Below, piece by piece: positions 1 to 64,000 of a stretch of DNA of 64,000 nucleotides. A model generated the notes under the pieces. It saw nothing but the letters and a program-made list of their open reading frames with translations. It was not told where the DNA came from and did not search any database. The stretch lies in NCBI GenBank assembly GCA_949289265.1, contig CASENE010000060.1:1-64000 (forward strand), given 5' to 3'. Position 1 is the stretch's first letter. Every line of letters starts with the position of its first letter. The stretch comes from an uncultured Bacteroides sp. Lineage in GTDB: Bacteria; Bacteroidota; Bacteroidia; Bacteroidales; Bacteroidaceae. Made by a program: the position numbers and the translations under genes.

Positions 1-475
1 CGAAGAGCAGCTGCCGGCAGCGCATCTCCATCCGCGGGTCGCCGCTCTCCAGGGCCGCCTGCAAGGCGTGCGAATAGGCCTGTTGCGCCTGTTCCATCTC
101 GCCCTGCCACTCCAGGCTGCGGGCGCGGAGCAGGAGGGCTTCCATTTGTTCCGCGGGCGTGCCGTGCTGCTCCAGATAGCTGACAAGGGGCACTATCACC
201 GAGTCGCCCACGGGCTGGTTGGCCTTGATGGATGCGAACCAGGCCTGCGCCAGTTGGCAGAGGACGCGCTCGTGGCGGTCATCGGGCGGCGCGAGGCGAC
301 TGAGGGAGTCGAGCAGGCGCGCGCCTTCTTCCTGGCTGCAGTTGTGCGTGGAGACGATGAGGTCGAGCCACGCCTGCCGACGGGCGGTGCGGGCATCGTC
401 GGCCGCACGGCCGCACGAGGTGACGACCATGCACGCCGCACACAGGCTCAGCAGGAAGGAAAGGAGGTGTCGCAT
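1..475 (-). CDS. Lipoprotein with helical repeats, 3' end outside window (partial)
   Basis: The reading frame is open from an ATG at 475 to the left edge, so only about the first 158 residues are present. The N-terminus is a short basic and hydrophobic signal with lipobox VVTSC (Cys21), so an envelope lipoprotein is expected. The rest is Ala/Leu/Gln-rich and helical, with segments such as AEQMEALLLRARSLEWQG that look like tetratricopeptide repeats. Bacteroidales encode TPR lipoproteins that sometimes continue into a membrane segment and a regulatory domain, but the C-terminus is not visible, so I assign no function. A TAnnTTTG promoter element lies about 30 bp upstream. Confidence 0.7.
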   Translation of the reverse strand, partial: MRHLLSFLLSLCAACMVVTSCGRAADDARTARRQAWLDLIVSTHNCSQEEGARLLDSLSRLAPPDDRHERVLCQLAQAWFASIKANQPVGDSVIVPLVSYLEQHGTPAEQMEALLLRARSLEWQGEMEQAQQAYSHALQAALESGDPRMEMRCRQLLF

Positions 476-503
476 ACGTCTTGGCTCTCATGAATAAACG
501 CCG

Positions 504-511
504 CAAAGGTA
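504..511 (-). promoter_or_regulatory. Bacteroidetes-type -7 element for the gene starting at 475
   Basis: TACCTTTG on the minus strand matches TAnnTTTG and sits 29 bp from the start codon. Confidence 0.6.
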
Positions 512-581
512 CGTTTTTCTGCTTCCTGTTCCAAATCCGGCTCCGGCAAAGTTTTTGGGGGAGGGGGCGACGAAACGCATA

Positions 582-880
582 GTGCTAACCCAATTCTCCT
601 CCGGGGAGGTTGCTCTCCCCCGATAACGGGGGAGTCGGAGGGGGTGAGTACCCGAAGGGGAGGTGGTATCTTAATTCTCCTCCTTCGGGAAGGAGGAGTA
701 CCCGAAGGGGGAGGTGGTAGCGAAGTATAGTCTACTTATATATAAGGTTTTATTTCTTACCTACCACCCCGCCCGTTGGGCACCCACCCCCTCCGGCTCC
801 CCCGTTATCGGGGGAGAGCAACCTCCCAGGAGGAGGGGAAATGGATACCGACATCTCCAATGGATACCAACATCTATTTC
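582..880. repeat. MITE-like composite intergenic element, copy 1
   Basis: Long imperfect inverted repeat made of CTCCTCCGGGGAGG and CCCCCGATAACGGGGG type palindromes. An AT-rich loop (about 722-760) separates the arms. The right arm continues into two direct copies of ATGGATACCRACATCT. An inverted relative lies at 3687-3922, so the pair brackets the outer-membrane receptor gene at 1158-3482. Confidence 0.75.
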
Positions 881-894
881 GGCACGCCCGCCGC

Positions 895-982
895 GACCCA
901 GCGTTCTACTTCCCGCTACCCAGCACTGAAGTCCCAGCGACCGGGCGCTTAAGTCCCAGCAGCCGGGAGATAGAATCCCCGC
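895..982. repeat. 22-bp palindromic-core tandem array, locus 1 (4 degenerate units)
   Basis: Four consecutive 22-bp units at 895, 917, 939 and 961. The third is the best preserved, with core GGGCGCTTAAGTCCC. The other two are degenerate at the GGG block. Confidence 0.7.
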
Positions 983-1018
983 CCGGCATGACCGGGAAAA
1001 CTATTTTCAAGCAAAGAC

Positions 1019-1156
1019 ACTCGTAGCCCGTAGCTTGTAGCTCGTAGCTAAAAAAACACTCGTAGCTCGTAGCTTGTAGCTCGTAGCTAAAAAACACTCG
1101 TAGCTCGTAGCTCGTAACTCGTAGCTAAAAACACTCGTAACTCGTAGCTAAAAAAA
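1019..1156. repeat. CTCGTAG heptad array
   Basis: Direct repeats of the 7-mer CTCGTAG (variants CTTGTAG, CTCGTAA), grouped in blocks separated by CTAAAAAACA. The last block ends a few bases before the stop codon of the receptor gene at 1158. Unlike the other families it is direct, not inverted. Confidence 0.85.
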
Positions 1157-1157
1157 C

Positions 1158-3482
1158 CTACATGCGGCTGCGCTGTTCCTGCCCGGCGCCCGTGCCCTTG
1201 TACTTGCTCTTGGCGGGGTTGAACTTGTAGCGGAGGGTGAGGGTGAAGACGCGGCGGGTCTGCTGGTCGAGGCGCATGGTGCGGTTGCCGCTGAAGAGGG
1301 TGACATCGTTGTCGCTGGAGCTGAAGAGGTCGCGCCCTTGCAGTTGCAGGCTGAGGCGCTCGCCGAGGAACGCCTTGCGCAGGCTGAAGTCGAGCGACCA
1401 AGGGATGTTGTTGATGTGGGCATTCTCGTTGTCGCCGGGCGTGTCGAGCGAAGCGTCCACGTCCAGCAGCAGTCCCCACGGCAGGCGGAAGTTGTTGCGC
1501 CAGCTGAAACTGCCCATCGGGCTGTTGAAGTTCTTCTGCGTGCCGCCGGGCATATCCACCTTATACCATTGCTGGAGCAGCATCAGCGTGAGCTGGGGCG
1601 ACCAGGGGCCGATGGTGGGCGACAGGCTGAGGGTGGCGTAGAGCTTGTCGGAGTCATACTTGTTGAAGTAGCTTAGCAGCATGATGGTGGGGTCGTCCGC
1701 CGAGTAAGAGCTGCCCAGATTCACAATGGCGTCCTTGGCGTGGATGTAGCGGGCGTTGAAGTATATCCACTTCCAGGAGGCATCCAGGGACAGGCGGTTG
1801 ATGACGGAGGGACGAAGCAGGGGATTGCCGCCCTCGTAGGTGTAGCGGTTGATGTAGGTGATGTTGCTGCGCAGCATATAATAAGTAGGACGGTAGATGC
1901 TGCCGGTGTAGCTCAGCGAGAGTTGTGCCTTGCCCACGGGCAGGGAGAGGGCGAGGGAGGGAAAGACGTTGTCGTAGGTGCGGCTCTGGTCGTCCATGCG
2001 GACCTTGTTCTCGTAGTAGTCCGACGCCAGGTGCTCGTAGCGCACGCCCGCCTGGGCTTGCACTGGGCCGAAGGCGCGGGCATACTCCAGGAAGGCGGAG
2101 GCGTTGTTCTCGCGGATGTTGCTGTGGTCGTCGTCCAGGATGCCTTGGGGATTGACGTAGGTGTTCACGTGGTCGGTGTAGGTATATTCCCCGCCAAAGG
2201 AGAGGTTGCCCTGCCACAAGGGGCGGCTGACGACGAGCTTGGCGGCGTAGAGGGTGTTCTCGTCCTTGTTGTAGGTGGTGACGTTCTGCTCCTGCGGGTC
2301 TTCGCCGGTGGTGGCGTATCGCTCCAGCATGTCCTGCAGGGTCTTGTCGTACGCCCACAGGCCGTCGGCATTGAAATCGATGTTCCAGTCGCCCGCCTGC
2401 CCGTTGTAGTAGACGTTGAGGGTATGGCTGGTTCCGGGGAGGCTTTGCCAGCCTTGGCTGGTGTTGTCCTCGTAGGGCGTGCCGTCCTGCAGCACCCGGG
2501 TGCGCATGTCTACGTCCCATCGGCTACGGGGCGTGCGGTCGTAGTCGTAGCGGGCGCCGACGGAGTGGCGGTCGTTGAACTGGTAGTTGAGGGAGAGCCT
2601 GGCGGAGAGGTTCCGGCTGTCGCCCCCGGTACGCAGGTCGCTCTCCTGCCGCCACGTCTTGTCGAGGAAGGTCTCTTGGAAGACCGACTTGTTGTCCTCC
2701 CGCTCCGTCTTCGAGCCGAAGAGCATGGCGCCCAGGTCGAAGCCGCCTTTGCGGTAGTTCACGTTCAGCTGGTCGAGCACGTTCCAGCCGTATTGATACT
2801 GGGTGCGAAAGCGGTTGTTCACGCCGAAGCCCTCGCCCTGCGGCCGCTTGGTGTAGATGCGCACCACGGCCTTCACCTCGGCGTCATACCGCGCACCGGG
2901 GTTGCGCACCACCTCCACGCGCCGGATGTTGTCAGACGACAGCTGGTCCAGCTCCGCGGCGTCGCGCATCTTGCGCCCGTTGATGTAGATTTCCGCCGTG
3001 CCGCTGCCGAAGACGTTCACCGTCCCCTCGTCGGCCGACACGCCGGGCAGCTTGTTCAGCAGGTCGTTGCCCGTGCCGGCCTGCTCCAGGATGCTGCCCT
3101 GCACGGTGGTCACCTGCGCGTCGCCCTTCAGCCTCACCTTGGGCAGGTCGGCCTTCACCACCACCTCGCCCAACATCTGCGCGTCGGGCTGCAGTTGGAG
3201 CGTGCCGAGGTCTTGCCCCGTACATTCCTTATAGAGAGTCGTATAACCGATGGAAGAGATGCGGATGACTCGGTTCTGGCACGTAGAGTTCAGGGCGAAC
3301 GTGCCGTCGTCGCCGCTCACCACGCCCGCCACGAACGCGGAGTCCGGCAGAGAGAGCAGCACGATGTTGGCATACGGCAGGGGTTGGCGGTTCTCGTCGA
3401 TGAGTTTTCCCGTGAGGGACTGCGCCCGCAAGGCGCAGGCGGCCAGCAGGGCGAGGCAGAGGAGTGCGATTCGTCGTTTCAT
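1158..3482 (-). CDS. TonB-dependent-receptor-like outer-membrane beta-barrel protein
   Basis: 774 residues when started at MKRRIALLCLALL, which gives a clear signal peptide ending CALRAQ; a longer in-frame ATG at 3581 would bury the signal and is less likely. Residues about 22-105 form a carboxypeptidase-regulatory-like beta-sandwich (GKLIDENRQPLPYANIVL). About 110-220 is a plug-like segment with LLNKLPGVSADEG and EIYINGRKM. The rest is aromatic-rich alternating sequence typical of the OMP_b-brl_3 barrel (PF14905) class. These proteins lack the classic SusC size and partner; no SusD lies nearby. The ligand is unknown. It is a monocistronic minus-strand gene with its own promoter, flanked by inverted copies of the MITE-like repeat. 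Confidence 0.85.
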   Translation of the reverse strand: MKRRIALLCLALLAACALRAQSLTGKLIDENRQPLPYANIVLLSLPDSAFVAGVVSGDDGTFALNSTCQNRVIRISSIGYTTLYKECTGQDLGTLQLQPDAQMLGEVVVKADLPKVRLKGDAQVTTVQGSILEQAGTGNDLLNKLPGVSADEGTVNVFGSGTAEIYINGRKMRDAAELDQLSSDNIRRVEVVRNPGARYDAEVKAVVRIYTKRPQGEGFGVNNRFRTQYQYGWNVLDQLNVNYRKGGFDLGAMLFGSKTEREDNKSVFQETFLDKTWRQESDLRTGGDSRNLSARLSLNYQFNDRHSVGARYDYDRTPRSRWDVDMRTRVLQDGTPYEDNTSQGWQSLPGTSHTLNVYYNGQAGDWNIDFNADGLWAYDKTLQDMLERYATTGEDPQEQNVTTYNKDENTLYAAKLVVSRPLWQGNLSFGGEYTYTDHVNTYVNPQGILDDDHSNIRENNASAFLEYARAFGPVQAQAGVRYEHLASDYYENKVRMDDQSRTYDNVFPSLALSLPVGKAQLSLSYTGSIYRPTYYMLRSNITYINRYTYEGGNPLLRPSVINRLSLDASWKWIYFNARYIHAKDAIVNLGSSYSADDPTIMLLSYFNKYDSDKLYATLSLSPTIGPWSPQLTLMLLQQWYKVDMPGGTQKNFNSPMGSFSWRNNFRLPWGLLLDVDASLDTPGDNENAHINNIPWSLDFSLRKAFLGERLSLQLQGRDLFSSSDNDVTLFSGNRTMRLDQQTRRVFTLTLRYKFNPAKSKYKGTGAGQEQRSRM

Positions 3483-3556
3483 GAGTTCTGTTCGTTTTAA
3501 TGGGTCATTTTGCTTCCTTAGACGGGCATACCGCCCGATCCGTTGCATTGCGGGTG

Positions 3557-3564
3557 CAAAATTA
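3557..3564 (-). promoter_or_regulatory. Bacteroidetes-type -7 element for the outer-membrane receptor gene
   Basis: TAATTTTG on the minus strand matches TAnnTTTG, 75 bp from the chosen ATG at 3482. This supports the shorter start, because the alternative start at 3581 would lie upstream of the promoter. Confidence 0.6.
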
Positions 3565-3686
3565 GCGCATTCCTCCGGCACGGCCGCGCGATACGCCTCT
3601 ACAGCCGGACAAGCCTAAAACAACGATTATCAGCCGGATAAAGGAGCTTTGGCGTGGGGACTTCTATACTTTTAGTGACGAGAGGG

Positions 3687-3922
3687 GTGTATCAAGATAG
3701 GTATGGATATCCATTTGAGGGCGTATCAAAATAGATGTTGGTATCCATTTCCCCTCCTCCCCGGAGGAGGGGTGCCCAACGGGCGGGGTGGTAGGTAAGA
3801 AATAGAATCTTATAGATATGTAGTCGCTATCACCTCCCCTATATAATCGCTACCACCTCCCCCTTCGGGTACTCCTCCTCCCCGGAGGAGGAGAATTAAG
3901 ATACCACCCTACATTTTGATAC
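3687..3922. repeat. MITE-like composite intergenic element, copy 2
   Basis: The core 3723-3922 has terminal inverted repeats: GTATCAAAAT at 3723-3732 and ATTTTGATAC at 3913-3922. An inner pair GGTATC/GATACC follows. Each arm contains the palindrome CTCCTCCCCGGAGGAG. A degenerate tandem copy of the left end (GTATCAAGAT at about 3689) precedes it. Confidence 0.8.
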
Positions 3923-3926
3923 CTCC

Positions 3927-3965
3927 TTGTCAACTCGTCCCCACGTCAACTTGTCAACTCAACGG
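3927..3965. repeat. TTGAC/GAG family repeat at the flippase stop codon
   Basis: TTGTCAACTCGTCC and CTTGTCAACTC are tandem forms of the TTGACAAG/TTGACGAG unit. The minus-strand TGA of the flippase gene (3959-3961) lies inside the unit. Confidence 0.7.
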
Positions 3966-5404
3966 AAAAACTTCCCTATCACCGGCCAATGAGACAGCGG
4001 CAGGTCGCGACGGATGACGTAAGCCAGGAACGCCAGCAACAGGACGGTGCGCCACAGCAGCCGCAGCCACAGGTTGTCGATGGGCACATACATCGCCAAG
4101 CCGTAGAGCACGGCAGCCAGCAGCACATACAGTCCGATGGCCTTGAGGTCGTAGCGGATGGGATAGCGGCGTTGCCCCACGAAGTACGACAGCAGCATGG
4201 CCGTGCCGTACCCCGCCAGGCCGCCCCAGGCACAGGCCATGTAGCCGTAGCGGGGCACCAGCAGGACGTTGACGCCCACCAGCACCAGGCAGCCCGCCAG
4301 CGAGAACCAGGCCCCCCAGCGCGTCTCGTCCGTCAGCTTGTACCAGAACGAGAGGTTGAAGTAGACGCCCATGCAGATTTCGGCAGCCATGACGATGGGC
4401 ACCACGCGCAGCCCCTCCCAATAGTCACGCCCGATGAGGTGCTTCAGGATGTCCAGGTAGAACATCACCGCCAGGAAGGCCAGGAGGGTGAAGATGAGGA
4501 AGAACTTCATGGCCTGCGCGTACGTCTCGCGGTTGTCGCGGTCGCGGCTCTTGCCGAAGACGAAGGGCTCGTAGGCGTAGCGGAAGGCCTGGGTCAGCAT
4601 GGCCATAATCATGGCAATCTTGGCGCAGGCCCCGTAGATGCCCAGCTGCACGTTGGCCGTGGCGGGGTCGGGCCAGACGAAGGGGAAGATAATCTTGTCC
4701 GCCACCTGGTTCAGGATGCCCGCGATGCCCAGCACCAGCAGCGGCAGGCAGTAGCGCAACATGCGGCGCAGGAGGCCGCGGTCCAAGACGTAGCGGAAGC
4801 CCGTCAGCTCGGGCAGCATGCACAGCATGACCACCGACGTGCACACCAGGTTGAACAAGAAGGCGCATCCCACGTCCCCGCCGTCCATACCCACATAATA
4901 AATAAGGTTGAGCGCGATGTTCAGGAAGATGAACAGCAGCTTGAGAGCGGCAAACTTCAGCGGGCGCCGCCGGTAGCGCAGGTAGGCGAAGGGGATGCTC
5001 TGCACGGCGTCCATGGCCACCACAATCATCATCATGCCCAGCCACCAGGGATGTTCCCCGTAGCCCAGCCACCCGGCGATGGGGTGCAGGAAGCCCAGCC
5101 CCAAGGCCAGGAACGCCAGCGCGCCGCCCCCCACGGCCAACAGCGTGGTGGAATAGACGCGCAACGGGTCGTCCTTGCCGTTGTTGGCAAAGCGGAAGAA
5201 GCCCGTCTCCATGCCGCACGTCAGCAGCACCAGCACCAGGGCCACCCAGGCGTAGACGTTGGTCACCACGCCGTATCCTCCTCCCTCCACGGGCATGGCC
5301 AGGGTATAGACCGGCACCAGCAGGTAGTTGAGGAAGCGGCCCACGATGCTGCTCAGGCCGTAGATGGCGGTGTCTTTGGCAAGATTTTTTAAATTGCTCA
5401 TCAC
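3959..5404 (-). CDS. Polysaccharide flippase (Wzx/MATE-like, MOP superfamily)
   Basis: 481 residues, almost entirely hydrophobic, with roughly 12-14 predicted membrane helices. The N-terminus (LAKDTAIYGLSSIVGRFLNYLLVPVYT) is typical of oligosaccharide flippases that move lipid-linked glycan repeats across the inner membrane. No glycosyltransferases are adjacent, so this is an orphan copy rather than part of a capsule cluster. Its ATG overlaps the stop of the DUF559 gene upstream by 4 bp (ATGA arrangement), so the two are probably translationally coupled. The stop codon falls in a TTGAC-family repeat. Confidence 0.9.
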   Translation of the reverse strand: MMSNLKNLAKDTAIYGLSSIVGRFLNYLLVPVYTLAMPVEGGGYGVVTNVYAWVALVLVLLTCGMETGFFRFANNGKDDPLRVYSTTLLAVGGGALAFLALGLGFLHPIAGWLGYGEHPWWLGMMMIVVAMDAVQSIPFAYLRYRRRPLKFAALKLLFIFLNIALNLIYYVGMDGGDVGCAFLFNLVCTSVVMLCMLPELTGFRYVLDRGLLRRMLRYCLPLLVLGIAGILNQVADKIIFPFVWPDPATANVQLGIYGACAKIAMIMAMLTQAFRYAYEPFVFGKSRDRDNRETYAQAMKFFLIFTLLAFLAVMFYLDILKHLIGRDYWEGLRVVPIVMAAEICMGVYFNLSFWYKLTDETRWGAWFSLAGCLVLVGVNVLLVPRYGYMACAWGGLAGYGTAMLLSYFVGQRRYPIRYDLKAIGLYVLLAAVLYGLAMYVPIDNLWLRLLWRTVLLLAFLAYVIRRDLPLSHWPVIGKFFR

Positions 5405-5769
5405 ATTTTAGCGTTATAAAAACTTTCTATTTCTTCGATAATACGTGCCGGATTCTCAAGCACGGTTCTGTTCTCAAAGCGCATCACGTAAATGTCATTC
5501 GCCTTATTCAAAAACGCTGACCGTTGTTCGTCATACTCCGAACGATTGTAATGCACCTCGCCGTCCAGCTCGATGGCCAGCCTCAGCTCCGGACAATAGA
5601 AATCGACAATATAAGGCCCGATGCCATGCTGCCTCCTGAACTTCAGCCCCTGCACTTGCCGGTTCTTCAGCATACGCCACAACACAGCCTCGGCAATCGT
5701 ACTATGATTGCGAAGCGACTTACGCCGTGTCTTGTAGGCTGTTTGGTTCATTAGGTCCTGCATAATCAA
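5401..5769 (-). CDS. DUF559 (Vsr/MTES-like endonuclease fold) protein
   Basis: 122 residues. The sequence has the DUF559 pattern: LRNHSTIAEAVLWRMLKNRQ at the N-terminus, GLKFRRQHGIGPYIVDFYC, then LAIELDGEVHY and YVMRFEN. The D..ELDG arrangement resembles a PD-(D/E)XK nuclease core (Vsr-like). Biological targets of stand-alone DUF559 proteins are not established. The first codons offer two start choices (M1 or M3), and neither changes the domain. It overlaps the flippase gene by 4 bp. Confidence 0.85.
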   Translation of the reverse strand: MIMQDLMNQTAYKTRRKSLRNHSTIAEAVLWRMLKNRQVQGLKFRRQHGIGPYIVDFYCPELRLAIELDGEVHYNRSEYDEQRSAFLNKANDIYVMRFENRTVLENPARIIEEIESFYNAKM

Positions 5770-5850
5770 TTCATTTCACTTACTTGGTAATGTCTGCTTA
5801 TCGGCATCAGCTTTACGCAAGTCTATAGCCCCACTCATGCAGGCGGCATC

Positions 5851-5996
5851 CCAATTCCCCTCCTCCTGGGAGGAGGGGTGCCCGCAGGGCGGGGTGGTAG
5901 GAAGAAACACGATTCTACTAACAGAAGAAATACAATTATCGCTACCACCTCCCCCTTCGGGTACTCCTCCTCCCCGGAGGAGGAGAATTTGGTTAC
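5851..5996. repeat. MITE-like composite intergenic element, copy 3
   Basis: Two opposed arms (CCCCTCCTCCTGGGAGGAGG... and ...CTCCTCCCCGGAGGAGG) flank an AT-rich loop of about 50 bp. CAATTCC is at the left end and GGAGAATTTGG at the right end. The short ORFs in it are artefacts of the repeat. Confidence 0.75.
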
Positions 5997-6029
5997 CCCC
6001 GTGCAACCTTGGCCCACACCTCGCACGTA

Positions 6030-6062
6030 CTCATCACTCATCACCAACCACTAATCGCTAAA
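6030..6062. repeat. TAATCAC-family heptads at the ruvB 3' end
   Basis: Short run of CTCATCA, CCAACCA and CTAATCG heptads. It supplies the last codons (SD) and the TAG stop of ruvB on the minus strand. Confidence 0.7.
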
Positions 6063-7091
6063 CAAGCTTCCCTGCGCGTCGTTTCCGTACCGGCTGCGCC
6101 CCAGGTGGCGGTAGGCCAGTTCGGTGACCTCGCGGCCGCGGGGGGTGCGCTTGATGAAGCCCTCTTTGATGAGGAAGGGCTCGTACACCTCCTCGATGGT
6201 GCCGGGGTCTTCGCCCAGGGCGGTGGCGATGGTGGTGAGGCCCACGGGGCCGCCTCGGAACTTGTCGATGATGGTGGTCAGCAGCTTGTTGTCGATGCGA
6301 TCCAGGCCGTAGCGGTCGATGTTGAGGGCCTCGAGGGCAAAGATGGCGATGTCGGTGTCGATGCTGCCCGTGCCCTTCACCTGGGCGAAGTCGCGCACGC
6401 GGCGCAAGAGGGCGTTGGCGATGCGGGGCGTGCCGCGGCTGCGCGAGGCTATCTCCTGCGCCGCCTTCAGCGAACAGGGCACGCCCAGGATGCCTGCCGA
6501 GCGGCGGACGATGCCGGCCAGCACGGCGTTGTCGTAATACTCCAGGTGCAGGTTGATGCCGAAGCGGGCGCGCAGGGGGGCCGTCAGCAGGCCGCTGCGC
6601 GTGGTGGCGCCCACGAGGGTGAAGGGATTCAGGTCAATCTGTATGCTGCGCGCCGAGGGGCCCTTGTCTATCATGATGTCGATGCGATAGTCTTCCATGG
6701 CCGAGTAGAGGTATTCCTCGACCACGGGGCTGAGGCGGTGTATCTCGTCGATGAAAAGCACGTCGTTCGGCTCCAGGCTGGTCAGGATGCCGGCCAGGTC
6801 GCCCGGCTTGTCCAGCACGGGGCCCGAGGTGAGCTTGAAGCCCACGCCCAGCTCGTTGGCGATGATGTTGGAGAGGGTGGTCTTGCCCAGTCCCGGGGGG
6901 CCGTGCAGCAGCACGTGGTCCAGGGCCTCGCCGCGCAGGCGGGCTGCCTTGACGAAGATGCGCAGGTTGTCCACCACCTTGTCCTGCCCGCTGAAGTCCT
7001 CGAAGCGCAGGGGGCGCAGGGCGTTCTCCAGGTCGCGTTCCTTGCCCGTCAGCGGCTGCTGGTTGCGTATGTCAAACGATTCTTCTTCCAT
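6051..7091 (-). CDS. ruvB: Holliday junction branch-migration ATPase RuvB
   Basis: 346 residues from [14 protein letters not shown]; the longer upstream reading frame is GC-rich read-through without family similarity. Walker [11 protein letters not shown] is at about 64-73 and Walker B FIDEIHRL at 113-120. The sensor/arginine-finger region [18 protein letters not shown] and the C-terminal winged helix ([17 protein letters not shown]) are all present. With RuvA, RuvB hexamers pump DNA to migrate Holliday junctions in recombinational repair; ruvA is not nearby. The last residues (LFSD) and stop come from a TAATCAC-family repeat, just past the normal RuvB C-terminus. An upstream near-match to the -7 box (TTCCTTTG, 7113-7120) may drive it. 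Confidence 0.97.
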
Positions 7092-7184
7092 GTTCCGATG
7101 CTTTTGGATGCGCAAAGGAACGAATTTATTTCCATATTCCGCGCGGCGGAAGTGGAAAGATGACGGACTGTGAGGAGAAATCGC

Positions 7185-7192
7185 TAACTTTG
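7185..7192 (+). promoter_or_regulatory. Bacteroidetes-type -7 element for rmuC
   Basis: TAACTTTG matches TAnnTTTG, about 115 bp upstream of the rmuC ATG, on the opposite strand from ruvB. Confidence 0.55.
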
Positions 7193-7306
7193 CGTCCCGC
7201 ACGGCGGGAAGCCGCAGGGGCCGCCCGTCCCCTCCCCCACGCGCCCCCGGCGCATGGGCCGTCGCGCTTCGGGCCACAGTCATTCACCCTCAAACGGACA
7301 CGAGAC

Positions 7307-8584
7307 ATGGACACCCTTCTTTTCCTCCTCATCGGACTGGCGGCGGGCTTCGCCGCTGGCTGCTTCACAACCCTGCGGAAGCGGCAGGCCTTGCAGACGC
7401 GCGTCGAAGTGCTGCAGGCCGAAGTGGCGCACGCCCACGAACTCTCCCGCCAGGCCCTCCAGGCCCAGGAACAACGCCACCGCGAGGCCACCGACGCCCT
7501 CGAGGCGCGCTTCGACGAGACCATGCGCCGGGTGACGGCGCAGGTGCAGACGGCCACCGACCAGCTGCTGAAACAACGCCAGCAGGAGTTTGCCGCCGCC
7601 AGCCGCGAGGGGCTGGGACAGATTGTAGACCCCCTGCGCGAGACCCTCGACCGCATGAAGAAGGCGCTGGACGACAACACCCTGCGGCAGGCGTCGGCCA
7701 GCAGCGAGATGCGCACGCACCTGGAACACCTGATGCAACAGAGCCGCGCGGCGCAGCGCAGCGCCGACGAGCTGGCCCGCGTCTTCCGCCGCGGCAACAA
7801 GGTGCAGGGCGACTGGGGCGAGACGGTGCTGGACGAGCTGCTGGAGGCCCAGGGCCTGACGCGCGGCATACACTATGACACGCAGGCCACCCTGCGCGAC
7901 GCCGACGGGCAGGCCGTACGCTCGGAACAGGGCAGCCTGATGCGCCCCGACGTCATCCTGCACCTCGACCAGCGGCGCGAGGTCATCATCGACTCGAAGG
8001 TGTCGCTGGCGGCCTACATGGACTACGTCAACGCCGACACCGACGACCAACGCCGACAGGCCCTCAAGGCGCACGTGGCCAGCCTGCAGGCCCACGTCAG
8101 GGAGCTGGCCGCCAAGGACTATTCGGCCTACATCCGCCCGCCCAAGCTCCGGATGGACTACGTCATCATGTTCGTGCCCCACTCCGGCGCGCTTTGGACG
8201 GCCCTCAACGCCCAGCCCGACCTGTGGCGGCGGGCCATGGACAAGAACGTCTTCATTGCCGACGAGCAGACACTCTTCGCCGCCCTGCGCATCATCCAGC
8301 TGACGTGGACGCAGATAGCCCAGGCGCAGAACCACGAGAAGGTCTACGCCCTGGCCAACGAGATGCTGGAGCGCGTGGGCCTCTTCCTCAAGAAATACCA
8401 GGCCCTGGGCAAGGCGCTCGAAGCCGCCACCCGCGCCTACGAGGAGGGCGAACGCAAGCTGCAACCCTCCGGCCCCAGCATCCTCCAGACCTGCGCCAAG
8501 CTGCAACGCCTGGGGGCCAAGGCCAGCGACAAGAACCCGCTGCCCAAGGCGGAGGAGGAGACGAGGGAGGAGTTGACGAGTTGA
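7307..8584 (+). CDS. rmuC: DNA recombination protein RmuC
   Basis: 425 residues from MDTLLFLLIGLAAGFAAGC; the upstream in-frame ATG at 7160 lies before the promoter. A single N-terminal membrane helix (about 2-20) is followed by a long coiled coil (about 25-150). Then comes the RmuC nuclease-like domain with GNKVQGDWGETVLDELLE, RPDVILHL, VIIDSKVSL and YVIMFVPH. RmuC limits DNA inversions and probably has a PD-(D/E)XK-related fold; the D in DVILHL and the DSK motif fit this. It is divergent from ruvB. The C-terminal ELTS and TGA stop are encoded by a TTGACGAG-type repeat. Confidence 0.95.
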   Translation: MDTLLFLLIGLAAGFAAGCFTTLRKRQALQTRVEVLQAEVAHAHELSRQALQAQEQRHREATDALEARFDETMRRVTAQVQTATDQLLKQRQQEFAAASREGLGQIVDPLRETLDRMKKALDDNTLRQASASSEMRTHLEHLMQQSRAAQRSADELARVFRRGNKVQGDWGETVLDELLEAQGLTRGIHYDTQATLRDADGQAVRSEQGSLMRPDVILHLDQRREVIIDSKVSLAAYMDYVNADTDDQRRQALKAHVASLQAHVRELAAKDYSAYIRPPKLRMDYVIMFVPHSGALWTALNAQPDLWRRAMDKNVFIADEQTLFAALRIIQLTWTQIAQAQNHEKVYALANEMLERVGLFLKKYQALGKALEAATRAYEEGERKLQPSGPSILQTCAKLQRLGAKASDKNPLPKAEEETREELTS

Positions 8585-8612
8585 CAAGAGACAAGTTGAC
8601 GAGGGACAAGGC
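8572..8612. repeat. TTGAC/GAG family repeat at the rmuC stop
   Basis: Tandem GTTGACGAG, TTGACAAG, GTTGACGAG and GGACAAG units begin inside the last codons of rmuC. Confidence 0.7.
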
Positions 8613-8614
8613 GA

Positions 8615-8885
8615 GGGTGTGTCAGAGTAACTCAATTCCCCTCCTCCCCGGAGGAGGGGTGCCCAACGGGCGGGGTGGTAGGTAGGAAATAAAACCTTAG
8701 ATATAAGCTGACTATACTTCGCTACCACCTCCCCCTTCGGGTACTCCTCCTTCCCGAAGGAGGAGAATTAAGATACCACCTCCCCCTTCGGATACTCACT
8801 CCCTCCGGCTCCCCCCCGTTATCGGGGGAGGGCAACCTCCCCGGAGGAGGAGAATTGAGTTACCATCGTACATTCCGACACACCC
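8615..8885. repeat. MITE-like composite intergenic element, copy 4 (longest)
   Basis: Bounded by 9-bp terminal inverted repeats GGGTGTGTC (8615-8623) and GACACACCC (8877-8885), with a second inverted pair GTAACTCAATTC / GAATTGAGTTAC inside. It holds three CTCCTCC..GGAGGAG palindromes and CCCCCGTTATCGGGGG. There is no coding capacity. Confidence 0.8.
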
Positions 8886-8890
8886 TAAAC

Positions 8891-8978
8891 AAGCGGGCGT
8901 TATAACTCCGGCAAGCGGGGACTATAGTCCCGGCCGGCGGGGAGTTAAGTCCCAGCAGGCGGGCATTATAACCCCAGC
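8891..8978. repeat. 22-bp palindromic-core tandem array, locus 2 (4 units)
   Basis: Units start at 8891, 8913, 8935 and 8957. Unit 2 contains the perfect palindrome GGGACTATAGTCCC. Unit 4 overlaps the last codons and the TAA stop of the MarR gene. Confidence 0.9.
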
Positions 8979-9358
8979 AGGCGGACGACTTCGCGCCCGT
9001 CCGCGTCGCGCGACAGTTCCAGGCCGGGGGGCAGGTCGAGCCCCTGCTCCTTCAGGCGGGACAGCAGGGCGCGGCCCTTGCGGGTGAGGGCGAAGAACAT
9101 CTGCCGCTTGTCCTCCCGGCCCAGGCGGCGCGCCACGAGGCCCTTGTCTTCCACGGCGCGCAGGGTCTTCGAGGCGTGCGAGGCGGTGAGGCCCGTGCAG
9201 GCCACCACGTCGCCCGCCGACAGCGTGTCGTCGCCCAGGCTGCACATCACCATCGCCTCGTTCAGCGTCAGTCCGTAGGCCTCGGCCAAGCGCGCCTCCA
9301 GAGCGGCCAGGGCCTTCAGGAGGTCGCGCATGGCGCAAATACACAATATCTTTTCCAT
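8966..9358 (-). CDS. MarR-family transcriptional regulator
   Basis: 130 residues. The winged-helix pattern is clear: LTLNEAMVMCSL, then LSAGDVVACTGLTASHASKTLRAVEDKGLVARR (recognition helix) and the wing REDKRQMFFALTRKGRALL. MarR dimers repress promoters and are often released by small molecules or oxidation. Cysteines at about 6, 8, 39 and 54 make a thiol-redox switch conceivable; this is inference. It lies 9 bp downstream of the sulfur-transfer flavoprotein gene on the same strand, so it is almost certainly co-transcribed and probably regulates it. The C-terminal GL and the stop codon are encoded by the 22-bp repeat. Confidence 0.88.
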   Translation of the reverse strand: MEKILCICAMRDLLKALAALEARLAEAYGLTLNEAMVMCSLGDDTLSAGDVVACTGLTASHASKTLRAVEDKGLVARRLGREDKRQMFFALTRKGRALLSRLKEQGLDLPPGLELSRDADGREVVRLLGL

Positions 9359-9367
9359 AGGCCCGGC

Positions 9368-11842
9368 TCAGATGAAGAGGTTCATGTCCGCCCCGTCGGC
9401 CCGGCCCATGTAGGTGGCCACGCCGCCCGTGCTCACTTCGTCCAGCAACTCTTCGCGCCGCACGCCCATCACGTCCATCGACATCTGGCAGGCGATGAAC
9501 TCCACGCCGTTGTCCAGCGCCTGGCGTCGGAGCGACTCGAGCGAGTCCACGCCCTTCAGCTGCATGACGCGGCGCATCATCCGCGCGCCCAGGCCGCCCA
9601 TGTTCATCTTGGAGAGGCCGAGGCGGCGCGAGTCGGAGGGCATCATCCAGGCGAACATCCGCCCGAAGAGGTCTTTGGCCACGGCGGGCTTGCGCTCTTT
9701 CTTGATGACGTTCAGCCCCCAGAAGGTGAAGAAGATGGTGACGGGCGCGCCCGTGGCCGCCGCGCCGTTGGCCAGCACGAAGGTGGCCAGGGCCTTGTCC
9801 AGGTCGTCGCTGAAGAGGATGAAGGTCTTGCCCCGCTTGCCTGCCGCGGCGGCGGGCGTGTCCGGCGTGCCGGCGGGCGCGGACGAGGGGTCGGCGCAGG
9901 CCACGCGCACGCGGTAGACGCCCTGGTGTTCCGTCCGTCCCAGGAAGCGGTGGCCCGTAGTGCGGCACCAGGCCTCGGCGTCGCGGGGGAAAGCGGAGTC
10001 TGTGGCGCTCACCTCCAGGCACTGCCCGGGCTTCAGTCCGTCCACGCCTTTCTTCAGCTTCAGTATCGGCCCGGGGCATTGCACGCCGCAGGCATTGACG
10101 CGCACCACGTCCTCGTCGGCGACATCGGAAGCGGGGGCAGCGGCATCGGGAGCAGCGGACGGGGCGGACGAGGGACACGCGTCGGGCAGGGGCACGGGCG
10201 CGGTGGCGGCGCGGTAGGTTCGGATGCCGCCCACGAGGTTGCGCACGTCGGCGAATCCGTTGTCGCGCAGGATGTTGCTGGCCAGGTAGCCGCGCAGGCC
10301 CACGCCGCAGTACACCCACACGGGCTTGTCGCGGGGGATTTCGTCCAAGCGGTCGCGCAGGTCGTCCAGCGGCAGGTTGACGGCGCCGGGGATGGCCCCC
10401 AGGGCATATTCGTCGGCCGTGCGCACGTCCACCAGCGTCACCCCGCCCAGGTCGGCCTGCTGCAGCTCGCGCCAGTACAGGGGCCTCATCTTCCCGCTCA
10501 AGATGTTGCCGGCCACGTATCCGATGATGGCCACGGGGTCTTTGGCCGACGAGAAGGGGGGCGCGTAGGCGTGCTCCAACAGGGTGAGGTCGTCCACGGT
10601 GCCGCCCCGCTTGATGACCAGGGCCAGTTCGTCGATGCGCTTGTCCACGCCGTCGCAGCCCACAATCTGCGCCCCATACAGCCGCCCGTCCGCAGGCGAG
10701 AAGGTAATCTTGATGCTCATCTGCCGCGCTCCGGGATAGTAGCCGGCGTGCGAGGCGGGATGCGTGGTGGCCGACAGGCAGTCGATGCCCATCTGCCGCA
10801 ACCGTTTGGCAGGCAGGCCGGTCGAGGCCACGGTGAGGTCGAACACGCGGGCGATGGAGGTGCCGATGGAGCCCTCGTACTTGCGGCTGTTGCCGAAGAC
10901 GATGTTGTCGGCCACCAGGCGCGCCTGGCGGTTGGCCGGCCCGGCCAGGAAGTTCAGCCAGGGCTTGCCCGTGAGGGGGTGCGGGTATTCGATGGCGTCG
11001 CCCACGGCATAGATGTCCGCGTCCGACGTCTGCAGGTATTCGTTCACCCGGATGCCGCGCGCCTCGCCGATGTCCAGCCCGGCTTCGGCGGCCAGGCGCG
11101 TCTCCGCCCGCACGCCGATGGACAGCAGCACCATGTCCACCTCCAGCTCCAGGCCCGACTTCAGCGCGACGCCCAGCCCCGCGCCCGCCGGCCGGAAGGA
11201 CTCGACGGCCTGGTTCAGATACAGCTTCACGCCCTTTTGCAGCAGGTGCTCGTGCACCAGCGCGGCCATCGAATAGTCCATGGGGCCCATCACCTGCGGG
11301 GCCATCTCCACCACCGACACTTCCACGCCGGCATGCACCAGGTTTTCCGCCATCTCCAGGCCGATGAACCCTCCGCCCACGATGACGGCCCTCCGCACCG
11401 GCTTGCGGCTCAGGTATTGCTTGATGCGGTCCGTGTCGTCCACGTTGCGCAGGGTGAAGACGCCCTCCAGGTCGATGCCCGGCAGGGGTGGGCGCACGGG
11501 CGACGCTCCCGGCGACAGCAGCAGCTTGTCGTACGCCTCGCGGTAGGTCTGCCCGTCGGCGGTGCGCACGGTCACCTCCTTGCGGGCGCGGTCGATGGAC
11601 ACGGCCTCGGCCCCGGTGCGCACGTCGATGCGGAACCGCCGTCCGAAGGCTTCGGGCGTCTGCACGAACAGGCGGTCGCGCTCGCTGATGACGCCGCCGA
11701 TGTAATAGGGCAGGCCGCAATTGGCATACGAGATATATTTGCCTTTCTCCAGCAGGACTATCTCCGCCTGCTCGGTGTTGCGACGGATGCGGGCCGCCGC
11801 CGTGGCTCCTCCGGCCACTCCTCCTACGATGACAATCTTCAT
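9368..11842 (-). CDS. CoA-disulfide reductase / rhodanese / TusA / DsrE four-domain fusion
   Basis: 824 residues. About 1-450 is an FAD/NAD(P)-dependent pyridine nucleotide disulfide oxidoreductase: IVGGVAGGATAAARIRR binds FAD, SYANCGLPYYIGG carries the single redox cysteine typical of CoA-disulfide reductases, and AVIVGGGFIGLEMAENL binds NAD(P)H. About 460-550 is a rhodanese domain with active loop CGVGLRG. An Ala/Pro/Ser linker follows, then a TusA domain (NACGVQCPGPILKLKKG, CxxCPGP-like). From about 690 it is a DsrE/F-like domain (LFSDDLDKALATFVLANGAAA, FFTFWGLNVIKK). Family knowledge suggests persulfide or CoA-persulfide handling with sulfur relayed between domains. It is cytosolic; there is no signal. 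It probably forms an operon with the MarR gene. Confidence 0.93.
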   Translation of the reverse strand: MKIVIVGGVAGGATAAARIRRNTEQAEIVLLEKGKYISYANCGLPYYIGGVISERDRLFVQTPEAFGRRFRIDVRTGAEAVSIDRARKEVTVRTADGQTYREAYDKLLLSPGASPVRPPLPGIDLEGVFTLRNVDDTDRIKQYLSRKPVRRAVIVGGGFIGLEMAENLVHAGVEVSVVEMAPQVMGPMDYSMAALVHEHLLQKGVKLYLNQAVESFRPAGAGLGVALKSGLELEVDMVLLSIGVRAETRLAAEAGLDIGEARGIRVNEYLQTSDADIYAVGDAIEYPHPLTGKPWLNFLAGPANRQARLVADNIVFGNSRKYEGSIGTSIARVFDLTVASTGLPAKRLRQMGIDCLSATTHPASHAGYYPGARQMSIKITFSPADGRLYGAQIVGCDGVDKRIDELALVIKRGGTVDDLTLLEHAYAPPFSSAKDPVAIIGYVAGNILSGKMRPLYWRELQQADLGGVTLVDVRTADEYALGAIPGAVNLPLDDLRDRLDEIPRDKPVWVYCGVGLRGYLASNILRDNGFADVRNLVGGIRTYRAATAPVPLPDACPSSAPSAAPDAAAPASDVADEDVVRVNACGVQCPGPILKLKKGVDGLKPGQCLEVSATDSAFPRDAEAWCRTTGHRFLGRTEHQGVYRVRVACADPSSAPAGTPDTPAAAAGKRGKTFILFSDDLDKALATFVLANGAAATGAPVTIFFTFWGLNVIKKERKPAVAKDLFGRMFAWMMPSDSRRLGLSKMNMGGLGARMMRRVMQLKGVDSLESLRRQALDNGVEFIACQMSMDVMGVRREELLDEVSTGGVATYMGRADGADMNLFI

Positions 11843-12117
11843 GTTCTATGTGTTTAGGGGGTTATGATACGTTTTCCAATCTTTCGGTTTCCTTTTCCGC
11901 CGCGCTCCGGACGCCCTCCTCCCGTCGGCACGAAGGCGTGTCTCCCACAACGGAAGATACGCGCCGGGGCGCCTGTCCGCAACCCTCCGGAACGGGCGTC
12001 GCACCCGGACGAATGTTTTCTTATGGAAACTTTTGCAAAGGAAAGTATTTCTTGCGGACTGAAAAACTTTCCGGCGGAAAACTTTATTACCGTTAACAAT
12101 TATTGGGATAACCGGGC
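11843..12117. other. Intergenic region upstream of the sulfur-transfer operon
   Basis: No gene is supported here. The minus-strand sequence TTCCTTTGC near 12035 is a weak candidate -7 element for the operon. The rest shows no repeat or structure I can defend. Confidence 0.4.
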
Positions 12118-12282
12118 GGAGGGAGTTTGAGGGAGTTAGAAGGAGTTAGAGGGAGTTATCGCTTCGCTCAGGGAGTTAGAGGCCGATAGTTGGCCAATGG
12201 AAAGCAAGGGTATTGTCCTCTAACTCCCTATCACTCCCTCTAACTCCTTGAGCGAAGCGATAACTCCCTCCGACTCCCCCGC
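12118..12282. repeat. GGAGTTAG decamer hairpin
   Basis: The left arm (12118-12183) is tandem GAGGGAGTTA with an embedded TATCGCTTCGCTC. The right arm (about 12217-12282) is its reverse complement in matching order, including GAGCGAAGCGATA. Arms of roughly 60 bp could form one long cruciform or RNA hairpin with a short loop. Confidence 0.85.
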
Positions 12283-12344
12283 CCGCCCGACGCATTTCTG
12301 AAGAAATAAAGCCCCAAAGCATAGGCTATCACAAGGATATTCCT

Positions 12345-12352
12345 TACTTTTG
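12345..12352 (+). promoter_or_regulatory. Bacteroidetes-type -7 element for the M28 peptidase gene
   Basis: TACTTTTG matches TAnnTTTG, 31 bp from the ATG. Confidence 0.65.
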
Positions 12353-12383
12353 CGCCCATACTTTCCTTAAACACCAGCCAACC

Positions 12384-13394
12384 ATGCACAAGATAGTATG
12401 GGGAATAGCCTGCCTGGCCTGTTGGGCCGCCGGGCTGCAGGCGCAATCGCCCCGAGAGAAAGGATTGCAAGCCATCACGCAAGAGCGCGCGGAGGCCATC
12501 GTGGAGTTTCTGGCCGACGACGACCTGCAAGGCCGCGAAGCCGGACAGGCGGGCAGCCGCATCGCCGCGCGCTACCTGGCCTCGGAACTGAAAGAAGCCG
12601 GCATCGCCCCCCTGCCCCTCACCGGCGGCACCTATCGCCAACCCTTCGAGGCGTGCGCGCCCGAGCGGCAACGGAAGGGACGCTGGCAGGTGCACCCCGA
12701 CTCGCTGGCCCGCCTCAAGCAGGGCACGCACCGCAGCCTGCGGATGGCCAACGTCCTGGGCTGGATTCCCGGCCGGCGGGCGGACGAGTATGTCGTCGTG
12801 GGGGCGCACTACGACCACCTGGGCACAGACCCCTCGCTGGCGGGCGACTCCATCTACAACGGGGCGGACGACAACGCCTCGGGCGTCTCCGCCGTGCTGC
12901 AGATAGCGCGCGCCTTCGTGCGGACGGGACGGCAGCCGCTGCGCAACGTCGTCTTCGCTTTCTGGGACGGGGAGGAAAAGGGACTGCTGGGCTCGCGACA
13001 CTTCGTGCAGGCCTGCCCCTTCGCCGCCCAAATCAAGGGATACCTGAACTTCGACATGATAGGACGCAACAACCGGCCGGAGCAGCCGCGACACGTGGTC
13101 TACTTCTACACCGCCTCGTGCCCCGACTTCGGCCGCTGGTTGCAGGAGGACATCCGCACCTACGGCCTGCGCCTGGAGCCCGACTACCGGCCGTGGGACC
13201 GGCCCGACGGCGGCAGCGACAACGCTTCGTTCGCCCGGAGGGACATCCCCGTCATCTGGTATCACACGGACGGACACCCGGACTATCACCTGCCCTCCGA
13301 CCACGCCGACCGCCTCAACTGGGAGAAACTGACGGACATCACCCGCGCCGCCTTCCTCAACGCGTGGAACCTGGCGAACGAAGAAACGTATTAG
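12384..13394 (+). CDS. Secreted M28-family zinc aminopeptidase
   Basis: 336 residues with a signal peptide (MHKIVWGIACLACWAAGLQAQ). The M28 di-zinc ligand set can be read in order: H142 in HYDHLG, D162 in GADDNASG, E197-E198 (catalytic base and ligand) in DGEEKG, D224 in FDMIGRNN, and a late His in HPDYHLPSDH. A PA-like insertion is absent, so this is the compact form. It should hydrolyse N-terminal amino acids or short peptides in the periplasm or outside the cell. It stands alone, with its own promoter just upstream and a TTGAC-family repeat block downstream. Confidence 0.93.
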   Translation: MHKIVWGIACLACWAAGLQAQSPREKGLQAITQERAEAIVEFLADDDLQGREAGQAGSRIAARYLASELKEAGIAPLPLTGGTYRQPFEACAPERQRKGRWQVHPDSLARLKQGTHRSLRMANVLGWIPGRRADEYVVVGAHYDHLGTDPSLAGDSIYNGADDNASGVSAVLQIARAFVRTGRQPLRNVVFAFWDGEEKGLLGSRHFVQACPFAAQIKGYLNFDMIGRNNRPEQPRHVVYFYTASCPDFGRWLQEDIRTYGLRLEPDYRPWDRPDGGSDNASFARRDIPVIWYHTDGHPDYHLPSDHADRLNWEKLTDITRAAFLNAWNLANEETY

Positions 13395-13410
13395 CAGGAG
13401 AGGATTAGTA

Positions 13411-13573
13411 GTTAACAAGTTGACAAGGCTACAGGCTACGAGGGCTGTTCCTTATAGTCTCGTTAACTTGTCAACTCGTCAACTAATAATAAAGACAGAG
13501 ACGGATTGACGCGGCTACAGACCACAAGGGCTGTACCTTGTAGTCTCGTCCACTGGTCAACTCGTCAACTATA
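13411..13573. repeat. TTGAC/CTACAAG hairpins, two tandem copies
   Basis: Copy 1 is about 13411-13483 and copy 2 about 13505-13573. Each has a left arm (GTTGACAAGGCTACAGGC...) and a complementary right arm (CTTGTAGTCTCGTTAACTTG...). They lie in the leader of the next gene. Confidence 0.8.
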
Positions 13574-13585
13574 ATACTAACAAAT

Positions 13586-14818
13586 ATGGTACTAAACTAC
13601 ATCTGGGTGGCGTTCTTCGTCATAGCCTTCGTCGTGGCGCTGGGAAAGCTGCTGCTGACGGGCGACACCGCCATCTTCACCGAACTGGTGAACTCCACGT
13701 TCGCCTCGTCAAAGAACGCCTTCGAGATTTCGCTGGGGCTGACGGGCCTGCTATCGCTGTGGCTGGGTCTGATGAAGATTGGCGAGAACAGCGGCATGAT
13801 CAGCGCCCTGTCGCGCTGGCTCAGCCCCGTGTTCTGCCGCCTCTTCCCCGACATCCCCAAGGGACATCCCGCCATGGGCTCCATCTTCATGAACCTCTCG
13901 GCCAACATGCTGGGACTGGACAACGCCGCCACCCCCCTGGGCCTGAAGGCCATGAAGGAGCTGCAGGAGCTGAACCCGCGCAAGGACACGGCCACCAACC
14001 CGATGATCATGTTCCTCGTCATCAACACGTCGGGACTGATACTCATCCCGGTGAGCATCATGATGTATCGCGCGCAGCTGGGCGCGGCGCAGCCCACGGA
14101 CATCTTCATCCCCACGCTGCTCACCTCGGCCGTCTCGACCACGGTGGGCGTCATAGCCGTCAGCCTCGCGCAACGCATCAACCTGCTGTGCCGACCCATC
14201 CTCATCCTGGTGGGGTGCATCAGCGTGTTCTTCGCCGCGCTCGTCTGGCTGTTCGTCAGCGTGGGGCGCGACGAGATGGGCACCTGGTCCACGCTGGCGG
14301 CCAACGTCATCCTGTTCTGCATCATCCTGCTGTTCATCGTGTGGGGGCTGTGGAAGCGCATCAATGTCTACGACGCCTTCATCGAGGGGGCCAAGGAAGG
14401 ATTCACCACCGCCGTGCGCATCATCCCCTACCTGGTGGCCTTCCTGGTGGGCATCGCCGTGTTCCGCTCGTCGGGCGCGATGGACCTGCTCATCGACGGC
14501 ATCCGCCAGGCGGTGGCCCTGTGCGGCATCGACACCAGCTTTGTGGGCGCGCTGCCCACGGCCCTGATGAAAGCCCTGAGCGGCAGCGCGGCCAACGGGC
14601 TGATGATAGACACGATGGAACAGTACGGCGCCGACTCGTTCGTGGGCCGCATGAGCTGCGTGGCCCGCGGCGCGAGCGACACGACGTTCTACATCCTGGC
14701 CGTCTACTTCGGCAGCGTGGGCATCACCAAGACGCGCAACGCCGTGACCTGCGGGCTGATAGCCGACCTGTCGGGCGTCGTCGCGGCCATCGTCATCAGC
14801 TACCTGTTCTTCTTCTGA
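13586..14818 (+). CDS. SpmA-SpmB fused nucleoside-recognition (Gate) domain membrane protein
   Basis: 410 residues, with about ten hydrophobic helices. It carries two Gate (nucleoside-recognition) modules: residues about 40-170 (SLGLTGLLSLWLGLMKIGENSG, SANMLGLDNAATPLG) resemble SpmA and about 260-410 (GLMIDTMEQYGADSFVGRMSC, RGASDTTFYILAVYFGSVG) resemble SpmB. In spore formers SpmA/SpmB help dehydrate the spore core; in Bacteroidales, which do not sporulate, the role is unknown, and transport of a nucleoside or related solute is only a guess. The TGA stop shares its last two bases with the first unit of a 22-bp array. Confidence 0.85.
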   Translation: MVLNYIWVAFFVIAFVVALGKLLLTGDTAIFTELVNSTFASSKNAFEISLGLTGLLSLWLGLMKIGENSGMISALSRWLSPVFCRLFPDIPKGHPAMGSIFMNLSANMLGLDNAATPLGLKAMKELQELNPRKDTATNPMIMFLVINTSGLILIPVSIMMYRAQLGAAQPTDIFIPTLLTSAVSTTVGVIAVSLAQRINLLCRPILILVGCISVFFAALVWLFVSVGRDEMGTWSTLAANVILFCIILLFIVWGLWKRINVYDAFIEGAKEGFTTAVRIIPYLVAFLVGIAVFRSSGAMDLLIDGIRQAVALCGIDTSFVGALPTALMKALSGSAANGLMIDTMEQYGADSFVGRMSCVARGASDTTFYILAVYFGSVGITKTRNAVTCGLIADLSGVVAAIVISYLFFF

Positions 14819-14904
14819 CCGGGGACTACTGCGCCACCGACCGGGCGTTACTACGCCAGCGGGCGGGGAGTACTATGCCAGCGGGCGGGGATTATAAGGC
14901 CAGG
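14817..14904. repeat. 22-bp palindromic-core tandem array, locus 3 (4 units)
   Basis: Units start at 14817, 14839, 14861 and 14883. The first unit begins at the G of the preceding gene's TGA stop. Confidence 0.9.
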
Positions 14905-14910
14905 GGAAAA

Positions 14911-14957
14911 GAGCGGAAGGAGTGAGAAGACAGCTTTCTCCAACTCCTTCCGACTCG
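14911..14957. terminator. Inverted repeat between the Gate-domain gene and ybeY
   Basis: GGAAGGAGT (14915-14923) and ACTCCTTCC (14943-14951), with inner GAGAA/TTCTC pairing, form a hairpin. There is no clear T-run, so it may be structural rather than a true terminator. Confidence 0.4.
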
Positions 14958-14997
14958 CTACTGAAACAGAGTAATTCATCCAAAAAACATCTCTCCC

Positions 14998-15423
14998 ATG
15001 ATTACCTACCAAACCGAAGGCGTGGCCCTGCCCGACATCGACCGCAGGCAGACCACCGAATGGATCAAGGCCGTGGCAGCCAGCTACGGCAAGCGCGTGG
15101 GCGACATCGCCTACATCTTTTGCTCGGACGAGAAGATTCTGGAGGTGAACCGACAGTATCTGCAGCACGACTATTACACGGACATCATCACCTTCGACTA
15201 TTGCGAGGGCAACCGCCTCAACGGCGACCTCTTCATCAGCCTGGACACCGTGCGCACCAACGCCGAGCAGTTCGCCGACGGCGACTACCGCCGCGAACTG
15301 CACCGCGTCATCATCCACGGCATCCTGCACCTGTGCGGCATCAACGACAAGGGCCCGGGCGAACGCGAAATCATGGAGGCGGCCGAGAACCGGGCACTGG
15401 CGTTGAGAGGCAGGGATGAGTGA
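14998..15423 (+). CDS. ybeY: Endoribonuclease YbeY (rRNA maturation factor)
   Basis: 141 residues. The zinc site reads HGILHLCGINDKGPGE, a variant of the usual HGxLHLxGxDH in which the last His is replaced but two His remain. Upstream are the typical DIAYIFCSDEKILEVNRQYL and DIITFDYCEGNRLNGDLFIS segments. YbeY trims the 16S rRNA 3' end and supports ribosome quality control. The gene is convergent with the GH78 gene. Its final codons (RDE) and TGA run straight into a TAATCAC-family repeat. Confidence 0.93.
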   Translation: MITYQTEGVALPDIDRRQTTEWIKAVAASYGKRVGDIAYIFCSDEKILEVNRQYLQHDYYTDIITFDYCEGNRLNGDLFISLDTVRTNAEQFADGDYRRELHRVIIHGILHLCGINDKGPGEREIMEAAENRALALRGRDE

Positions 15424-15575
15424 TTAGTGATTAGGGGTTAGTGATTAGTGATTAATACGTGCGAACAAGACTCGCGTGCAACCCGTTTTCCATTCACCAT
15501 TAATCACTAACCCCTAATCACTAATCCCTAACCCCTAATCACTCATCCCTAATCACTAACCCCTAATCACTAATC
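15417..15575. repeat. TAATCAC-family long hairpin between convergent genes
   Basis: The left arm is GATTAGTGATTAGGGGTTAG-type heptads; the right arm is TAATCACTAACCCCTAATCAC-type. About 60 bp without the repeat separate them. The repeat touches the stop codons of both ybeY (+) and the GH78 gene (-), so it may act as a bidirectional transcript end. Confidence 0.85.
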
Positions 15576-18171
15576 AACGCGTCACCGTGTAGCTGCCTGC
15601 GGCATATTCCGTGGCCACGGTGTCGCCCGGCAGGGTGACGGAGGCCGTGCAGCCTTCGGGGATGGTGAACTGCCAGGTCCAGGTGTCGCCCTCGTAGCGC
15701 CAGGCACTCTTGATGAGCCCGGCCGCCGAGCGGTAGGAAGCCTCCAGGTGTCCCAGCCGCTTGTCGGGGACGGGCTTCATGAGGATGTGGCGGAAGCCGG
15801 GCCGGGCGGGGTCGGCGGCGATGCCTGCCACGCTCTCCCACAGCCACTGGCACACCACGCCGTAGGCATAGTGGTTGAAGCTGTTCATGCCCTGCGGGCC
15901 CATGCCCTTGTCGGCCATGTAGCTGTTCCACCGCTCCCAGATGGTGGTGGCGCCGTTGTCCACGGAGTAGAGCCAGCTGGGGTTCTTACGCTGCAGCAGC
16001 AGTTCCCAGGCGATGTCGGCCATGCCGTGGTCGGTGAGCGTGGGCAGCAGGATGGACGTACCCAGGAAGCCGGTCTGCAGGCAGTTGCCGTGGTCGGCGA
16101 AGTTCTGCCGCAGGCGTGCGACGAGTGCCTCCTTCTGCGCGCCCTCCAGGATGCCGTTTTTCAGGGCAAAGAGGGCCGGGGTCTGCATGGTGTTGAGGAT
16201 GGCGGTCTTGAACTGTCCGTCGGGCGTGAAGAAGCGTTGACGGATGTAGGCTTTCGCCTCGTCCGCCATCTGCGCGTAGCGGGCGGCGGCGCGCCCGGTG
16301 GCGGCGGCCATGTCGCGCATCATGCCCGCGTCTATCAGCCAGTAGGACGCGCTCAGGTAGTTCCAATAGTCCACGGCCTCGGGCAGGGGGCCCACGTTGC
16401 CGCGCGCGTCGGGCCCGAAGGCGCCGCCCCCGCAGCTCTCCAGGGGCTCGTAGCTCAGCCAGTCGGCCCACTGGTAGTTCAGGTTCTCGGCCCGGAGCAC
16501 ATTGTGGTCATAGCGGGTTTCGGCCACGTGGCTGATGAACTTCTCCATGGCATCCCAGCACTGGTTGACGATGGCCGTGTCGGCAAACTGCTTCCACACC
16601 GTCCAGGGCACGATGATGCCGGCGTCGGCCCATCCCAGGCGCATCATGTCGTTGCCATACTGGGCCAGCGGCGCCACGCCGGGGAAGCCGCCCGTGTCGC
16701 TCTGCGAGTCCGTCATGTCGCGCATCCACTTGCGAAAGAAGGCGTCGGTGCGGGCAAAGAAGGTGCCCGTCTCGGCAAACACCTGCGTGTCCGCCGTCCA
16801 GCCCAGCCGCTCGTTGCGCTGCGGGCAGTCGGTGGGCACGGAGAGGTAGTTGGAGCGCATTCCCCACACCGTGTTTGCTATCAGGCGGTTGACCAGCTCG
16901 TTGCCCGTGGCGAGGGTGCCGGTCTCCATCTCGCGGCTGACCGAGGTGACGGGCACCGAGCGCAGGCGGCTGATGCGCACCGTGTCCGAGGCCTGGATGG
17001 AGACGTAGCGATAGCCGAAGAAGGTGCTGCGCGGGCAGAAGTCCACGTAGCCGCCGGACGGGCCGAAGGTGTAGGTCAGCCTCATCGCCGTGTGCGGCTG
17101 ACGCAGGTTGAGGCGGTGCACGCTGCCCTCGGGGCCGTCCATCCCGCGGCTCTTGGCGCCGTTGCCGTCGTTCAGCAGCTCGCCCGGCAGACATTCCAGC
17201 ACGGTGCCTTCGGGGGCATGGAACACGAACGAGGGCACGCCCGCGCAGTTCTGACCGAAGTCCACCACCAACTGTTCGCCCGGCACGGCCACCAGCGTGT
17301 CTCCGGCCTTGTACGTGCGGGTGACCACCACCTTGCCGTAGGCATCCTTGCCCGCGCCCGTCACTCCCTTCCAGCGGTAGGCCGCTGCGGGCTCCAGGGC
17401 CAGGTCGGCGCGCAGGTAGACCTCCGCGCCCGCCGAAGGCACGATTTCGCCGCGAAACTCGTTGTTGACTTCCGGCGCAGACAACCTTTCGGGCGTGTCA
17501 TAGCCGGGCAGGATGCGCGCGTCATAGTCCTCGCCGTCGAAGATGCCCGCGTGGGTCACGGGGCCGGCTATGCCCGCCTTCCAGCACGTGGTGTCCGTGC
17601 CATACAGCTGTCGGCTTCCGTCGGCGTAGGTCAGTTCGAGGACGGCGCGGAAGGCGCACTTCTTGCCCACCATCCCGTCGTGTCCGTAGGGCGTCACAAT
17701 CTTGTCGGCCCACCATCCGGGAGTCACCTGCGCGGCCAGCACGTTCTCCTCGCCCGCCCCGGTGCGGAAGGCCGCCGTGACGTCGTAGGTGAACGACAGG
17801 CGGGTCTTCAGCGGATGGGTGAAGCCGGGCTTCAGGATTTCGTCGCCTATGCGTTGGCCGTTGACGTAGATTTCGTGCACACCCAGGCTGGTGGCCATCC
17901 AGCGGGCGGAGACCACCTCCTGGTCGTTCTTCAGGGAGGCGACGAACCAGCTGGCTCCGTCGGCGGCCCGCGTTTCGTCGGTGACGGGGCCGCTCACCAC
18001 CGGCGCATCGGCCACCGAAATCCACGACGACGACTCCCAGGCAACAGGGTTCAATGCTTCGACGCGATGAACGCCGCCCGACGCTTTAACAGCACAAGCG
18101 CTTACGGCGCATCCTACAATGCCGGCCAAGACCAGCCTGACGACAGTCCTTACTGATTGTTTGTGTTTCAT
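15574..18171 (-). CDS. Alpha-L-rhamnosidase, GH78 family
   Basis: 865 residues. A signal with lipobox AVSAC (Cys26) suggests membrane anchoring. The N-terminal half holds the beta-sandwich modules of GH78 (YVNGQRIGDEILKPGFTHP, WWADKIVTPYGHDG). The alpha/alpha barrel includes PTDCPQRNERLGWTADTQVF at about 440-457, the GH78 signature with the predicted acid in NERLGW, and WERWNSYMADKGMGPQGMNSFNHYAYG near the C-terminus. It removes terminal alpha-L-rhamnose from pectic chains, gums or glycosides. It is the last gene of the PUL operon, about 90 bp after the epimerase gene, with a hairpin terminator in the gap, so part of its transcription could be independent. Confidence 0.93.
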   Translation of the reverse strand: MKHKQSVRTVVRLVLAGIVGCAVSACAVKASGGVHRVEALNPVAWESSSWISVADAPVVSGPVTDETRAADGASWFVASLKNDQEVVSARWMATSLGVHEIYVNGQRIGDEILKPGFTHPLKTRLSFTYDVTAAFRTGAGEENVLAAQVTPGWWADKIVTPYGHDGMVGKKCAFRAVLELTYADGSRQLYGTDTTCWKAGIAGPVTHAGIFDGEDYDARILPGYDTPERLSAPEVNNEFRGEIVPSAGAEVYLRADLALEPAAAYRWKGVTGAGKDAYGKVVVTRTYKAGDTLVAVPGEQLVVDFGQNCAGVPSFVFHAPEGTVLECLPGELLNDGNGAKSRGMDGPEGSVHRLNLRQPHTAMRLTYTFGPSGGYVDFCPRSTFFGYRYVSIQASDTVRISRLRSVPVTSVSREMETGTLATGNELVNRLIANTVWGMRSNYLSVPTDCPQRNERLGWTADTQVFAETGTFFARTDAFFRKWMRDMTDSQSDTGGFPGVAPLAQYGNDMMRLGWADAGIIVPWTVWKQFADTAIVNQCWDAMEKFISHVAETRYDHNVLRAENLNYQWADWLSYEPLESCGGGAFGPDARGNVGPLPEAVDYWNYLSASYWLIDAGMMRDMAAATGRAAARYAQMADEAKAYIRQRFFTPDGQFKTAILNTMQTPALFALKNGILEGAQKEALVARLRQNFADHGNCLQTGFLGTSILLPTLTDHGMADIAWELLLQRKNPSWLYSVDNGATTIWERWNSYMADKGMGPQGMNSFNHYAYGVVCQWLWESVAGIAADPARPGFRHILMKPVPDKRLGHLEASYRSAAGLIKSAWRYEGDTWTWQFTIPEGCTASVTLPGDTVATEYAAGSYTVTR

Positions 18172-18193
18172 GTGATAGTCTAATTATAATGGA

Positions 18194-18243
18194 ATAAAAA
18201 AAGAAGCCGGGAGGCCGATACGGATATCCAGCTTCCCGCCTTC
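18194..18243 (-). terminator. Hairpin terminator after the epimerase gene
   Basis: On the minus strand, GAAGGCGGGAAGC and GCCTCCCGGCTTC pair (two mismatches), followed by TTTTTTT. It lies between the epimerase gene and the GH78 gene. Confidence 0.7.
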
Positions 18244-18260
18244 TTCACTTGCCGGTTATC

Positions 18261-19400
18261 TTATTTCTCTACCGAGAACTTGAAGACGCAGTGGCTCTCA
18301 TACTTCTCGCCCGGACGGAGCAGGGCCGAAGGCCACTGGGGCTTGTTGGGCGTATCGGGATACTTCTGCGACTCGAGGCAGACGGAGGCGCGGTGTCCGT
18401 AGACGATGCCCTTCTTGCCCCGCAGCGTGCCGTCCAGGAAGTTGCCGGCGTAGACCTGCAGGCCGGGCTCGTTGGTGTAGACCTGGAGCGTGATGCCGGT
18501 GCGGGGCGAGGTCAGCGTGGCGCAGGGACGGGTGTCGTCGCCGCGGGTGTTGAGCACCCAGTTGTGGTCGTAGCCCAGTCCGTTCTTCAGCTGGGGGAAA
18601 TCCTCGTCGATGCGGGCCCCTACGGGCGTGGGCCGCCGGAAGTCCATGGGCGTGCCTTCGACGGGCAGGATTTCGCCGGTGGTCATAAAGGTGCTGTCCA
18701 CGGGCGTGTAGCTGTCGGCGTCGATGGTCAGCAGGTAGTCGGCGTTGCTGCGCGAGGGGTCTCCGTCGAGGTTGAAGTACGAGTGGTTGGTCATGTTCAC
18801 CACCGTGGGCCGGTCGGTCTCTGCCTCATAGCGGATATCCAGGGCGTTGTCGTCGGTCAGGGTGAAGGTGACGCAGCAGGTCAGGTTGCCGGGAAATCCC
18901 TCCTCGCCGTCCTCGGCCACGTAGGAGAGGCGCAGGGTGCGCCCGTCGGTCTGCACGGCGTCGAACACGCGGTACTGGAATCCCTTGGGCCCGCCGTGCA
19001 GGGTGTGCCCGTAGTTGTTGACAGGCAGCTGGTAGTCCACGCTGTCGATGGTGAGGTGCCCGTGGTCGATGCGGTTGGCATAGCGTCCGATGGTGGCGCC
19101 GAAGTCGGTGGGATAGCGCAGGTAGCTGCCGATGGAGTCGAAGCCCAGGACGACGTCGCGCATCTGTCCCTCGCGGTCGGGCACGAGGAGCGAGACGATG
19201 CGCCCGCCGTAGTTGGTGATGCACGCCTCCATGCCGTTGGCGTTGGTCAGGGTGTAGAGGTTGGTCTGCTTGCCGTCCACCTCCGTGCGGAAGTCGGCGG
19301 GGTTCAGTCCGGAAGCCGTCAGTTCTTCTTTGGGCTGTCCGGCACAGGCCGCCAGCAGCAGGAGGGAGGCGGCCGTCAGGGTGGTCATGAGTTTGTTCAT
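18261..19400 (-). CDS. galM: Aldose 1-epimerase (galactose mutarotase), lipoprotein form
   Basis: 379 residues with lipobox LLAAC (Cys19), so an envelope-located mutarotase rather than the usual cytosolic enzyme. Family landmarks: NLYTLTNANGMEACITNYGGRIVSL at the N-terminus, GRYANRI, NNYGHTLHGGPKGF (catalytic-site His), TNHSYFNLDGD (second His) and a late Glu in CLESQKYPDTPNKP. It interconverts alpha and beta anomers of released aldoses. Its place within the PUL, between a probable glycosidase and a rhamnosidase, suggests it handles sugar products in the periplasm. Exporting GalM is common in Bacteroidetes PULs. Confidence 0.93.
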   Translation of the reverse strand: MNKLMTTLTAASLLLLAACAGQPKEELTASGLNPADFRTEVDGKQTNLYTLTNANGMEACITNYGGRIVSLLVPDREGQMRDVVLGFDSIGSYLRYPTDFGATIGRYANRIDHGHLTIDSVDYQLPVNNYGHTLHGGPKGFQYRVFDAVQTDGRTLRLSYVAEDGEEGFPGNLTCCVTFTLTDDNALDIRYEAETDRPTVVNMTNHSYFNLDGDPSRSNADYLLTIDADSYTPVDSTFMTTGEILPVEGTPMDFRRPTPVGARIDEDFPQLKNGLGYDHNWVLNTRGDDTRPCATLTSPRTGITLQVYTNEPGLQVYAGNFLDGTLRGKKGIVYGHRASVCLESQKYPDTPNKPQWPSALLRPGEKYESHCVFKFSVEK

Positions 19401-19420
19401 TAGGATATAAGTTTATTAAG

Positions 19421-19577
19421 TGAGTTAACGAGGGGACGAGGGGACAAGTTAACAAGGCTACAAGGGCTATGTCTTATCAGTGGACAAGGAGACAAGGCTA
19501 CAGGCTACGAGGGCTGTTCCTTGTTGTCTCGTTAACTTGTTCCCTCGTCAACTCCCTCGTCCCCTTGTCAACTACCC
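19421..19577. repeat. TTGAC/CTACAAG hairpin
   Basis: The left arm (about 19429-19512) carries GACAAGTTAACAAGGCTACAAGG units. The right arm (about 19515-19575) carries CTTGTTGTCTCGTTAACTTG and GTCAACTCC units. Confidence 0.8.
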
Positions 19578-19581
19578 CCAG

Positions 19582-21612
19582 CTACTCCAGGAACCGCTCG
19601 GCGCGTCCCGGCGAAAGCAGTTCCCACAGCGAGGCCACTGTCCAGCCCGGGGCAAAGATGTCGTTGTAGTATCCCTTGCCGTTGCGCCCGTAGTCCCAGT
19701 GCGTGTGTTGCACCACTTCGGGGTAGAAGCCCGGCTTGCCCATGCCGCAAAGGTAGCCCTCGCGGGGCAGCAGCTGGCGCATGGAGGTGGAGATGACCTC
19801 GGCAAAGCCGGCAAAGCGTTGCTCGCCGCATTCGCGCGCCAACCAGTGGAGCACGTCGGCAAAGTCGAAGACAAAGACGTCGATGTGGTTGTTCTCCACC
19901 GACACGTTGCCCCAGCCGCGCGTCTGCAGGCCCAGGTCGCCCAGCATCTGCCCGGGCGCAAAGGGCACGTCCCACGTGTAATACCACGACAGGGCGAAGT
20001 ACGCGGCGCGGCGGGCCAGGCGGACGCAGCGGTCATACTCCTCGCCTTTCGACACCAGGCCCAGGTAGTAGACAGCCGTGGCGGCGTAGAGCGACGCTTC
20101 CTTGTCCTCGCAGTTGGCGTCGAGCGTAGACGAGAAGTAGTCGGCCTTCGAGATGATTTCCTTCTCCAGGTAGTCCACCGTGCGGCGGGCGCTCTGCAGG
20201 TAGCGTTTGTCCTTGAAGTACTTGTAGCCCATCACCAGGGGCAGCGTGGCCGAGGGCGTGCTGCCGCCCGTGGCGTCCACCAGGCTGAAGTCGTCCTTGA
20301 ACTTGCGGGGGAAACTGCCGTCGGCGTTCTGCAAGCGCAGGAACATGTCCAGCAGGGCGCGGACGCGCTTCTCCCACTCGGGATGCTTGCGGCCGTGCCG
20401 TTTCTCGTAGTCCAGGTAGTAGAGCAGGGCATACACGCCCTCGGACTGGCGACGGATGCTGAGCACGGGGTCGGACTTGCCTTGCCGGGTGTAGACCACT
20501 TCGTCGAGGAAGCCGGCGGGGGTGAGGCCGTGCGCCAGGTAGGAGTCGAACACGCTGCGTGCCTGGTCGGCCAGGTCGGCGCGGCCCTGCTGCTCGCCAT
20601 ACTCCAGGGCGTTGAAGGCATTGAGCAGCACGCGACCCACGAAGCCCACCTCTGCCTTGTCGGGGTTGTCGCACGTGGCCACGCGCATCTCGGGACTGGC
20701 ATAATAGCTCAGCTGGCCCGGCACGTAGGCCTGGACGAAGTAGTTGCTCAGCACCTCTTTCATATAGTCCGGCGTGTAGGGCGTGTCCACGGGCTGCGGC
20801 CGGTAGGTGTCATAGCTGTATTCCCACAGGCGCTGCACGCAGTCCGAAAAGTCGGCCGCCTCCGTCCGCACCACCTCCCAGCAGAGCGTCAGGCTCTCGC
20901 CCCGGCGCAACAGTTGGAAGGCCTGCACGGGCGGGGCCAGGGTGAGCTTGCGGATGTAGGTCTTGGGCTCTTCGCGGTAGGGGAAGCCGTAGGCCAGCAC
21001 CGTCTCGCCGTCGCGGTTCAGGAAGCCGGTGTAGCCGATGGAGGTCTGGCCCGACAGGATAACCTCGCCTTCCTCGTGCGTGGTGAGGGCGTCGCAACCG
21101 AAGTCGTCCAGGCGCGCCACGGCCACGGCCTGCCCGTCGTGCTCGTCGAAGGCGGCGGTGAGGGGCGTGCTGAGGCGGTCGTCGCGCACCAGCCAGCTGT
21201 CCGACGTGTGGAACGAAGGAGCCTCTTGGGGCGAACGCAGGTTGCGGCGGTACCAGAAGCCGGGCATGTAGAACTGGCAGTCGTCGTGGCGGAAGCCGGT
21301 GGCCAGCTCTTCGCCGTAGTTGAAGTAGAGGTCGTCTTGCGCCGTGAGGGTCACGGTGATGCGCGTGCCCCGGTCGGTGTCCTCCACCTGGCGGTTGACC
21401 AGAAGGGGCAGCGGCTCGTCGGCCACGCCGGCGTAGCTTCCCTCCTGCCACTGGCGGAAGGTCAGGGGATACTGGCGGGCGTCGTTGCCCGGCACTTTCA
21501 GGGAGAGGGTGGCCGAGACTCCGCCTCCTTCCACCCCGTTGGCCGCCTTAGCCGTGGCGCACATCAGGCCGCCCAGCAGGCATACACTTAAAAACAGTCT
21601 GTTCACTTTCAT
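19582..21612 (-). CDS. Unassigned PUL protein, probable alpha/alpha-barrel glycosidase
   Basis: 676 residues from MKVNRLFLSVCLLGGLMCATAKAA, a clean signal peptide; the longer frame overlaps the upstream GH43 gene. Residues about 25-290 look like a beta-sandwich (TRITVTLTAQDDLYFNYGEE). About 290-676 are helical hairpins with pairs such as RRQSEGVYALLYYLDYEK, RLQNADGSFPRKFKDDFSLVDATGGSTPSATLPLVMGYKYF and ENNHIDVFVFDFADVLHWLA, as in six-hairpin glycosidases. Conserved-looking acids sit in DGSFP, DATGG and ENNHIDVF. I do not recognise the CAZy family. It begins 29 bp after the GH43 gene upstream, so the two are clearly in one operon. Confidence 0.75.
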   Translation of the reverse strand: MKVNRLFLSVCLLGGLMCATAKAANGVEGGGVSATLSLKVPGNDARQYPLTFRQWQEGSYAGVADEPLPLLVNRQVEDTDRGTRITVTLTAQDDLYFNYGEELATGFRHDDCQFYMPGFWYRRNLRSPQEAPSFHTSDSWLVRDDRLSTPLTAAFDEHDGQAVAVARLDDFGCDALTTHEEGEVILSGQTSIGYTGFLNRDGETVLAYGFPYREEPKTYIRKLTLAPPVQAFQLLRRGESLTLCWEVVRTEAADFSDCVQRLWEYSYDTYRPQPVDTPYTPDYMKEVLSNYFVQAYVPGQLSYYASPEMRVATCDNPDKAEVGFVGRVLLNAFNALEYGEQQGRADLADQARSVFDSYLAHGLTPAGFLDEVVYTRQGKSDPVLSIRRQSEGVYALLYYLDYEKRHGRKHPEWEKRVRALLDMFLRLQNADGSFPRKFKDDFSLVDATGGSTPSATLPLVMGYKYFKDKRYLQSARRTVDYLEKEIISKADYFSSTLDANCEDKEASLYAATAVYYLGLVSKGEEYDRCVRLARRAAYFALSWYYTWDVPFAPGQMLGDLGLQTRGWGNVSVENNHIDVFVFDFADVLHWLARECGEQRFAGFAEVISTSMRQLLPREGYLCGMGKPGFYPEVVQHTHWDYGRNGKGYYNDIFAPGWTVASLWELLSPGRAERFLE

Positions 21613-21640
21613 CGTTGTTAGTTTGAGTTGGTTTGTGAGT

Positions 21641-22687
21641 TCAATACAACATGTAGGGCGTGATGATGCGGTCGGCATCGACGGAAATCTTGTAGATGCC
21701 GTCGGCCCCCATCTGGCGCACCAAGGGGACGATGCGCACCTGCCGCCGGTCGGGGTTGCCATCCGTCCAGACGTGGTAGACGTAGTAATACTCCCCGTCC
21801 TTGGCCTGGAACACGTCGCCGTGGCCGGCTCCCTCCTCGCTCACGATGTCGCGGCGCAGGATGGGGTTGCCCTCATACTTGGTCCACGGGCCCAGAGGCG
21901 ACGTGGCGGTGGCATAACCCACGGCGTAGTCCGGGTCTTTGTAGTGGTTGGCCGAGTAGAACAGGTAGTAGACGCCGTCCCACTTCACCACGGTGGGGCC
22001 TTCCATCACCTTGGCCGCGGGGTCGTAGTTGCCCATGCGCTCCCAGGGTTCGGTCAGCTCCAGGCACTGCGTCAGCGTGGCGGCGTCGAGGGCGCCCGTC
22101 TGCGGGTCGAAGCGGGCCGTCCAGAGCACGTTGCCGTTGGTGAAGCGCACGTGGTAGAGGTAATACGTGCCGTCGTCGTCCTTGAAGAGGAAGGGGTCTA
22201 TGTTGCCCACCGACGCGTCGATGGGCCGGGCTTCCTTCTGCGTGAAGAGGCCGGTGACGGCGTCTGCCCGGGCGATGGCCACCTTCTCGTTGGCCGTATA
22301 GAGGAAGTAGTACGTGCCGCCGTCCTTGAACCACTGCGGGGCCCAGAAGCCCGTGGTGCCCCACGTGGCGCCTGCCGACGGCGACAGGATGAGTCGGTAG
22401 ATGTCGCCCTCCGTGCCCGACGTCCATTCTTGCAGGTTGTCGGACTGGAGCGCGGTGAATCCCTGCGAGGGCTGGCCGCCTTGCGCGGTGCCCGACAGGT
22501 AATACGTGCCGTTGTCCAGGAAGATGGTGGGGTCGGCATAGAAGATGTTCTGCTTGCGGGGCGCGGGCGTGGTGCCGCCGCCCTCTCCCCCGCCCTCTCC
22601 CGGCAGGGGGTTGTTGTCGTTGGAAGCCCCGCACGAAGCGAAAGTAAGGAGCAGGGCTGCTGTCCATATGTATTTTAAGGTAGTCAT
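21641..22687 (-). CDS. GH43-family glycosidase lipoprotein (first copy)
   Basis: 348 residues with lipobox TFASC (Cys19) and a Gly/Glu/Pro linker. The five-bladed propeller shows the GH43 triad: D52 in FYADPTIF (base), the pKa-modulating Asp in NIDPFLFKDDDG, and the acid Glu in MEGPTVVKWDGVYYLFYS. A His in GAGHGDVF probably lines the active site. GH43 enzymes act mostly on alpha-L-arabinofuranose, beta-xylose or galactan side chains; the specificity cannot be read from sequence. A TAnnTTTG element about 85 bp upstream suggests an internal promoter for this gene and those after it. Confidence 0.9.
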   Translation of the reverse strand: MTTLKYIWTAALLLTFASCGASNDNNPLPGEGGGEGGGTTPAPRKQNIFYADPTIFLDNGTYYLSGTAQGGQPSQGFTALQSDNLQEWTSGTEGDIYRLILSPSAGATWGTTGFWAPQWFKDGGTYYFLYTANEKVAIARADAVTGLFTQKEARPIDASVGNIDPFLFKDDDGTYYLYHVRFTNGNVLWTARFDPQTGALDAATLTQCLELTEPWERMGNYDPAAKVMEGPTVVKWDGVYYLFYSANHYKDPDYAVGYATATSPLGPWTKYEGNPILRRDIVSEEGAGHGDVFQAKDGEYYYVYHVWTDGNPDRRQVRIVPLVRQMGADGIYKISVDADRIITPYMLY

Positions 22688-22771
22688 GGTTTTCTTGGTT
22701 TGTAATGTTCGATTAAAAAGTAGTTCATTCAGGAATTAAGGAGTTAAGGAAGTCCCCTTGTCAACTTGTTA

Positions 22772-22779
22772 CAAAGGTA
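22772..22779 (-). promoter_or_regulatory. Possible internal PUL promoter (-7 element)
   Basis: TACCTTTG on the minus strand lies between the GH172 stop (22800) and the GH43 start (22687). It would allow the second half of the PUL to be transcribed separately. Confidence 0.5.
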
Positions 22780-22799
22780 CGGAAAATATCCGGGCGGGC

Positions 22800-23975
22800 T
22801 CACAGCGGCCAGGACAATTCCAGCTCGTCCGCCGAAGGCAGCTGCGGGAAGGGCGCATGAGGCTCGGCCTGATACCAGTAGACCACGGACGAGATGTCCG
22901 AGCGCTGGTTGAGGTAGCGTCCGTCGTTGCGCCAGCCCAGGTCTTGCACGGTGACCTTCAGGCCGCTGTCGAAGCGCACGGGGTCCATGATGTGCCAACG
23001 GTAGAGGCCGAAGCGTTGCTGCGAACGGTAGGCGCCGTCGGGACGGACCACCTGGTGCAGGCCGGCGTAGGGCGTGCAGAACTCGACGTACTGCCCGCCG
23101 CGGTCGAAGTTGTACGAGCCGCAGAAGTAGTCCTCGGTGCCGGTGGTGCAGATGGTGGGATACTTCTTGTCGCCGTCCAGGTAGAACTTCACCTCGCCTT
23201 CGCCCCACCAGCCGTTGTTGTTCACCTGCCAGGCCAGGTAGGTGCCCACGTACTGTCCCTTGCCGCGGATGCCGTCCACCAGCACGTGCTCCGAGCCCTG
23301 CGTGGGCAGCGACTGCCGGAATTGGGCGTGGAAGTAGGCCATATCTTCGGGGATGTCGGTCAGGGTGTAGTCCACCTGGTAGTAGAGGCGCATTTCGCGG
23401 GCGGCGTCGATGTTCTCCATCGTGATGCGGCACTTCTTCCTGAAGGGCATCTGCCAGTAGCAGTTGAAGGCGCTGCCGGGGTTGACGCAGACGGCCAGCG
23501 AGCTGAGCCGGGCGTAGCTGCCCCAGCCGCAGCCGAAGAAGTCGCCCACGGGGCACTCCACCGACGGCGTCTGCTCGTCGTCCCAATAGATGCGCAGGAT
23601 GCTCTTGCGCCATTCGCCCGTGGGCGTCATCCAGATGTGCTGCACGGCGCCGGGGCCTTCTATCTCGGCCAGGGTGAAGGTCTCGCCGGGACGGATGATG
23701 ACAAAGGGGTTCACCTTCCAGGTCCGTCCCAGGGTGCGGGCGGCCTCGCGGGCGTTGGCCACGTTGCGCGTGGTGTCGGCGGGGTCGGCCATGCCTCCCC
23801 GGCCCGGTTGTCCCGTGTAGTTCTCGGGACTGATGGAGCGGGTCTTGGCGTCGCTCAGGCGGGCCAGGTTGCCCATGCCCATGTTCAGCCCGTCGAAGGG
23901 ATAATTCTGTTGCGCGCCTGCCGCGCCCGCGAAGAGCGCCAGCAGGCAGGCTGTCCAAAAAGTTCTTGCTTTCAT
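22800..23975 (-). CDS. GH172 (DUF2961) family glycosidase
   Basis: 391 residues with a signal peptide ending GAAGAQQ. The DUF2961 jelly-roll signature is plain: RTRSISPENYTGQPG-like start, FTLAEIEGPGAVQHIWMT, LRIYWDDEQTPSVECPVGDFFG, NCYWQMPFRKKCRITMEN and TICTTGTEDYFCGSYNF. GH172 members characterised by others act on D-fructofuranose or D-arabinofuranose linkages and often form trimers or hexamers; Glu residues in VECPVGDFF and GTEDYF are the likely catalytic pair. Next to two GH43 genes it points to furanose sugars in the target glycan. Confidence 0.9.
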   Translation of the reverse strand: MKARTFWTACLLALFAGAAGAQQNYPFDGLNMGMGNLARLSDAKTRSISPENYTGQPGRGGMADPADTTRNVANAREAARTLGRTWKVNPFVIIRPGETFTLAEIEGPGAVQHIWMTPTGEWRKSILRIYWDDEQTPSVECPVGDFFGCGWGSYARLSSLAVCVNPGSAFNCYWQMPFRKKCRITMENIDAAREMRLYYQVDYTLTDIPEDMAYFHAQFRQSLPTQGSEHVLVDGIRGKGQYVGTYLAWQVNNNGWWGEGEVKFYLDGDKKYPTICTTGTEDYFCGSYNFDRGGQYVEFCTPYAGLHQVVRPDGAYRSQQRFGLYRWHIMDPVRFDSGLKVTVQDLGWRNDGRYLNQRSDISSVVYWYQAEPHAPFPQLPSADELELSWPL

Positions 23976-24015
23976 AAGGGTTGGTTTGTGAAGAATTCAA
24001 GTCTGGGATACAAGA

Positions 24016-24069
24016 AAGGAGGCGCCCGGCCCTGAGTGCCTCACGGCCCCGGCGTCTCCCTTGCTTTCG
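24016..24069 (-). terminator. GC-rich hairpin after the second GH43 gene
   Basis: On the minus strand GGAGACGCCGGGGCC and GGCCGGGCGCCTCC pair imperfectly around a short loop, followed by TTTCTTG. It lies between two PUL genes, so it may attenuate or stabilise the message. Confidence 0.5.
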
Positions 24070-24125
24070 TTTATCCTAAATATTTGTGTCTGGTGTTGTG
24101 CGCGGCTGTGCCGCCGTCGTCCGCC

Positions 24126-25187
24126 TCAGCGGTTGATGACGGGCATGTCGGCCTTGAGCGAGGGCTGCGCGCCCGCCACGTAGGGCCAGCCGTCTTCGTC
24201 CCACTGCACGCGGTCCAGCAGCACCATGCGCCCGTCGTCGGCCCGGTTGGCCTGGTAGCCGTGGTAGAGCATCCAGGTCTGCCCGGCGTCGTCGGTCTGC
24301 AGGACGGAGTTATGCCCCGGGCCCACGAAGGCCGTGCTGCGCGCGATGACCGTCGTATAGCCGTTGTCCAGCATCGGCGTGCCGTCCTTGGCCACGTAGG
24401 GCCCGGAGAGGCTCTGCGAGCGGCCCACCACGGTGGTGTAGGTGCTGTTGACGCCCTCGCAGCACGTGCCGATGGAGGCGAAGAGGTAATAGTAGCCGTC
24501 GCGCTTCCAGAGGTTGACCGCCTCGAAGGCCGTGCCGGCCACCTGCTGCTTGGTCTCCTTCTTAGGCGTGATGACGAGGTCGTCCGTCACGTCCAGCTCC
24601 ATGAGGTAGATGCCGCGGAAGCTGCCCCACAGCATGTAGTATTTGCCGTCTTCCTCGTACAGGAACTCGTCGATGGAGTTTTGCACGCCCACGTCGTGGC
24701 TGCTGAAGACGATGCCTTTCTCGGTAAAGGGGCCTTCGGGCCGGTCGGCCACGGCGTAGCCGATGGTGCTGACCCACTCCTGTCCCCAGATGGCCAGCGA
24801 GTAGAACAGGACGTACTTGCCCTTGATGTAGCGGATTTCCGGGGCCCAGAGGCTGGCGCCTTCCACTTCGGTGGGCCGGGTCTGGTCGGTGAAGGCGGTG
24901 CCCACCTGCTTCCAGTTCACCAGGTCGTCCGAGCGGAGGATGGGCAGGTTGCGGATGTCTTCGGTGCCATACAGGTAGTAGGCGCCGTCGGCCGTGCGGA
25001 TGCACGTGGGGTCGGGCACGGAGTAGGGTATGACGGGATTGGCATATTGTTCGGTGGCCGGCTCTCCGCCTTCGCCCGCGCCTCCGCCCTGGGGCGGCTG
25101 CGGGCCTTCGTCCGCGCGTCCGCCGCCCGACGAGCAGGCCGACAGGAGCACGACGCCTGCCAGCAGGATGTAGTTCTGAATGTGCAT
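24126..25187 (-). CDS. GH43-family glycosidase lipoprotein (second copy, arabinanase-like)
   Basis: 353 residues with lipobox LLSAC (Cys18) and a Gly/Ala/Glu linker. Motifs: IPYSVPDPTCIRTADGAYYLYGT (catalytic base Asp), NSIDEFLYEEDGKYYMLWG (modulating Asp) and FEAVNLWKRDGYYYLFAS (acid Glu). GPGHNSVLQTDDAGQTWMLYHGY matches the metal-site His region of endo-arabinanase-like GH43 enzymes. Compared with the other GH43 in this locus the sequences differ throughout, so they are probably separate subfamilies with separate jobs. It is followed by the GH172 gene. Confidence 0.9.
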   Translation of the reverse strand: MHIQNYILLAGVVLLSACSSGGGRADEGPQPPQGGGAGEGGEPATEQYANPVIPYSVPDPTCIRTADGAYYLYGTEDIRNLPILRSDDLVNWKQVGTAFTDQTRPTEVEGASLWAPEIRYIKGKYVLFYSLAIWGQEWVSTIGYAVADRPEGPFTEKGIVFSSHDVGVQNSIDEFLYEEDGKYYMLWGSFRGIYLMELDVTDDLVITPKKETKQQVAGTAFEAVNLWKRDGYYYLFASIGTCCEGVNSTYTTVVGRSQSLSGPYVAKDGTPMLDNGYTTVIARSTAFVGPGHNSVLQTDDAGQTWMLYHGYQANRADDGRMVLLDRVQWDEDGWPYVAGAQPSLKADMPVINR

Positions 25188-25222
25188 AACGTGTAGGGTC
25201 TTTTAAGTTAATCTAAGATTTT

Positions 25223-25262
25223 GTTTCTTACCTGCCACCCGCCCGTTGGGCAGGGGAGGTGT
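25223..25262. repeat. MITE-like element, truncated copy 5
   Basis: TTTCTTACCTGCCACCCGCC and CGTTGGGCAGGGGAGG match one arm of the element; the other arm is missing. Confidence 0.65.
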
Positions 25263-25289
25263 GTCAAAACACTCTGAATGTTTCTTTCA

Positions 25290-25357
25290 GGCGCGGATTA
25301 CGCGGATTCCACGGATTAAGCTTACTAAATCCGCGTTATTCCGCGAAATCCGTGCCT
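25290..25357. repeat. GCGGATTAC hairpin
   Basis: The left arm 25290-25320 is tandem GCGGATTAC/GCGGATTCC/ACGGATTAA. The right arm 25328-25357 is AATCCGCGTT/ATTCCGCG/AAATCCGTGCC. The arms are about 28 bp and complementary, with a 7-bp loop. Confidence 0.85.
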
Positions 25358-25417
25358 AAATAACATTTTGAAAGCGTTCATAGCTCTGTCTTGGCACGCC
25401 CCGCTTCCCGGGGGCCC

Positions 25418-25461
25418 CGCCGGGGACTATAGTCCCAGCCGGCGGGAGTTATAAGGCCCGG
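25418..25461. repeat. 22-bp palindromic-core tandem array, locus 4 (2 units)
   Basis: Two units at 25418 and 25440; the first contains GGGACTATAGTCCC. The array lies about 30 bp past the SusD stop codon. Confidence 0.85.
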
Positions 25462-25489
25462 TCGGGGGGAAAGGGGGCGGCGGGGGCAG

Positions 25490-27304
25490 TTACATGTAGC
25501 TGCCGTTCTGCGTCATGTTGGGGTTCATCTCCATTTCGCGGGCGGGGATGGGCAAGAGCCAGTAGTCTTCGCCGCCCCAGGTGTAGGAGTAGGTGTTGGC
25601 GCCCCAAATCTGGCACATGCCGTTGGCCGAGCCGTCGGGCTTGAAGAACTTCAGGTCCTTCCAGGTGCGCCAGCGGATTTCGTCGAAGTATACCACGTCT
25701 TCGCCCAGCAGCTCCCAGTGCATCTCGTTCATGATGCGCTGCCGCATGTCGTCTTGTCCGGCCACGGTGGTGGCGGCGTTGCTGTTCAGCGGCTGCGCGC
25801 CTGCGCGGTTGCGCACTTCGTTCACCAGCTCGACGGCGCCCGGCGTGTCGCCCAGCTCGTTGAGGGCTTCGGCCCAGTAGAGGAGGACTTGGGCGTAGCG
25901 GATGAAGGGCAGGTCGACGGCGCTGCGGAACTTGAGTTCTTCCATGCCTTCGCCCACGAACTTGCGGTTGATGTAGTAGGTCATCTGGGCCACGTCGGTC
26001 TGCAGGTCGTATTCAGGCCCGAAGACGTTGCGGTAGGGGGTGCGCATGGTGTACTCGCGGGCCACTCCCTCGCGGCCGCCCAGGTAGGTGCTGTAGGGCG
26101 TGATGACCGACATGGCCAGGCGCGGGTCGCGATGCTCGTAGGCAGCCTTGATGCGGGCCTCGTTGCCGGGGGTGATGTATTTGGACATGTCCGCGCCGTT
26201 GTCGGCAAAGAGCTTCAGCTCGTCCTCTTTGGCGTCGTCGCGCAGGAAGTAGACGCTGCGCTCTTCGGGGGTCATCGAGTTGTAGCCGGGGATGTAGTCG
26301 TCCCAGTCGAACTTGCTGCCGTCGGCGTTCTCGTAGGTGTCCACAAAGGTGGAGTTGACGATGTAGTTGGTCCATCCGATGCCCGTGCCGGTGCCGTCGT
26401 CGGGCATGCTGCGGTTGCCGTAGTGTCCGTTCTTTTGCGCGGCGCAGGCGAAGTCGTTGGCGGCGGAGCACTGGAGGGAGAATATCATCTCGTCGCAGCG
26501 TTCGTTGGCCTCCTTGAACAACTGTTTGTAGGACTCGGCTCCGGCGCCGGTGTAGAGGGCGTAACCGCAGTTCTTCACTGCCTCGAAGTCGGCGGCCGCC
26601 TTGCTCCATTCCTTCTGCCAGAGGTAGACCATGCCGCGCAGGGCGTAGCAGGCTCCTTTGGTGATGTGTCCGTAGTCGGCGCTGTTGGCGTCGTACTTGT
26701 CGGGCAGGTTGGGGTCTTCGATGGCCGTGGTGAGGTCTTCTATCAGGTAGTTCCAGATTTCATCCTGCGTGGAGCGCGCCTTTTTGGCTCCGTCGGTGCT
26801 CTTGATGGCCTCGGTGTAGTAGGGCACGCCGCCGTACATCACGTTCAAGCGGTAGTACCACCACGAGCGCAGGAAGCGGCACTCCGACACCAGGCGCGAG
26901 GCCTTGGCGGGGTCCATGCCGGGCACTGCGGGCAGGTTGGCGATGACGTCGTTGGCGCGCAGGATGCCGCCGTAGTAGTTCTTCCACCAGCGTTCGCTGC
27001 CGCGGTCGCTGCTGGACGAGTTGGTGCCAAACAGCTGGTCCAGTCCGCCAATCCAGTTGCGGTCCAAGTCCTGCATCGAGCTCCAGCTGTCGAACCAGGC
27101 GATCCATCCGTCGTTGTAGCCTTCGTAGAGCACGTTGTAGACGCCGGTCACGGTCTGCTCGGCCAGGGTGGCGCTGTTCCACACGTTGCCCTCGCTGGCC
27201 TGGTTCTGCGGCGCCAAATCCATGTTGACGCAGCTTGCGGCGCAGCAGCCCAGGCCCAGGGCCACGGCCCACTGCTTGTAGTATTTCTTTGCGTTGAGTT
27301 TCAT
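25490..27304 (-). CDS. SusD/RagB-family glycan-binding lipoprotein
   Basis: 604 residues with lipobox CAASC (Cys25). It has the SusD fold landmarks: NVWNSATLAEQTVTGVYNVLYEG, ANDVIANLP, ECRFLRSWWYYRLNVMYGGVPYYTEAI, RGMVYLWQKEWSKAAADFEAVKNCGYALY (TPR region) and the C-terminal DLPFIRYAQVLLYWAEALNELG with NEVRNRAGAQPLN. It is surface exposed and caps the SusC barrel, delivering oligosaccharide. It starts 24 bp after the SusC stop. No SusE/SusF or other surface glycan-binding protein gene follows, which is unusual for a full PUL. Confidence 0.96.
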   Translation of the reverse strand: MKLNAKKYYKQWAVALGLGCCAASCVNMDLAPQNQASEGNVWNSATLAEQTVTGVYNVLYEGYNDGWIAWFDSWSSMQDLDRNWIGGLDQLFGTNSSSSDRGSERWWKNYYGGILRANDVIANLPAVPGMDPAKASRLVSECRFLRSWWYYRLNVMYGGVPYYTEAIKSTDGAKKARSTQDEIWNYLIEDLTTAIEDPNLPDKYDANSADYGHITKGACYALRGMVYLWQKEWSKAAADFEAVKNCGYALYTGAGAESYKQLFKEANERCDEMIFSLQCSAANDFACAAQKNGHYGNRSMPDDGTGTGIGWTNYIVNSTFVDTYENADGSKFDWDDYIPGYNSMTPEERSVYFLRDDAKEDELKLFADNGADMSKYITPGNEARIKAAYEHRDPRLAMSVITPYSTYLGGREGVAREYTMRTPYRNVFGPEYDLQTDVAQMTYYINRKFVGEGMEELKFRSAVDLPFIRYAQVLLYWAEALNELGDTPGAVELVNEVRNRAGAQPLNSNAATTVAGQDDMRQRIMNEMHWELLGEDVVYFDEIRWRTWKDLKFFKPDGSANGMCQIWGANTYSYTWGGEDYWLLPIPAREMEMNPNMTQNGSYM

Positions 27305-27328
27305 ATTTCTGTGTCCTTTCTGTTTAGA

Positions 27329-30300
27329 TTAGAATGTTACGTTGATACCGAATGCGTACTGCCGCATCGAAGGATAGCCCACGCCCGAAGCCGTTTCCGG
27401 ATCCATGCCCTTGAACTTGGTGATGGTCAGCAGGTTCTCGCCCGAAGCGTAGACGCGCACGTTCTGCAGGTAGATCTTCTCCAACCACTTCTTGGGAAGG
27501 GAGTAGCCGATGGTCAGGTTCTTCAGCTTCAGGTAGTTGCCGTTGTGCAGGTGCCACTCGCTGACGGCGTTGTTGGTCTGGCTGGTGCCGCCCATGGTCA
27601 GGCGCGTGTTTTCCGACCAGATGTTGGTGCGGGGATCGGAGGGATTCTCGGGGTCGTAGAAATAGTGGTCGTAAGCAATGTCCTTGCCGATGCCATAGCC
27701 ACGCGTGATGTAGGTGCTGTTCTGCGTCTGGGTGTACCACTGAATCTTGAACCCGGCGGCGCCTGCCCAGTTCATCGAGATGTCGAATCCCTTCCACGAG
27801 GCGCTGGCCTGCAGGCCGTAGTAGTACTTGGGCGTGTTGGAGAAGCCCATAAAGTCCTTGTCGTCCTCGCTGCCGTAGACGCCGTCGCCGTTAAGGTCGG
27901 CATAGATGATGTCGCCGTACCAGATTTTGTCCTTTCCGATGCCCTGCGTGGGGTAGAACTGATAGCCGGCGTCCACCATGGCTTGCAGCCACTTCATATC
28001 TTCTTCCGTGCGTATCATGCCGTCCTTCGGGCCGCCGTGGATGTTTACCGTGCCGTCGGCGTTGAAGTGACTGCCGTTGCCGTGATAGAGGTTCAGCATG
28101 TAGTATTCGTTCATCATGTGTCCCTCCAGCACGCGGGTGTCGCCGCCGGTGGATACGTCGCCCAGGTTGGTGGTCCAAACTCCATTGACCCAGCCGCGCT
28201 GCAACTGGCCCTTATACTTGGACACTTCGTTCTTGTTGAAGGAGAAATTGCCGGAGACGTTGTACTGGAAGCCGTTTTCCAAGCGGTCCTGCCATCCCAG
28301 GGTCAGCTCGACGCCGGTGTTGGTCACCTCGGCGATGTTCTGGCGGGGCGAACCGAAGTAGGCCAGCGTGGGCGACAGGGTGGGGTTGTAGAGGATGCCG
28401 TCGGTCAGCTTGCGGTACCACTCGACGGTACCGGTCAGGCGGTTGCCCAGCACGCCAAAGTCCACGCCGACGTTGGTCACAGCCGTCGATTCCCACTCCA
28501 GGGCATAGTTGGAGAAGGAGGTCATGCCCACGCCCGTGGCGAGGGAGTTGCCGAAGACGTATTGTTTGGCGCCATAGAGGGCCTGCCACTCATAGTTGTT
28601 GATGGAATTGTTGCCCAGCTTGCCCCACGAGGCGCGCAGCTTCAGGTTGTCGAAGATTTCCAGGTCTTTCAGGAAGCCTTCTTCCGAGATGCGCCAACCG
28701 GCCGAGAACGAGGGGAACACACCCCAGCGGTTTTCGGGCGCGAAGCGCGAGGAGCCGTCGTAGCGCACGTTGGCCTCGAAGAGGTAGCGCGAGTCGTAGG
28801 CATAGTTGACGCGGCCGAAGAGCGAGCGCGACGAGAACTCGGTGGTGTTGCCGCTGAGGTAGGCGGGCTCGGTCATGATGTCGAAGTCGGTCAGGCTGGA
28901 GTCCACCATGCCCTTTTTGCTGACGTCGGTGGTGCGCCTCCACTTGCGGTATTCTTCATAACCTATCATGGCGGACACTTCGTGCTTCTGCTTGAACACC
29001 TGGTTCCAGTGCAGCACGACGTTGTTCTTCCAGCTCTGGTCGCCGTCAATCCAGTACCACACCTGGTCTTCGCTCAGCGTCTCCGAGGTGGGAGGCGTGC
29101 TGGTGACGATGCCCGTGGCGAAGTTCATCTGTTCGCGATAGGGGGCGTCGTGCAGGAAGTCCTCGCGGCGGTAGTAGTCGTAGTAGAAATTATAGTCCAG
29201 CTCGAAGTGCTTGAGGAACTTCACTTTCACGTAGGGGTTGACGTAGTATTTGCTCTGTTTGTAGTAACCCTGCTGGCGGTCGATAAAGTAGACAGGGTTG
29301 GTGGACACGGGGTCTTCCTCGGTGGCGGCGGGCACGCCGTAGCGGCCGTCGTAGTAGGGATAGGTGCCGGGGGTGGCCTTCTGCATCATGTTTCCGTTCA
29401 GGTCGTCGATGTTGTTGCGTTCCTGGTCGGTGTGATAGCCCCAGGCGCGCATGCCGACGGTGAGGAAGTTGGTGACGTCGGTTTCAAGATTGGCGCGCAT
29501 GTAGTATTTCTTCATGCCCGAGTTGCTGGCCAGGCCGGGATTGTCCACGTAGGTGGCGCTCAGGCCGTAGCGGGTGCGCTTCTCGGCGCCGGTCACGGTG
29601 ACGGTGTGTTCCATCATCCATTTCGGGTTGTACACTTCGTCGTACCAGTCGGTGTTGGGGTAGGCCACGTAGTTGGGGTAGCCCGAGGCGGCGATGCCGT
29701 TGGGGTCGGCCGCGGCGGCGCGCCACTGGTTGATGGTGCTCTGGTTGAAGATGGCGGCCTGTCCGCTGTTGGTGGCTGCCTCGTTGATGAACTCCATGTA
29801 GTCGGCGTAGTTGGACACCTGGCGGATCAGCTTGGCCGGGGTGTTGTACGAGAACTTGCCGGAGTAGGTGACGTTAATCTTGCCTTCCGAGCCTTGCTTG
29901 GTGGTGACCAGGATAACGCCGTTGGCGCCGCGGTTACCGTAGATGGCGCACGAGGCGGCATCCTTCAGCACGGAGATGCTGGCAATGTCGTTGGGGTTGA
30001 TTTGGTTGAGGTCCATCTCCATGCCGTCCACCAGGATGAGGGGGCTGGCATCGTTCAGGGTGCCGACGCCGCGGATGTTGACCTTGGCGCTTTCCGAGTT
30101 GGGCTTGCTGCTGGTCTGCATGATGTTCAGGCCGGCCACCATGCCGCTCAGGGCCGAAGACACGGTGGTGACGGGACGCGACAGCATCTCGTCGTCAAAC
30201 TCTACCGAGGCCACGGAGCCGGTCAGGTTGACCTTCTTCTGCGAGCCGTAGCCCACGACCACGACCTCTTCCAGCATTTCGTTGTCGTCCTTCAGCACCA

Positions 30301-30571
30301 CGGTGAGGGGCGTGCCCTGGTAGGTGATTTCCTGCGTCTGCATGCCGATGTAGGAGAACACGAGCACGTCGCCTGCCTTGGCATTGACCGAGAAGTTGCC
30401 GTCGAGGTCGGTGATGCCGCCGTTCTGCGTGCCCTTAATCATTACACTCACGCCTATCAAAGGCTCGTTGTTCGCGTCTGTCACCGTTCCGGTGGCCGCC
30501 GGCCCGTTTTGGGCGAAAGCGGCGAAGGCGAACATTGTCATAACAAATAGGAATAAGATTTTCTTTGCCAT
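27329..30571 (-). CDS. SusC/RagA-family TonB-dependent outer-membrane transporter
   Basis: 1080 residues. Signal peptide (FVMTMFAFAAFAQ), then a carboxypeptidase-regulatory-like domain (GTVTDANNEPLIGVSVMIKG, about 25-105). A TonB-box/SusC signature EEVVVVGYGSQKKVNLTGSV follows, then the plug (NIRGVGTLNDASPLILVDGMEM and ISVLKDAASCAIYGNRGANG) and a 22-strand barrel to the C-terminal aromatic residue in FGINVTF. It imports oligosaccharides using TonB energy together with SusD. It is the first gene of the PUL operon, with a long leader (about 170 nt) from a TAnnTTTG promoter, and is presumably activated by the adjacent HTCS. Confidence 0.97.
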   Translation of the reverse strand: MAKKILFLFVMTMFAFAAFAQNGPAATGTVTDANNEPLIGVSVMIKGTQNGGITDLDGNFSVNAKAGDVLVFSYIGMQTQEITYQGTPLTVVLKDDNEMLEEVVVVGYGSQKKVNLTGSVASVEFDDEMLSRPVTTVSSALSGMVAGLNIMQTSSKPNSESAKVNIRGVGTLNDASPLILVDGMEMDLNQINPNDIASISVLKDAASCAIYGNRGANGVILVTTKQGSEGKINVTYSGKFSYNTPAKLIRQVSNYADYMEFINEAATNSGQAAIFNQSTINQWRAAAADPNGIAASGYPNYVAYPNTDWYDEVYNPKWMMEHTVTVTGAEKRTRYGLSATYVDNPGLASNSGMKKYYMRANLETDVTNFLTVGMRAWGYHTDQERNNIDDLNGNMMQKATPGTYPYYDGRYGVPAATEEDPVSTNPVYFIDRQQGYYKQSKYYVNPYVKVKFLKHFELDYNFYYDYYRREDFLHDAPYREQMNFATGIVTSTPPTSETLSEDQVWYWIDGDQSWKNNVVLHWNQVFKQKHEVSAMIGYEEYRKWRRTTDVSKKGMVDSSLTDFDIMTEPAYLSGNTTEFSSRSLFGRVNYAYDSRYLFEANVRYDGSSRFAPENRWGVFPSFSAGWRISEEGFLKDLEIFDNLKLRASWGKLGNNSINNYEWQALYGAKQYVFGNSLATGVGMTSFSNYALEWESTAVTNVGVDFGVLGNRLTGTVEWYRKLTDGILYNPTLSPTLAYFGSPRQNIAEVTNTGVELTLGWQDRLENGFQYNVSGNFSFNKNEVSKYKGQLQRGWVNGVWTTNLGDVSTGGDTRVLEGHMMNEYYMLNLYHGNGSHFNADGTVNIHGGPKDGMIRTEEDMKWLQAMVDAGYQFYPTQGIGKDKIWYGDIIYADLNGDGVYGSEDDKDFMGFSNTPKYYYGLQASASWKGFDISMNWAGAAGFKIQWYTQTQNSTYITRGYGIGKDIAYDHYFYDPENPSDPRTNIWSENTRLTMGGTSQTNNAVSEWHLHNGNYLKLKNLTIGYSLPKKWLEKIYLQNVRVYASGENLLTITKFKGMDPETASGVGYPSMRQYAFGINVTF

Positions 30572-30911
30572 TTTTATAGAATTAGATTTTGATTGAATGA
30601 TGCGGCCCGCCGACAGGGGCGCCGCGTTGCTTGGGTGGCCGTCGGAACACTCCCGTTCCGCCTTGCGGCCGTACGGATAAAGGCTTTTGTCTACGTCATA
30701 GGTACTGTCATGATATTAATTTGAGGAAACGATGGTAATTGTCGACAGCAAATGTACAATACTCGGACAGTATCAGAATAGAACGGAATCGCCATTTCGT
30801 AGAAGAAAACGCGCAAAACGCCGCGCGGAAGGGCCTGACGGACAGGGGCTGCCAGGAGTTGCGCGGTTTGTTGCATCCGCAGCCGCGCGCCTGCGGGGCC
30901 GGAGGGCTGCC
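30572..30911. promoter_or_regulatory. susC leader and upstream control region
   Basis: The gene-free region upstream of susC holds the -7 element at 30749-30756 and a GC-rich leader. The HTCS target site should lie here, upstream of the promoter (about 30770-30910), but I cannot pick out a direct-repeat operator by eye. Confidence 0.45.
30749..30756 (-). promoter_or_regulatory. Bacteroidetes-type -7 element for susC
   Basis: TACATTTG on the minus strand matches TAnnTTTG, about 180 bp from the susC ATG. Confidence 0.6.
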
Positions 30912-30999
30912 GACCGGGCGTTACAGTCCCCGCCGGCTGGGACTACAGTCCCCGCTCGCTGGAGTTATAACGCCAGCAAGCGGGGATTATAAGGCCAGG
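30912..30999. repeat. 22-bp palindromic-core tandem array, locus 5 (4 units)
   Basis: Units start at 30912, 30934, 30956 and 30978. The array is 26 bp downstream of the HTCS stop and upstream of the susC promoter. Confidence 0.9.
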
Positions 31000-31024
31000 C
31001 GAACGGGGAAATGGATGGCCGACG

Positions 31025-34000
31025 TCATCCCACGAAGTCCTTGGGCAGGACGCCGAATTGCCGCTGGAAGACCTTGGTGAAGTAGGACGGGGTGTTGAAG
31101 CCCGTCATGTAGCAGACCTCGTTCACCTTGTAGCGGCCTTCGCGCAGCAGCTGGGCGGCGCGCTTCAGGCGCTCCAGGCGGATGTAGTCGCCGGGGGTCA
31201 TGTCCAAGAGGCCCTTGATTTTGCGGCTCAGGCTGGAGCGGCTCATGTTGAGCTGCGAGGCCATGTCGTCCAGCGAGAAGTCCGGGTTGGCCATGTTGTC
31301 CGCCACCAGCGCGTTGACCCGCTGCAGGAACTCTTCGTCGGCCTTGGTCATGGCCATGCTGTTGGCCTCGACGAAGGGCGAGTGGGCGAAGGCCTTGCGC
31401 AGCGTCTCGCGGTTGTTGAGCAGGCTGGAGACGCACACCTTGAGGTATTCCACCGAGAAGGGCTTTTCCACGTAGGCGTCGGCGCCGAACTTCATGCCCT
31501 CTATCTTGGCCTGCAGCGTGGTCTTGGCCGTGAGCAGGACGACGGGGATGTGGCTGTAGTCCAGGTCGGACTTGATGCGCTCGCACAGTTCCAGGCCGTC
31601 CATCTCGGGCATCATGATGTCGGTGATGACCAGGTTGACGGCCTCGTCCTCCAGGGTCTTGAGCGCGGCCGCGCCGTGGGGGGCGGTGAGCACGCGGTAG
31701 TCGGCGGAGAGCACCTTGACCAGGAAGGCGCGCATCTCGGCGTTGTCTTCCACCACCAGCAGCGTGTAGCGGCGGTCGGCAGTCGAGGCGGCAGCGGCGG
31801 AGGCGGCGGGGCAGGCCTCGGAGCCGGACGGGGTCTCCATGGCAAAGGTGTGCTCGTGGCGGCGGGGCAGGACGAGGCAGAAAGTGTTGTCGGCCGCGGC
31901 TTCGTCCATGCGCAGGGTGCCTTCGTGCAGTTCGGCCAGCGAGCGGGCCAGGGCCAGGCCGATGCCGGTGCCTGCCACGGGGCGGGGCTGCTCGTGGCGA
32001 TACTGGATGAAGGGCTTGAAGATTTCCTCGCGCATGTCGGGCGGCACCACGTCGCCGTCGTTGGACACGGTGAACAGCAGCCGGTCGCCGTCCTCGGCCA
32101 GTCGCACGCGGATGTAGGTGGCGGCATACTTCACGGCGTTGGTCAGCAGGTTGCTGATGATTTTCGTCAGCCCCTCGCGGTCCACCGAGGCATGGAGCTT
32201 GGCAGGCACGTCCAGCGCGAGGTCGATGCCTCGCTGGCGCGCCAGGGGGCGGAAGCGGCGGCAGGTGGCCTGCACGAGTTCGGCCACGTCGCACTCCACG
32301 AAGTTCAGGCGGAAGCCCCGCGTCTCGGTCTTGCGGAAGTCCAACAGCTGGTTCACCAGGTCGAGCAGGCGATTGGTGTTGAGGTCCATAATCTCCAGGT
32401 CGTCGCGGATGCCCTGGGGCACGGCCTCGGAGGCCAGCACGTTTTCCAGCGGGCTCTTGATGAGAGTGAGGGGCGTGCGTATCTCGTGGGCCACGTTGGT
32501 GAAGAAGTCAATCTTGGCCGTATAAATCTCGCGCTCCTTCTCGCGCTCCAGCTTCTCCAGGGCCAGACGGCTGCGCCGCTGCAACCGCCGCCGCTGGTAG
32601 ACCGCCGCCGCTGCCAGCGAGCAGGCCAGCAACACGGCATAGAACGCGTAGGCCCAGGGAGAGCGGTAGAAGGGCGGGCGGATGCGGATGGACAGGACGC
32701 GCTCCGCGGGGTTCCACTGCCCGTCGCTGTTCGAGCCGCGGATGTGCAGGCGGTAGTCGCCCGAAGGCAGCAGGGAGTAGGTGATGTGCGAGCTGCGGCC
32801 CACGGCATACCAGTCGTCGTCGAATCCCTCCAGCCGGTATTCCAGGCGGTTCATCTCGGGGGCCTGATAGCTGAGGGCGGCCACGGCGAACGAGAAGGAG
32901 TTTTGCTCGGCGTCCAGCTCGATGCCGTCCGAATAGACAATGTTCTGCGCCAGCGGCGAACCCGGCCCGCCCGCCGGCACACGCTTGTTGAAGAGGTAAA
33001 AATCCGTCACCACCACGGGCGGCAGGCAGGTGTTCTCCACAAAGGTGGCCGGGTCGAAGATGATGAATCCCTCGATGCTGCCCAGGTAGATGCGGCCCTC
33101 GGCGTCGCGATAGCCCGACTGGAAGTTGAACTGGTTGCTCAGGAGGCCGTTGGCCGTGGTGTAGCGGCGGCGGAATCCGGTGTCGGGGTTGAAGCAGTAG
33201 AGGCCCTCGTTGGACGTCATCCACAGGTTGCCCTTCCGGTCTTCCACCATCTTATATATGGTATTGGGGAAGCCGCCGCTCCTGTCATACCGCGTGAAGC
33301 TGTCCGTGTCCGGATGGTAGAGGCAGCATCCCCCGCCCAGCGTCATGAACCACAGGCGGCGCTTGCTGTCTTCGTAGATGCTGATGACCTTGTCGTAGGC
33401 CAGCGACGTAGAATCGTCGGCCTCGCTCAGGTAGTTGCGCCAACGCTGGCGCTGCACGTCGTAGCAGTAGAGGCCGTTGGCATAGGTGGCGAACCACAGG
33501 TTGCCGTCGTAGTCCTCCAGGATGTCGTAGATGAAGAGGTTGCCCAGCTGGGGGATGCGCGCGAAGTCGTCCGTCCGCCGGTTGTACTTCACCAGCCCCG
33601 AGGTGGTGCCGATGAGGAGGTCGCCGCCCGTGGTGCGGCAGATGGTGAACACGTCGTTGGCCGGCAGCTGGTTGGCGGCCTCGCCCCGGGCATAGTGGCG
33701 CACGGCGCGGGTGCGCAGGTCCACGCGGTTCAGCCCGCCGGAGAAGGTGCCCACCCACAGCTCGTCGCCGTCCAGGCACAGGCCGTGCACGTTGCGGTAG
33801 ATGGAGGGGTGGCGGAAAGGCTCGATGCGCCCGGTCTTCGGGTCGAAGTGGAACAGGCCCCGGTCTTCGGTGCCAATCCACAGGGTGCCGTCGTTGCCCG
33901 GACAGAACTCACGCACCCGTCGCCCGAAGTGCTCCAGGCCCGCGCGGGGATAGACTTTCTCGAAGTAGGTCCACTGGTAGGGGGCATAGTTGACTCCGCC

Positions 34001-34960
34001 GAAATACGAGCCTATCCACATGCCCTGCTCCGAGTCGAGGCAAAGGGAGTAGATGGCGTTGTCGGACAGGGCATAGGGGTCGTTCTGCGTCGGCGCCGTC
34101 AGCAGCAGTTGCCGCCCGTCGGACAGGCGGTAGATGCAGAGGCCGGTCTCGGTGCCCACCCACAGCTCGTCGTCCGTCTTGAACTGGAGCGTGCGTGCGT
34201 AGCCGTCCATCACGTGGCGCACGGTGCGGGTGGTGCAGTTCACCTCGTCCAGCCCCGTGTTCGACGCCACATAGAGCCGGTTGTGCGGCCCGTCCACAGC
34301 CCAGTTGACGATGGCTCCCTTGAAAGGCTCGCGCCCGGCGGCATCGCGGAAGGGACGGAGGGGCGCGCTGAAGTCCGCGGGCACGGAATAGACGTTGTCG
34401 GCATAGAGGGCCAGCCAGCAGGTGTCGCCACGGATGCCGAAGCGGGTGATGTTGGACATGCCCGCCTCGTGGAACAGGTGCGTCAGGCGGCCGCTCGGCC
34501 GGTTGTAGCGGAAGAGGCCCTGCCCCTCGGCGGATATCCACACGTCGTCGCCCGCGGCCGAGATTTGCGTCACGTTGCCGATGATGCGGCTGCCCCGGTC
34601 GCTGGCCTGGTCGAAGGCGGTGAACGAGTCGAGCAGGGGGTGGTAGATGAATACCCCGCCGTCGGTGCCCACCCAGATGTTGCCGTCGGCGTCTTCGTGC
34701 AGCGCGGTGATGAAGTTGCGCCCCAGGCCCGAGTTATCTTTCTTGTAGACCCGGCAACTGAGCCCGTCGTAGCGGTTCAGGCCCTCCTTGGTGCCAAACC
34801 ACATGAAGCCCTTCCGGTCTTGCAGAATCTGGTAGACCGTGTTTTGCGACAGCCCGTGGCGGACGTCTATCGTCTTGAAATAGTATTGGGGCGACTGCCA
34901 GGCCCGCAAAGGCAGGCACAGCCACAGGCAGCAGAACAGCAGGAGGGGAAGACGGTTCAT
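31025..34960 (-). CDS. Hybrid two-component system regulator (HTCS) of the PUL
   Basis: 1311 residues. Signal peptide, then about 14 Reg_prop beta-propeller repeats (DRKGFMWFGTKEGLNRYDG, DADGNIWVGTDGGVF and so on) to about 690, a Y_Y_Y domain and a membrane helix at about 770. The kinase follows with phosphoacceptor His825 in NVAHEIRTPLT and ATP-binding N and G boxes (KIISNLLTNAVKYA, GTGIGLALARSLAELH). Then come a receiver with Asp1114 in VITDIMMPEMDG and a C-terminal AraC-type helix-turn-helix (from about 1210, MSRSSLSRKIKG, FNTPSYFTKVFQRQFG). The periplasmic sensor binds an oligosaccharide and the AraC domain activates susC. The ATG directly abuts a TAATCAC-family repeat. Confidence 0.97.
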   Translation of the reverse strand: MNRLPLLLFCCLWLCLPLRAWQSPQYYFKTIDVRHGLSQNTVYQILQDRKGFMWFGTKEGLNRYDGLSCRVYKKDNSGLGRNFITALHEDADGNIWVGTDGGVFIYHPLLDSFTAFDQASDRGSRIIGNVTQISAAGDDVWISAEGQGLFRYNRPSGRLTHLFHEAGMSNITRFGIRGDTCWLALYADNVYSVPADFSAPLRPFRDAAGREPFKGAIVNWAVDGPHNRLYVASNTGLDEVNCTTRTVRHVMDGYARTLQFKTDDELWVGTETGLCIYRLSDGRQLLLTAPTQNDPYALSDNAIYSLCLDSEQGMWIGSYFGGVNYAPYQWTYFEKVYPRAGLEHFGRRVREFCPGNDGTLWIGTEDRGLFHFDPKTGRIEPFRHPSIYRNVHGLCLDGDELWVGTFSGGLNRVDLRTRAVRHYARGEAANQLPANDVFTICRTTGGDLLIGTTSGLVKYNRRTDDFARIPQLGNLFIYDILEDYDGNLWFATYANGLYCYDVQRQRWRNYLSEADDSTSLAYDKVISIYEDSKRRLWFMTLGGGCCLYHPDTDSFTRYDRSGGFPNTIYKMVEDRKGNLWMTSNEGLYCFNPDTGFRRRYTTANGLLSNQFNFQSGYRDAEGRIYLGSIEGFIIFDPATFVENTCLPPVVVTDFYLFNKRVPAGGPGSPLAQNIVYSDGIELDAEQNSFSFAVAALSYQAPEMNRLEYRLEGFDDDWYAVGRSSHITYSLLPSGDYRLHIRGSNSDGQWNPAERVLSIRIRPPFYRSPWAYAFYAVLLACSLAAAAVYQRRRLQRRSRLALEKLEREKEREIYTAKIDFFTNVAHEIRTPLTLIKSPLENVLASEAVPQGIRDDLEIMDLNTNRLLDLVNQLLDFRKTETRGFRLNFVECDVAELVQATCRRFRPLARQRGIDLALDVPAKLHASVDREGLTKIISNLLTNAVKYAATYIRVRLAEDGDRLLFTVSNDGDVVPPDMREEIFKPFIQYRHEQPRPVAGTGIGLALARSLAELHEGTLRMDEAAADNTFCLVLPRRHEHTFAMETPSGSEACPAASAAAASTADRRYTLLVVEDNAEMRAFLVKVLSADYRVLTAPHGAAALKTLEDEAVNLVITDIMMPEMDGLELCERIKSDLDYSHIPVVLLTAKTTLQAKIEGMKFGADAYVEKPFSVEYLKVCVSSLLNNRETLRKAFAHSPFVEANSMAMTKADEEFLQRVNALVADNMANPDFSLDDMASQLNMSRSSLSRKIKGLLDMTPGDYIRLERLKRAAQLLREGRYKVNEVCYMTGFNTPSYFTKVFQRQFGVLPKDFVG

Positions 34961-34966
34961 GTAGGG

Positions 34967-35161
34967 ATGAGTGATTAGGGGTTAGTGATTAGGGGTTAGG
35001 GGTTAGTGATTAGTGATTAATGTTTAGCGATGAGGGATTAGGGGTTAGCGAGATAAGGGATTAGGGGTTAGTGATTAGTGATTAATAACGAAGCCAAGCA
35101 CGGAACACTAATCACTTATCACTAAACACTAATCACTAATCACTAAACCCTAATCCCTAAA
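34967..35161. repeat. TAATCAC-family long hairpin upstream of the HTCS gene
   Basis: The left arm (about 34967-35083) is GTGATTAG/GGGTTAG heptads. The right arm (about 35105-35161) is TAATCAC/TAAACAC heptads. It fills the whole gap from the HTCS ATG to within about 10 bp of the GH2 stop codon. Confidence 0.85.
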
Positions 35162-35171
35162 GCCGCTTGTC

Positions 35172-37001
35172 TCAGTCCTCGTCCAGCGAACGGCACAGGC
35201 GGCGGTTGATGTCGCGCACGCGCTCCTCGTCCATCTTTATCACCTTGCGGTCGTAGGTGGTCAGGCCGTTCACTTCCACTTCGACGTCGGTGGTCTGCGT
35301 ATAGACGGCGGCCGAGAACCCGCGCTTGACGAGCTTCAGCAGCATGCCGGCGTATTTCTCATACTCGTCGGTCACCTCCTTGGGCGAATTGAACTGCACG
35401 TAGCCCCAGTTGCGGTCCGGCTCCCACAGGTGGTCTTTCAGCACCAGGCCGATGCCGCCGAACTCGCCCAAGACGGTGGCGCGCTGCGCGTCATACAGAT
35501 ACATCTCGGGGGCGGGATAGTTGTGCAAGTCCAGGATGTCGCCGCAGGTGTAATGGTTGCCGCCGCTGGCGGGATTGACCAGGCGCGTAGGGTCGTACTG
35601 CTTGGTCCAGGCCGCTATCTCGGGCGTCTTGAACTGTCCCCAGGCCTCGTTGAAGGGCACCCACACGCCGATGCAAGGATGGGAGTAGAGGCAGTCGATG
35701 ATTTCCTTCCACTCCTTGCGATAGATGGCCTCGGACTGCGGAGTGCGGGTCAGCTCGGTGCCGGCGAAGTATTGGCGGTTCTGCCATTCCGGGTTGCGGT
35801 CGCCGCTGGGCATGTCTTGCCAGACAATGACGCCCAGACGGTCGCAGTGGGTATACCAGCGGGCGGGCTCCACCTTGATGTGCTTGCGAATCATGTTGAA
35901 GCCCAGTCGCTTGGTCAGCTCCACGTCGTAGCGCAAGGCCTCGTCGGTGGGAGCGGTGTACAGGCCGTCGGGCCACCAGCCCTGGTCCAGCGGGCCGTAT
36001 TGGAACAGGGGCTTGTTGTTGAGGGCCAGGCGCACGATGCCGTCCTTGTCCCGCAGGGTGGAGAACTTGCGCATGGCGGCGTAGCTCTTCACCTCGTCCA
36101 GCGTCTTTTGCCTGCCGTCCTTCAGGCGCACCTTCAGGTCGTAGAGCGCGGGCGAGTCGGGGCTCCACAGCTTCAGGTCTTCCGGCATGCGGATGTCCAC
36201 GGGCTGCCCGTTGATGCTGCGTCCGGTGGCCACGAGGCGTGCGCCGTCATACACGTCCACCTCCGTCAGGCAGTCCGCAGCGTCGGCCGACAAGAGGGGC
36301 TGCACGCTGAGCACGCGGCGGTCGATGTCCGGCGTGATGCGCAGGCTCTCGATATGTTGCCGGGGGACAGGCTCCAGCCAGACGGTCTGCCAAATGCCGC
36401 TGACGGGCGTGTACCAGATGCCCTCCGGACGGCTGACCTGCTTGCCGCGCGGCTGCGGGCCTTTGTCCGTGGGGTCCCACACGCGCACGGTCAATGTATT
36501 CTCCGTGCCTTTGGGGGCCAGGGCCGCAGTGATGTCGAACGAGAAAGGAGTGAATCCGCCCTCGTGACTGCCCACCTTGACGTCGTTCACCCACACGTCG
36601 GCCTTCCAGTCCACGGCGCCGAAGTGCAGCAACACCTGCTGTCCGCGCCAGGACGAGGGCACGGCGAAGGTACGGAAGTATACCAGCTCGGACTGCTCGT
36701 CCAGCCGCCGGCCCACGCCGGACAGCGACGACTCTACGGCAAAGGGCACGAGAATCTCGCCTTCAAATTCCGCCGGCCGGGCAGCGTCTTTGGGCACCAC
36801 GGCATATTGCCACAGCCCGTTGAGGTTCTGCCACCGGTCGCGCTCCATCTGCGGACGGGGATATTCGGGCAACACGTGCGCGGGGTCCACCTGCGCGGCC
36901 CACTCGGTTTGGATACGCTCGCCCGCAGGCTTCCATTGGGCAAGGCATGTGCCGCCGCACAGCAGCAGCGGCAAGGCAAAGGATACGATTTGTTTCATCA
37001 T
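35172..37001 (-). CDS. GH2-family glycosidase
   Basis: 609 residues with a secretion signal (SFALPLLLCGGTCLAQ, possibly lipidated). GH2 N-terminal sugar-binding jelly roll (RDRWQNLNGLWQYAV, HFGAVDWKADVWVNDVKVGSHEGGF), immunoglobulin-like middle domain, then a TIM barrel. The acid/base Glu is in VPFNEAWGQF (about residue 449) and the nucleophile Glu in LGEFGGIGL (about 512). GH2 includes beta-galactosidase, beta-glucuronidase and alpha-arabinopyranosidase activities, all plausible against pectic or arabinogalactan chains; which one cannot be read here. It has its own promoter and lies upstream of the HTCS gene, so it may be expressed separately from the SusC operon. Confidence 0.92.
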   Translation of the reverse strand: MMKQIVSFALPLLLCGGTCLAQWKPAGERIQTEWAAQVDPAHVLPEYPRPQMERDRWQNLNGLWQYAVVPKDAARPAEFEGEILVPFAVESSLSGVGRRLDEQSELVYFRTFAVPSSWRGQQVLLHFGAVDWKADVWVNDVKVGSHEGGFTPFSFDITAALAPKGTENTLTVRVWDPTDKGPQPRGKQVSRPEGIWYTPVSGIWQTVWLEPVPRQHIESLRITPDIDRRVLSVQPLLSADAADCLTEVDVYDGARLVATGRSINGQPVDIRMPEDLKLWSPDSPALYDLKVRLKDGRQKTLDEVKSYAAMRKFSTLRDKDGIVRLALNNKPLFQYGPLDQGWWPDGLYTAPTDEALRYDVELTKRLGFNMIRKHIKVEPARWYTHCDRLGVIVWQDMPSGDRNPEWQNRQYFAGTELTRTPQSEAIYRKEWKEIIDCLYSHPCIGVWVPFNEAWGQFKTPEIAAWTKQYDPTRLVNPASGGNHYTCGDILDLHNYPAPEMYLYDAQRATVLGEFGGIGLVLKDHLWEPDRNWGYVQFNSPKEVTDEYEKYAGMLLKLVKRGFSAAVYTQTTDVEVEVNGLTTYDRKVIKMDEERVRDINRRLCRSLDED

Positions 37002-37045
37002 ACGTTTGATTGGTTCTTGAAGTTTGTGTTCGTTGTGTCTGATGT

Positions 37046-37053
37046 CAAAGGTA
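37046..37053 (-). promoter_or_regulatory. Bacteroidetes-type -7 element for the GH2 gene
   Basis: TACCTTTG on the minus strand, 45 bp from the ATG. Confidence 0.65.
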
Positions 37054-37183
37054 CGGCATCCGGCACGAAAATCCTATCACTTTTGCGCCAATAAATAGGA
37101 TATTCTGAGCAAATGCGCCCGCAGGAGAGGGAAAGAAGAGGAAAGGAGGAGCATACCGACAGCGCGGGGCGGGAAAACGGGCA

Positions 37184-38059
37184 TCAGTGGCGAAAGCCGG
37201 GGACGTCGGGCATGATGGTGGGATTGCCGCCGCGCGCGCCTCCGCGATGTTTCTGGATGGCGCCGCGAATCAGCTCCTGCAGCAAGGGGCCCAGGTCGAT
37301 TTGCAGTTTGAAGCGGTCGAACTTATAATAAGGTGCCATCACGGGCATCACCTCCCAGCGGCCGGTCAGGCTGTTGAAGTAGGTCTGCGCGCCCACCTCC
37401 ACGCCGAACCGCTCGGTGATGTCCCAGCCCACGGTACCGCCGAAGCCGTAGGCGGGCCTTCCCGCGAAGTTGTCATACGTCCCCACCCCGCCGAAGGTGC
37501 GGAAGTACACGCGGTCGGAAGCCTGGTAGAGCAGCTGGCCGGACAGGCCGAACGACTGCCCGGTGAAGCGTTGGGTATTTATCTTCAGGGCGTCGACCAT
37601 CAGCGTCAGTTGCAGGCGATCGTTCAGCTGCCGCTGCCAACCCAGCGCGGCGGCGTTGAAGCGTCCGATGCCGGGCACGCTCTCCTGGCTGCCGGCGCCC
37701 ACTACGAACCCGCCGCCCGCACGGCCCATGACGCCGCCGGCGCTATAATCTCCCCGGAACAGGGGCGAAGGATGGACGGCATACGGACGTTGCGGCCCCA
37801 GGCGCGGAGGGACGAAGCGGTAGGTAGGCACGCTGTCCGACGGTGCGGCGGCACGCAGGCGGTCGGCAACGGGCACGACGCCCGGCTCCGTGCGGAAGGC
37901 AGCTTCCCCGGCGGGCAAGGAGACCGACACGTCTGGCACCGAGTCGCGGCGCAGGCTATCCGTCTGCTGGGCCGCAGCAGGCACCGCCGCCCCGGCCCAC
38001 AGGCAGAGGACGAGCAGGGAGACGCGCAGGCGACGAAGGATGTTTGCCATCATAGTCAT
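37184..38059 (-). CDS. Predicted outer-membrane beta-barrel protein of unknown function
   Basis: 291 residues. A signal peptide (VSLLVLCLWAGAAVPAAAQQ) is followed by a disordered Pro/Asp-rich stretch to about 100. Then come alternating amphipathic strands rich in Gly, Phe and Tyr (LNDRLQLTLMVDALKINTQRFTG, DRVYFRTFGGVGTYDNFAG, ERFGVEVGAQTYFNS). The pattern fits a small porin-like barrel. Close Bacteroidales homologues are annotated only as hypothetical as far as I know. Three ATGs cluster at the start (38059, 38053, 38050). It is transcribed divergently from the GH20 gene. Confidence 0.75.
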   Translation of the reverse strand: MTMMANILRRLRVSLLVLCLWAGAAVPAAAQQTDSLRRDSVPDVSVSLPAGEAAFRTEPGVVPVADRLRAAAPSDSVPTYRFVPPRLGPQRPYAVHPSPLFRGDYSAGGVMGRAGGGFVVGAGSQESVPGIGRFNAAALGWQRQLNDRLQLTLMVDALKINTQRFTGQSFGLSGQLLYQASDRVYFRTFGGVGTYDNFAGRPAYGFGGTVGWDITERFGVEVGAQTYFNSLTGRWEVMPVMAPYYKFDRFKLQIDLGPLLQELIRGAIQKHRGGARGGNPTIMPDVPGFRH

Positions 38060-38207
38060 TTCAGTCTTTACGTGCTTTCAATTCACTTTCCGGCCGCAGG
38101 CCCGGAAGCCTCAGACAAAGGTAGGCAAAAGCCGATGGCCGTCCAAAAACGGTAAGACTATTTAAGTGTTTTCCCTCCCCCGAAGCGCAAGCATACGCTT
38201 TTTCCTT

Positions 38208-38215
38208 TATCTTTG
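38208..38215 (+). promoter_or_regulatory. Bacteroidetes-type -7 element for the GH20 gene
   Basis: TATCTTTG, 76 bp upstream of the preferred ATG at 38292. It lies downstream of the alternative ATG at 38166, arguing against that start. Confidence 0.65.
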
Positions 38216-38291
38216 CATGGCCAAGCCTTTACCGGCGGCGTTACCAACCCCTGAAACCAACGAACCGATAAACTTAAAAACTCCGAGACCT

Positions 38292-40385
38292 ATGAACACC
38301 TCTCTCCTGTCGCTTTTGCCGCGACTGCTGCTCGTCGTCCTGCTGGGCGGCGGCAGCCACTGCCTGCGGGCACAGTCCGTCATCCCCGTCCCCCTGAAGA
38401 TGCAGCAGGCCGACGGCTCGTTTACCCTCGACGCCCGCACCCGGCTCTGCCTGGACGGGCCGTCGGCCGAAGCCCTCCGCGCCTGGCAGGCCCAGTTCGG
38501 CTTCCTGCGTCCATGCGCCGCGGCCGACGGCACGACTGCCGCCGACTCCTTCCCCACCCTCTGCCTCCGCCTTGTCCCGCCCGCGCCCGACGCCTCGCCC
38601 GAAGGCTACGCCCTGCACGTGTCGCCCCGCGGAATCCGCCTGGAAGCCGGCACGGACACGGGCCTCTACTACGGCCTGCAGACGCTGGCGCAACTGGCCT
38701 CGCCCGCCGGGGCGGAAGCATGGACGGTGCCTTACACCGACATCGAGGACCAGCCGCGCTTCCGCTACCGTGGGTTTATGATGGACGTGTCGCGCCACTT
38801 CCGCAGCAAGGAGTTCGTAAAGAAGCAGATGGACGTCCTGGCCCGCTACAAGATGAACCGCCTGCACCTGCACCTGACCGACGGCGCGGGCTGGCGCCTG
38901 CAGATTGACCGCTATCCGCGCCTGACGGAGTTGGCCGCCTGGCGCACGGAGGCCAAGTGGAAGGACTGGTGGTTCAAACCCGACGGACGCAGGTATTGCG
39001 AAGAAGGCACGCCGGGAGCCTACGGGGGCTATTACACCAAGGACGACATCCGCGAGCTGCTGGCCTACGCGGCCGATCGCCACATCACCCTCGTCCCCGA
39101 AATCGAGATGCCCGCCCACTCCGAGGAAGTGCTGGCCGCCTACCCCGAACTGGCCTGCTCCGGAGAGCCCTACCGCAGCGCCGAGTTCTGCATCGGCAAC
39201 GAGCAGACCTTCCGCTTCCTGGAAGACGTGCTGAGCGAAGTCATGGAACTGTTTCCCTCGGAGTACATCCACATCGGGGGAGACGAAGCCAACAAAAACA
39301 CCTGGAAAGCCTGCCCCAAGTGCCGCCGGCGCATGGAGGACGAGGGACTGAAAGACGTGGACGAACTGCAGAGCTACGCCGTGCGCCGCATCGCCCGCTT
39401 CCTGCAACAGCACGGGCGCAAGCTGCTGGGCTGGGACGAAATCATGCAGGGCGGGCTGGCAGAGGGAGCCACCGTGATGTCGTGGCGCGGCGAGGCGGGA
39501 GGCCTGCAGGCCGTGCGTTCGGGCCACCGCGCCGTGATGACGCCCTCGTCCCACTTCTACCTGGACTACTACCAAGACGCGCCGCCCACCCAGCCCGAAG
39601 CCATCGGCGGCTACGTCCCCCTGGAGAAGGTCTACGCCTACGACCCCGTGAAGCCCGGGATGACGCCCGCCGAGACCGCGCTGCTGGAAGGCGTGCAGGC
39701 CAACCTCTGGGCCGAATACATCCCCACGGACGAACAGTATGAATACATGATGTACCCGCGCCTGCTGGCCGTGGCCGAGGTGGGATGGAGCGCCCCCGCC
39801 CGCAAGGACTATGCCGACTTCCGCCGCCGCGCGCTCCGCGCCGTCGACACCCTGGCCGCGCGGGGCTACCACCCCTTCCCGCTGAAGGACGAAGCAGGCC
39901 ACCGCCCCGAGTCGCTGCAACCCGTCCGCCACCTGGCCCTGCACAAGCCCGTCACCTACAATGCCCCCTTCAGCCCCACCTACGCGGCGGCAGGCGCGCA
40001 GACCCTGACCGACGGGCTGCGGGGCGACTGGACTTATTCGGACGGACGCTGGCAGGGCTTCATCGCGCACGACCGCCTGGACGTCACCATCGACCTGGGC
40101 CGCCCGACGGACATCGGCAGCATCGGGGCCGACTTCATGCAGGTGGCCGGGCCGGAAGTCTTCCTGCCCGCCCGGGTCATCATCTCCGTGTCGGACGACG
40201 GGCAGCACTTCGCCGAGCTGCTGCGCGAGACGTGCCCCGTGAGCCGCGAGCCGGACTTCGGCTTTGCCCGCCACGCCTGGACGGGACGCACCCGCGCCCG
40301 CTACGTCCGCTACCAGGCCCGCTCCGGCAGCGAACTGGGCGGATGGATATTCACGGACGAAATCGTGGTGCTGCCCCCGCGCTGA
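38292..40385 (+). CDS. GH20 beta-N-acetylhexosaminidase
   Basis: 697 residues from MNTSLLSLLPRLLLVV, which gives a signal peptide ending LRAQ. The GH20b N-terminal domain (about 22-150) is followed by the TIM barrel with PRFRYRGFMMDVSRHF, LHLHLTDGAGWRLQI, PEIEMPAHSEE and the catalytic Asp-Glu pair in HIGGDEANK (about residues 326-333). A C-terminal F5/8-type carbohydrate-binding domain (LTDGLRGDW, DVTIDLGRPTDIGSI) spans about 560-697. It releases terminal GlcNAc or GalNAc by substrate assistance, typically from host glycans or chitooligosaccharides. It is not obviously part of the neighbouring PUL. Confidence 0.95.
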   Translation: MNTSLLSLLPRLLLVVLLGGGSHCLRAQSVIPVPLKMQQADGSFTLDARTRLCLDGPSAEALRAWQAQFGFLRPCAAADGTTAADSFPTLCLRLVPPAPDASPEGYALHVSPRGIRLEAGTDTGLYYGLQTLAQLASPAGAEAWTVPYTDIEDQPRFRYRGFMMDVSRHFRSKEFVKKQMDVLARYKMNRLHLHLTDGAGWRLQIDRYPRLTELAAWRTEAKWKDWWFKPDGRRYCEEGTPGAYGGYYTKDDIRELLAYAADRHITLVPEIEMPAHSEEVLAAYPELACSGEPYRSAEFCIGNEQTFRFLEDVLSEVMELFPSEYIHIGGDEANKNTWKACPKCRRRMEDEGLKDVDELQSYAVRRIARFLQQHGRKLLGWDEIMQGGLAEGATVMSWRGEAGGLQAVRSGHRAVMTPSSHFYLDYYQDAPPTQPEAIGGYVPLEKVYAYDPVKPGMTPAETALLEGVQANLWAEYIPTDEQYEYMMYPRLLAVAEVGWSAPARKDYADFRRRALRAVDTLAARGYHPFPLKDEAGHRPESLQPVRHLALHKPVTYNAPFSPTYAAAGAQTLTDGLRGDWTYSDGRWQGFIAHDRLDVTIDLGRPTDIGSIGADFMQVAGPEVFLPARVIISVSDDGQHFAELLRETCPVSREPDFGFARHAWTGRTRARYVRYQARSGSELGGWIFTDEIVVLPPR

Positions 40386-40430
40386 CCGCCCCCTCTCCCA
40401 TCGCCCGGTCGCCCGCCCTGTCCGCGCGGC

Positions 40431-40518
40431 GACCGGGCGTTATAATTCCAGCGACCGGGGACTATAGTCCCAGCGACCGGGCGTTACTATCCCGGCAAGC
40501 TGGAGCCATAGTCCCAGG
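40431..40518. repeat. 22-bp palindromic-core tandem array, locus 6 (4 units)
   Basis: Units start at 40431, 40453, 40475 and 40497. The second contains GGGACTATAGTCCC. Confidence 0.9.
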
Positions 40519-40792
40519 TCGCTTCCCCTTTGACGCTATCCGGCGACAGGTTCCCGCCCGGCAAATTGTCAACAAACCGCCCCCTCTCCGCCCCTATTTC
40601 CTGACAAAATTCCCATTCAAGACACAAAACTCCGGCCTTTACGCCCGCACTTCGCGGGATTCCGTTGACACTTTGACTTCGCGCTAATCGCCGTGGCTGC
40701 GATTTTTGCCGCCGCGCGCCCCGCCGTACGCAAAGAACGGACGGAAATCGCATCGCGCGGACACCCATTGCGGATATTCCCCCAACTTTTAG
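40519..40792. other. Gene-free stretch upstream of the mnmG promoter
   Basis: No ORF with signal or family similarity and no structured repeat beyond the array that precedes it. Confidence 0.5.
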
Positions 40793-40800
40793 TACCTTTG
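40793..40800 (+). promoter_or_regulatory. Bacteroidetes-type -7 element for mnmG
   Basis: TACCTTTG, 30 bp upstream of the ATG at 40831. Confidence 0.7.
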
Positions 40801-40830
40801 CATCGACGAATCAAAAGACCGAAGAAAGGA

Positions 40831-42711
40831 ATGGAATTCAACTACGACGTAATCGTGATAGGCGCCGGACATGCCGGATGCGAAGCCGCCGCGGCCGCCG
40901 CCCGACTGGGCTCGCGCACGTGCCTTATCACGATGGACATGAACAAAATCGCGCAGATGAGCTGTAACCCCGCCATGGGCGGAATAGCCAAAGGGCAAAT
41001 CGTGCGCGAAATAGACGCGCTGGGCGGATGGACGGGCCTGGTGACCGACCGGACGGCCATCCAGTTCCGCCTGCTCAATCGCTCGAAGGGGCCGGCCATG
41101 TGGAGCCCGCGCGCGCAGTGCGACCGCGCCAAGTTCATCTGGGCCTGGCGCGAGGTGCTGGAGAACACGCCCAACCTGCACATCTGGCAAGACACCGTGC
41201 GGCGCCTGCTGGCCGACGACGGCGAAGTGAAAGGCGTGGAGACGGCATGGGGCGGCACCTTCCGCGCGAAGTGCGTGGTGCTGACCGCCGGCACCTTCCT
41301 CAACGGACTGATGCACGTGGGCCGTGTGATGCTGCCGGGAGGCCGCATGGCCGAGCCCGCCTCCTACGAGCTCACCGAGTCCATTGCCGCCCTGGGCATC
41401 ACCTACGGCCGCATGAAGACAGGTACCCCCGTGCGCATCGACGGCCGCAGCGTGCACTACGAAGACCTGGAGGCGCAAGACGGCGAGACGGACTTCCACC
41501 GCTTCTCCTTCCTGCCCGACACGGCCACCGCCCGCCCCCTGCGCCAACTGCCCTGCTGGAGCTGCTTCACCAACGAAGCCGTGCACGACGTCCTGCGCCG
41601 CGGCCTGCCCGACTCGCCCCTCTACAACGGGCAAATCCAGAGCATAGGCCCCCGCTACTGCCCCAGCATCGAGACCAAGATAGTTACCTTCCCGGACAAG
41701 CCGCAACACCAGCTCTTCCTGGAGCCGGAAGGCGAAAGCACGCAAGAGTATTACCTCAACGGCTTCTCGTCGTCGCTGCCCATGGACATCCAACTGGAAG
41801 CCCTGCGGCAGATACCCGCCTTCCGCGACCTCGTTGTCTACCGCCCAGGCTACGCCATAGAGTATGACTACTTCGACCCCACCCAACTGAAGCACACGCT
41901 GGAATCGAAGCTCGTGCGCAACCTCTTTTTCGCCGGACAGGTGAACGGCACCACGGGCTACGAGGAAGCGGCAGGCCAGGGCATCGTGGCAGGCATCAAC
42001 GCCCACCAGAATTGCCACGGCGGACAACCCTTCACCCTGGCCCGCGACGAGGCATACATAGGCGTGCTTATCGACGACCTGGTCACCAAAGGCGTGGACG
42101 AGCCCTACCGCATGTTCACGTCCCGGGCCGAATACCGCATCCTCCTACGCATGGACGACGCCGACATGCGCCTGACGGAACGCGCCTACCGCCTGGGCCT
42201 GGCCGGAGAAGAACGCTACGCCCTGCTGGTCAGCAAGCGCGAAGCCATCCGCCGCATCACGAACTTCGCACGCAACTATTCCATCAAGCCGGCCCTCATC
42301 AACAGCACGCTGGAACAAATGGGCACCACGCCCCTGCGCCAGGGCTGCAAGCTGGTAGACCTCGTCGCCCGCCCGCAAATCACCCTCGAAGGCATCGCGA
42401 AACACATCCCCGCCTTCCGGCAAGAGCTGGCCCGCGTGGTGGAACGGCACGACGAAATCGTGGAGGCCGCAGAGATACTCCTCAAGTACGAAGGCTACAT
42501 AGCCCGCGAAAGGCAAATCGCCGAGAAGCTGCACCGTCTGGAAGCCATCAAGATTAAAGGCCGCTTCGACTACGCCCAACTCCAGTCGCTCTCCACCGAA
42601 GCCCGACAGAAGTTGAGCCGCATCGACCCGGAGACCATCGCCCAAGCCAGCCGCATCCCGGGCGTATCGCCCAGCGACGTCAACGTACTCCTCCTGCTCT
42701 GCGGAAGGTAA
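40831..42711 (+). CDS. mnmG: tRNA uridine-34 carboxymethylaminomethyl enzyme MnmG (GidA)
   Basis: 626 residues from MEFNYDVIVIGAGHAGCEAA; the longer frame starts before the promoter. FAD-binding GxGxxG at about 11-16, CNPAMGGIAKGQIVREIDALGG, PARAQCDRAKF-type segment (SPRAQCDRAKF), the second glycine motif GQVNGTTGYEEAAGQGIVAGINA and the C-terminal helical domain that binds MnmE are all present. With MnmE it adds (carboxymethyl)aminomethyl groups to the wobble uridine of tRNAs. It leads a probable cluster with apt and uvrC in the same direction. Confidence 0.98.
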   Translation: MEFNYDVIVIGAGHAGCEAAAAAARLGSRTCLITMDMNKIAQMSCNPAMGGIAKGQIVREIDALGGWTGLVTDRTAIQFRLLNRSKGPAMWSPRAQCDRAKFIWAWREVLENTPNLHIWQDTVRRLLADDGEVKGVETAWGGTFRAKCVVLTAGTFLNGLMHVGRVMLPGGRMAEPASYELTESIAALGITYGRMKTGTPVRIDGRSVHYEDLEAQDGETDFHRFSFLPDTATARPLRQLPCWSCFTNEAVHDVLRRGLPDSPLYNGQIQSIGPRYCPSIETKIVTFPDKPQHQLFLEPEGESTQEYYLNGFSSSLPMDIQLEALRQIPAFRDLVVYRPGYAIEYDYFDPTQLKHTLESKLVRNLFFAGQVNGTTGYEEAAGQGIVAGINAHQNCHGGQPFTLARDEAYIGVLIDDLVTKGVDEPYRMFTSRAEYRILLRMDDADMRLTERAYRLGLAGEERYALLVSKREAIRRITNFARNYSIKPALINSTLEQMGTTPLRQGCKLVDLVARPQITLEGIAKHIPAFRQELARVVERHDEIVEAAEILLKYEGYIARERQIAEKLHRLEAIKIKGRFDYAQLQSLSTEARQKLSRIDPETIAQASRIPGVSPSDVNVLLLLCGR

Positions 42712-42773
42712 GCCCGGACGGGGGCGTTCCACGTGAAACAAAAGATTCAATAAACTCTATAAAACTACTGATT

Positions 42774-43298
42774 ATGAACAACGAAGCATTGATTAAGACC
42801 ATCCGCACTATCCCTGATTACCCGAAGCCTGGGATTTTGTTCTACGACGTCACCACCCTGCTGAAAGACCCGGAGGCCCTGCACGAAGTGGCCGAGCGTT
42901 TGTACCACCTCTACAAGGACAAGGGCATCACCAAGGTGGCAGGCATAGAGTCGAGAGGCTTCATACTGGGCGGACTGCTGGCCGAGCGGCTGGGCGCCGG
43001 ATTCGTGATGGTGCGCAAGCCGGGAAAGCTGCCTGCCGAAGTGCTGGAGGTAAGCTACGAGAAAGAGTATGGCACAGACACCATCCAGATGCACAAGGAC
43101 GCCATCGGCCCGGACGACGTAGTCCTGCTGCACGACGACTTGTTGGCCACGGGCGGCACCATGAAGGCTGCCTGCCAGATGGTGCAGCAGATGCATCCCC
43201 GGCAGGTGTACGTCAACTTTGTCATCGAACTGAAAGCGCTGAACGGGCGGAAGGTGTTCGGAGACGACGTGCAGCTGGACACGCTGCTGCAACTGTAA
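42774..43298 (+). CDS. apt: Adenine phosphoribosyltransferase
   Basis: 174 residues. FYDVTTLLKDPEALHEVAERLY, KVAGIESRGFILGGLLAERLGAGFVMVRKPGKLP and the PRPP-binding loop VVLLHDDLLATGGTMKAA (about residue 117-132) are diagnostic. It salvages adenine to AMP using PRPP in the cytosol. It lies 62 bp after mnmG and 55 bp before uvrC, probably co-transcribed. Confidence 0.97.
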   Translation: MNNEALIKTIRTIPDYPKPGILFYDVTTLLKDPEALHEVAERLYHLYKDKGITKVAGIESRGFILGGLLAERLGAGFVMVRKPGKLPAEVLEVSYEKEYGTDTIQMHKDAIGPDDVVLLHDDLLATGGTMKAACQMVQQMHPRQVYVNFVIELKALNGRKVFGDDVQLDTLLQL

Positions 43299-43353
43299 GC
43301 CGCCGCCGGCACCCCTATCCCCCAACCCCAAGACCCATCTCACAACATCGGAC

Positions 43354-45228
43354 ATGGAAGAGCTGAAGACCAACGAATACCTGCGCGGCATCGTGCTGAA
43401 CCTGCCGGAAAGCCCGGGCATCTACCAGTACCTGAACGACGAGGGCACCATCATCTACGTGGGCAAGGCCAAGAACCTGAAGCGGCGCGTCTCCTCCTAC
43501 TTCAACCGCGAGCACGAGCCGGGCAAGACGCGCATGCTGGTGAGCCGCATCCGCGACATCCGCTACATCGTGGTGAAGACCGAGGAAGACGCCCTGCTGC
43601 TGGAGAACAACCTCATCAAGAAATACAAGCCGCGCTACAACGTGCTGCTGAAGGACGACAAGACCTACCCCAGCATCTGCGTACAGAAAGAGTGGTTTCC
43701 CCGCGTGTTCCGCACGCGCAAGATTGTGCGCGACGGCTCCAGCTACTACGGGCCATACAGCCACATCCCGACCATGTACGCCCTGCTGGATCTCATCAAG
43801 CACCTCTTCCCGCTGCGGACGTGCCACCACAACCTTGCGCCCGAGAACATCCGGGCTGGAAAGTACCACGTCTGCCTGGAATATCACCTGAAGAACTGCG
43901 CCGGTCCCTGCGTGGGCAAACAAACCTCGGACGAGTACATGCAGAACATCGCCCAGATAAAGGAGATACTGAAGGGAAACACGCGCGACATCGAGCTCCA
44001 GCTGTATCGGCAGATGCAGGAACTGGCAGCCGAAATGCGCTTCGAGGAAGCCCAGAAGGTGAAGGAGAAATATCTGTTGCTGGAAAACTACCGTGCCAAA
44101 TCGGAGGTGGTGAGCCACGTTCTCCACAACATAGATGTCTTTTCCATCGAGGAAGACACGGACGGGCAGTCGGCCTACATCAACTACCTGCACATCACCA
44201 ACGGAGCCGTCAACCAGGCCTTCACCTTCGAATACAAGAAGCGACTCAACGAGAGCAAGGAGGAGCTGCTGGCCCTGGGCATCGTGGAGATGCGCGGGCG
44301 ATACAAGAGTCTGTCGCGCGAAATCATCGTCCCCTTCGACCCCGGCATCGAACTGAAAGACGTGGTGTTCACCGTGCCGCAACGGGGCGACAAGAAGACC
44401 TTGCTGGACCTGTCCATCCTCAACGTGAAGCAATACAAGGCCGACCGCCTGAAGCAGGCCGACAAACTGAACCCCGAACAGCGCACCACCCGCCTCCTCA
44501 AGGAGATTCAAGACGCCCTCCACCTCGACCGACTGCCGCTGCGCATCGAGTGCTTCGACAACTCGAACACGCAGGGAGCCGACCCCGTGGCCGGTTGCGT
44601 GGTGTTCGTCAAGGGCAAGCCCTCGAAGAAGGACTATCGCAAGTACAACATCAAGACCGTCACGGGGCCGGACGACTACGCCTCGATGCAAGAAGTGGTG
44701 CGACGCCGCTACAGCCGCGCCGTGGACGAAGGCCAGCCCCTGCCCGACCTGCTCATCACCGACGGCGGCAAAGGCCAGATGAGCGCCGTGCAGGAAGTGC
44801 TGGACCAGCTGGGCCTCCGCATCCCCGTGGCAGGCCTGGCCAAGGACGGGCGGCACCGGACGTCGGAACTGCTGTTTGGGATGCCGCCGCAGGTGGTGGG
44901 CATGAAGCAGACCTCGCCCCTCTTCCACCTGCTGACGCGCATCCAAGACGAGGTGCACCGCTATGCCATCTCCTTCCACCGCGACAAACGCAGCAAGCGC
45001 CAGACCGCCTCCGAGCTGGACTCCATACGCGGCATCGGCCCCAAGGCGAAAGAAGCGCTGCTGAAGGAATTCAAGAGCGTGAAGCGCGTCCGCGAGGCGT
45101 CGGCCGAGGCCCTGGCCGAAGTGGTAGGAGCAGCCAAGGCACGCCTGCTGCGCGCCCACTTCGATGCCGCCGCACCAAGCCCCGACGCCGCCGCGCAGGC
45201 CCCGGAGACGCCCGCCGAAGGGCTCTGA
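43354..45228 (+). CDS. uvrC: Excinuclease ABC subunit C (UvrC)
   Basis: 624 residues. GIY-YIG nuclease domain at about 15-95 (PGIYQYLNDEGTIIYVGKAKNLKRRV), Cys-rich CHHNLAPENIRAGKYHVCLEYHLKNCAGPCVG, UVR motif near 200-240, RNase H-like C-terminal nuclease with IECFDNSNTQGADPVAGCVVF and LLITDGGKGQMSAVQEVL, and terminal helix-hairpin-helix (LDSIRGIGPKAKEALL). It makes both incisions in nucleotide excision repair with UvrA/UvrB. The last about 20 residues are Ala/Pro-rich and poorly conserved; a 22-bp array begins 9 bp after the stop. Confidence 0.97.
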   Translation: MEELKTNEYLRGIVLNLPESPGIYQYLNDEGTIIYVGKAKNLKRRVSSYFNREHEPGKTRMLVSRIRDIRYIVVKTEEDALLLENNLIKKYKPRYNVLLKDDKTYPSICVQKEWFPRVFRTRKIVRDGSSYYGPYSHIPTMYALLDLIKHLFPLRTCHHNLAPENIRAGKYHVCLEYHLKNCAGPCVGKQTSDEYMQNIAQIKEILKGNTRDIELQLYRQMQELAAEMRFEEAQKVKEKYLLLENYRAKSEVVSHVLHNIDVFSIEEDTDGQSAYINYLHITNGAVNQAFTFEYKKRLNESKEELLALGIVEMRGRYKSLSREIIVPFDPGIELKDVVFTVPQRGDKKTLLDLSILNVKQYKADRLKQADKLNPEQRTTRLLKEIQDALHLDRLPLRIECFDNSNTQGADPVAGCVVFVKGKPSKKDYRKYNIKTVTGPDDYASMQEVVRRRYSRAVDEGQPLPDLLITDGGKGQMSAVQEVLDQLGLRIPVAGLAKDGRHRTSELLFGMPPQVVGMKQTSPLFHLLTRIQDEVHRYAISFHRDKRSKRQTASELDSIRGIGPKAKEALLKEFKSVKRVREASAEALAEVVGAAKARLLRAHFDAAAPSPDAAAQAPETPAEGL

Positions 45229-45236
45229 ACGGCCCC

Positions 45237-45324
45237 GACCGGGCGTTACTATCCCACCGACCGGGGACTACTACGCCACCGACCGGGCGCTACTACGCCA
45301 GCAAGCGGGCATTACTACCCCAGC
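45237..45324. repeat. 22-bp palindromic-core tandem array, locus 7 (4 units)
   Basis: Units start at 45237, 45259, 45281 and 45303, between uvrC and the dtd promoter. Confidence 0.9.
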
Positions 45325-45364
45325 TTTTCCCCCTCGCGGCGGGCGGAATCTGCCAAAAGATTCG

Positions 45365-45372
45365 TATCTTTG
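45365..45372 (+). promoter_or_regulatory. Bacteroidetes-type -7 element for dtd
   Basis: TATCTTTG, 43 bp upstream of the dtd ATG. Confidence 0.65.
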
Positions 45373-45415
45373 TCCCCGGATATTTCCCCCAACCAAGCAG
45401 AGAAAGGAGAGCAAA

Positions 45416-45868
45416 ATGAGAGTAGTGATACAACGCACGCGCCACGCCTCGGTCAGCATCGGCGGAGAGCAGAAGTCGACCATCGGCCGGGGGATGCTCG
45501 TCCTGGTGGGCATCGAGGAAGCCGACGGACAAGAGGACATCGACTGGCTGGCGCACAAGATAGTGAACCTGCGCATCTTCGACGACGAGGCGGGCGTAAT
45601 GAACCGCTCCGTCGTGGACTGCGGCGGCGACATCCTCGTGGTAAGCCAGTTCACCCTCCACGCCCTGACCCGCAAGGGCAACCGCCCCAGCTACATCCGC
45701 GCCGCGCGCCCCGAGACGGCCGTCCCGCTCTACGAGCAGTTCTGTCGCGACCTGGGCGCCGCCCTGGGCAAACCCGTGCAGACGGGCCGGTTCGGGGCCG
45801 ACATGCAGGTGGAACTGCTGAACGACGGCCCGGTGACGATACTGATGGACACGAAGCGAAAGGAATGA
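45416..45868 (+). CDS. dtd: D-aminoacyl-tRNA deacylase
   Basis: 150 residues from MRVVIQRTRHASVSI; the open frame further upstream crosses a repeat array and is not coding. Family motifs: GRGMLVLVGIEEADGQEDIDWLAHKIVNLRIF, ILVVSQFTLHA (catalytic SQFTL) and GNRPSYIRAA. DTD removes D-amino acids, and glycine mischarged on tRNA-Ala, from tRNA in the cytosol. It has its own promoter. A TAATCAC-family repeat begins about 5 bp after its stop. Confidence 0.97.
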   Translation: MRVVIQRTRHASVSIGGEQKSTIGRGMLVLVGIEEADGQEDIDWLAHKIVNLRIFDDEAGVMNRSVVDCGGDILVVSQFTLHALTRKGNRPSYIRAARPETAVPLYEQFCRDLGAALGKPVQTGRFGADMQVELLNDGPVTILMDTKRKE

Positions 45869-45872
45869 AGTA

Positions 45873-46065
45873 TAGTGATTAGTGTTTAGTGATTAGGGGT
45901 TAATACGTATGCCGGCTTCCGCTTGTCGCTATTCCGCCGAACACTCATCACTAATCACTAACCCCTAATCACTAATCACTAAACCCTAATCACTAATCCC
46001 CGCTCCGCCAATCACTAATCACTAAACACTCATCACTCATCACTAACCCCTAATCACTAATCCCC
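45873..46065. repeat. TAATCAC-family long hairpin between dtd and the MazG-like gene
   Basis: The left arm GTGATTAGTGTTTAGTGATTAG... (45873-45903) is separated by about 40 bp from a longer right arm of TAATCAC, TAACCCC and TAAACAC heptads. The right arm ends at the base before the GTG start of the next gene. Confidence 0.85.
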
Positions 46066-46395
46066 GTGACCCTCGAAGAAGCCCAACAACAAGTAGATGC
46101 CTGGATACGCACGTACGGCGTGCGCTACTTCAGCGAACTGACCAACCTGGCCGTGCTGACCGAAGAGGTGGGCGAGCTGGCCCGCGTCATAGCCCGACGG
46201 TATGGCGACCAATCTTTCAAGCCCGGCGAAAAGGACAACCTGGACGAAGAACTGGCCGACGTGCTGTGGGTGCTCATCTGCCTGGCCAACCAGACCGGCA
46301 CCGACCTGACCGCCGCCTTTGCCCGCACCCTGGAGAAGAAAACCCGCCGGGACAGCACCCGGCACCTCAATAACCCCAAACTGAAAGGAGAATGA
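46066..46395 (+). CDS. MazG-like nucleotide pyrophosphohydrolase
   Basis: 109 residues with a GTG start; no ATG is available upstream in frame. The MazG fold metal site reads LTEEVGELARVIARRYG and DEELADVLWVLICLANQ (EExxE ... ExxD). Small single-domain MazG proteins hydrolyse (d)NTPs to monophosphates, often for house-cleaning. The coding sequence begins at the exact end of a heptad repeat, so the 5' leader is entirely repeat. The deoC ATG follows after 1 bp, so the two genes are coupled. Confidence 0.88.
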   Translation: MTLEEAQQQVDAWIRTYGVRYFSELTNLAVLTEEVGELARVIARRYGDQSFKPGEKDNLDEELADVLWVLICLANQTGTDLTAAFARTLEKKTRRDSTRHLNNPKLKGE

Positions 46396-46396
46396 C

Positions 46397-47305
46397 ATGA
46401 CAGACCAAAACCCGCAACCCACGCAAAGCAAGTACGACGCCGCCCTGGGCAAGTATGACATCCTGCTGAACGACGCCGAGGTGGCCGCCGAGACTGCCGC
46501 CATCGTCGGCGCCAAACGCGCCGCCAACGACACGCCCGATGTCCGCAAATTCCTGTTCAACTGCCTCGACCTCACGTCCTTACACACCGAAGACAACGAC
46601 GCGGGCATCCTGCGCCTCGTCCAGCAGGTCAACCGCCTGGACGAAGAACACCCCGACCTGAAGAACGTGGCCGCCATCTGCGTCTACCCCAACTTCGCCG
46701 AAATCGTGCGCGACACGCTCGAAGTGGAAGACGTGCAGATAGCCTGCGTGGCCGGGGGCTTCCCCTCGTCGCAGACGTTCCCGGAGGTGAAGATAGCCGA
46801 AACGGCCCTGGCCCTGTCCGAGGGCGCCACCGAGATAGACATCGTGATGCCCGTGGGCAAGTTTCTGGCCGACGACTACGAGGCCATGTGCGACGAGATA
46901 GAAGAACTGAAAGAGACGTGCAAGACGCACCGACTGAAAGTCATCCTGGAGACCGGCGCCCTGCAGACGGCGCAGAACATCAAGAAAGCCTCCATCCTGG
47001 CCATGTATGCCGGGGCCGACTTCATCAAGACCTCCACGGGCAAGCAGCAGCCCGCCGCCACGCCCGAGGCCGCCTTTGTGATGTGCCACGCCATCAAGGA
47101 GTATTACGAGCAGACGGGGCGCCGCGTGGGCTTCAAGCCCGCCGGCGGGCTGAACACGGTGGACGACGCCCTGACCTACTACACGCTGGTGAAGGAAATC
47201 CTGGGCGACGAGTGGCTCAACAATTTCTACTTCCGCCTCGGCACCAGCCGCCTGGCCAACCTGCTGCTCTCCGACATTCTGGGGCAGGAGACGAAGTGGT
47301 TCTGA
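46397..47305 (+). CDS. deoC: Deoxyribose-phosphate aldolase
   Basis: 302 residues, the longer form seen in Bacteroidales rather than the classical form of about 220. Core: VAAICVYPNFAEIVRDTL, GGFPSSQTFPEVKIAETALALSEGATEIDIVMPVG, VILETGALQT and the Schiff-base Lys211 in ADFIKTSTGKQQP. GFKPAGGLNTVDDAL supplies the second active-site lysine. It cleaves 2-deoxyribose 5-phosphate to glyceraldehyde 3-phosphate and acetaldehyde in deoxynucleoside catabolism. With the MazG-like gene it forms a small nucleotide-related operon. Confidence 0.96.
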   Translation: MTDQNPQPTQSKYDAALGKYDILLNDAEVAAETAAIVGAKRAANDTPDVRKFLFNCLDLTSLHTEDNDAGILRLVQQVNRLDEEHPDLKNVAAICVYPNFAEIVRDTLEVEDVQIACVAGGFPSSQTFPEVKIAETALALSEGATEIDIVMPVGKFLADDYEAMCDEIEELKETCKTHRLKVILETGALQTAQNIKKASILAMYAGADFIKTSTGKQQPAATPEAAFVMCHAIKEYYEQTGRRVGFKPAGGLNTVDDALTYYTLVKEILGDEWLNNFYFRLGTSRLANLLLSDILGQETKWF

Positions 47306-47335
47306 AACGCCGACAGTATCCAACATCAACCGCGC

Positions 47336-47371
47336 GGCACGCCCGCGCCTGCTTCGGACGGCGGGCGTGCC
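47336..47371 (+). terminator. Hairpin after deoC
   Basis: GGCACGCCCGC (47336-47346) and GCGGGCGTGCC (47361-47371) form a perfect 11-bp stem with a 14-nt loop. No T-run follows, so termination is uncertain. Confidence 0.4.
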
Positions 47372-47396
47372 TGCGCAACAAACATCGCAAAGTCTT

Positions 47397-48539
47397 ATGA
47401 AAAAACACAGATTACTCATCCTCTTGGCCGCCTGTCTCGCCAGCCTGACGACGGCCTTCGCCCAGACCGCGCAGATAAAGCGCACGTGGCTGGAATATGA
47501 CGTAACGCAAGACGGGGAACAGGGCATGAAGATACACCTGGAATTTAACGTGCAGGACATGAAGGGCACGTTAGGAAAAGCTATCGCTTACTTTGAACAC
47601 CCCAAAGGAACGGGACTGAAAGACCGGAACGGCAGATACACGACCACCAATGGAAACGTATGCGCCAGTACCACATTCAGACCAGGATATGACGACACAT
47701 ATTACGAGAACTTGGCATTCTTTATCCCCTACACCGAGTTGCACATACTGCCCGGGGAGAGAACCTACTATTGCCAAGTGTTGCTGGAAAACGCCGAAAC
47801 CAACAAGTTCTTTGCTTGGGGCGATTATGTCAGCTTCACGGGAAAAAGCGGCGATGATTCCCCCGCCCCGCAGCAGCAAGCCCGCCGGGCCTCCTTCCCT
47901 GGCAAAGCAACGTATTATTATACCAACGCCGAAGGCACCATCCCCCTCAAGGTCGATTTCTATTATGACAATGATAACGACGCTGTCATCACCACCTCCA
48001 ACACCAGCTACCACCGCGGCATACTGGAAAGCGCCGGCAGCGACGGACTGCACTTCACCAGCTTTGAATACCAGGCAGAATTCAAGGCCGCGCAAGTGAC
48101 GCCTCTCGGCCCGCCACTCCCGGCGCTCAGCGGCAACTTGGTCAAGAAAAAGACGGGACAGAGCCTGATTGTTTCCCCAGACTACAGCGAGGTAAGGATT
48201 ATCAATCCATACACCACCTTGGTCTACCCCGTGCGCATCAGCGAAAGCAAGTTCAAGCAGCTCAACGATGAATACCAACGTTTTATCAATGGGGTAAGCG
48301 GCGGCTACACCGGTAATTCCGGCAACACAGGCAGCTACGACAGCGGGAGCGGCAACAACTCTTCCCGAGTAAGCATGTGCAAGTATTGCAGGGGAACAGG
48401 CAACTGCTCTTCGTGCAAGGGAAGCGGCCATGTAATCCACGTCTCACCCTACCACGATGTCAGCGATGTCCAGACGTGCCCCTCCTGCAACGGCTCGGGC
48501 CGGTGCTTCAACTGCCACGGCACGGGCAGGCAACGTTGA
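47397..48539 (+). CDS. Secreted protein with DnaJ-type cysteine-rich repeats at the C-terminus
   Basis: 380 residues from MKKHRLLILLAACLASLTTAFAQ (signal peptide). Residues about 25-160 hold a beta-rich domain (EQGMKIHLEFNVQDMKGTLGKAIAYFEHP). About 180-290 is a second unknown domain, followed by a Gly/Ser/Asn linker. The last about 60 residues contain four CxxCxGxG-like motifs: CKYCRGTG, CSSCKGSG, CPSCNGSG and CFNCHGTG, the zinc-binding pattern of the DnaJ central domain. No J domain is present. Codon use looks less GC-rich than the neighbours in the middle third. Function unknown. A bidirectional terminator follows. Confidence 0.8.
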   Translation: MKKHRLLILLAACLASLTTAFAQTAQIKRTWLEYDVTQDGEQGMKIHLEFNVQDMKGTLGKAIAYFEHPKGTGLKDRNGRYTTTNGNVCASTTFRPGYDDTYYENLAFFIPYTELHILPGERTYYCQVLLENAETNKFFAWGDYVSFTGKSGDDSPAPQQQARRASFPGKATYYYTNAEGTIPLKVDFYYDNDNDAVITTSNTSYHRGILESAGSDGLHFTSFEYQAEFKAAQVTPLGPPLPALSGNLVKKKTGQSLIVSPDYSEVRIINPYTTLVYPVRISESKFKQLNDEYQRFINGVSGGYTGNSGNTGSYDSGSGNNSSRVSMCKYCRGTGNCSSCKGSGHVIHVSPYHDVSDVQTCPSCNGSGRCFNCHGTGRQR

Positions 48540-48568
48540 CTCTCCGCCTCCCCCACCCGCCCAGACAG

Positions 48569-48608
48569 AAAAAGGAATGCGGCCCCGCTCGGGGCCGCAT
48601 TCCTTTTT
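48569..48608. terminator. Bidirectional intrinsic terminator
   Basis: Perfect 18-bp stem, AAAAAGGAATGCGGCCCC pairing with its reverse complement around a GCTC loop, with T-run on either strand. It lies between two convergent genes. Confidence 0.92.
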
Positions 48609-48635
48609 AGCTATGACCGAAGGCGGACGTGCGCC

Positions 48636-49613
48636 TCATTTTTCCCTGTCCACCACGTAGTCTATATACGCCGCGAGGGCCGTCTTGACCGGGCCGTCGG
48701 GCTCGCCGTCCAGCAGGGCCAGGGCCTGCGTGCGGTGGTTGTTCATGACGGAGCGCGCATATTCGATGCCCCCGTTCGCCTTGGTGAAGGCTATGAGCCG
48801 GGCTATCTCGTCGGTGGTAGCCTTGCCGTCTTTCACGCGCAGGGCGATGGCCGTGGCTTCGGGGTCGCGCGTGCTGTTCAGGGCATAGAGGGCGGGCAGG
48901 GTCAGTTTGCCCTCCAGCATGTCGTTGCCCGTGGGCTTGCCGATGTCCTTGCTGTCGTAGTAGTCGAAAATATCGTCCTTTATCTGGAAGCAGAGCCCGA
49001 TGTATTCGCCAAAGCGGCGCAGGGTCTCCGTGCGGGCGGCGTCGGCGTCCACCGACAGAGCTCCCGCCTGGGTGCAGGCCGCAAAGAGGGCCGCCGTCTT
49101 CTTGCGGATGACCTGGAAATATACTTCTTCGGAAAACTGGCGGTTCTGCACGTTGGACAGCTGCAGCAGTTCGCCGTCGGCCAAGTCGCGGCCCAGGGCC
49201 GAGATGAGGTCGATGATGTCCAAGTGGCGCGTGCGGGCGGCCTGCATCAGCGCGGTGGCCAGCAGGTAGTCGCCGCTCAGCACGGCCACCTTGTTGTTGA
49301 ACACGGCGTTGACGGACAACTGGCCGCGCCGCTCCGTGCTTTCGTCCACCACGTCGTCGTGTACCAGGCTGGCCGTGTGCAGCAGCTCGAGCGAGGCGGC
49401 CGCCTGCAGCGTGGCCGGACACACGCGCCCGGCCGCCAGCTTGGCGGAAAGCAGCACCAGCATGGGGCGCATCATCTTCCCGCTCTTCCGGCGGATATGC
49501 TCGATGACGTGCTGCAACAAGAGGTTGGAGCTGGACAGCGACTCGTCGAACAGGCGCTTGAAGTCTTCCATCTCCCTTGTAATGGGTGCGTTGATTAAAG
49601 ATGAACGGTCCAT
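48636..49613 (-). CDS. Trans-polyprenyl diphosphate synthase (IspB-like)
   Basis: 325 residues. First aspartate-rich motif DDVVD at 86-90 (LVHDDVVDESTERRG), second in FQIKDDIFDYYDSKDIGKPTGNDMLEGKLTLPAL, with GKMMRPMLVLLSAKL upstream. These chain-elongating enzymes make long polyprenyl diphosphates (C40 or so) for menaquinone side chains. Residue 5-8 before the first motif is large (LLHTASL), consistent with a long-chain product, but the exact length cannot be stated. The gene is divergent from polA; a five-unit 22-bp array lies within its presumed leader. Confidence 0.95.
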   Translation of the reverse strand: MDRSSLINAPITREMEDFKRLFDESLSSSNLLLQHVIEHIRRKSGKMMRPMLVLLSAKLAAGRVCPATLQAAASLELLHTASLVHDDVVDESTERRGQLSVNAVFNNKVAVLSGDYLLATALMQAARTRHLDIIDLISALGRDLADGELLQLSNVQNRQFSEEVYFQVIRKKTAALFAACTQAGALSVDADAARTETLRRFGEYIGLCFQIKDDIFDYYDSKDIGKPTGNDMLEGKLTLPALYALNSTRDPEATAIALRVKDGKATTDEIARLIAFTKANGGIEYARSVMNNHRTQALALLDGEPDGPVKTALAAYIDYVVDREK

Positions 49614-49657
49614 GAATACGTATTTTGTTCTTCGGTGCTTTCAGTTCGCATCGCCGG

Positions 49658-49767
49658 CAGCGGGGACTATAACGCCCGCTTGCTGGGACTACTACGCCCG
49701 CCCGCTGGGACTACTGTGCCCGGTCGGTGGGACTACTGTGCCCGGTCGCCGGGACTATGATGCCCGA
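49658..49767. repeat. 22-bp palindromic-core tandem array, locus 8 (5 units)
   Basis: Units start at 49658, 49680, 49702, 49724 and 49746. Cores are GGGACTACTGTGCCC and relatives. This is the only array clearly on the 5' side of both neighbours. Confidence 0.9.
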
Positions 49768-49831
49768 CGGGAAGGCCTCCAACGCCCCGGTTTCGCGCGA
49801 TAAAATGAAAGAACCTTGTCTTTTAGTGGCA

Positions 49832-49839
49832 CAAAAATA
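49832..49839 (-). promoter_or_regulatory. Candidate -7 element for the polyprenyl synthase gene
   Basis: TATTTTTG on the minus strand fits TAnnTTTG. If used, the 22-bp array would be transcribed as part of a leader of about 215 nt. Confidence 0.45.
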
Positions 49840-49901
49840 CGAATAAAACGGCGAATACCGTATTTTTTTGTACTTTTACCGTAAAAAAAAGACCTATTCA
49901 C

Positions 49902-52736
49902 ATGGAATCAAGCTACAAACTCTTCCTGCTGGACGCCTATGCGCTCATCTACCGGGCCTATTACGCCCTCATCAAGAATCCCCGCGTCAACTCCAAAGGC
50001 TTCAACACCTCGGCCATACTGGGCTTTGTCAACACGCTCGAAGAGGTGCTGAAGAAGGAACGGCCCACGCACATCGGCGTGGCCTTCGACCCCTCGGGGC
50101 CCACCTTCCGCCACGAGGCCTACGAGGCCTACAAGGCCCAGCGCGAAGAGACGCCCGAGGTCATCCGGCAGTCGGTGCCCCTCATCAAGGACATCATCCG
50201 CGCCTACCGCATCCCCATCCTGGAGGTGCCGGGCTACGAGGCCGACGACGTCATCGGCACGCTGGCCACCGAGGCCGGACGGCGCGGCATCCTGACCTAC
50301 ATGATGACGCCGGACAAGGACTACGGGCAGCTGGTGGGCGGCAGCGTGTTCATGTACCGGCCCAAACACACCGGCGGCTTCGAGAAGATGGGGCCCGACG
50401 AGGTGAAGGCCAAATTCGGCATCGCCGACACGCGGCAGGTCATCGACATGCTGGGCCTGATGGGCGACGCGTCGGACAACATCCCGGGCTGTCCGGGCGT
50501 GGGCGAGAAGACGGCGCAAAAGCTCGTCGCCCAGTTCGGAAGCGTCGAGGGCCTGCTGGAACACACCGCCGAGCTGAAGGGAGCCCTGCGCGCCAAGGTG
50601 GAAGCCAACCGCGAGCAAATCAGCTTCTCGAAATTCCTGGCCACCATCAAGACCGACGTGCCCGTCCAGCTGGACATGGACGCCCTGCGGCGCGAGGAGC
50701 CGGACGCCGAGGCCTTGCGACGGATTTTCGACGAACTGGAGTTCCGCACCCTGGCCGACCGCGTGCTGGGACGACCCGCCTCCCCCTCCCCCGCCCCGCC
50801 GTCCGACGCCGACGCCGGCCCGCTCTTTGCCCAGGCCGCCGAGGCCCATCCGCAGGGCGCCGCCCAAGGCGATTTGTTTGCCAAAATTGAAGCCGAGGGG
50901 ACGGGCGACGGGAAAAACGCGATTCTCGACACGTTAGAAACCCTGTCCGTGGACTACCAACTGGTTGACAGCGAAGCGGCTATACGCGATTTGGTTCAAA
51001 AGTTGCTTACATCGGAAATACTCGCGATAGACACCGAGACCACCAGCGCCGAGCCGATGGAGGCGGAACTGGTGGGCGCCAGCTTCAGCAACGCCGAGGG
51101 ACGCGCCTGGTACGTGCCCTTCGCCGCCGACCGCCGCCAGGCCCTGGCCACTGCCGACCTGCTGCGCCCGCTCTACGAAAACCCGCGCAGCCTGAAGGTG
51201 GGGCAGAACATCAAGTACGACCTCATCGTCCTGCAGAACTACGGCATCCGCGTGCAGGGGCCCATGTTCGACACCATGCTGGCCCACTACGTCCTCCAGC
51301 CCGAACTGCGCCACAACATGGACTACCTGGCCGAAATCTACCTGCACTACCGCACCATCCACATCGAACAACTCATCGGCCCCAAGGGCAAAGGACAGAA
51401 GAACATGCGCGACCTCCCTCCCGCCGACGTCTACCGCTATGCCTGCGAGGACGCCGACGTCACCCTCCGCCTGAAAAACGTGCTGGAGCAAGAACTGGCA
51501 CGAAACAACGCCGCCAGCCTCTTTGCCGACGTCGAGATGCCCCTCGTCCCCGTCCTGGTGAATATGGAGACCAACGGCGTGCGCATCGACACCGAAGCCC
51601 TGAAGCAAACCTCGCACGACTTCGCCCGGCGCCTGCGCGAGATAGAAGAAGACATATACCGCCTGGCGGGCGAACCCTTCAACATCGCCTCGCCCAAGCA
51701 AGTGGGCGAGGTGCTGTTCGACCGCCTGCGCATCGCCGACAAGCCCAAGAAGACCAAGACCGGACAATACGTCACCTCCGAAGAAGTGCTGGAAAGCCTG
51801 CGGCAAAAGCATCCCGTGGTGGACAAAATTCTGGAGCACCGGGGACTGAAGAAGTTGCTGGGAACCTACGTCGACGCCTTGCCGCAACTGATAAACCCAC
51901 GAACCGGGCGTATACATACATCGTTCAACCAAGCCGTCACCGCCACCGGGCGCTTAAGTTCGAGCAACCCCAACTTGCAGAACATCCCCGTGCGCGACAA
52001 TGACGGCAAGGAGATACGCAAGGCCTTCATACCGGATGATGGGTGCCTGTTTTTCTCGGCTGATTATTCGCAGATCGAGCTACGCATCATGGCCCACCTG
52101 AGCGCCGACCCCCACATGGTGGAAGCCTTCTGCAGCGGCCACGACATCCACGCCGCCACCGCCGCGAAGATATATAAGATAGGTATAGACCAAGTGACGC
52201 CCGACATGCGCCGCAAGGCCAAGACGGCCAACTTCGGAATCATCTACGGCATATCCACCTTCGGACTGGCCGAGCGTATGGGCGTATCGCGCCAGGAAGC
52301 CCGCGAGTTGATAGACGGATACTTTGCCACCTACCCGCAAGTGAAGGCCTACATGGAACGCAGCATCGACGTGGCGCGCCAGCAGGGATACGTGGAGACC
52401 ATCTTCCACCGACGCCGCTTCCTGCCTGACATACACTCGCGCAACGCCACCGTACGCGGCTATGCCGAGCGCAACGCCATCAACGCCCCCATACAAGGCA
52501 GCGCGGCCGACATCATCAAGGTGGCCATGGCGCGCATCTACCGACGCTTCGAGGCGGAGGGACTGCGGGCCAAGATGATCCTGCAAGTGCACGACGAACT
52601 GAACTTCAGCGTGCCGCCCGAAGAAAAAGAACGGGTGCAGCAGATTGTGCTGGAAGAGATGGAGAACGCCTGCCCCATGCGCGTGCCGCTCAAGGCCGAC
52701 TGCGGCTGGGGGAAAAACTGGCTGGAGGCGCACTGA
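49902..52736 (+). CDS. polA: DNA polymerase I
   Basis: 944 residues. 5'-3' nuclease at about 1-290 (LLDAYALIYRAYYA, EVPGYEADDVIGTLA, GDASDNIPGCPGVGEKTA). 3'-5' exonuclease at about 340-530 with IDTETTSAEPMEAELVG and KYDLIVLQNYGI, so proofreading residues look intact. Polymerase at 560-944 with motif A DYSQIELRIMAHLS (about 718), the RRKAKTANFGIIYGIS helix and motif C LQVHDELNF (about 894). It fills gaps in repair and removes RNA primers. The upstream near-match TACTTTTA at 49871 may be its -7 box. Confidence 0.98.
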   Translation: MESSYKLFLLDAYALIYRAYYALIKNPRVNSKGFNTSAILGFVNTLEEVLKKERPTHIGVAFDPSGPTFRHEAYEAYKAQREETPEVIRQSVPLIKDIIRAYRIPILEVPGYEADDVIGTLATEAGRRGILTYMMTPDKDYGQLVGGSVFMYRPKHTGGFEKMGPDEVKAKFGIADTRQVIDMLGLMGDASDNIPGCPGVGEKTAQKLVAQFGSVEGLLEHTAELKGALRAKVEANREQISFSKFLATIKTDVPVQLDMDALRREEPDAEALRRIFDELEFRTLADRVLGRPASPSPAPPSDADAGPLFAQAAEAHPQGAAQGDLFAKIEAEGTGDGKNAILDTLETLSVDYQLVDSEAAIRDLVQKLLTSEILAIDTETTSAEPMEAELVGASFSNAEGRAWYVPFAADRRQALATADLLRPLYENPRSLKVGQNIKYDLIVLQNYGIRVQGPMFDTMLAHYVLQPELRHNMDYLAEIYLHYRTIHIEQLIGPKGKGQKNMRDLPPADVYRYACEDADVTLRLKNVLEQELARNNAASLFADVEMPLVPVLVNMETNGVRIDTEALKQTSHDFARRLREIEEDIYRLAGEPFNIASPKQVGEVLFDRLRIADKPKKTKTGQYVTSEEVLESLRQKHPVVDKILEHRGLKKLLGTYVDALPQLINPRTGRIHTSFNQAVTATGRLSSSNPNLQNIPVRDNDGKEIRKAFIPDDGCLFFSADYSQIELRIMAHLSADPHMVEAFCSGHDIHAATAAKIYKIGIDQVTPDMRRKAKTANFGIIYGISTFGLAERMGVSRQEARELIDGYFATYPQVKAYMERSIDVARQQGYVETIFHRRRFLPDIHSRNATVRGYAERNAINAPIQGSAADIIKVAMARIYRRFEAEGLRAKMILQVHDELNFSVPPEEKERVQQIVLEEMENACPMRVPLKADCGWGKNWLEAH

Positions 52737-53200
52737 CCCGCCCCCGCCCCCGGCGACCGCGACGGGCACGCGGCTTACTTTTTATCACCACCTCCCCGCG
52801 CACTGCCCCCATCCGCCGCCACTTGAAGGAAAAAATGCGGGGCATATACAGAAAATATGCCAAAGCGGGCCCCGCGGCACCCAGGTTGACTACAAAACGT
52901 AAGCAGCCGGTGCCGCGGGGCCCGTCGCCGTTTCAGGGCTGTCTGGAGGCGATTGCGGACACGGGAAGGCGCGAAAAAACAGGCGGACGGGGCGCATAAA
53001 CATTATTTAACTTACAAACAGAAAGCAAAGCCCCGGCCCTTCCGCCCGCGCAACCTGCCGCCCCACGCGGCACGAAGACCGTCCCCACGCCGCCCCCGCG
53101 CCCGCCCAAGCTGCCAAAACGAAAGCTGCGGCCCCGGCGGACGGTTGACATATTGACAAAAATTAAACACTATTTAACTTGACAATCCAAAACAAAGCCC
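52737..53200. other. Gene-free region downstream of polA
   Basis: GC-rich. The only clear structure is the perfect hairpin at 52867-52923. A short AT-rich duplication (TATTTAACTT at about 53003 and 53171) precedes the next promoter. Confidence 0.5.
52867..52923. repeat. Perfect 15-bp GC inverted repeat
   Basis: GGGCCCCGCGGCACC (52867-52881) and GGTGCCGCGGGGCCC (52909-52923) with a 27-nt loop. No T-run follows on either strand. Confidence 0.85.
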
Positions 53201-53208
53201 TACATTTG
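53201..53208 (+). promoter_or_regulatory. Bacteroidetes-type promoter for the DUF3836-like gene
   Basis: TACATTTG at -7, with TTGAC about 18-20 bp upstream serving as the -33 region. Confidence 0.7.
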
Positions 53209-53272
53209 CAGCGCAATCGGGACAGACCGGTGGACAAATGACAACAACCCATTAAAACAAGAGGACTGAATC

Positions 53273-53665
53273 ATGAAGGCTAAAAGTTTCGTAAAGACCC
53301 TGTGCGCTGCAGCCGTGTTGCTGACCAGCAGTCTCACGCTCTCGGCAGAGAACGACTCGAATCTGTATTATAACTCGGAAGAGGAGAATGGACTGAAAGT
53401 GGCCGAGACCATTTACAAGGCCAACGGAGACTTACTGTCCAACTACATGAAATACAACTACACCTACGACGAGCAGAAACGCCTCGTCATGAGCGAGGCG
53501 CTGGTGTGGAACAGCCGCGACAACCGCTGGCAGAAAGACCTGTGCATGCGCTACGCCTACGAGGACGGCTACACCACCACGACCTACTACCGCTGGAGCG
53601 AGGGCCGCGGCGAATACGTCCTGCTGCCCGACATGACGGTGACCTTTGCCGAAGAGGCCCGCTGA
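53273..53665 (+). CDS. Small secreted protein, DUF3836-like
   Basis: 130 residues with a signal peptide (TLCAAAVLLTSSLTLSAEN). The mature part has repeated short strands: YNYTYDEQKRLVMSEALVWNSRDNRWQKDL and MRYAYEDGYTTTTYYRW. This YxYDEqkR..W pattern is typical of the Bacteroides DUF3836 family, of unknown function. The sequence is less GC-rich than its neighbours in the first half. It has its own promoter and terminator, so it is a single-gene unit. Confidence 0.8.
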   Translation: MKAKSFVKTLCAAAVLLTSSLTLSAENDSNLYYNSEEENGLKVAETIYKANGDLLSNYMKYNYTYDEQKRLVMSEALVWNSRDNRWQKDLCMRYAYEDGYTTTTYYRWSEGRGEYVLLPDMTVTFAEEAR

Positions 53666-53738
53666 ACGGGGCAGGCCCTTCCCCATTGTCGCAAGACTCT
53701 AACAATAACCAAAATACCTTTTATAACGTGACAAAAGT

Positions 53739-53769
53739 CCGGGGCGCGCGAGCGTCCCGGCTTTTTTTT
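53739..53769 (+). terminator. Intrinsic terminator after the DUF3836-like gene
   Basis: CCGGGGCGC and GCGTCCCGG stem followed by TTTTTTTT. Confidence 0.85.
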
Positions 53770-53803
53770 GCCGCAAAACCGCGGATATAACGAAACAAAA
53801 GCG

Positions 53804-53811
53804 TACATTTG
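53804..53811 (+). promoter_or_regulatory. Bacteroidetes-type -7 element for the small membrane protein gene
   Basis: TACATTTG, 36 bp upstream of the ATG at 53848. Confidence 0.65.
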
Positions 53812-53847
53812 CCCCCGATAAGACAACGTAAAGCAAACGCCAACCGT

Positions 53848-54117
53848 ATGAACTACGCCACCGTTTCGTTCCTCAACCTGTTGTGCTACCTCCTGTGGGG
53901 CGCCTCGCGCTACCTGGGATACACGCAGCTGGTGCACTTCGCCCTGCTGGCCGCCGCCGCTTCGGCCTACTTCACCGTGCGCATGCTGCAGCACTACCGC
54001 CGCCACAAGGCCGACGCGCCCCCGGGCACCCCGTTCCGCATCGGCTTCTCCTTCGTCTGCATCCTCTTCTTTGCAGGCTACTACGTGGCCGAGCACGTGC
54101 TGCACGCGCAGCCCTGA
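53848..54117 (+). CDS. Small membrane protein of unknown function
   Basis: 89 residues from MNYATVSFLNLLCYLLWGASR. Three hydrophobic segments: about 5-20, 28-45 and 67-82. A basic loop MLQHYRRHKADAPPG lies between the second and third. No domain recognised. Its own promoter and correct codon bias make it a likely real gene. A four-unit 22-bp array follows about 30 bp after the stop. Confidence 0.7.
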   Translation: MNYATVSFLNLLCYLLWGASRYLGYTQLVHFALLAAAASAYFTVRMLQHYRRHKADAPPGTPFRIGFSFVCILFFAGYYVAEHVLHAQP

Positions 54118-54147
54118 GCGCCTCCCCGCGGGCCCCGCGCCCCCGCC

Positions 54148-54235
54148 GACCGGGCGTTACTGTCCCACCGACCGGGCATTACTATCCCAGCAAGCGGGCG
54201 TTACTACGCCAGCCGGCGGGAACTATAGCCCCAGG
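54148..54235. repeat. 22-bp palindromic-core tandem array, locus 9 (4 units)
   Basis: Units start at 54148, 54170, 54192 and 54214. Confidence 0.9.
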
Positions 54236-54360
54236 AAACGGGCCTCCGAAGACCGGGAGAAGGCGGAAAAAGAAAGAAAACCGGGCGGGTGGCGAACAAT
54301 CCGCCGGCAGCGCTTGTTTTATCAAGACAGAACTCTATGTTTAACCAAAATAGAAAGAAA

Positions 54361-54828
54361 ATGAAAAAGTTATTCTTAGCAATCGTAGTGTGCCTCCTCG
54401 GCGTCGTGGGCGCCCAGGCACAAGAAGGCAAGTGGGGCGTGGGCCTCAACCTGGGTTACGGCACCAACGTATTGGGCGGCCAGGGCTTCCTGGGCGGCCG
54501 CGTGCTGTATGACATCGACCCGCGCTTCGACGTGGTCGGCAGCTTCAACCGCTACTTTAAGGAGCACGGCGTGAAGATGTGGGACGTCAATGCGGACTTC
54601 CACTGGAACGTCTACCGTCAGGAACTCTTCGAGGTCTATCCCCTGGTCGGCCTCACCCTGCTGCACGGCAAGGCTGGCAGCTATAAAGACAACTGGTTCG
54701 GCGTCAACCTGGGTGCCGGCATCATGTTCAACATCAACGACCGCTGGAAGATAGGCGCCGAGATGAAGGGTCAAATCATGAGCGACAGCCAGTTCGTGCC
54801 CATGATTTCGGCCATGTACCGCTTCTGA
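54361..54828 (+). CDS. Small outer-membrane beta-barrel (porin-like) protein
   Basis: 155 residues from MKKLFLAIVVCLLGVVGAQAQ, a clean signal peptide. The mature part has about eight alternating strands (KWGVGLNLGYGTN, PRFDVVGSFNRYF, VNADFHWNVYRQ, FEVYPLVGLTLLHG, WFGVNLGAGIMFNINDRWKIGAEMKGQ) ending in a C-terminal Phe (SAMYRF), the barrel-assembly signal. It resembles the OmpW/OmpX-sized eight-strand barrels. Ligand or role unknown. A strong terminator follows. Confidence 0.85.
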   Translation: MKKLFLAIVVCLLGVVGAQAQEGKWGVGLNLGYGTNVLGGQGFLGGRVLYDIDPRFDVVGSFNRYFKEHGVKMWDVNADFHWNVYRQELFEVYPLVGLTLLHGKAGSYKDNWFGVNLGAGIMFNINDRWKIGAEMKGQIMSDSQFVPMISAMYRF

Positions 54829-54866
54829 ACGGACAGTTAATCCTTAATTTTTTTCATAATAAGTCA

Positions 54867-54908
54867 GCGGCTGCCGGGCTTGCGATAAGTCCGCAGCCGC
54901 GTTTTTTA
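54867..54908 (+). terminator. Intrinsic terminator after the porin-like gene
   Basis: GCGGCTGC (54867-54874) pairs with GCAGCCGC (54893-54900), followed by GTTTTTT. Confidence 0.88.
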
Positions 54909-54973
54909 TGCCCGCTCCCCCGCCCTGCGGACGCAATCGGCGGGGATTGCTTGGCGCATCCGCGATAAATCAG

Positions 54974-54981
54974 TAACTTTG
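54974..54981 (+). promoter_or_regulatory. Bacteroidetes-type -7 element for ychF
   Basis: TAACTTTG. If it serves ychF, the TTGAC-family hairpin lies within a leader of about 175 nt. Confidence 0.6.
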
Positions 54982-54987
54982 CGCGTT

Positions 54988-55134
54988 GCTTGGACAAATT
55001 GACGAGGGAACAAGTTAACGAGGCTACAAGGCAGGTAAAAGAGACATGTCCGCGCCCCCTTGCGGCCACGCGCGCAACCTTGTAGCCTTGTTAACTCGTC
55101 CACTCGTCAACTGACAGGTCTACTTGTCAACTTA
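54988..55134. repeat. TTGAC/CTACAAG hairpin in the ychF leader
   Basis: The left arm (about 54988-55038) has TTGACGAGGGAACAAGTTAACGAGGCTACAAGG-type units. The right arm (about 55075-55134) has CTTGTAGCCTTGTTAAC and GTCAACTTATT. Confidence 0.8.
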
Positions 55135-55163
55135 TTAGACTAATAAACTAAAAAAAGATAGCT

Positions 55164-56267
55164 ATGGCATTAAAAGCAGGTATCGTGGGCCTGCCCAACG
55201 TGGGCAAATCCACCCTCTTCAACTGCCTGTCCAGCGCAAAGGCACAGGCAGCCAACTTCCCGTTCTGCACCATCGACGCCCAGATGGGGCAAGTGTCCGT
55301 GCCCGACGAGCGGCTGACCCGCCTGGCCGAACTGGTGCACCCGGGGCGCATCGTGCCCGCCGTGTGCGACATCGTGGACATCGCCGGACTGGTGAAAGGC
55401 GCCAGCCGGGGCGAAGGCCTGGGCAACCAGTTCCTGGGCAACATCCGCGAGTGCGACGCCATCATACACGTGCTGCGCTGCTTCGACAACGGCAACATCG
55501 TCCACGTGGACGGTTCGGTCGACCCCGTGCGCGACAAGGAAATCATCGACACCGAACTGCAGCTGAAAGACCTGGAGACGGTGGAAAACCGCCTGAAGCG
55601 CGTGGAGAAGCAGGCCAAGGTGGGCGGCGACAAGCAGGCCAAGACCGAATACGGACTGCTGCTGCGCTACAAGGAAGCCCTGGAGCAAGGTATCAGCGCG
55701 CGCACCGTCGTCCCCCAGAACGAAGACGAAGAGGCCTGCGCCCGGCAGATGTTCCTGCTCACCACCAAGCCCGTGCTCTACGTCTGCAACGTGGACGATG
55801 CCTCCGCCGCCACGGGCAACGCCTACGTGGAGCAGGTGCGCCAGGCCATCCGGAACGAAGACGCCCAGCTGATGGTCATCTCCGCCCAAACCGAGGCCGA
55901 CATCGCCGAACTGGAGAGCTACGAGGAAAAGCAGATGTTCCTGGAAGACCTGGGCCTGCAGGAAAGCGGCTGTAACCGCCTCATCAAGGCCATCTACAAG
56001 CTGCTGAACCTGGAGACCTTCATCACTGCCGGCGAGATGGAAGTGAAGGCCTGGACGTATCACAAGGGCTGGAAGGCCCCGCAGTGCGCCGGCGTCATCC
56101 ACACCGACTTCGAGAAAGGCTTCATCCGCGCCGAGGTCATCAAGTACGACGACTACATCAAATACGGCTCCGAAGCCGCCGTGCGCGAGGCAGGCAAGCT
56201 GGCCGTGGAGGGCAAGGACTACGTGGTGCAGGACGGCGACATCATGCACTTCCGGTTCAACGTGTAA
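55164..56267 (+). CDS. ychF: Redox-regulated OBG-type ATPase YchF
   Basis: 367 residues. P-loop GLPNVGKSTLFNCLS near the N-terminus, switch CDIVDIAGLVKGASRGEGLGNQFLGNIRECDAIIHVLRCF, nucleotide-specificity segment, coiled-coil insert (LQLKDLETVENRLKRVEKQ) and C-terminal TGS domain (EVKAWTYHKGWKAPQCAGVIHTDFEKGFIRAEV). YchF binds ribosomes and hydrolyses ATP in preference to GTP. It is a housekeeping gene with a repeat-containing leader. Confidence 0.97.
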   Translation: MALKAGIVGLPNVGKSTLFNCLSSAKAQAANFPFCTIDAQMGQVSVPDERLTRLAELVHPGRIVPAVCDIVDIAGLVKGASRGEGLGNQFLGNIRECDAIIHVLRCFDNGNIVHVDGSVDPVRDKEIIDTELQLKDLETVENRLKRVEKQAKVGGDKQAKTEYGLLLRYKEALEQGISARTVVPQNEDEEACARQMFLLTTKPVLYVCNVDDASAATGNAYVEQVRQAIRNEDAQLMVISAQTEADIAELESYEEKQMFLEDLGLQESGCNRLIKAIYKLLNLETFITAGEMEVKAWTYHKGWKAPQCAGVIHTDFEKGFIRAEVIKYDDYIKYGSEAAVREAGKLAVEGKDYVVQDGDIMHFRFNV

Positions 56268-56318
56268 GGCGAACTCATAAGACACCTCCGACAGTCCGAC
56301 CATACCAGGCACAAACAG

Positions 56319-56353
56319 GTTCTTTAAGGCCGCCAACCGTGGCCTTAAAGAAC
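56319..56353. repeat. Perfect inverted repeat upstream of the ORF6N gene
   Basis: GTTCTTTAAGGCC (56319-56331) and GGCCTTAAAGAAC (56341-56353) form a 13-bp perfect stem with a 9-nt loop, 18 bp before the ORF6N ATG. It could be an operator or an mRNA hairpin. No T-run follows. Confidence 0.75.
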
Positions 56354-56370
56354 AAACCATAAGAACGCCC

Positions 56371-56955
56371 ATGCTACCGACACTCATCATACAACAGAAG
56401 ATATTCGTCATCCGGGGCGAGCAAGTGATGCTTGACTTCGACCTGGCCGGGTTGTACGGCATCGAAACGCGCGTACTTAACCAGGCCGTAAAACGCAATA
56501 TCAAACGATTTCCGTCCGACTTTATGTTCCAACTGACCAAAGAGGAATGGGACAACTTGAAGTCACAATTTGTGATATCAAGTTGGGGCGGAACCCGTAA
56601 ACTCCCTTACGCCTTCACCGAGCAAGGCGTGGCCATGCTGTCCGGTATCCTCAACAGCGACGCCGCCATCGAGGTGAACATCGCCATCATGCGCACCTTC
56701 GTGGCCGTGCGGCGGTTGGTAGCAGCAGCCCCTGCCCTGCCCGACTCCTCTCCTGCCGAACGCATCGAGAAGCTGGAACAAGACGTACAGGCGTTGAAGG
56801 AATACATGGAAGAAGTCTTCACCGACCAAAACGACATCAACGAGGACACCCGCACGCAGCTGGAGCTTATCAATCAGGCCCTGGCCGAGCTGCAAGCCGC
56901 CAAGCAACGCGACGAGAAGCCCCGCCGCAACCCTATCGGCTTCAAAACCTACTGA
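56371..56955 (+). CDS. ORF6N-domain DNA-binding protein
   Basis: 194 residues. ORF6N domain at about 1-95: [45 protein letters not shown] and [20 protein letters not shown]. Then a helical linker and a C-terminal coiled coil ([20 protein letters not shown]). ORF6N/KilA-N domains are common in phages and in bacterial chromosomes, with DNA-binding roles inferred rather than shown. No other phage gene is nearby, so this is a chromosomal stand-alone copy, perhaps acquired by transfer. A perfect inverted repeat precedes it and might be an autoregulatory operator. Confidence 0.88.
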
Positions 56956-56994
56956 ACACCAATTACACCAACCGCTAACCACTATACGCACATC

Positions 56995-57927
56995 ATGAAC
57001 TATCTGATAGCAGGAACCGGAGGCGTGGGCGGCTCGATAGCCGCCTTCCTGGCCCTGGCAGGCAAAGACGTCTCCTGCATCGCCCGGGGCGAACACCTGG
57101 CCGCCATCCAACGGGACGGACTGCGGCTGCACAGCGACCTCAAGGGCGAACACACCCTACGCATCCCCGCCTGTACGGCCGAAGCATACACGGGGAAAGC
57201 CGACGTCATCTTCGTCTGCGTGAAAGGCTACTCCATAGACGCCTCCATCGCCGGACTCATCCAAAGGGCTGCCCGGCCCGGGACAGTGGTCATCCCCATC
57301 CTGAACGTTTACGGCACGGGGCCGCGCATCCAACGGCTGGTGCCCGGCGTGACGGTGCTGGACGGCTGCATCTACATCGTGGGCTTCGTCAGCGGCAAGG
57401 GCGAGGTGACGCAGATGGGCCGCATCTTCCGCCTGGTCTATGGCGCGCACCGGGGGACGGAAATCTCCCGCCAGACGCTCCAAGCCGTGCGCGACGACCT
57501 GGAAGAAAGCGGCATCAAGGCTGAAATCTCCGACGACATCGACCGCGACACCTTCGTCAAATGGTCCTTCATCTCGGCCATGGCGGTGACCGGCGCCTAT
57601 TACGACGTGCCCATGGGCGAGGTGCAGCAGCCGGGGCCCGTGCGCGACACCTTTACCGCCCTGTCGCGCGAAAGCGCCGAGCTGGGCCGCCGGATGGGCA
57701 TCGCCGTGCCGGACGACCTGGTGGACTACAACCTGAGGGTCATGGACAAGCTGGACCCGCACAGCACGGCCTCGATGCAGAAAGACCTGGCGCGCGGACA
57801 CGAAAGCGAAGTGCAGGGACTCTTGTTCGACCTCATCGACGCGGCCGAAGCCCACGGGGTGGATATCCCCACTTACCATCGCGTAGCACAGAAGTTCAGG
57901 CAACGAAATTCAACGTTTAGCGTTTAG
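56995..57927 (+). CDS. Ketopantoate reductase (PanE/ApbA) family protein
   Basis: 310 residues. N-terminal Rossmann fold with IAGTGGVGGSIAAFLA (GxGxxG), NADP-site region and VIFVCVKGYSID. Catalytic-type Lys in RDTFVKWSFISAMAVTGAYYDVP and the C-terminal helical domain with SMQKDLARGHESEVQGL (SSMxxDxxxGxxxExd-like motif). The family reduces 2-dehydropantoate to pantoate for CoA synthesis. Several paralogues of unknown substrate exist, so I do not use the panE symbol. The last residues (FSV) and stop come from a TAATCAC-family repeat. Confidence 0.88.
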   Translation: MNYLIAGTGGVGGSIAAFLALAGKDVSCIARGEHLAAIQRDGLRLHSDLKGEHTLRIPACTAEAYTGKADVIFVCVKGYSIDASIAGLIQRAARPGTVVIPILNVYGTGPRIQRLVPGVTVLDGCIYIVGFVSGKGEVTQMGRIFRLVYGAHRGTEISRQTLQAVRDDLEESGIKAEISDDIDRDTFVKWSFISAMAVTGAYYDVPMGEVQQPGPVRDTFTALSRESAELGRRMGIAVPDDLVDYNLRVMDKLDPHSTASMQKDLARGHESEVQGLLFDLIDAAEAHGVDIPTYHRVAQKFRQRNSTFSV

Positions 57928-58097
57928 TGATTAGTGATTAATAACGGGCCAAGCACGGAACATTAATCACTAATCACTAACCATTAATCACTCATCACTA
58001 ATCATTAATCACTACTCCCTAACATTAATCACTAACCGCTCACCACTAAACACTAATCACTAACATTAACCACTCATCACTAACCGCTAACCGCTCA
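57914..58097. repeat. TAATCAC-family long hairpin between the PanE-like gene and lgt
   Basis: A short left arm (GTTTAGCGTTTAGTGATTAG) overlaps the PanE-like stop codon. A long right arm of about 130 bp of TAATCAC/TAACCGC/TAAACAC heptads ends 7 bp before the lgt ATG. Confidence 0.85.
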
Positions 58098-58103
58098 AGA
58101 CAC

Positions 58104-59018
58104 ATGACCGATTTACTTCCCCTCTACATCCATTGGAACCCCGACCCGGTGTTCTTCCACCTCTTCGGGTTCCCCATCCGCTACTACGGCCTGCTGTGGA
58201 TAGTGGGCATCGCCTGCTCTTACTTCATGGTGCGCCGCGCCTACCGCGACCTGAAGCTGGGCGACGACAAGTTCGACCCGCTGTTCCTCTACTGCTTCGT
58301 GGGCATCCTGGCCGGCTGCCGCCTGGGCCACTGCCTGTTCTACCAGCCGGACTATTACCTCTCCGGCCTGAAGCCCTTCGTCGAGATGTTCCTCCCCATC
58401 AAGTTCCTGCCGGACGGCGGCTGGCGCTGGACGGGCTACGAGGGCCTGGCCAGCCACGGAGGCACGCTGGGCCTGGCCATCGCCCTGTGGTTCTACTGCC
58501 GCAAGACCAGGATGCACTTCATGGACGTGCTGGACATCATCGCCATCGCCACGCCCATCTGCGCCTGCTGCATCCGCCTGGCCAACCTGATGAACTCCGA
58601 AATCATCGGCAACCCGACCACGGTGCCCTGGGCCTTCGTGTTCGAGCGCGTGGACATGCAGCCGCGCCACCCGGGACAGCTGTACGAGGCGCTGGCCTAC
58701 TTCGTCTTCTTCCTGGGCATGATGTACCTCTACCGGCGCGGCATCCGGCTACGCAGGCAGGAGACCCTGGGCATGACCCAGGCGCAGGCCGTGTCCCTGC
58801 CCCCGGCGTGGCCCCACCGGCGCGGCTTCTACTTCGGCCTGTGCCTGACGGAAATCTTCGTCTTCCGCTTCTTCATCGAGTTCCTCAAGGCCGACCAGGT
58901 GGCCTTCGAGCAGGGCATGACGCTCAACATGGGCCAGTGGCTCAGCATCCCCTTCGTCCTCGTAGGCATCTACTGCATGTGCTTCTACGGACGGCGGAAG
59001 GCAGGGGCAGGCAAGTGA
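58104..59018 (+). CDS. lgt: Prolipoprotein diacylglyceryl transferase
   Basis: 304 residues with about seven membrane helices. Signature region [25 protein letters not shown] and [23 protein letters not shown], then [33 protein letters not shown] is at the N-terminus. Lgt transfers diacylglycerol from phosphatidylglycerol to the lipobox Cys of prolipoproteins in the inner membrane, the first step in maturing the many lipoproteins in this window. The gene ends convergent to mutS. Confidence 0.97.
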
Positions 59019-59064
59019 CAAGAGGAGAAGGCATCTGCTGGCAATCAAGCTGTTAAAAACCGCC

Positions 59065-59152
59065 GACCTGGCGTTATAATCCCCGCCGGCTGGGACTTAA
59101 GTCCCCGGTCGCGGGAGTTATAATGCCAGGTCGGCGGAGTTATAATGCCCGC
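59065..59152. repeat. 22-bp palindromic-core tandem array, locus 10 (4 units)
   Basis: Units start at 59065, 59087, 59109 and 59131. Unit 2 has the perfect palindrome GGGACTTAAGTCCC. The last unit ends exactly one base before the mutS stop codon (59153-59155). Confidence 0.92.
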
Positions 59153-61777
59153 TCAGCGGCCCCGCACGATGCGCTTGATGTCGTTCAACTTGTTCAGCGC
59201 TTCCAGCGGAGTGAGGTTGTCGACGTCGAGGTTCAGGATTTCGTCGCGGATTTGGCAGAGCACGGGGTCTTCCAGTTGGAAGAAGCTGAGCTGCATGCCC
59301 CCGGCCGAGGCGGCCCCTTCGGTGATGGTCTTGCCGCTGACGGCGCCGGCCTGGCGGTTTTCCTGCTCCAGCTGGTGCAGGATTTCGTCGGCGCGGCGCA
59401 CAATGCTTTTGGGCATGCCGGCCATTCGCGCCACGTGGATGCCAAAGCTGTGTTCGCTGCCGCCCCGCTCCAGGCGACGGAGGAAGATGACGCGGTTGTC
59501 CACCTCTTTGACGGCCACGTTGTAGTTCTTGATGCGGCGGAAGCTCTTCTCCATCTCGTTCAGCTCGTGGTAGTGCGTGGCAAAGAGGGTGCGTGCCCGC
59601 GCCCGGGGGTGCTCGTGGATGTATTCCACGATGGCCCAGGCGATGGAGATGCCGTCGTAGGTGGACGTGCCGCGCCCCAGTTCGTCAAACAGGACCAGGC
59701 TGCGGGGCGAGAGGTTGTTGAGGATATTGGCCGCCTCGTTCATCTCTACCATGAAGGTGGACTCGCCCACCGATATGTTGTCGCTGGCGCCCACGCGGGT
59801 GAATATCTTGTCCACCAGCCCCACGTGCGCGCTCTCTGCCGGCACGAAGCTGCCGATTTGCGCCATCAGGGTGATGAGGGCCGTCTGGCGCAGGAGGGCC
59901 GATTTGCCGGCCATGTTGGGTCCGGTGATGATGATGATTTGTTGGGTTTCCGTGTCCAGGAGCACATCGTTGGCCACGTAGACTTCGCCGGCAGGCAGCT
60001 GGCGCTCAATGACAGGATGCCGGCCTTGGCGTATGTCCAGCACGTCGTCGGCGGCGATGACGGGGCGGATATACTTGTTGTCGCGCGCCACGGTGGCGAA
60101 CGACAGCAGGCAGTCCAGGCGGGCCAGCTGGTTGGCGTCTATCTGGATGGGCGGGATAAAGTCCACCAGGGCCTGCACCAACTCGTTGTACAGCTGCCCT
60201 TCGAGCACCAGTATCTTGTCTTCCGCCCCCAGGATTTTCTCTTCGTATTCCTTCAGTTCCTGCGTGATATATCGCTCGGCGTTGGCCAAAGTCTGCTTGC
60301 GTATCCACTCGGGCGGCACCTTGTCCTTGTGGGTGTTTCGCACCTCGATGTAGTAGCCGAAAACGTTGTTGTATCCAATCTTCAGGCTGGGGATGCCCGT
60401 CTGCTCGCTCTCGCGCTGCTGGAGCTGCAGCAGGTAGTCCTTGCCCGAATAGGCGATGCGGCGCAGCTCGTCCAGCTCGCTGTTGAAGCCCGTGCGGATG
60501 ACGCCCCCCTTGTTGACCATCAGGGGCGGGTCGCTGTTGATTTCGCGTTCGATGCGGTCGCGCACGGACTGGCACAGGTTCAGCTGCTCGCCAATGTGGT
60601 TCAGGCTGGCGTTATCAGCCTCCAGGCAGGCGTTTTTGATGGGCTCGACGGCCTGTAGGGCTGTCTTGAGGGCCACCAGTTCGCGGGGCGAGACGCGCCC
60701 CACGGCCACCTTGGACAGGATGCGTTCCATGTCGCCCACGCGGCGCAGCTGGTCTTCCACCAAGTCCTTGAAGTCGGGGTGGCGGAAGAAGTACTCCACC
60801 ACGTCCAACCGCGCGTCGATGGGCCGCTTGTCCTTCAGGGGAAAGAGCAGCCAGCGCTTCAGCAGGCGGGCGCCCATGGGGCAGATGGTCTTGTCGATGA
60901 CGCCCAGCAGGCTGCTTCCGCCCTCGTTCATCGGGGCTGTCAGCTCCAGGCTGCGCACGGTGAACTTGTCCAGGCGGACGTATTTGTCTTCCTCGATGCG
61001 GGCCAGCGACGTGATGTGTCCGGTCTGCGTGTGCTGCGTCAGGATGAGGTATTGCAGGATGGCCCCGGAGGCGATGATGCCGTTGACCAGTTGGTCTACG
61101 CCGAAGCCCTTCAGGTTCTTCACCTCGAAGTGCTTCAGCAGCCGCTCGCGGGCGGTGGATTCGGTGAACACCCAGTCGTCCAGCTCGTAGGTAAAGAATT
61201 TGTTGCCAAAGCAGCTCTCGAACTGTGCCCGCTTGCCGCGCTCAAACAGCACCTCCTTGGGGCCAAAATTTGCCAGCAGCTTGTCCACCTGGTCGGCGGT
61301 GCCTTCGGCCGTCAGGAACTCGCCCGTAGAAATATCCAGGAACGACACTCCACACACCCGCCCCTTGCCAAAATGCACGGCGGCCAGGAAGTTGTTTTCC
61401 TTGTAGTTCAGCACGTTGTCGTTGATGGAGACGCCGGGCGTCACCAGCTCGGTGATTCCCCGCTTCACCAACTTCTTGGCCAGTTTCGGGTCTTCCAGCT
61501 GGTCGCAGATGGCCACGCGCTTGCCTGCCCGGATGAGCTTGGGCAAATACGTGTCGAGCGCGTGGTGCGGAAAGCCCGCCATCTCGATGGTCTGCCCGCC
61601 CTTGCCGTTGTTGCGCTTGGTCAGGGTGATGCCCAGTATCTCGGCGGCCACCACGGCATCGGTCGAATAGGTCTCGTAGAAGTCCCCGCAGCGGAACAGC
61701 ATCACGGCGTCCGGGTGCTTGGCCTTGAGGTCGAGAAACTGCTTCATCATGGGGGTGAGAACGATGTCTTTGTCCAT
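59153..61777 (-). CDS. mutS: DNA mismatch repair protein MutS
   Basis: 874 residues. Mismatch-binding N-terminus with [10 protein letters not shown] (Phe-x-Glu), connector and lever domains, Walker [14 protein letters not shown] at about 619, Walker [23 protein letters not shown] and [10 protein letters not shown]. The C-terminal helix-turn-helix ([24 protein letters not shown]) ends within a few residues of the stop. MutS recognises mismatches and recruits MutL. A -7 element (61861-61868) lies upstream, and a 22-bp array abuts its stop. Confidence 0.98.
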
Positions 61778-61860
61778 AAGAGAAAGTAATGCTTCTTGCT
61801 TGTTGCCGGGTTCAATGCATCTGGCGACGGGCAGGCCCCGGCGGCCCGCTTCGCATCCGG

Positions 61861-61868
61861 CAAAGATA
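61861..61868 (-). promoter_or_regulatory. Bacteroidetes-type -7 element for mutS
   Basis: TATCTTTG on the minus strand, about 85 bp from the ATG. Confidence 0.65.
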
Positions 61869-62060
61869 GCCTTTTTTTGCCGAAAACGCGGCCCCCGCCG
61901 CCGAAATGCGCGGAAAAATGCGGCGGCCCCAGCGCCTTCCCCGCCCGGGGAACAGAGGGGGAAAGGCGGAGAGAAGCGTTAAAGGCTCTTTCAAAGGGCT
62001 AAAGCATGTTATAAAACGGAGATTTTTTGCCCGAATATTTGCAAAGTTGACAGAAAGCGC

Positions 62061-62068
62061 TACCTTTG
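62061..62068 (+). promoter_or_regulatory. Complete Bacteroidetes promoter for a short RNA
   Basis: TACCTTTG at -7 and TTTG at 62038-62041, 19 bp apart, match the sigma-ABfr consensus (-33 TTTG, -7 TAnnTTTG). Confidence 0.75.
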
Positions 62069-62074
62069 CAATGT

Positions 62075-62137
62075 GTTTTTCATAGTATTAGATTTAAGGT
62101 TAACAAAAGGTTGGGCTCGGCGGAGCCCATTTTTTTT
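62075..62137 (+). ncRNA. Predicted short RNA of about 63 nt
   Basis: A complete promoter is followed by an AT-rich stretch (with TAGATTTAAGGTTAAC) and then a terminator hairpin: GGGCTC/GAGCCC at 62113-62128 with eight Ts. No gene follows on this strand, so the transcript should be free-standing. I cannot place it in a known RNA family; it might also be an orphaned leader. Confidence 0.65.
62113..62137 (+). terminator. Terminator of the predicted short RNA
   Basis: GGGCTC GGCG GAGCCC hairpin followed by ATTTTTTTT. Confidence 0.85.
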
Positions 62138-62194
62138 GCCCGTACCCCGCGAGGGGACTCCCCGCCCCGGCCGGAGGGACATGCCGGGAGGGCA

Positions 62195-62245
62195 GAAAAA
62201 AAGGATGCGTCCGTCTGTCTTGCAGGCGGGCGCATCCTTTTTCTG
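62195..62245 (-). terminator. Terminator downstream of tRNA-Gln
   Basis: AGGATGCG and CGCATCCT stem with A-run/T-run on both sides, so it could work in either direction. On the minus strand it directly follows the tRNA. Confidence 0.85.
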
Positions 62246-62249
62246 TGTG

Positions 62250-62320
62250 TTGGACTACCAAGATTCGAACTTGGACAAACAGAACCAAAATCTGTTGTGC
62301 TACCATTACACCATAGTCCA
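62250..62320 (-). tRNA. tRNA-Gln (anticodon TTG)
   Basis: Cloverleaf read by eye: acceptor TGGACTA/TAGTCCA (7 bp), D arm GTGT/GCAC, anticodon arm ACAGA-TTTTGGT-TCTGT with TTG anticodon, T arm CCAAG-TTCGAAT-CTTGG. The 3' CCA is not encoded, as is usual for Bacteroidetes tRNAs. It reads CAA (and possibly CAG). Confidence 0.95.
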
Positions 62321-62349
62321 AACAAGGCGCTTTCTGTTAAAAAGCGGTG

Positions 62350-62357
62350 CAAAGATA
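62350..62357 (-). promoter_or_regulatory. Bacteroidetes-type -7 element for tRNA-Gln
   Basis: TATCTTTG on the minus strand, 30 bp upstream of the mature tRNA 5' end. Confidence 0.6.
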
Positions 62358-62504
62358 AGGGGTTGCGCAGATATATGCAAATTTTGGGGCATATTTTTTA
62401 CGCCGCCCCCGTGCTTGAGGCCAAGGGGCAGAGCCGGTTAGGCCCGCCGGGGGAGGGACGGAGAGCGTCTCCGCGCCCGCCCCGGCACGCCCGCAGGGGC
62501 TCTC

Positions 62505-63797
62505 TTACTTGGCTATCACCAGGTAGTAGTTCTTCTTGCCGCGCTGCACCAGCAGGTATTTGCCGTCCAGCAGGTCGTTGGCGGTGACCATCTGGTCGAA
62601 GGCCGTCAGCTTTTCCTTGTTGAGCGACACGCCTCCGCCCTGCACCAGCTTGCGCATCTCGCCCTTCGAGGCGAAGACGGGCGCGCTTTCCACGAAGAGG
62701 TCTACAGCCTTGACGCCGGCGCCCAACGCGTCGCGCGACACTTCAAACTGCGGCACGCCCTCGAACACGGACAGCAGCGTCTGCTCGTCCAGCTTCTTCA
62801 GCGCGTCGCTCGTGCCCCCGCCGAAGAGGATGTTGGAGGCCTCGACGGCGGCGTTGTAGTCGTCCTCGCTGTGCACCATGACGGTGACCTCGCGGGCCAG
62901 GCGCTTCTGCAGCAGGCGCAGGTGAGGCGCCTCGGCGTGCTGTGCGGTGAGAGCCTCTATCTCGTCCTTGGGCAGGGCGGTGAATATCTTGATGTAGCGG
63001 GCGGCGTCTTCGTCGCTGACGTTCAGCCAGAACTGATAGAACTTGTAGGGCGAGGTATAGCGGGGGTCCAGCCATACGTTGCCGCTCTCGGTCTTGCCGA
63101 ACTTGCCGCCGTCGGCCTTGGTGATGAGGGGGCAGGTCAGGGCGTAGACCTCGCCGCCGTTGGTGCGGCGGATGAGTTCGGCGCCGGTAGTGATGTTTCC
63201 CCACTGGTCGCTGCCGCCCATCTGCAGCTTGCAGCCCTTGGTCTCGTAGAGGTGCAGGAAGTCATAGCCCTGCAGCAGCTGGTAGGTGAACTCGGTGAAC
63301 GACAGGCCGTCGCGCGCTTCGCCGTTGAGGCGCTTCTTCACGCTGTCCTTGGCCATCATGTAGTTGACGGTGATGTGCTTGCCTACTTCGCGGGCGAAGT
63401 CCAGAAAGGAGAAGTCCTTCATCCAGTCGTAGTTGTTGACCAGTTCGGCATGGTTGGGCGCGTCCGAGTCGAAGTCCAGGAACTTGGCCAGTTGCTTCTT
63501 CATGCCTTCGATGTTGTGCCGCAGCGTCTCCTCGGTCAGCAGGTTGCGTTCCTGCGACTTGCCCGAGGGGTCGCCAATCATGCCCGTGGCGCCGCCGATG
63601 AGGGCCAGCGGCTTGTGGCCGCAACGCTGGAAGTGGCGCAGGATCATCACGCTGCACAGGTGTCCGATGTGCAACGAGTCGGCCGTGGGGTCGAAGCCGA
63701 TGTAAGCAGTCACTTGTTCCTTGGCCAGCAGTTCTTCCGTGCCGGGCATCATGTCGTGGAGCATGCCACGCCATCTTAATTCTTCTACGAAATTCAT
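62505..63797 (-). CDS. tyrS: Tyrosyl-tRNA synthetase
   Basis: 430 residues. Class I motifs: HIGH box at residues 43-46 (DSLHIGHLC) and KFGKT (231-235) as the KMSKS equivalent. [12 protein letters not shown] lies in the Rossmann domain. A C-terminal S4 RNA-binding domain ([17 protein letters not shown], about 365-430) completes it. It charges tRNA-Tyr. Its -7 element TACTTTTG is at 63843-63850. Confidence 0.98.
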
Positions 63798-63842
63798 CGA
63801 ATGAGTGTATTGGTTTTAAAACGGTTATAATGATTGACGGTG

Positions 63843-63850
63843 CAAAAGTA
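63843..63850 (-). promoter_or_regulatory. Bacteroidetes-type -7 element for tyrS
   Basis: TACTTTTG on the minus strand, 46 bp from the ATG. Confidence 0.65.
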
Positions 63851-63924
63851 CGACTCTTTATCTGAAGAAACAACTCTTGCGGCGGGGAATTTGCGCCCGC
63901 CCGTCCCCCCGGCCCCGCCCCGCC

Positions 63925-64000
63925 GACCGGGCATTACTATGCCCGCTTGCGGGGACTACCGTGCCAGCCTGCCGGGACTACTGTGCCAGCCGCCGGGGAT
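63925..64000. repeat. 22-bp palindromic-core tandem array, locus 11 (at least 3 units, cut by window edge)
   Basis: Units start at 63925, 63947 and 63969; a fourth begins at 63991 and runs off the window. Confidence 0.9.

What the first reader, a model, noticed from the sequence alone, without database searches (positions are those of the whole stretch)
8891..8978. New-looking family of 22-bp tandem repeats with palindromic cores, eleven loci in 64 kb
Seen at 895, 8891, 14817, 25418, 30912, 40431, 45237, 49658, 54148, 59065 and 63925, about 42 units in all. Each unit is roughly GGG, 8 bp, CCC, 8 bp. The 8-bp core is often self-complementary (ACTATAGT, ACTTAAGT) and the spacer is GC-rich and variable. 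Eight of eleven arrays have exactly four units. Many start with GACC and end with CAGG, which suggests defined ends rather than random slippage. Units differ from each other but keep the GGG/CCC frame. This is not a CRISPR layout and I know of no named family that fits.
Basis: seen in the sequence. Interest (0 to 1): 0.8.

Follow-up and report, generated by a model that had tools for sequence, protein, structure and literature searches.

The report
Self-spacing four-site chromosome repeat arrays
This gut bacterium carries more than a hundred short intergenic arrays, usually of four 22-bp sites, that almost never lie within 3.7 kb of another array of their own family, and relatives show other words in a similar layout; they are likely docking sites for an unidentified DNA-binding protein that would bend or wrap the chromosome at intervals.

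Summary
All eleven arrays exist. In 797 kb of the host genome (a Bacteroides-clade bacterium) there are 69 arrays with 281 units, 45 of them with exactly four units, against 0 in the reversed-sequence control. Unit spacing is 22 bp in 210 of 212 steps. C-N-GG ... CC-N-G is nearly invariant while other positions vary, which implies selection in place. The two arms mostly vary independently, so a paired hairpin is unlikely. Arrays keep apart: 1 of 57 neighbour distances is under 3.7 kb, against 15.9 expected (0 of 5000 simulations). A relative with an unrelated motif repeats this (2 of 59 against 11.4), and other repeat families show no such avoidance. A second family, found only in this genome of 157 searched, has exactly four 21-bp sites in 13 of 13 copies read, flanked by A-tracts in the same phase. 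In 3.5 Mb of this genome and relatives, tandem repeats peak sharply at 22 bp with differing words. The nearest relative had no array in 60 kb. I read the arrays as operator-like sites for family-specific proteins, probably wrapping or anchoring the chromosome. No protein was identified; the two conserved Lrp/AsnC candidates look excluded. A mobile element with self-immunity is the main rival.

The parts
895..982 (+). array 1, 4 units (the weakest four-unit array; its first unit is found only at the lower threshold), 175 nt beyond the 3' end of a minus-strand TonB-receptor-like gene (1158-3581)
8891..8978 (+). array 2, 4 units (the finding's coordinates); its last 13 bp overlap the 3' end of a predicted minus-strand ORF (8966-9358)
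14817..14904 (+). array 3, 4 units, starting inside the stop codon of the plus-strand Gate-domain gene 13586-14818
25418..25461 (+). array 4, 2 units, between a SusD-family gene and a GH43 gene
30912..30999 (+). array 5, 4 units, between a hybrid two-component regulator gene and a TonB-dependent receptor (SusC-like) gene
40431..40518 (+). array 6, 4 units, between the GH20 and mnmG (GidA) genes
45237..45324 (+). array 7, 4 units, 8 nt after the uvrC stop codon
49660..49769 (-). array 8, 5 units, between the divergent polyprenyl synthetase and polA genes; this gap is 289 nt here, 86-90 nt without a detected array in 12 relative records, and 314 nt with an array in G088
54148..54235 (+). array 9, 4 units, before an outer-membrane beta-barrel protein gene
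59067..59154 (-). array 10, 4 units, between the convergent lgt and mutS genes (overlaps the end of mutS by 2 bp)
63925..64000 (+). array 11, 4 units, cut by the window end (continues to contig position 64012), upstream of the tyrosyl-tRNA synthetase gene

Best explanation
These are intergenic arrays of usually four 22-bp sites, almost never within 3.7 kb of another array of their own family, and they are likely docking sites for an unidentified family-specific DNA-binding protein that is predicted to sit as about four dimers on one face of the helix and would bend or wrap the chromosome there. Shown: the arrays, the 22-bp lock, near-invariant C.GG/CC.G letters, mostly independent half-sites, intergenic placement, the same-family exclusion zone in two species with unrelated words, and AT-rich sequence roughly in step with the array for about 66 bp into both flanks. 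Inferred: a bound protein, its number of dimers, wrapping or bending, and that the exclusion zone reflects one complex being enough (or allowed) per few kb. Each lineage seems to have gained its own words, probably through changes in the binding protein.
For: Profile and control: 69 arrays, 281 units, 0 in reversed DNA; 45 of 69 have four units; 210 of 212 unit steps are exactly 22 bp. Invariant letters at 98-99% beside positions at 44-81% are hard to reconcile with neutral decay. Arms: pair 8-17 pairs less than chance (z -4.5), 9-16 at chance (z -1.7); G-U 73 against A-C 62 on the sense strand. Family 2 half-sites also do not covary (z -1.3, -3.2 and -1.1). Placement: 32 of 33 arrays intergenic, no convergent/divergent bias; in 20 co-directional gaps the median is 50 nt after the stop codon and never under 82 nt before the next start; 64 of 69 by a second gene prediction. 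Exclusion: 1 of 57 distances under 3.7 kb against 15.9 (0 of 5000); G114, unrelated motif, 2 of 59 against 11.4 (0 of 5000). Family-specific: 13 of 34 other 21-23-bp arrays lie within 3.7 kb of a main array against 13.9 expected. Flank AT-phasing at 23-66 bp: P 3/2000 and 0/2000. Family 2: 13 of 13 elements read with exactly four 21-bp units, A-tracts every 21 bp outward. Period peak at 22 in 3.5 Mb of this genome and relatives (90 arrays; 2 at 20, 7 at 24), with long dyads enriched only at 21-23 bp.
Against: No binding protein was found. The obvious candidates with the right stoichiometry (recalled), octameric Lrp/AsnC proteins, number two in G000; their helix-turn-helix is the same in all species read, whatever the words, and also in G101, which lacks arrays in the part examined. 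Pair 10-15 does covary (z +7.0), and in 31 other families double changes are 10 against 4.3 expected, 8 of them complementary, so some pairing constraint is possible. The nearest relative (G101) has no array in 60 kb, so the function is dispensable or recently gained. An exclusion zone is also what transposition immunity would give. Spacing is not more even than chance in every dense contig (C77, P 474/3000), and the exclusion is weaker in the small samples of G016 and G088. The flank phasing peak is broad (periods 18-22 similar). No binding, structure or expression data exist here.
Confidence: 0.45

Rival explanations
1. A small non-autonomous mobile element (MITE-like, BrickBuilt-like) inserted by a transposase acting in trans, whose target immunity keeps new copies about 4 kb from old ones.
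For: Presence/absence looks like insertion: the polA gap is 86-90 nt in 12 of 13 orthologous records and 289 nt in G000. The families are private or nearly so. Family 2 has inverted ends and fixed length. The exclusion zone is family-specific.
Against: Main-family arrays do not look like copies of a master: units at equal positions are hardly more alike than at other positions (0.654 against 0.642), while units within an array are (0.671 against 0.615 shuffled); best array-to-array identity is 0.808 against 0.783 for shuffled units. Invariant letters at 98-99% in units about 38% diverged suggest selection after insertion. No target duplication or terminal repeat was apparent in the one gap compared by eye, and there is no Y1-type (RAYT) transposase match in G000; other transposase families were not searched. 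Family 2 copies, 85% identical on average, fit this rival better.
Confidence: 0.3
2. RNA-level arrays of small hairpins in 3' untranslated regions that terminate or stabilise transcripts.
For: Units are dyadic; in co-directional gaps arrays often follow stop codons closely; weak compensatory change in other families and at pair 10-15.
Against: Outer arm pairs do not covary, there is no wobble asymmetry on the sense strand, 10 of 32 lie between divergent genes, and family 2 arms do not covary. RNA hairpins do not explain an exclusion zone of several kb.
Confidence: 0.1
3. Uptake or transfer signal: short species dialects that mark self DNA, as in Neisseria or Haemophilus (recalled), accumulated by biased uptake.
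For: Related dialects in G000, G016 and G088, genome-wide spread and over-even spacing.
Against: Signals come as four-site arrays with a sharp lower distance limit; transformation in this genus was not tested; density follows contig GC (rho 0.83, n=12).
Confidence: 0.08
4. Neutral slippage-grown minisatellites.
For: Adjacent units are somewhat more alike (0.700 against 0.646 non-adjacent).
Against: Near-invariant letters, mostly four units, self-exclusion, and four arrays at corresponding places with equal or nearly equal copy numbers in a sister pair at 96% identity.
Confidence: 0.04

Closest known systems
REP/BIME elements of enterobacteria and pseudomonads (with RAYT transposases)
   Same: Extragenic palindromic units of 20-40 bp, more than 100 copies per genome, clustered at regular spacing in alternating orientation, different words per species, linked to chromosome proteins such as gyrase, IHF and Pol I (passages of PMC2817692; PMC3733652, abstract listing and passages).
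   Different: No GTAG/CGTC tag at the foot of the G000 unit (the related G088 word does carry GGTAG/CTACC, but as dyad arms); no Y1 transposase match in G000; four-unit preference; self-exclusion of about 3.7 kb, which I did not see reported for REPs in the passages read.
BrickBuilt MITE of Porphyromonas gingivalis
   Same: A 23-nt tandem repeat between 'leader' and 'tail'; always intergenic; in a member of the same order (abstract and passages of PMC4596501).
   Different: BrickBuilt is about 540 bp on average (10,276 bases in 19 copies), with small inverted-repeat ends and differing repeat numbers; here the array is mostly 66-110 bp with at most one degenerate end unit seen per side.
DNA gyrase binding motif
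   Same: Symmetric, AT/GC phased with the helix over about 130 bp, read as wrapping (passages of PMC6379681).
   Different: Gyrase phasing is 10.75 bp and degenerate; here there are sequence-specific 21-22-bp units with near-invariant letters.
Lrp/AsnC (feast/famine) octamer operators (recalled)
   Same: Four dimers, sites two helical turns apart, DNA wrapping (recalled, no call).
   Different: The helix-turn-helix of both conserved proteins is the same among species whose array words differ.
DNA uptake sequences of Neisseria and Haemophilus (recalled; search listing only)
   Same: Species dialects, genome-wide, over-even spacing (recalled).
   Different: Single 10-12-mers at about 1-kb spacing (recalled) rather than four-site arrays.

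Membership tests
REP/BIME | extragenic palindromic units in more than 100 copies | tested here: met
   281 units in 797 kb; 32 of 33 arrays intergenic
REP/BIME | GTAG or CGTC tag at the foot of the palindrome | tested here: not met
   consensus of 281 G000 units has neither tag; G088's related word has GTAG inside its arms
REP/BIME | RAYT (Y1_Tnp) transposase in the genome | tested here: not met
   0 matches in G000 at 93% completeness; 12 of 60 genus genomes have a match; G088 and G114 were not in that sample
REP/BIME | arms pair as a hairpin | tested here: inconclusive
   two of three informative pairs at or below chance, one above
BrickBuilt MITE | 22-23-nt tandem repeat, intergenic | tested here: met
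BrickBuilt MITE | conserved leader and tail segments with inverted-repeat ends | tested here: not met
   main family: one degenerate 22-bp unit each side and only 8 flank-flank matches, some of them within one locus; family 2 does have inverted ends
CRISPR array | identical repeats with unrelated spacers of similar size | tested here: not met
   units abut at 22 bp and are about 67% identical within an array; cas genes not searched
Lrp/AsnC operators | a reader whose DNA-contacting helix changes with the word | tested here: not met
   two PF01037 proteins in G000; VSRAAIHQR helix same in 10 of 10 genomes, VSGAAIHQR same in 9 of 9 genomes read, including G101 without arrays and G000, G088, G114 with different words; a third group seen in G114, G101 and G021 only was not compared
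Gyrase site | 10.75-bp AT/GC phasing over 130 bp | tested here: inconclusive
   phasing near 20-22 bp found, 10.75 bp not tested
DNA uptake sequence | preferential uptake of marked DNA | not testable with these tools
   needs transformation assays

The most novel reading that the evidence does not exclude
Bacteroides chromosomes carry a self-spacing, nucleosome-like positioning code: sets of about four two-turn operator sites, phased with bendable flanks, each read by its own fast-changing architectural protein that tolerates only one complex per roughly 4 kb, with species replacing the words while keeping the layout.
Probability: 0.25. Interest if true: 0.92.

Novelty: new variant of a known kind. 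Interest (0 to 1): 0.7.

Why it matters
Even spacing of a repeat with a sharp, family-specific lower limit would be evidence for a kb-scale ruler in a bacterial chromosome, either architectural (domains, wrapping) or a transposition-immunity footprint frozen genome-wide. The arrays give ready baits to fish out the binding protein, and the species dialects give a natural experiment in co-evolution of a DNA-binding protein with hundreds of sites.

Tried and rejected
Positional homology across species: unrelated-motif arrays do share gaps (uvrC 3' gap: 6 of 51 records with an array), but after matching for gap length and number of species this is chance (3 observed, 2.76 expected); for the two same-dialect species 3 against 1.05, P 182/5000. 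The raw count (14 both-present of 207 pairs) was misleading because the same long gaps recur.

RAYT/REP route: no Y1_Tnp match in G000. Lrp/AsnC as reader: not supported; a first translation came out in the wrong frame for most of the 22 loci and was repeated (19 of 22 loci read; the other three are a third group). RNA hairpin: mostly not supported, with the exceptions told above. Rfam at gathering thresholds: only a FopS sRNA and a tRNA in the window. Whole-array copy-paste: not supported for the main family. Exclusion in the smaller samples of G016 and G088 is weaker (smallest distances 1671 and 2157 bp) and was not tested statistically. The 3.7-kb threshold was chosen after seeing G000 and then applied unchanged to G114. 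The contigs fetched were picked from those already listed with array hits, so the density of the 797 kb is not a genome average; the whole-genome model search gives at least 112 distinct arrays, from a cut list and with only 150 of 745 candidates scored. E. coli L285 and S. meliloti pSymA L286 were fetched but not analysed; the outgroup control is 50 kb of E. coli and 50 kb of pSymB only.

Full report
WHAT IS THERE. The window is positions 1-64000 of contig C60 of a 3.03-Mb, 108-contig, 93% complete genome. By its DNA polymerase I the nearest named records are Mediterranea sp. An20 (86%) and Bacteroides sp. ET71 (83%; a Ca. Bacteroides record has 84% in its best segment). All eleven arrays are present. 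A 22-column profile refined on the sequence finds 69 arrays and 281 units in 797 kb, none in the reversed DNA; unit numbers 2/3/4/5 occur 1/8/45/15 times, and 210 of 212 steps between units are exactly 22 bp, 21 and 23 having been allowed at a penalty. The unit is two inverted half-sites, C-N-G-G ... C-C-N-G, with an AT-rich centre and a GC-rich spacer. C4, G6, G7, C18 and C19 are at 98-99% and T11 at 93%, while the other positions lie at 44-81%.

WHERE THEY LIE. In the first 464 kb, 32 of 33 arrays are intergenic. Gene orientation is as expected from gap lengths (co-directional 20, divergent 10, convergent 2; expected 21.9, 8.5, 1.6). In co-directional gaps they sit a median 50 nt after the stop codon and never less than 82 nt before the next start. 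With a second gene prediction 64 of 69 have their midpoint in or next to a gap of at least 90 bp. Neighbouring genes in the window are of unrelated function: TonB receptor, SusCD, uvrC, polA, mutS, lgt, tyrosyl-tRNA synthetase.

SELF-EXCLUSION. Among 57 distances between neighbouring arrays only one (2118 bp) is under 3.7 kb (five are under 4 kb); random placement into intergenic gaps gives 15.9 under 3.7 kb on average and never as few as one in 5000 runs. In contigs C60, C108 and C102 the spacing has coefficients of variation of 0.33, 0.27 and 0.35 against 0.77, 0.70 and 0.77 expected (P 10, 0 and 10 of 3000); in C77 it is 0.48 against 0.70 (474 of 3000, not significant). The threshold was set after looking at these data. 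It was then applied unchanged to a second species, G114, whose arrays have an unrelated word: 2 of 59 distances under 3.7 kb against 11.4 expected, 0 of 5000; for G000 the same whole-genome method gives 2 of 56 against 14.6 (null: uniform between first and last array of a contig). The avoidance is family-specific: 34 other 21-23-bp arrays in G000 fall within 3.7 kb of a main array 13 times (13.9 expected), and 33 heptamer arrays 22 times (20.4 expected). Density rises with contig GC (rho 0.83, 12 contigs).

PAIRING OR BINDING. If the dyads were hairpins, arm letters should covary. Over 281 units, pair 8-17 is complementary in 25% (38% expected, z -4.5), 9-16 in 48% (53%, z -1.7), 10-15 in 63% (46%, z +7.0). 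Oriented by gene direction, G-U and A-C mismatches are similar (73 and 62). The same small set of half-site words occurs on both arms. In 31 other families, double changes are more frequent than independence predicts (10 against 4.3, 8 complementary). I conclude that half-sites are read mostly independently in double-stranded DNA, with some reservation.

FLANKS. AT content around the main arrays keeps a two-turn phase for 23-66 bp beyond the array (P 3/2000 upstream, 0/2000 downstream), and fades beyond upstream (732/2000) but not downstream (2/2000 at 67-110 bp); the peak is broad. Conserved letters mark a degenerate unit before the arrays, and 15 of 53 have a conserved 22-bp tail unit.

A SECOND FAMILY. 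The same genome has another set: TAAAT-YY-A...T-RR-ATTTA units of 21 bp. The end pattern occurs 45 times in G000 and in none of 156 other genomes of the genus. In the 25 loci fetched plus my stretches, 13 distinct elements were read and all 13 are 86 bp with exactly four units; a 14th, shorter reading is nested in one of them. Their half-sites also do not covary. A-tracts stand at about 5, 26 and 47 bp outside both ends; 28 of 28 flanks (two from the nested reading) have A at 24-26 bp, and the 21-bp phase is significant (26 flanks, 0/2000). These 13 elements are on average 85% identical, so copying is more plausible for them than for the main family.

ACROSS SPECIES. The G000 word at one mismatch occurs 92 times in G000, twice in one of 36 other same-genus genomes, and once in each of two of 24 genomes of other families; the array model finds weak kin in 7 of 157 others, chiefly G122, G016, G138 and G088. 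G016 and G088 use related words with a similar TACTA-type centre. Over 3.5 Mb of this genome and relatives, tandem repeats peak at 22 bp (21/22/23: 25/90/24; 20 and 24: 2 and 7), and long dyads are enriched only at 21-23 bp (27% of 90 arrays at 22 bp, shuffled 4%; control periods 1% of 109, shuffled 2%). Outside G000 there are 94 such arrays in 42 of 111 records, most with about three TRF copies. The enrichment is weak in other families of the order (1.12 per 100 kb against 0.75 at neighbouring periods); E. coli and pSymB, 50 kb each, had none. The nearest relative by MutS among 149 genomes searched, G101, had none in 60 kb. The polA gap is 86-90 nt without a detected array in 12 orthologous records (11 species if G101 is An20, as equal contig length suggests), 314 nt with an array in G088, and 289 nt in G000, so arrays are gained or lost as inserts. 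In a sister pair at 96% identity four arrays at corresponding places have equal or nearly equal copy numbers.

HOW THEY AROSE. Units within an array are more alike than shuffled units (0.671 against 0.615, z 11.8; adjacent 0.700), but equal positions of different arrays hardly are (0.654 against 0.642). That fits local unit duplication under a motif constraint better than copying of a master array.

INTERPRETATION. Four sites two turns apart, near-invariant contact letters, independent half-sites, phased AT-rich flanks and a self-specific exclusion distance together fit a family-specific protein complex that likely bends or wraps DNA at intervals. The main rival is a mobile element with self-immunity. 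The reader protein is unknown: the two conserved Lrp/AsnC proteins have recognition helices that do not change with the word (10 of 10 and 9 of 9 genomes read), and there is no RAYT match. Papers were seen only as abstracts, passages or listings (PMC4596501, PMC3733652, PMC2817692, PMC6379681, PMC5771137). None of ten searches of that library listed a title that describes these arrays; most subscription journals are not in it.

Noticed in passing
window 15415-15576, 34962-35160, 45942-46062, 57961-58092: Arrays of the heptamer AATCACT (TAATCAC), up to 17 copies; 33 heptamer arrays of several words in 797 kb of the genome. The word resembles the WATCACW heptads bound by plasmid protein omega (recalled).
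   Followed up: partly
window 1013-1154: 38-bp tandem repeat built from CTCGTAG/CTTGTAG heptamers right beside array 1.
   Followed up: no
window 62073-62139: Rfam match to BTncRNA_FopS, a Bacteroidetes family of paralogous small RNAs.
   Followed up: no
L156, L157, L162 downstream of mutS: Between lgt and mutS, three relatives carry a roughly 90-bp inverted-repeat element (seen by eye) instead of an array, and L164 has almost no gap, so this gap has held different inserts.
   Followed up: partly
G000:C58:36754-37079 (L138): Cluster of neighbouring 23-bp dyadic arrays with different words in about 330 bp.
   Followed up: no
G000 arrays, 12 contigs sampled: Array density rises with contig GC (4 per 100 kb at 55%, 9-16 at 60-62%), perhaps a chromosomal-region effect.
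   Followed up: partly
G000 main family and family 2: Opposite half-sites tend to carry different degenerate letters (pair 8-17 z -4.5; family 2 pair 7-13 z -3.2), a heterotypic preference I cannot explain.
   Followed up: partly
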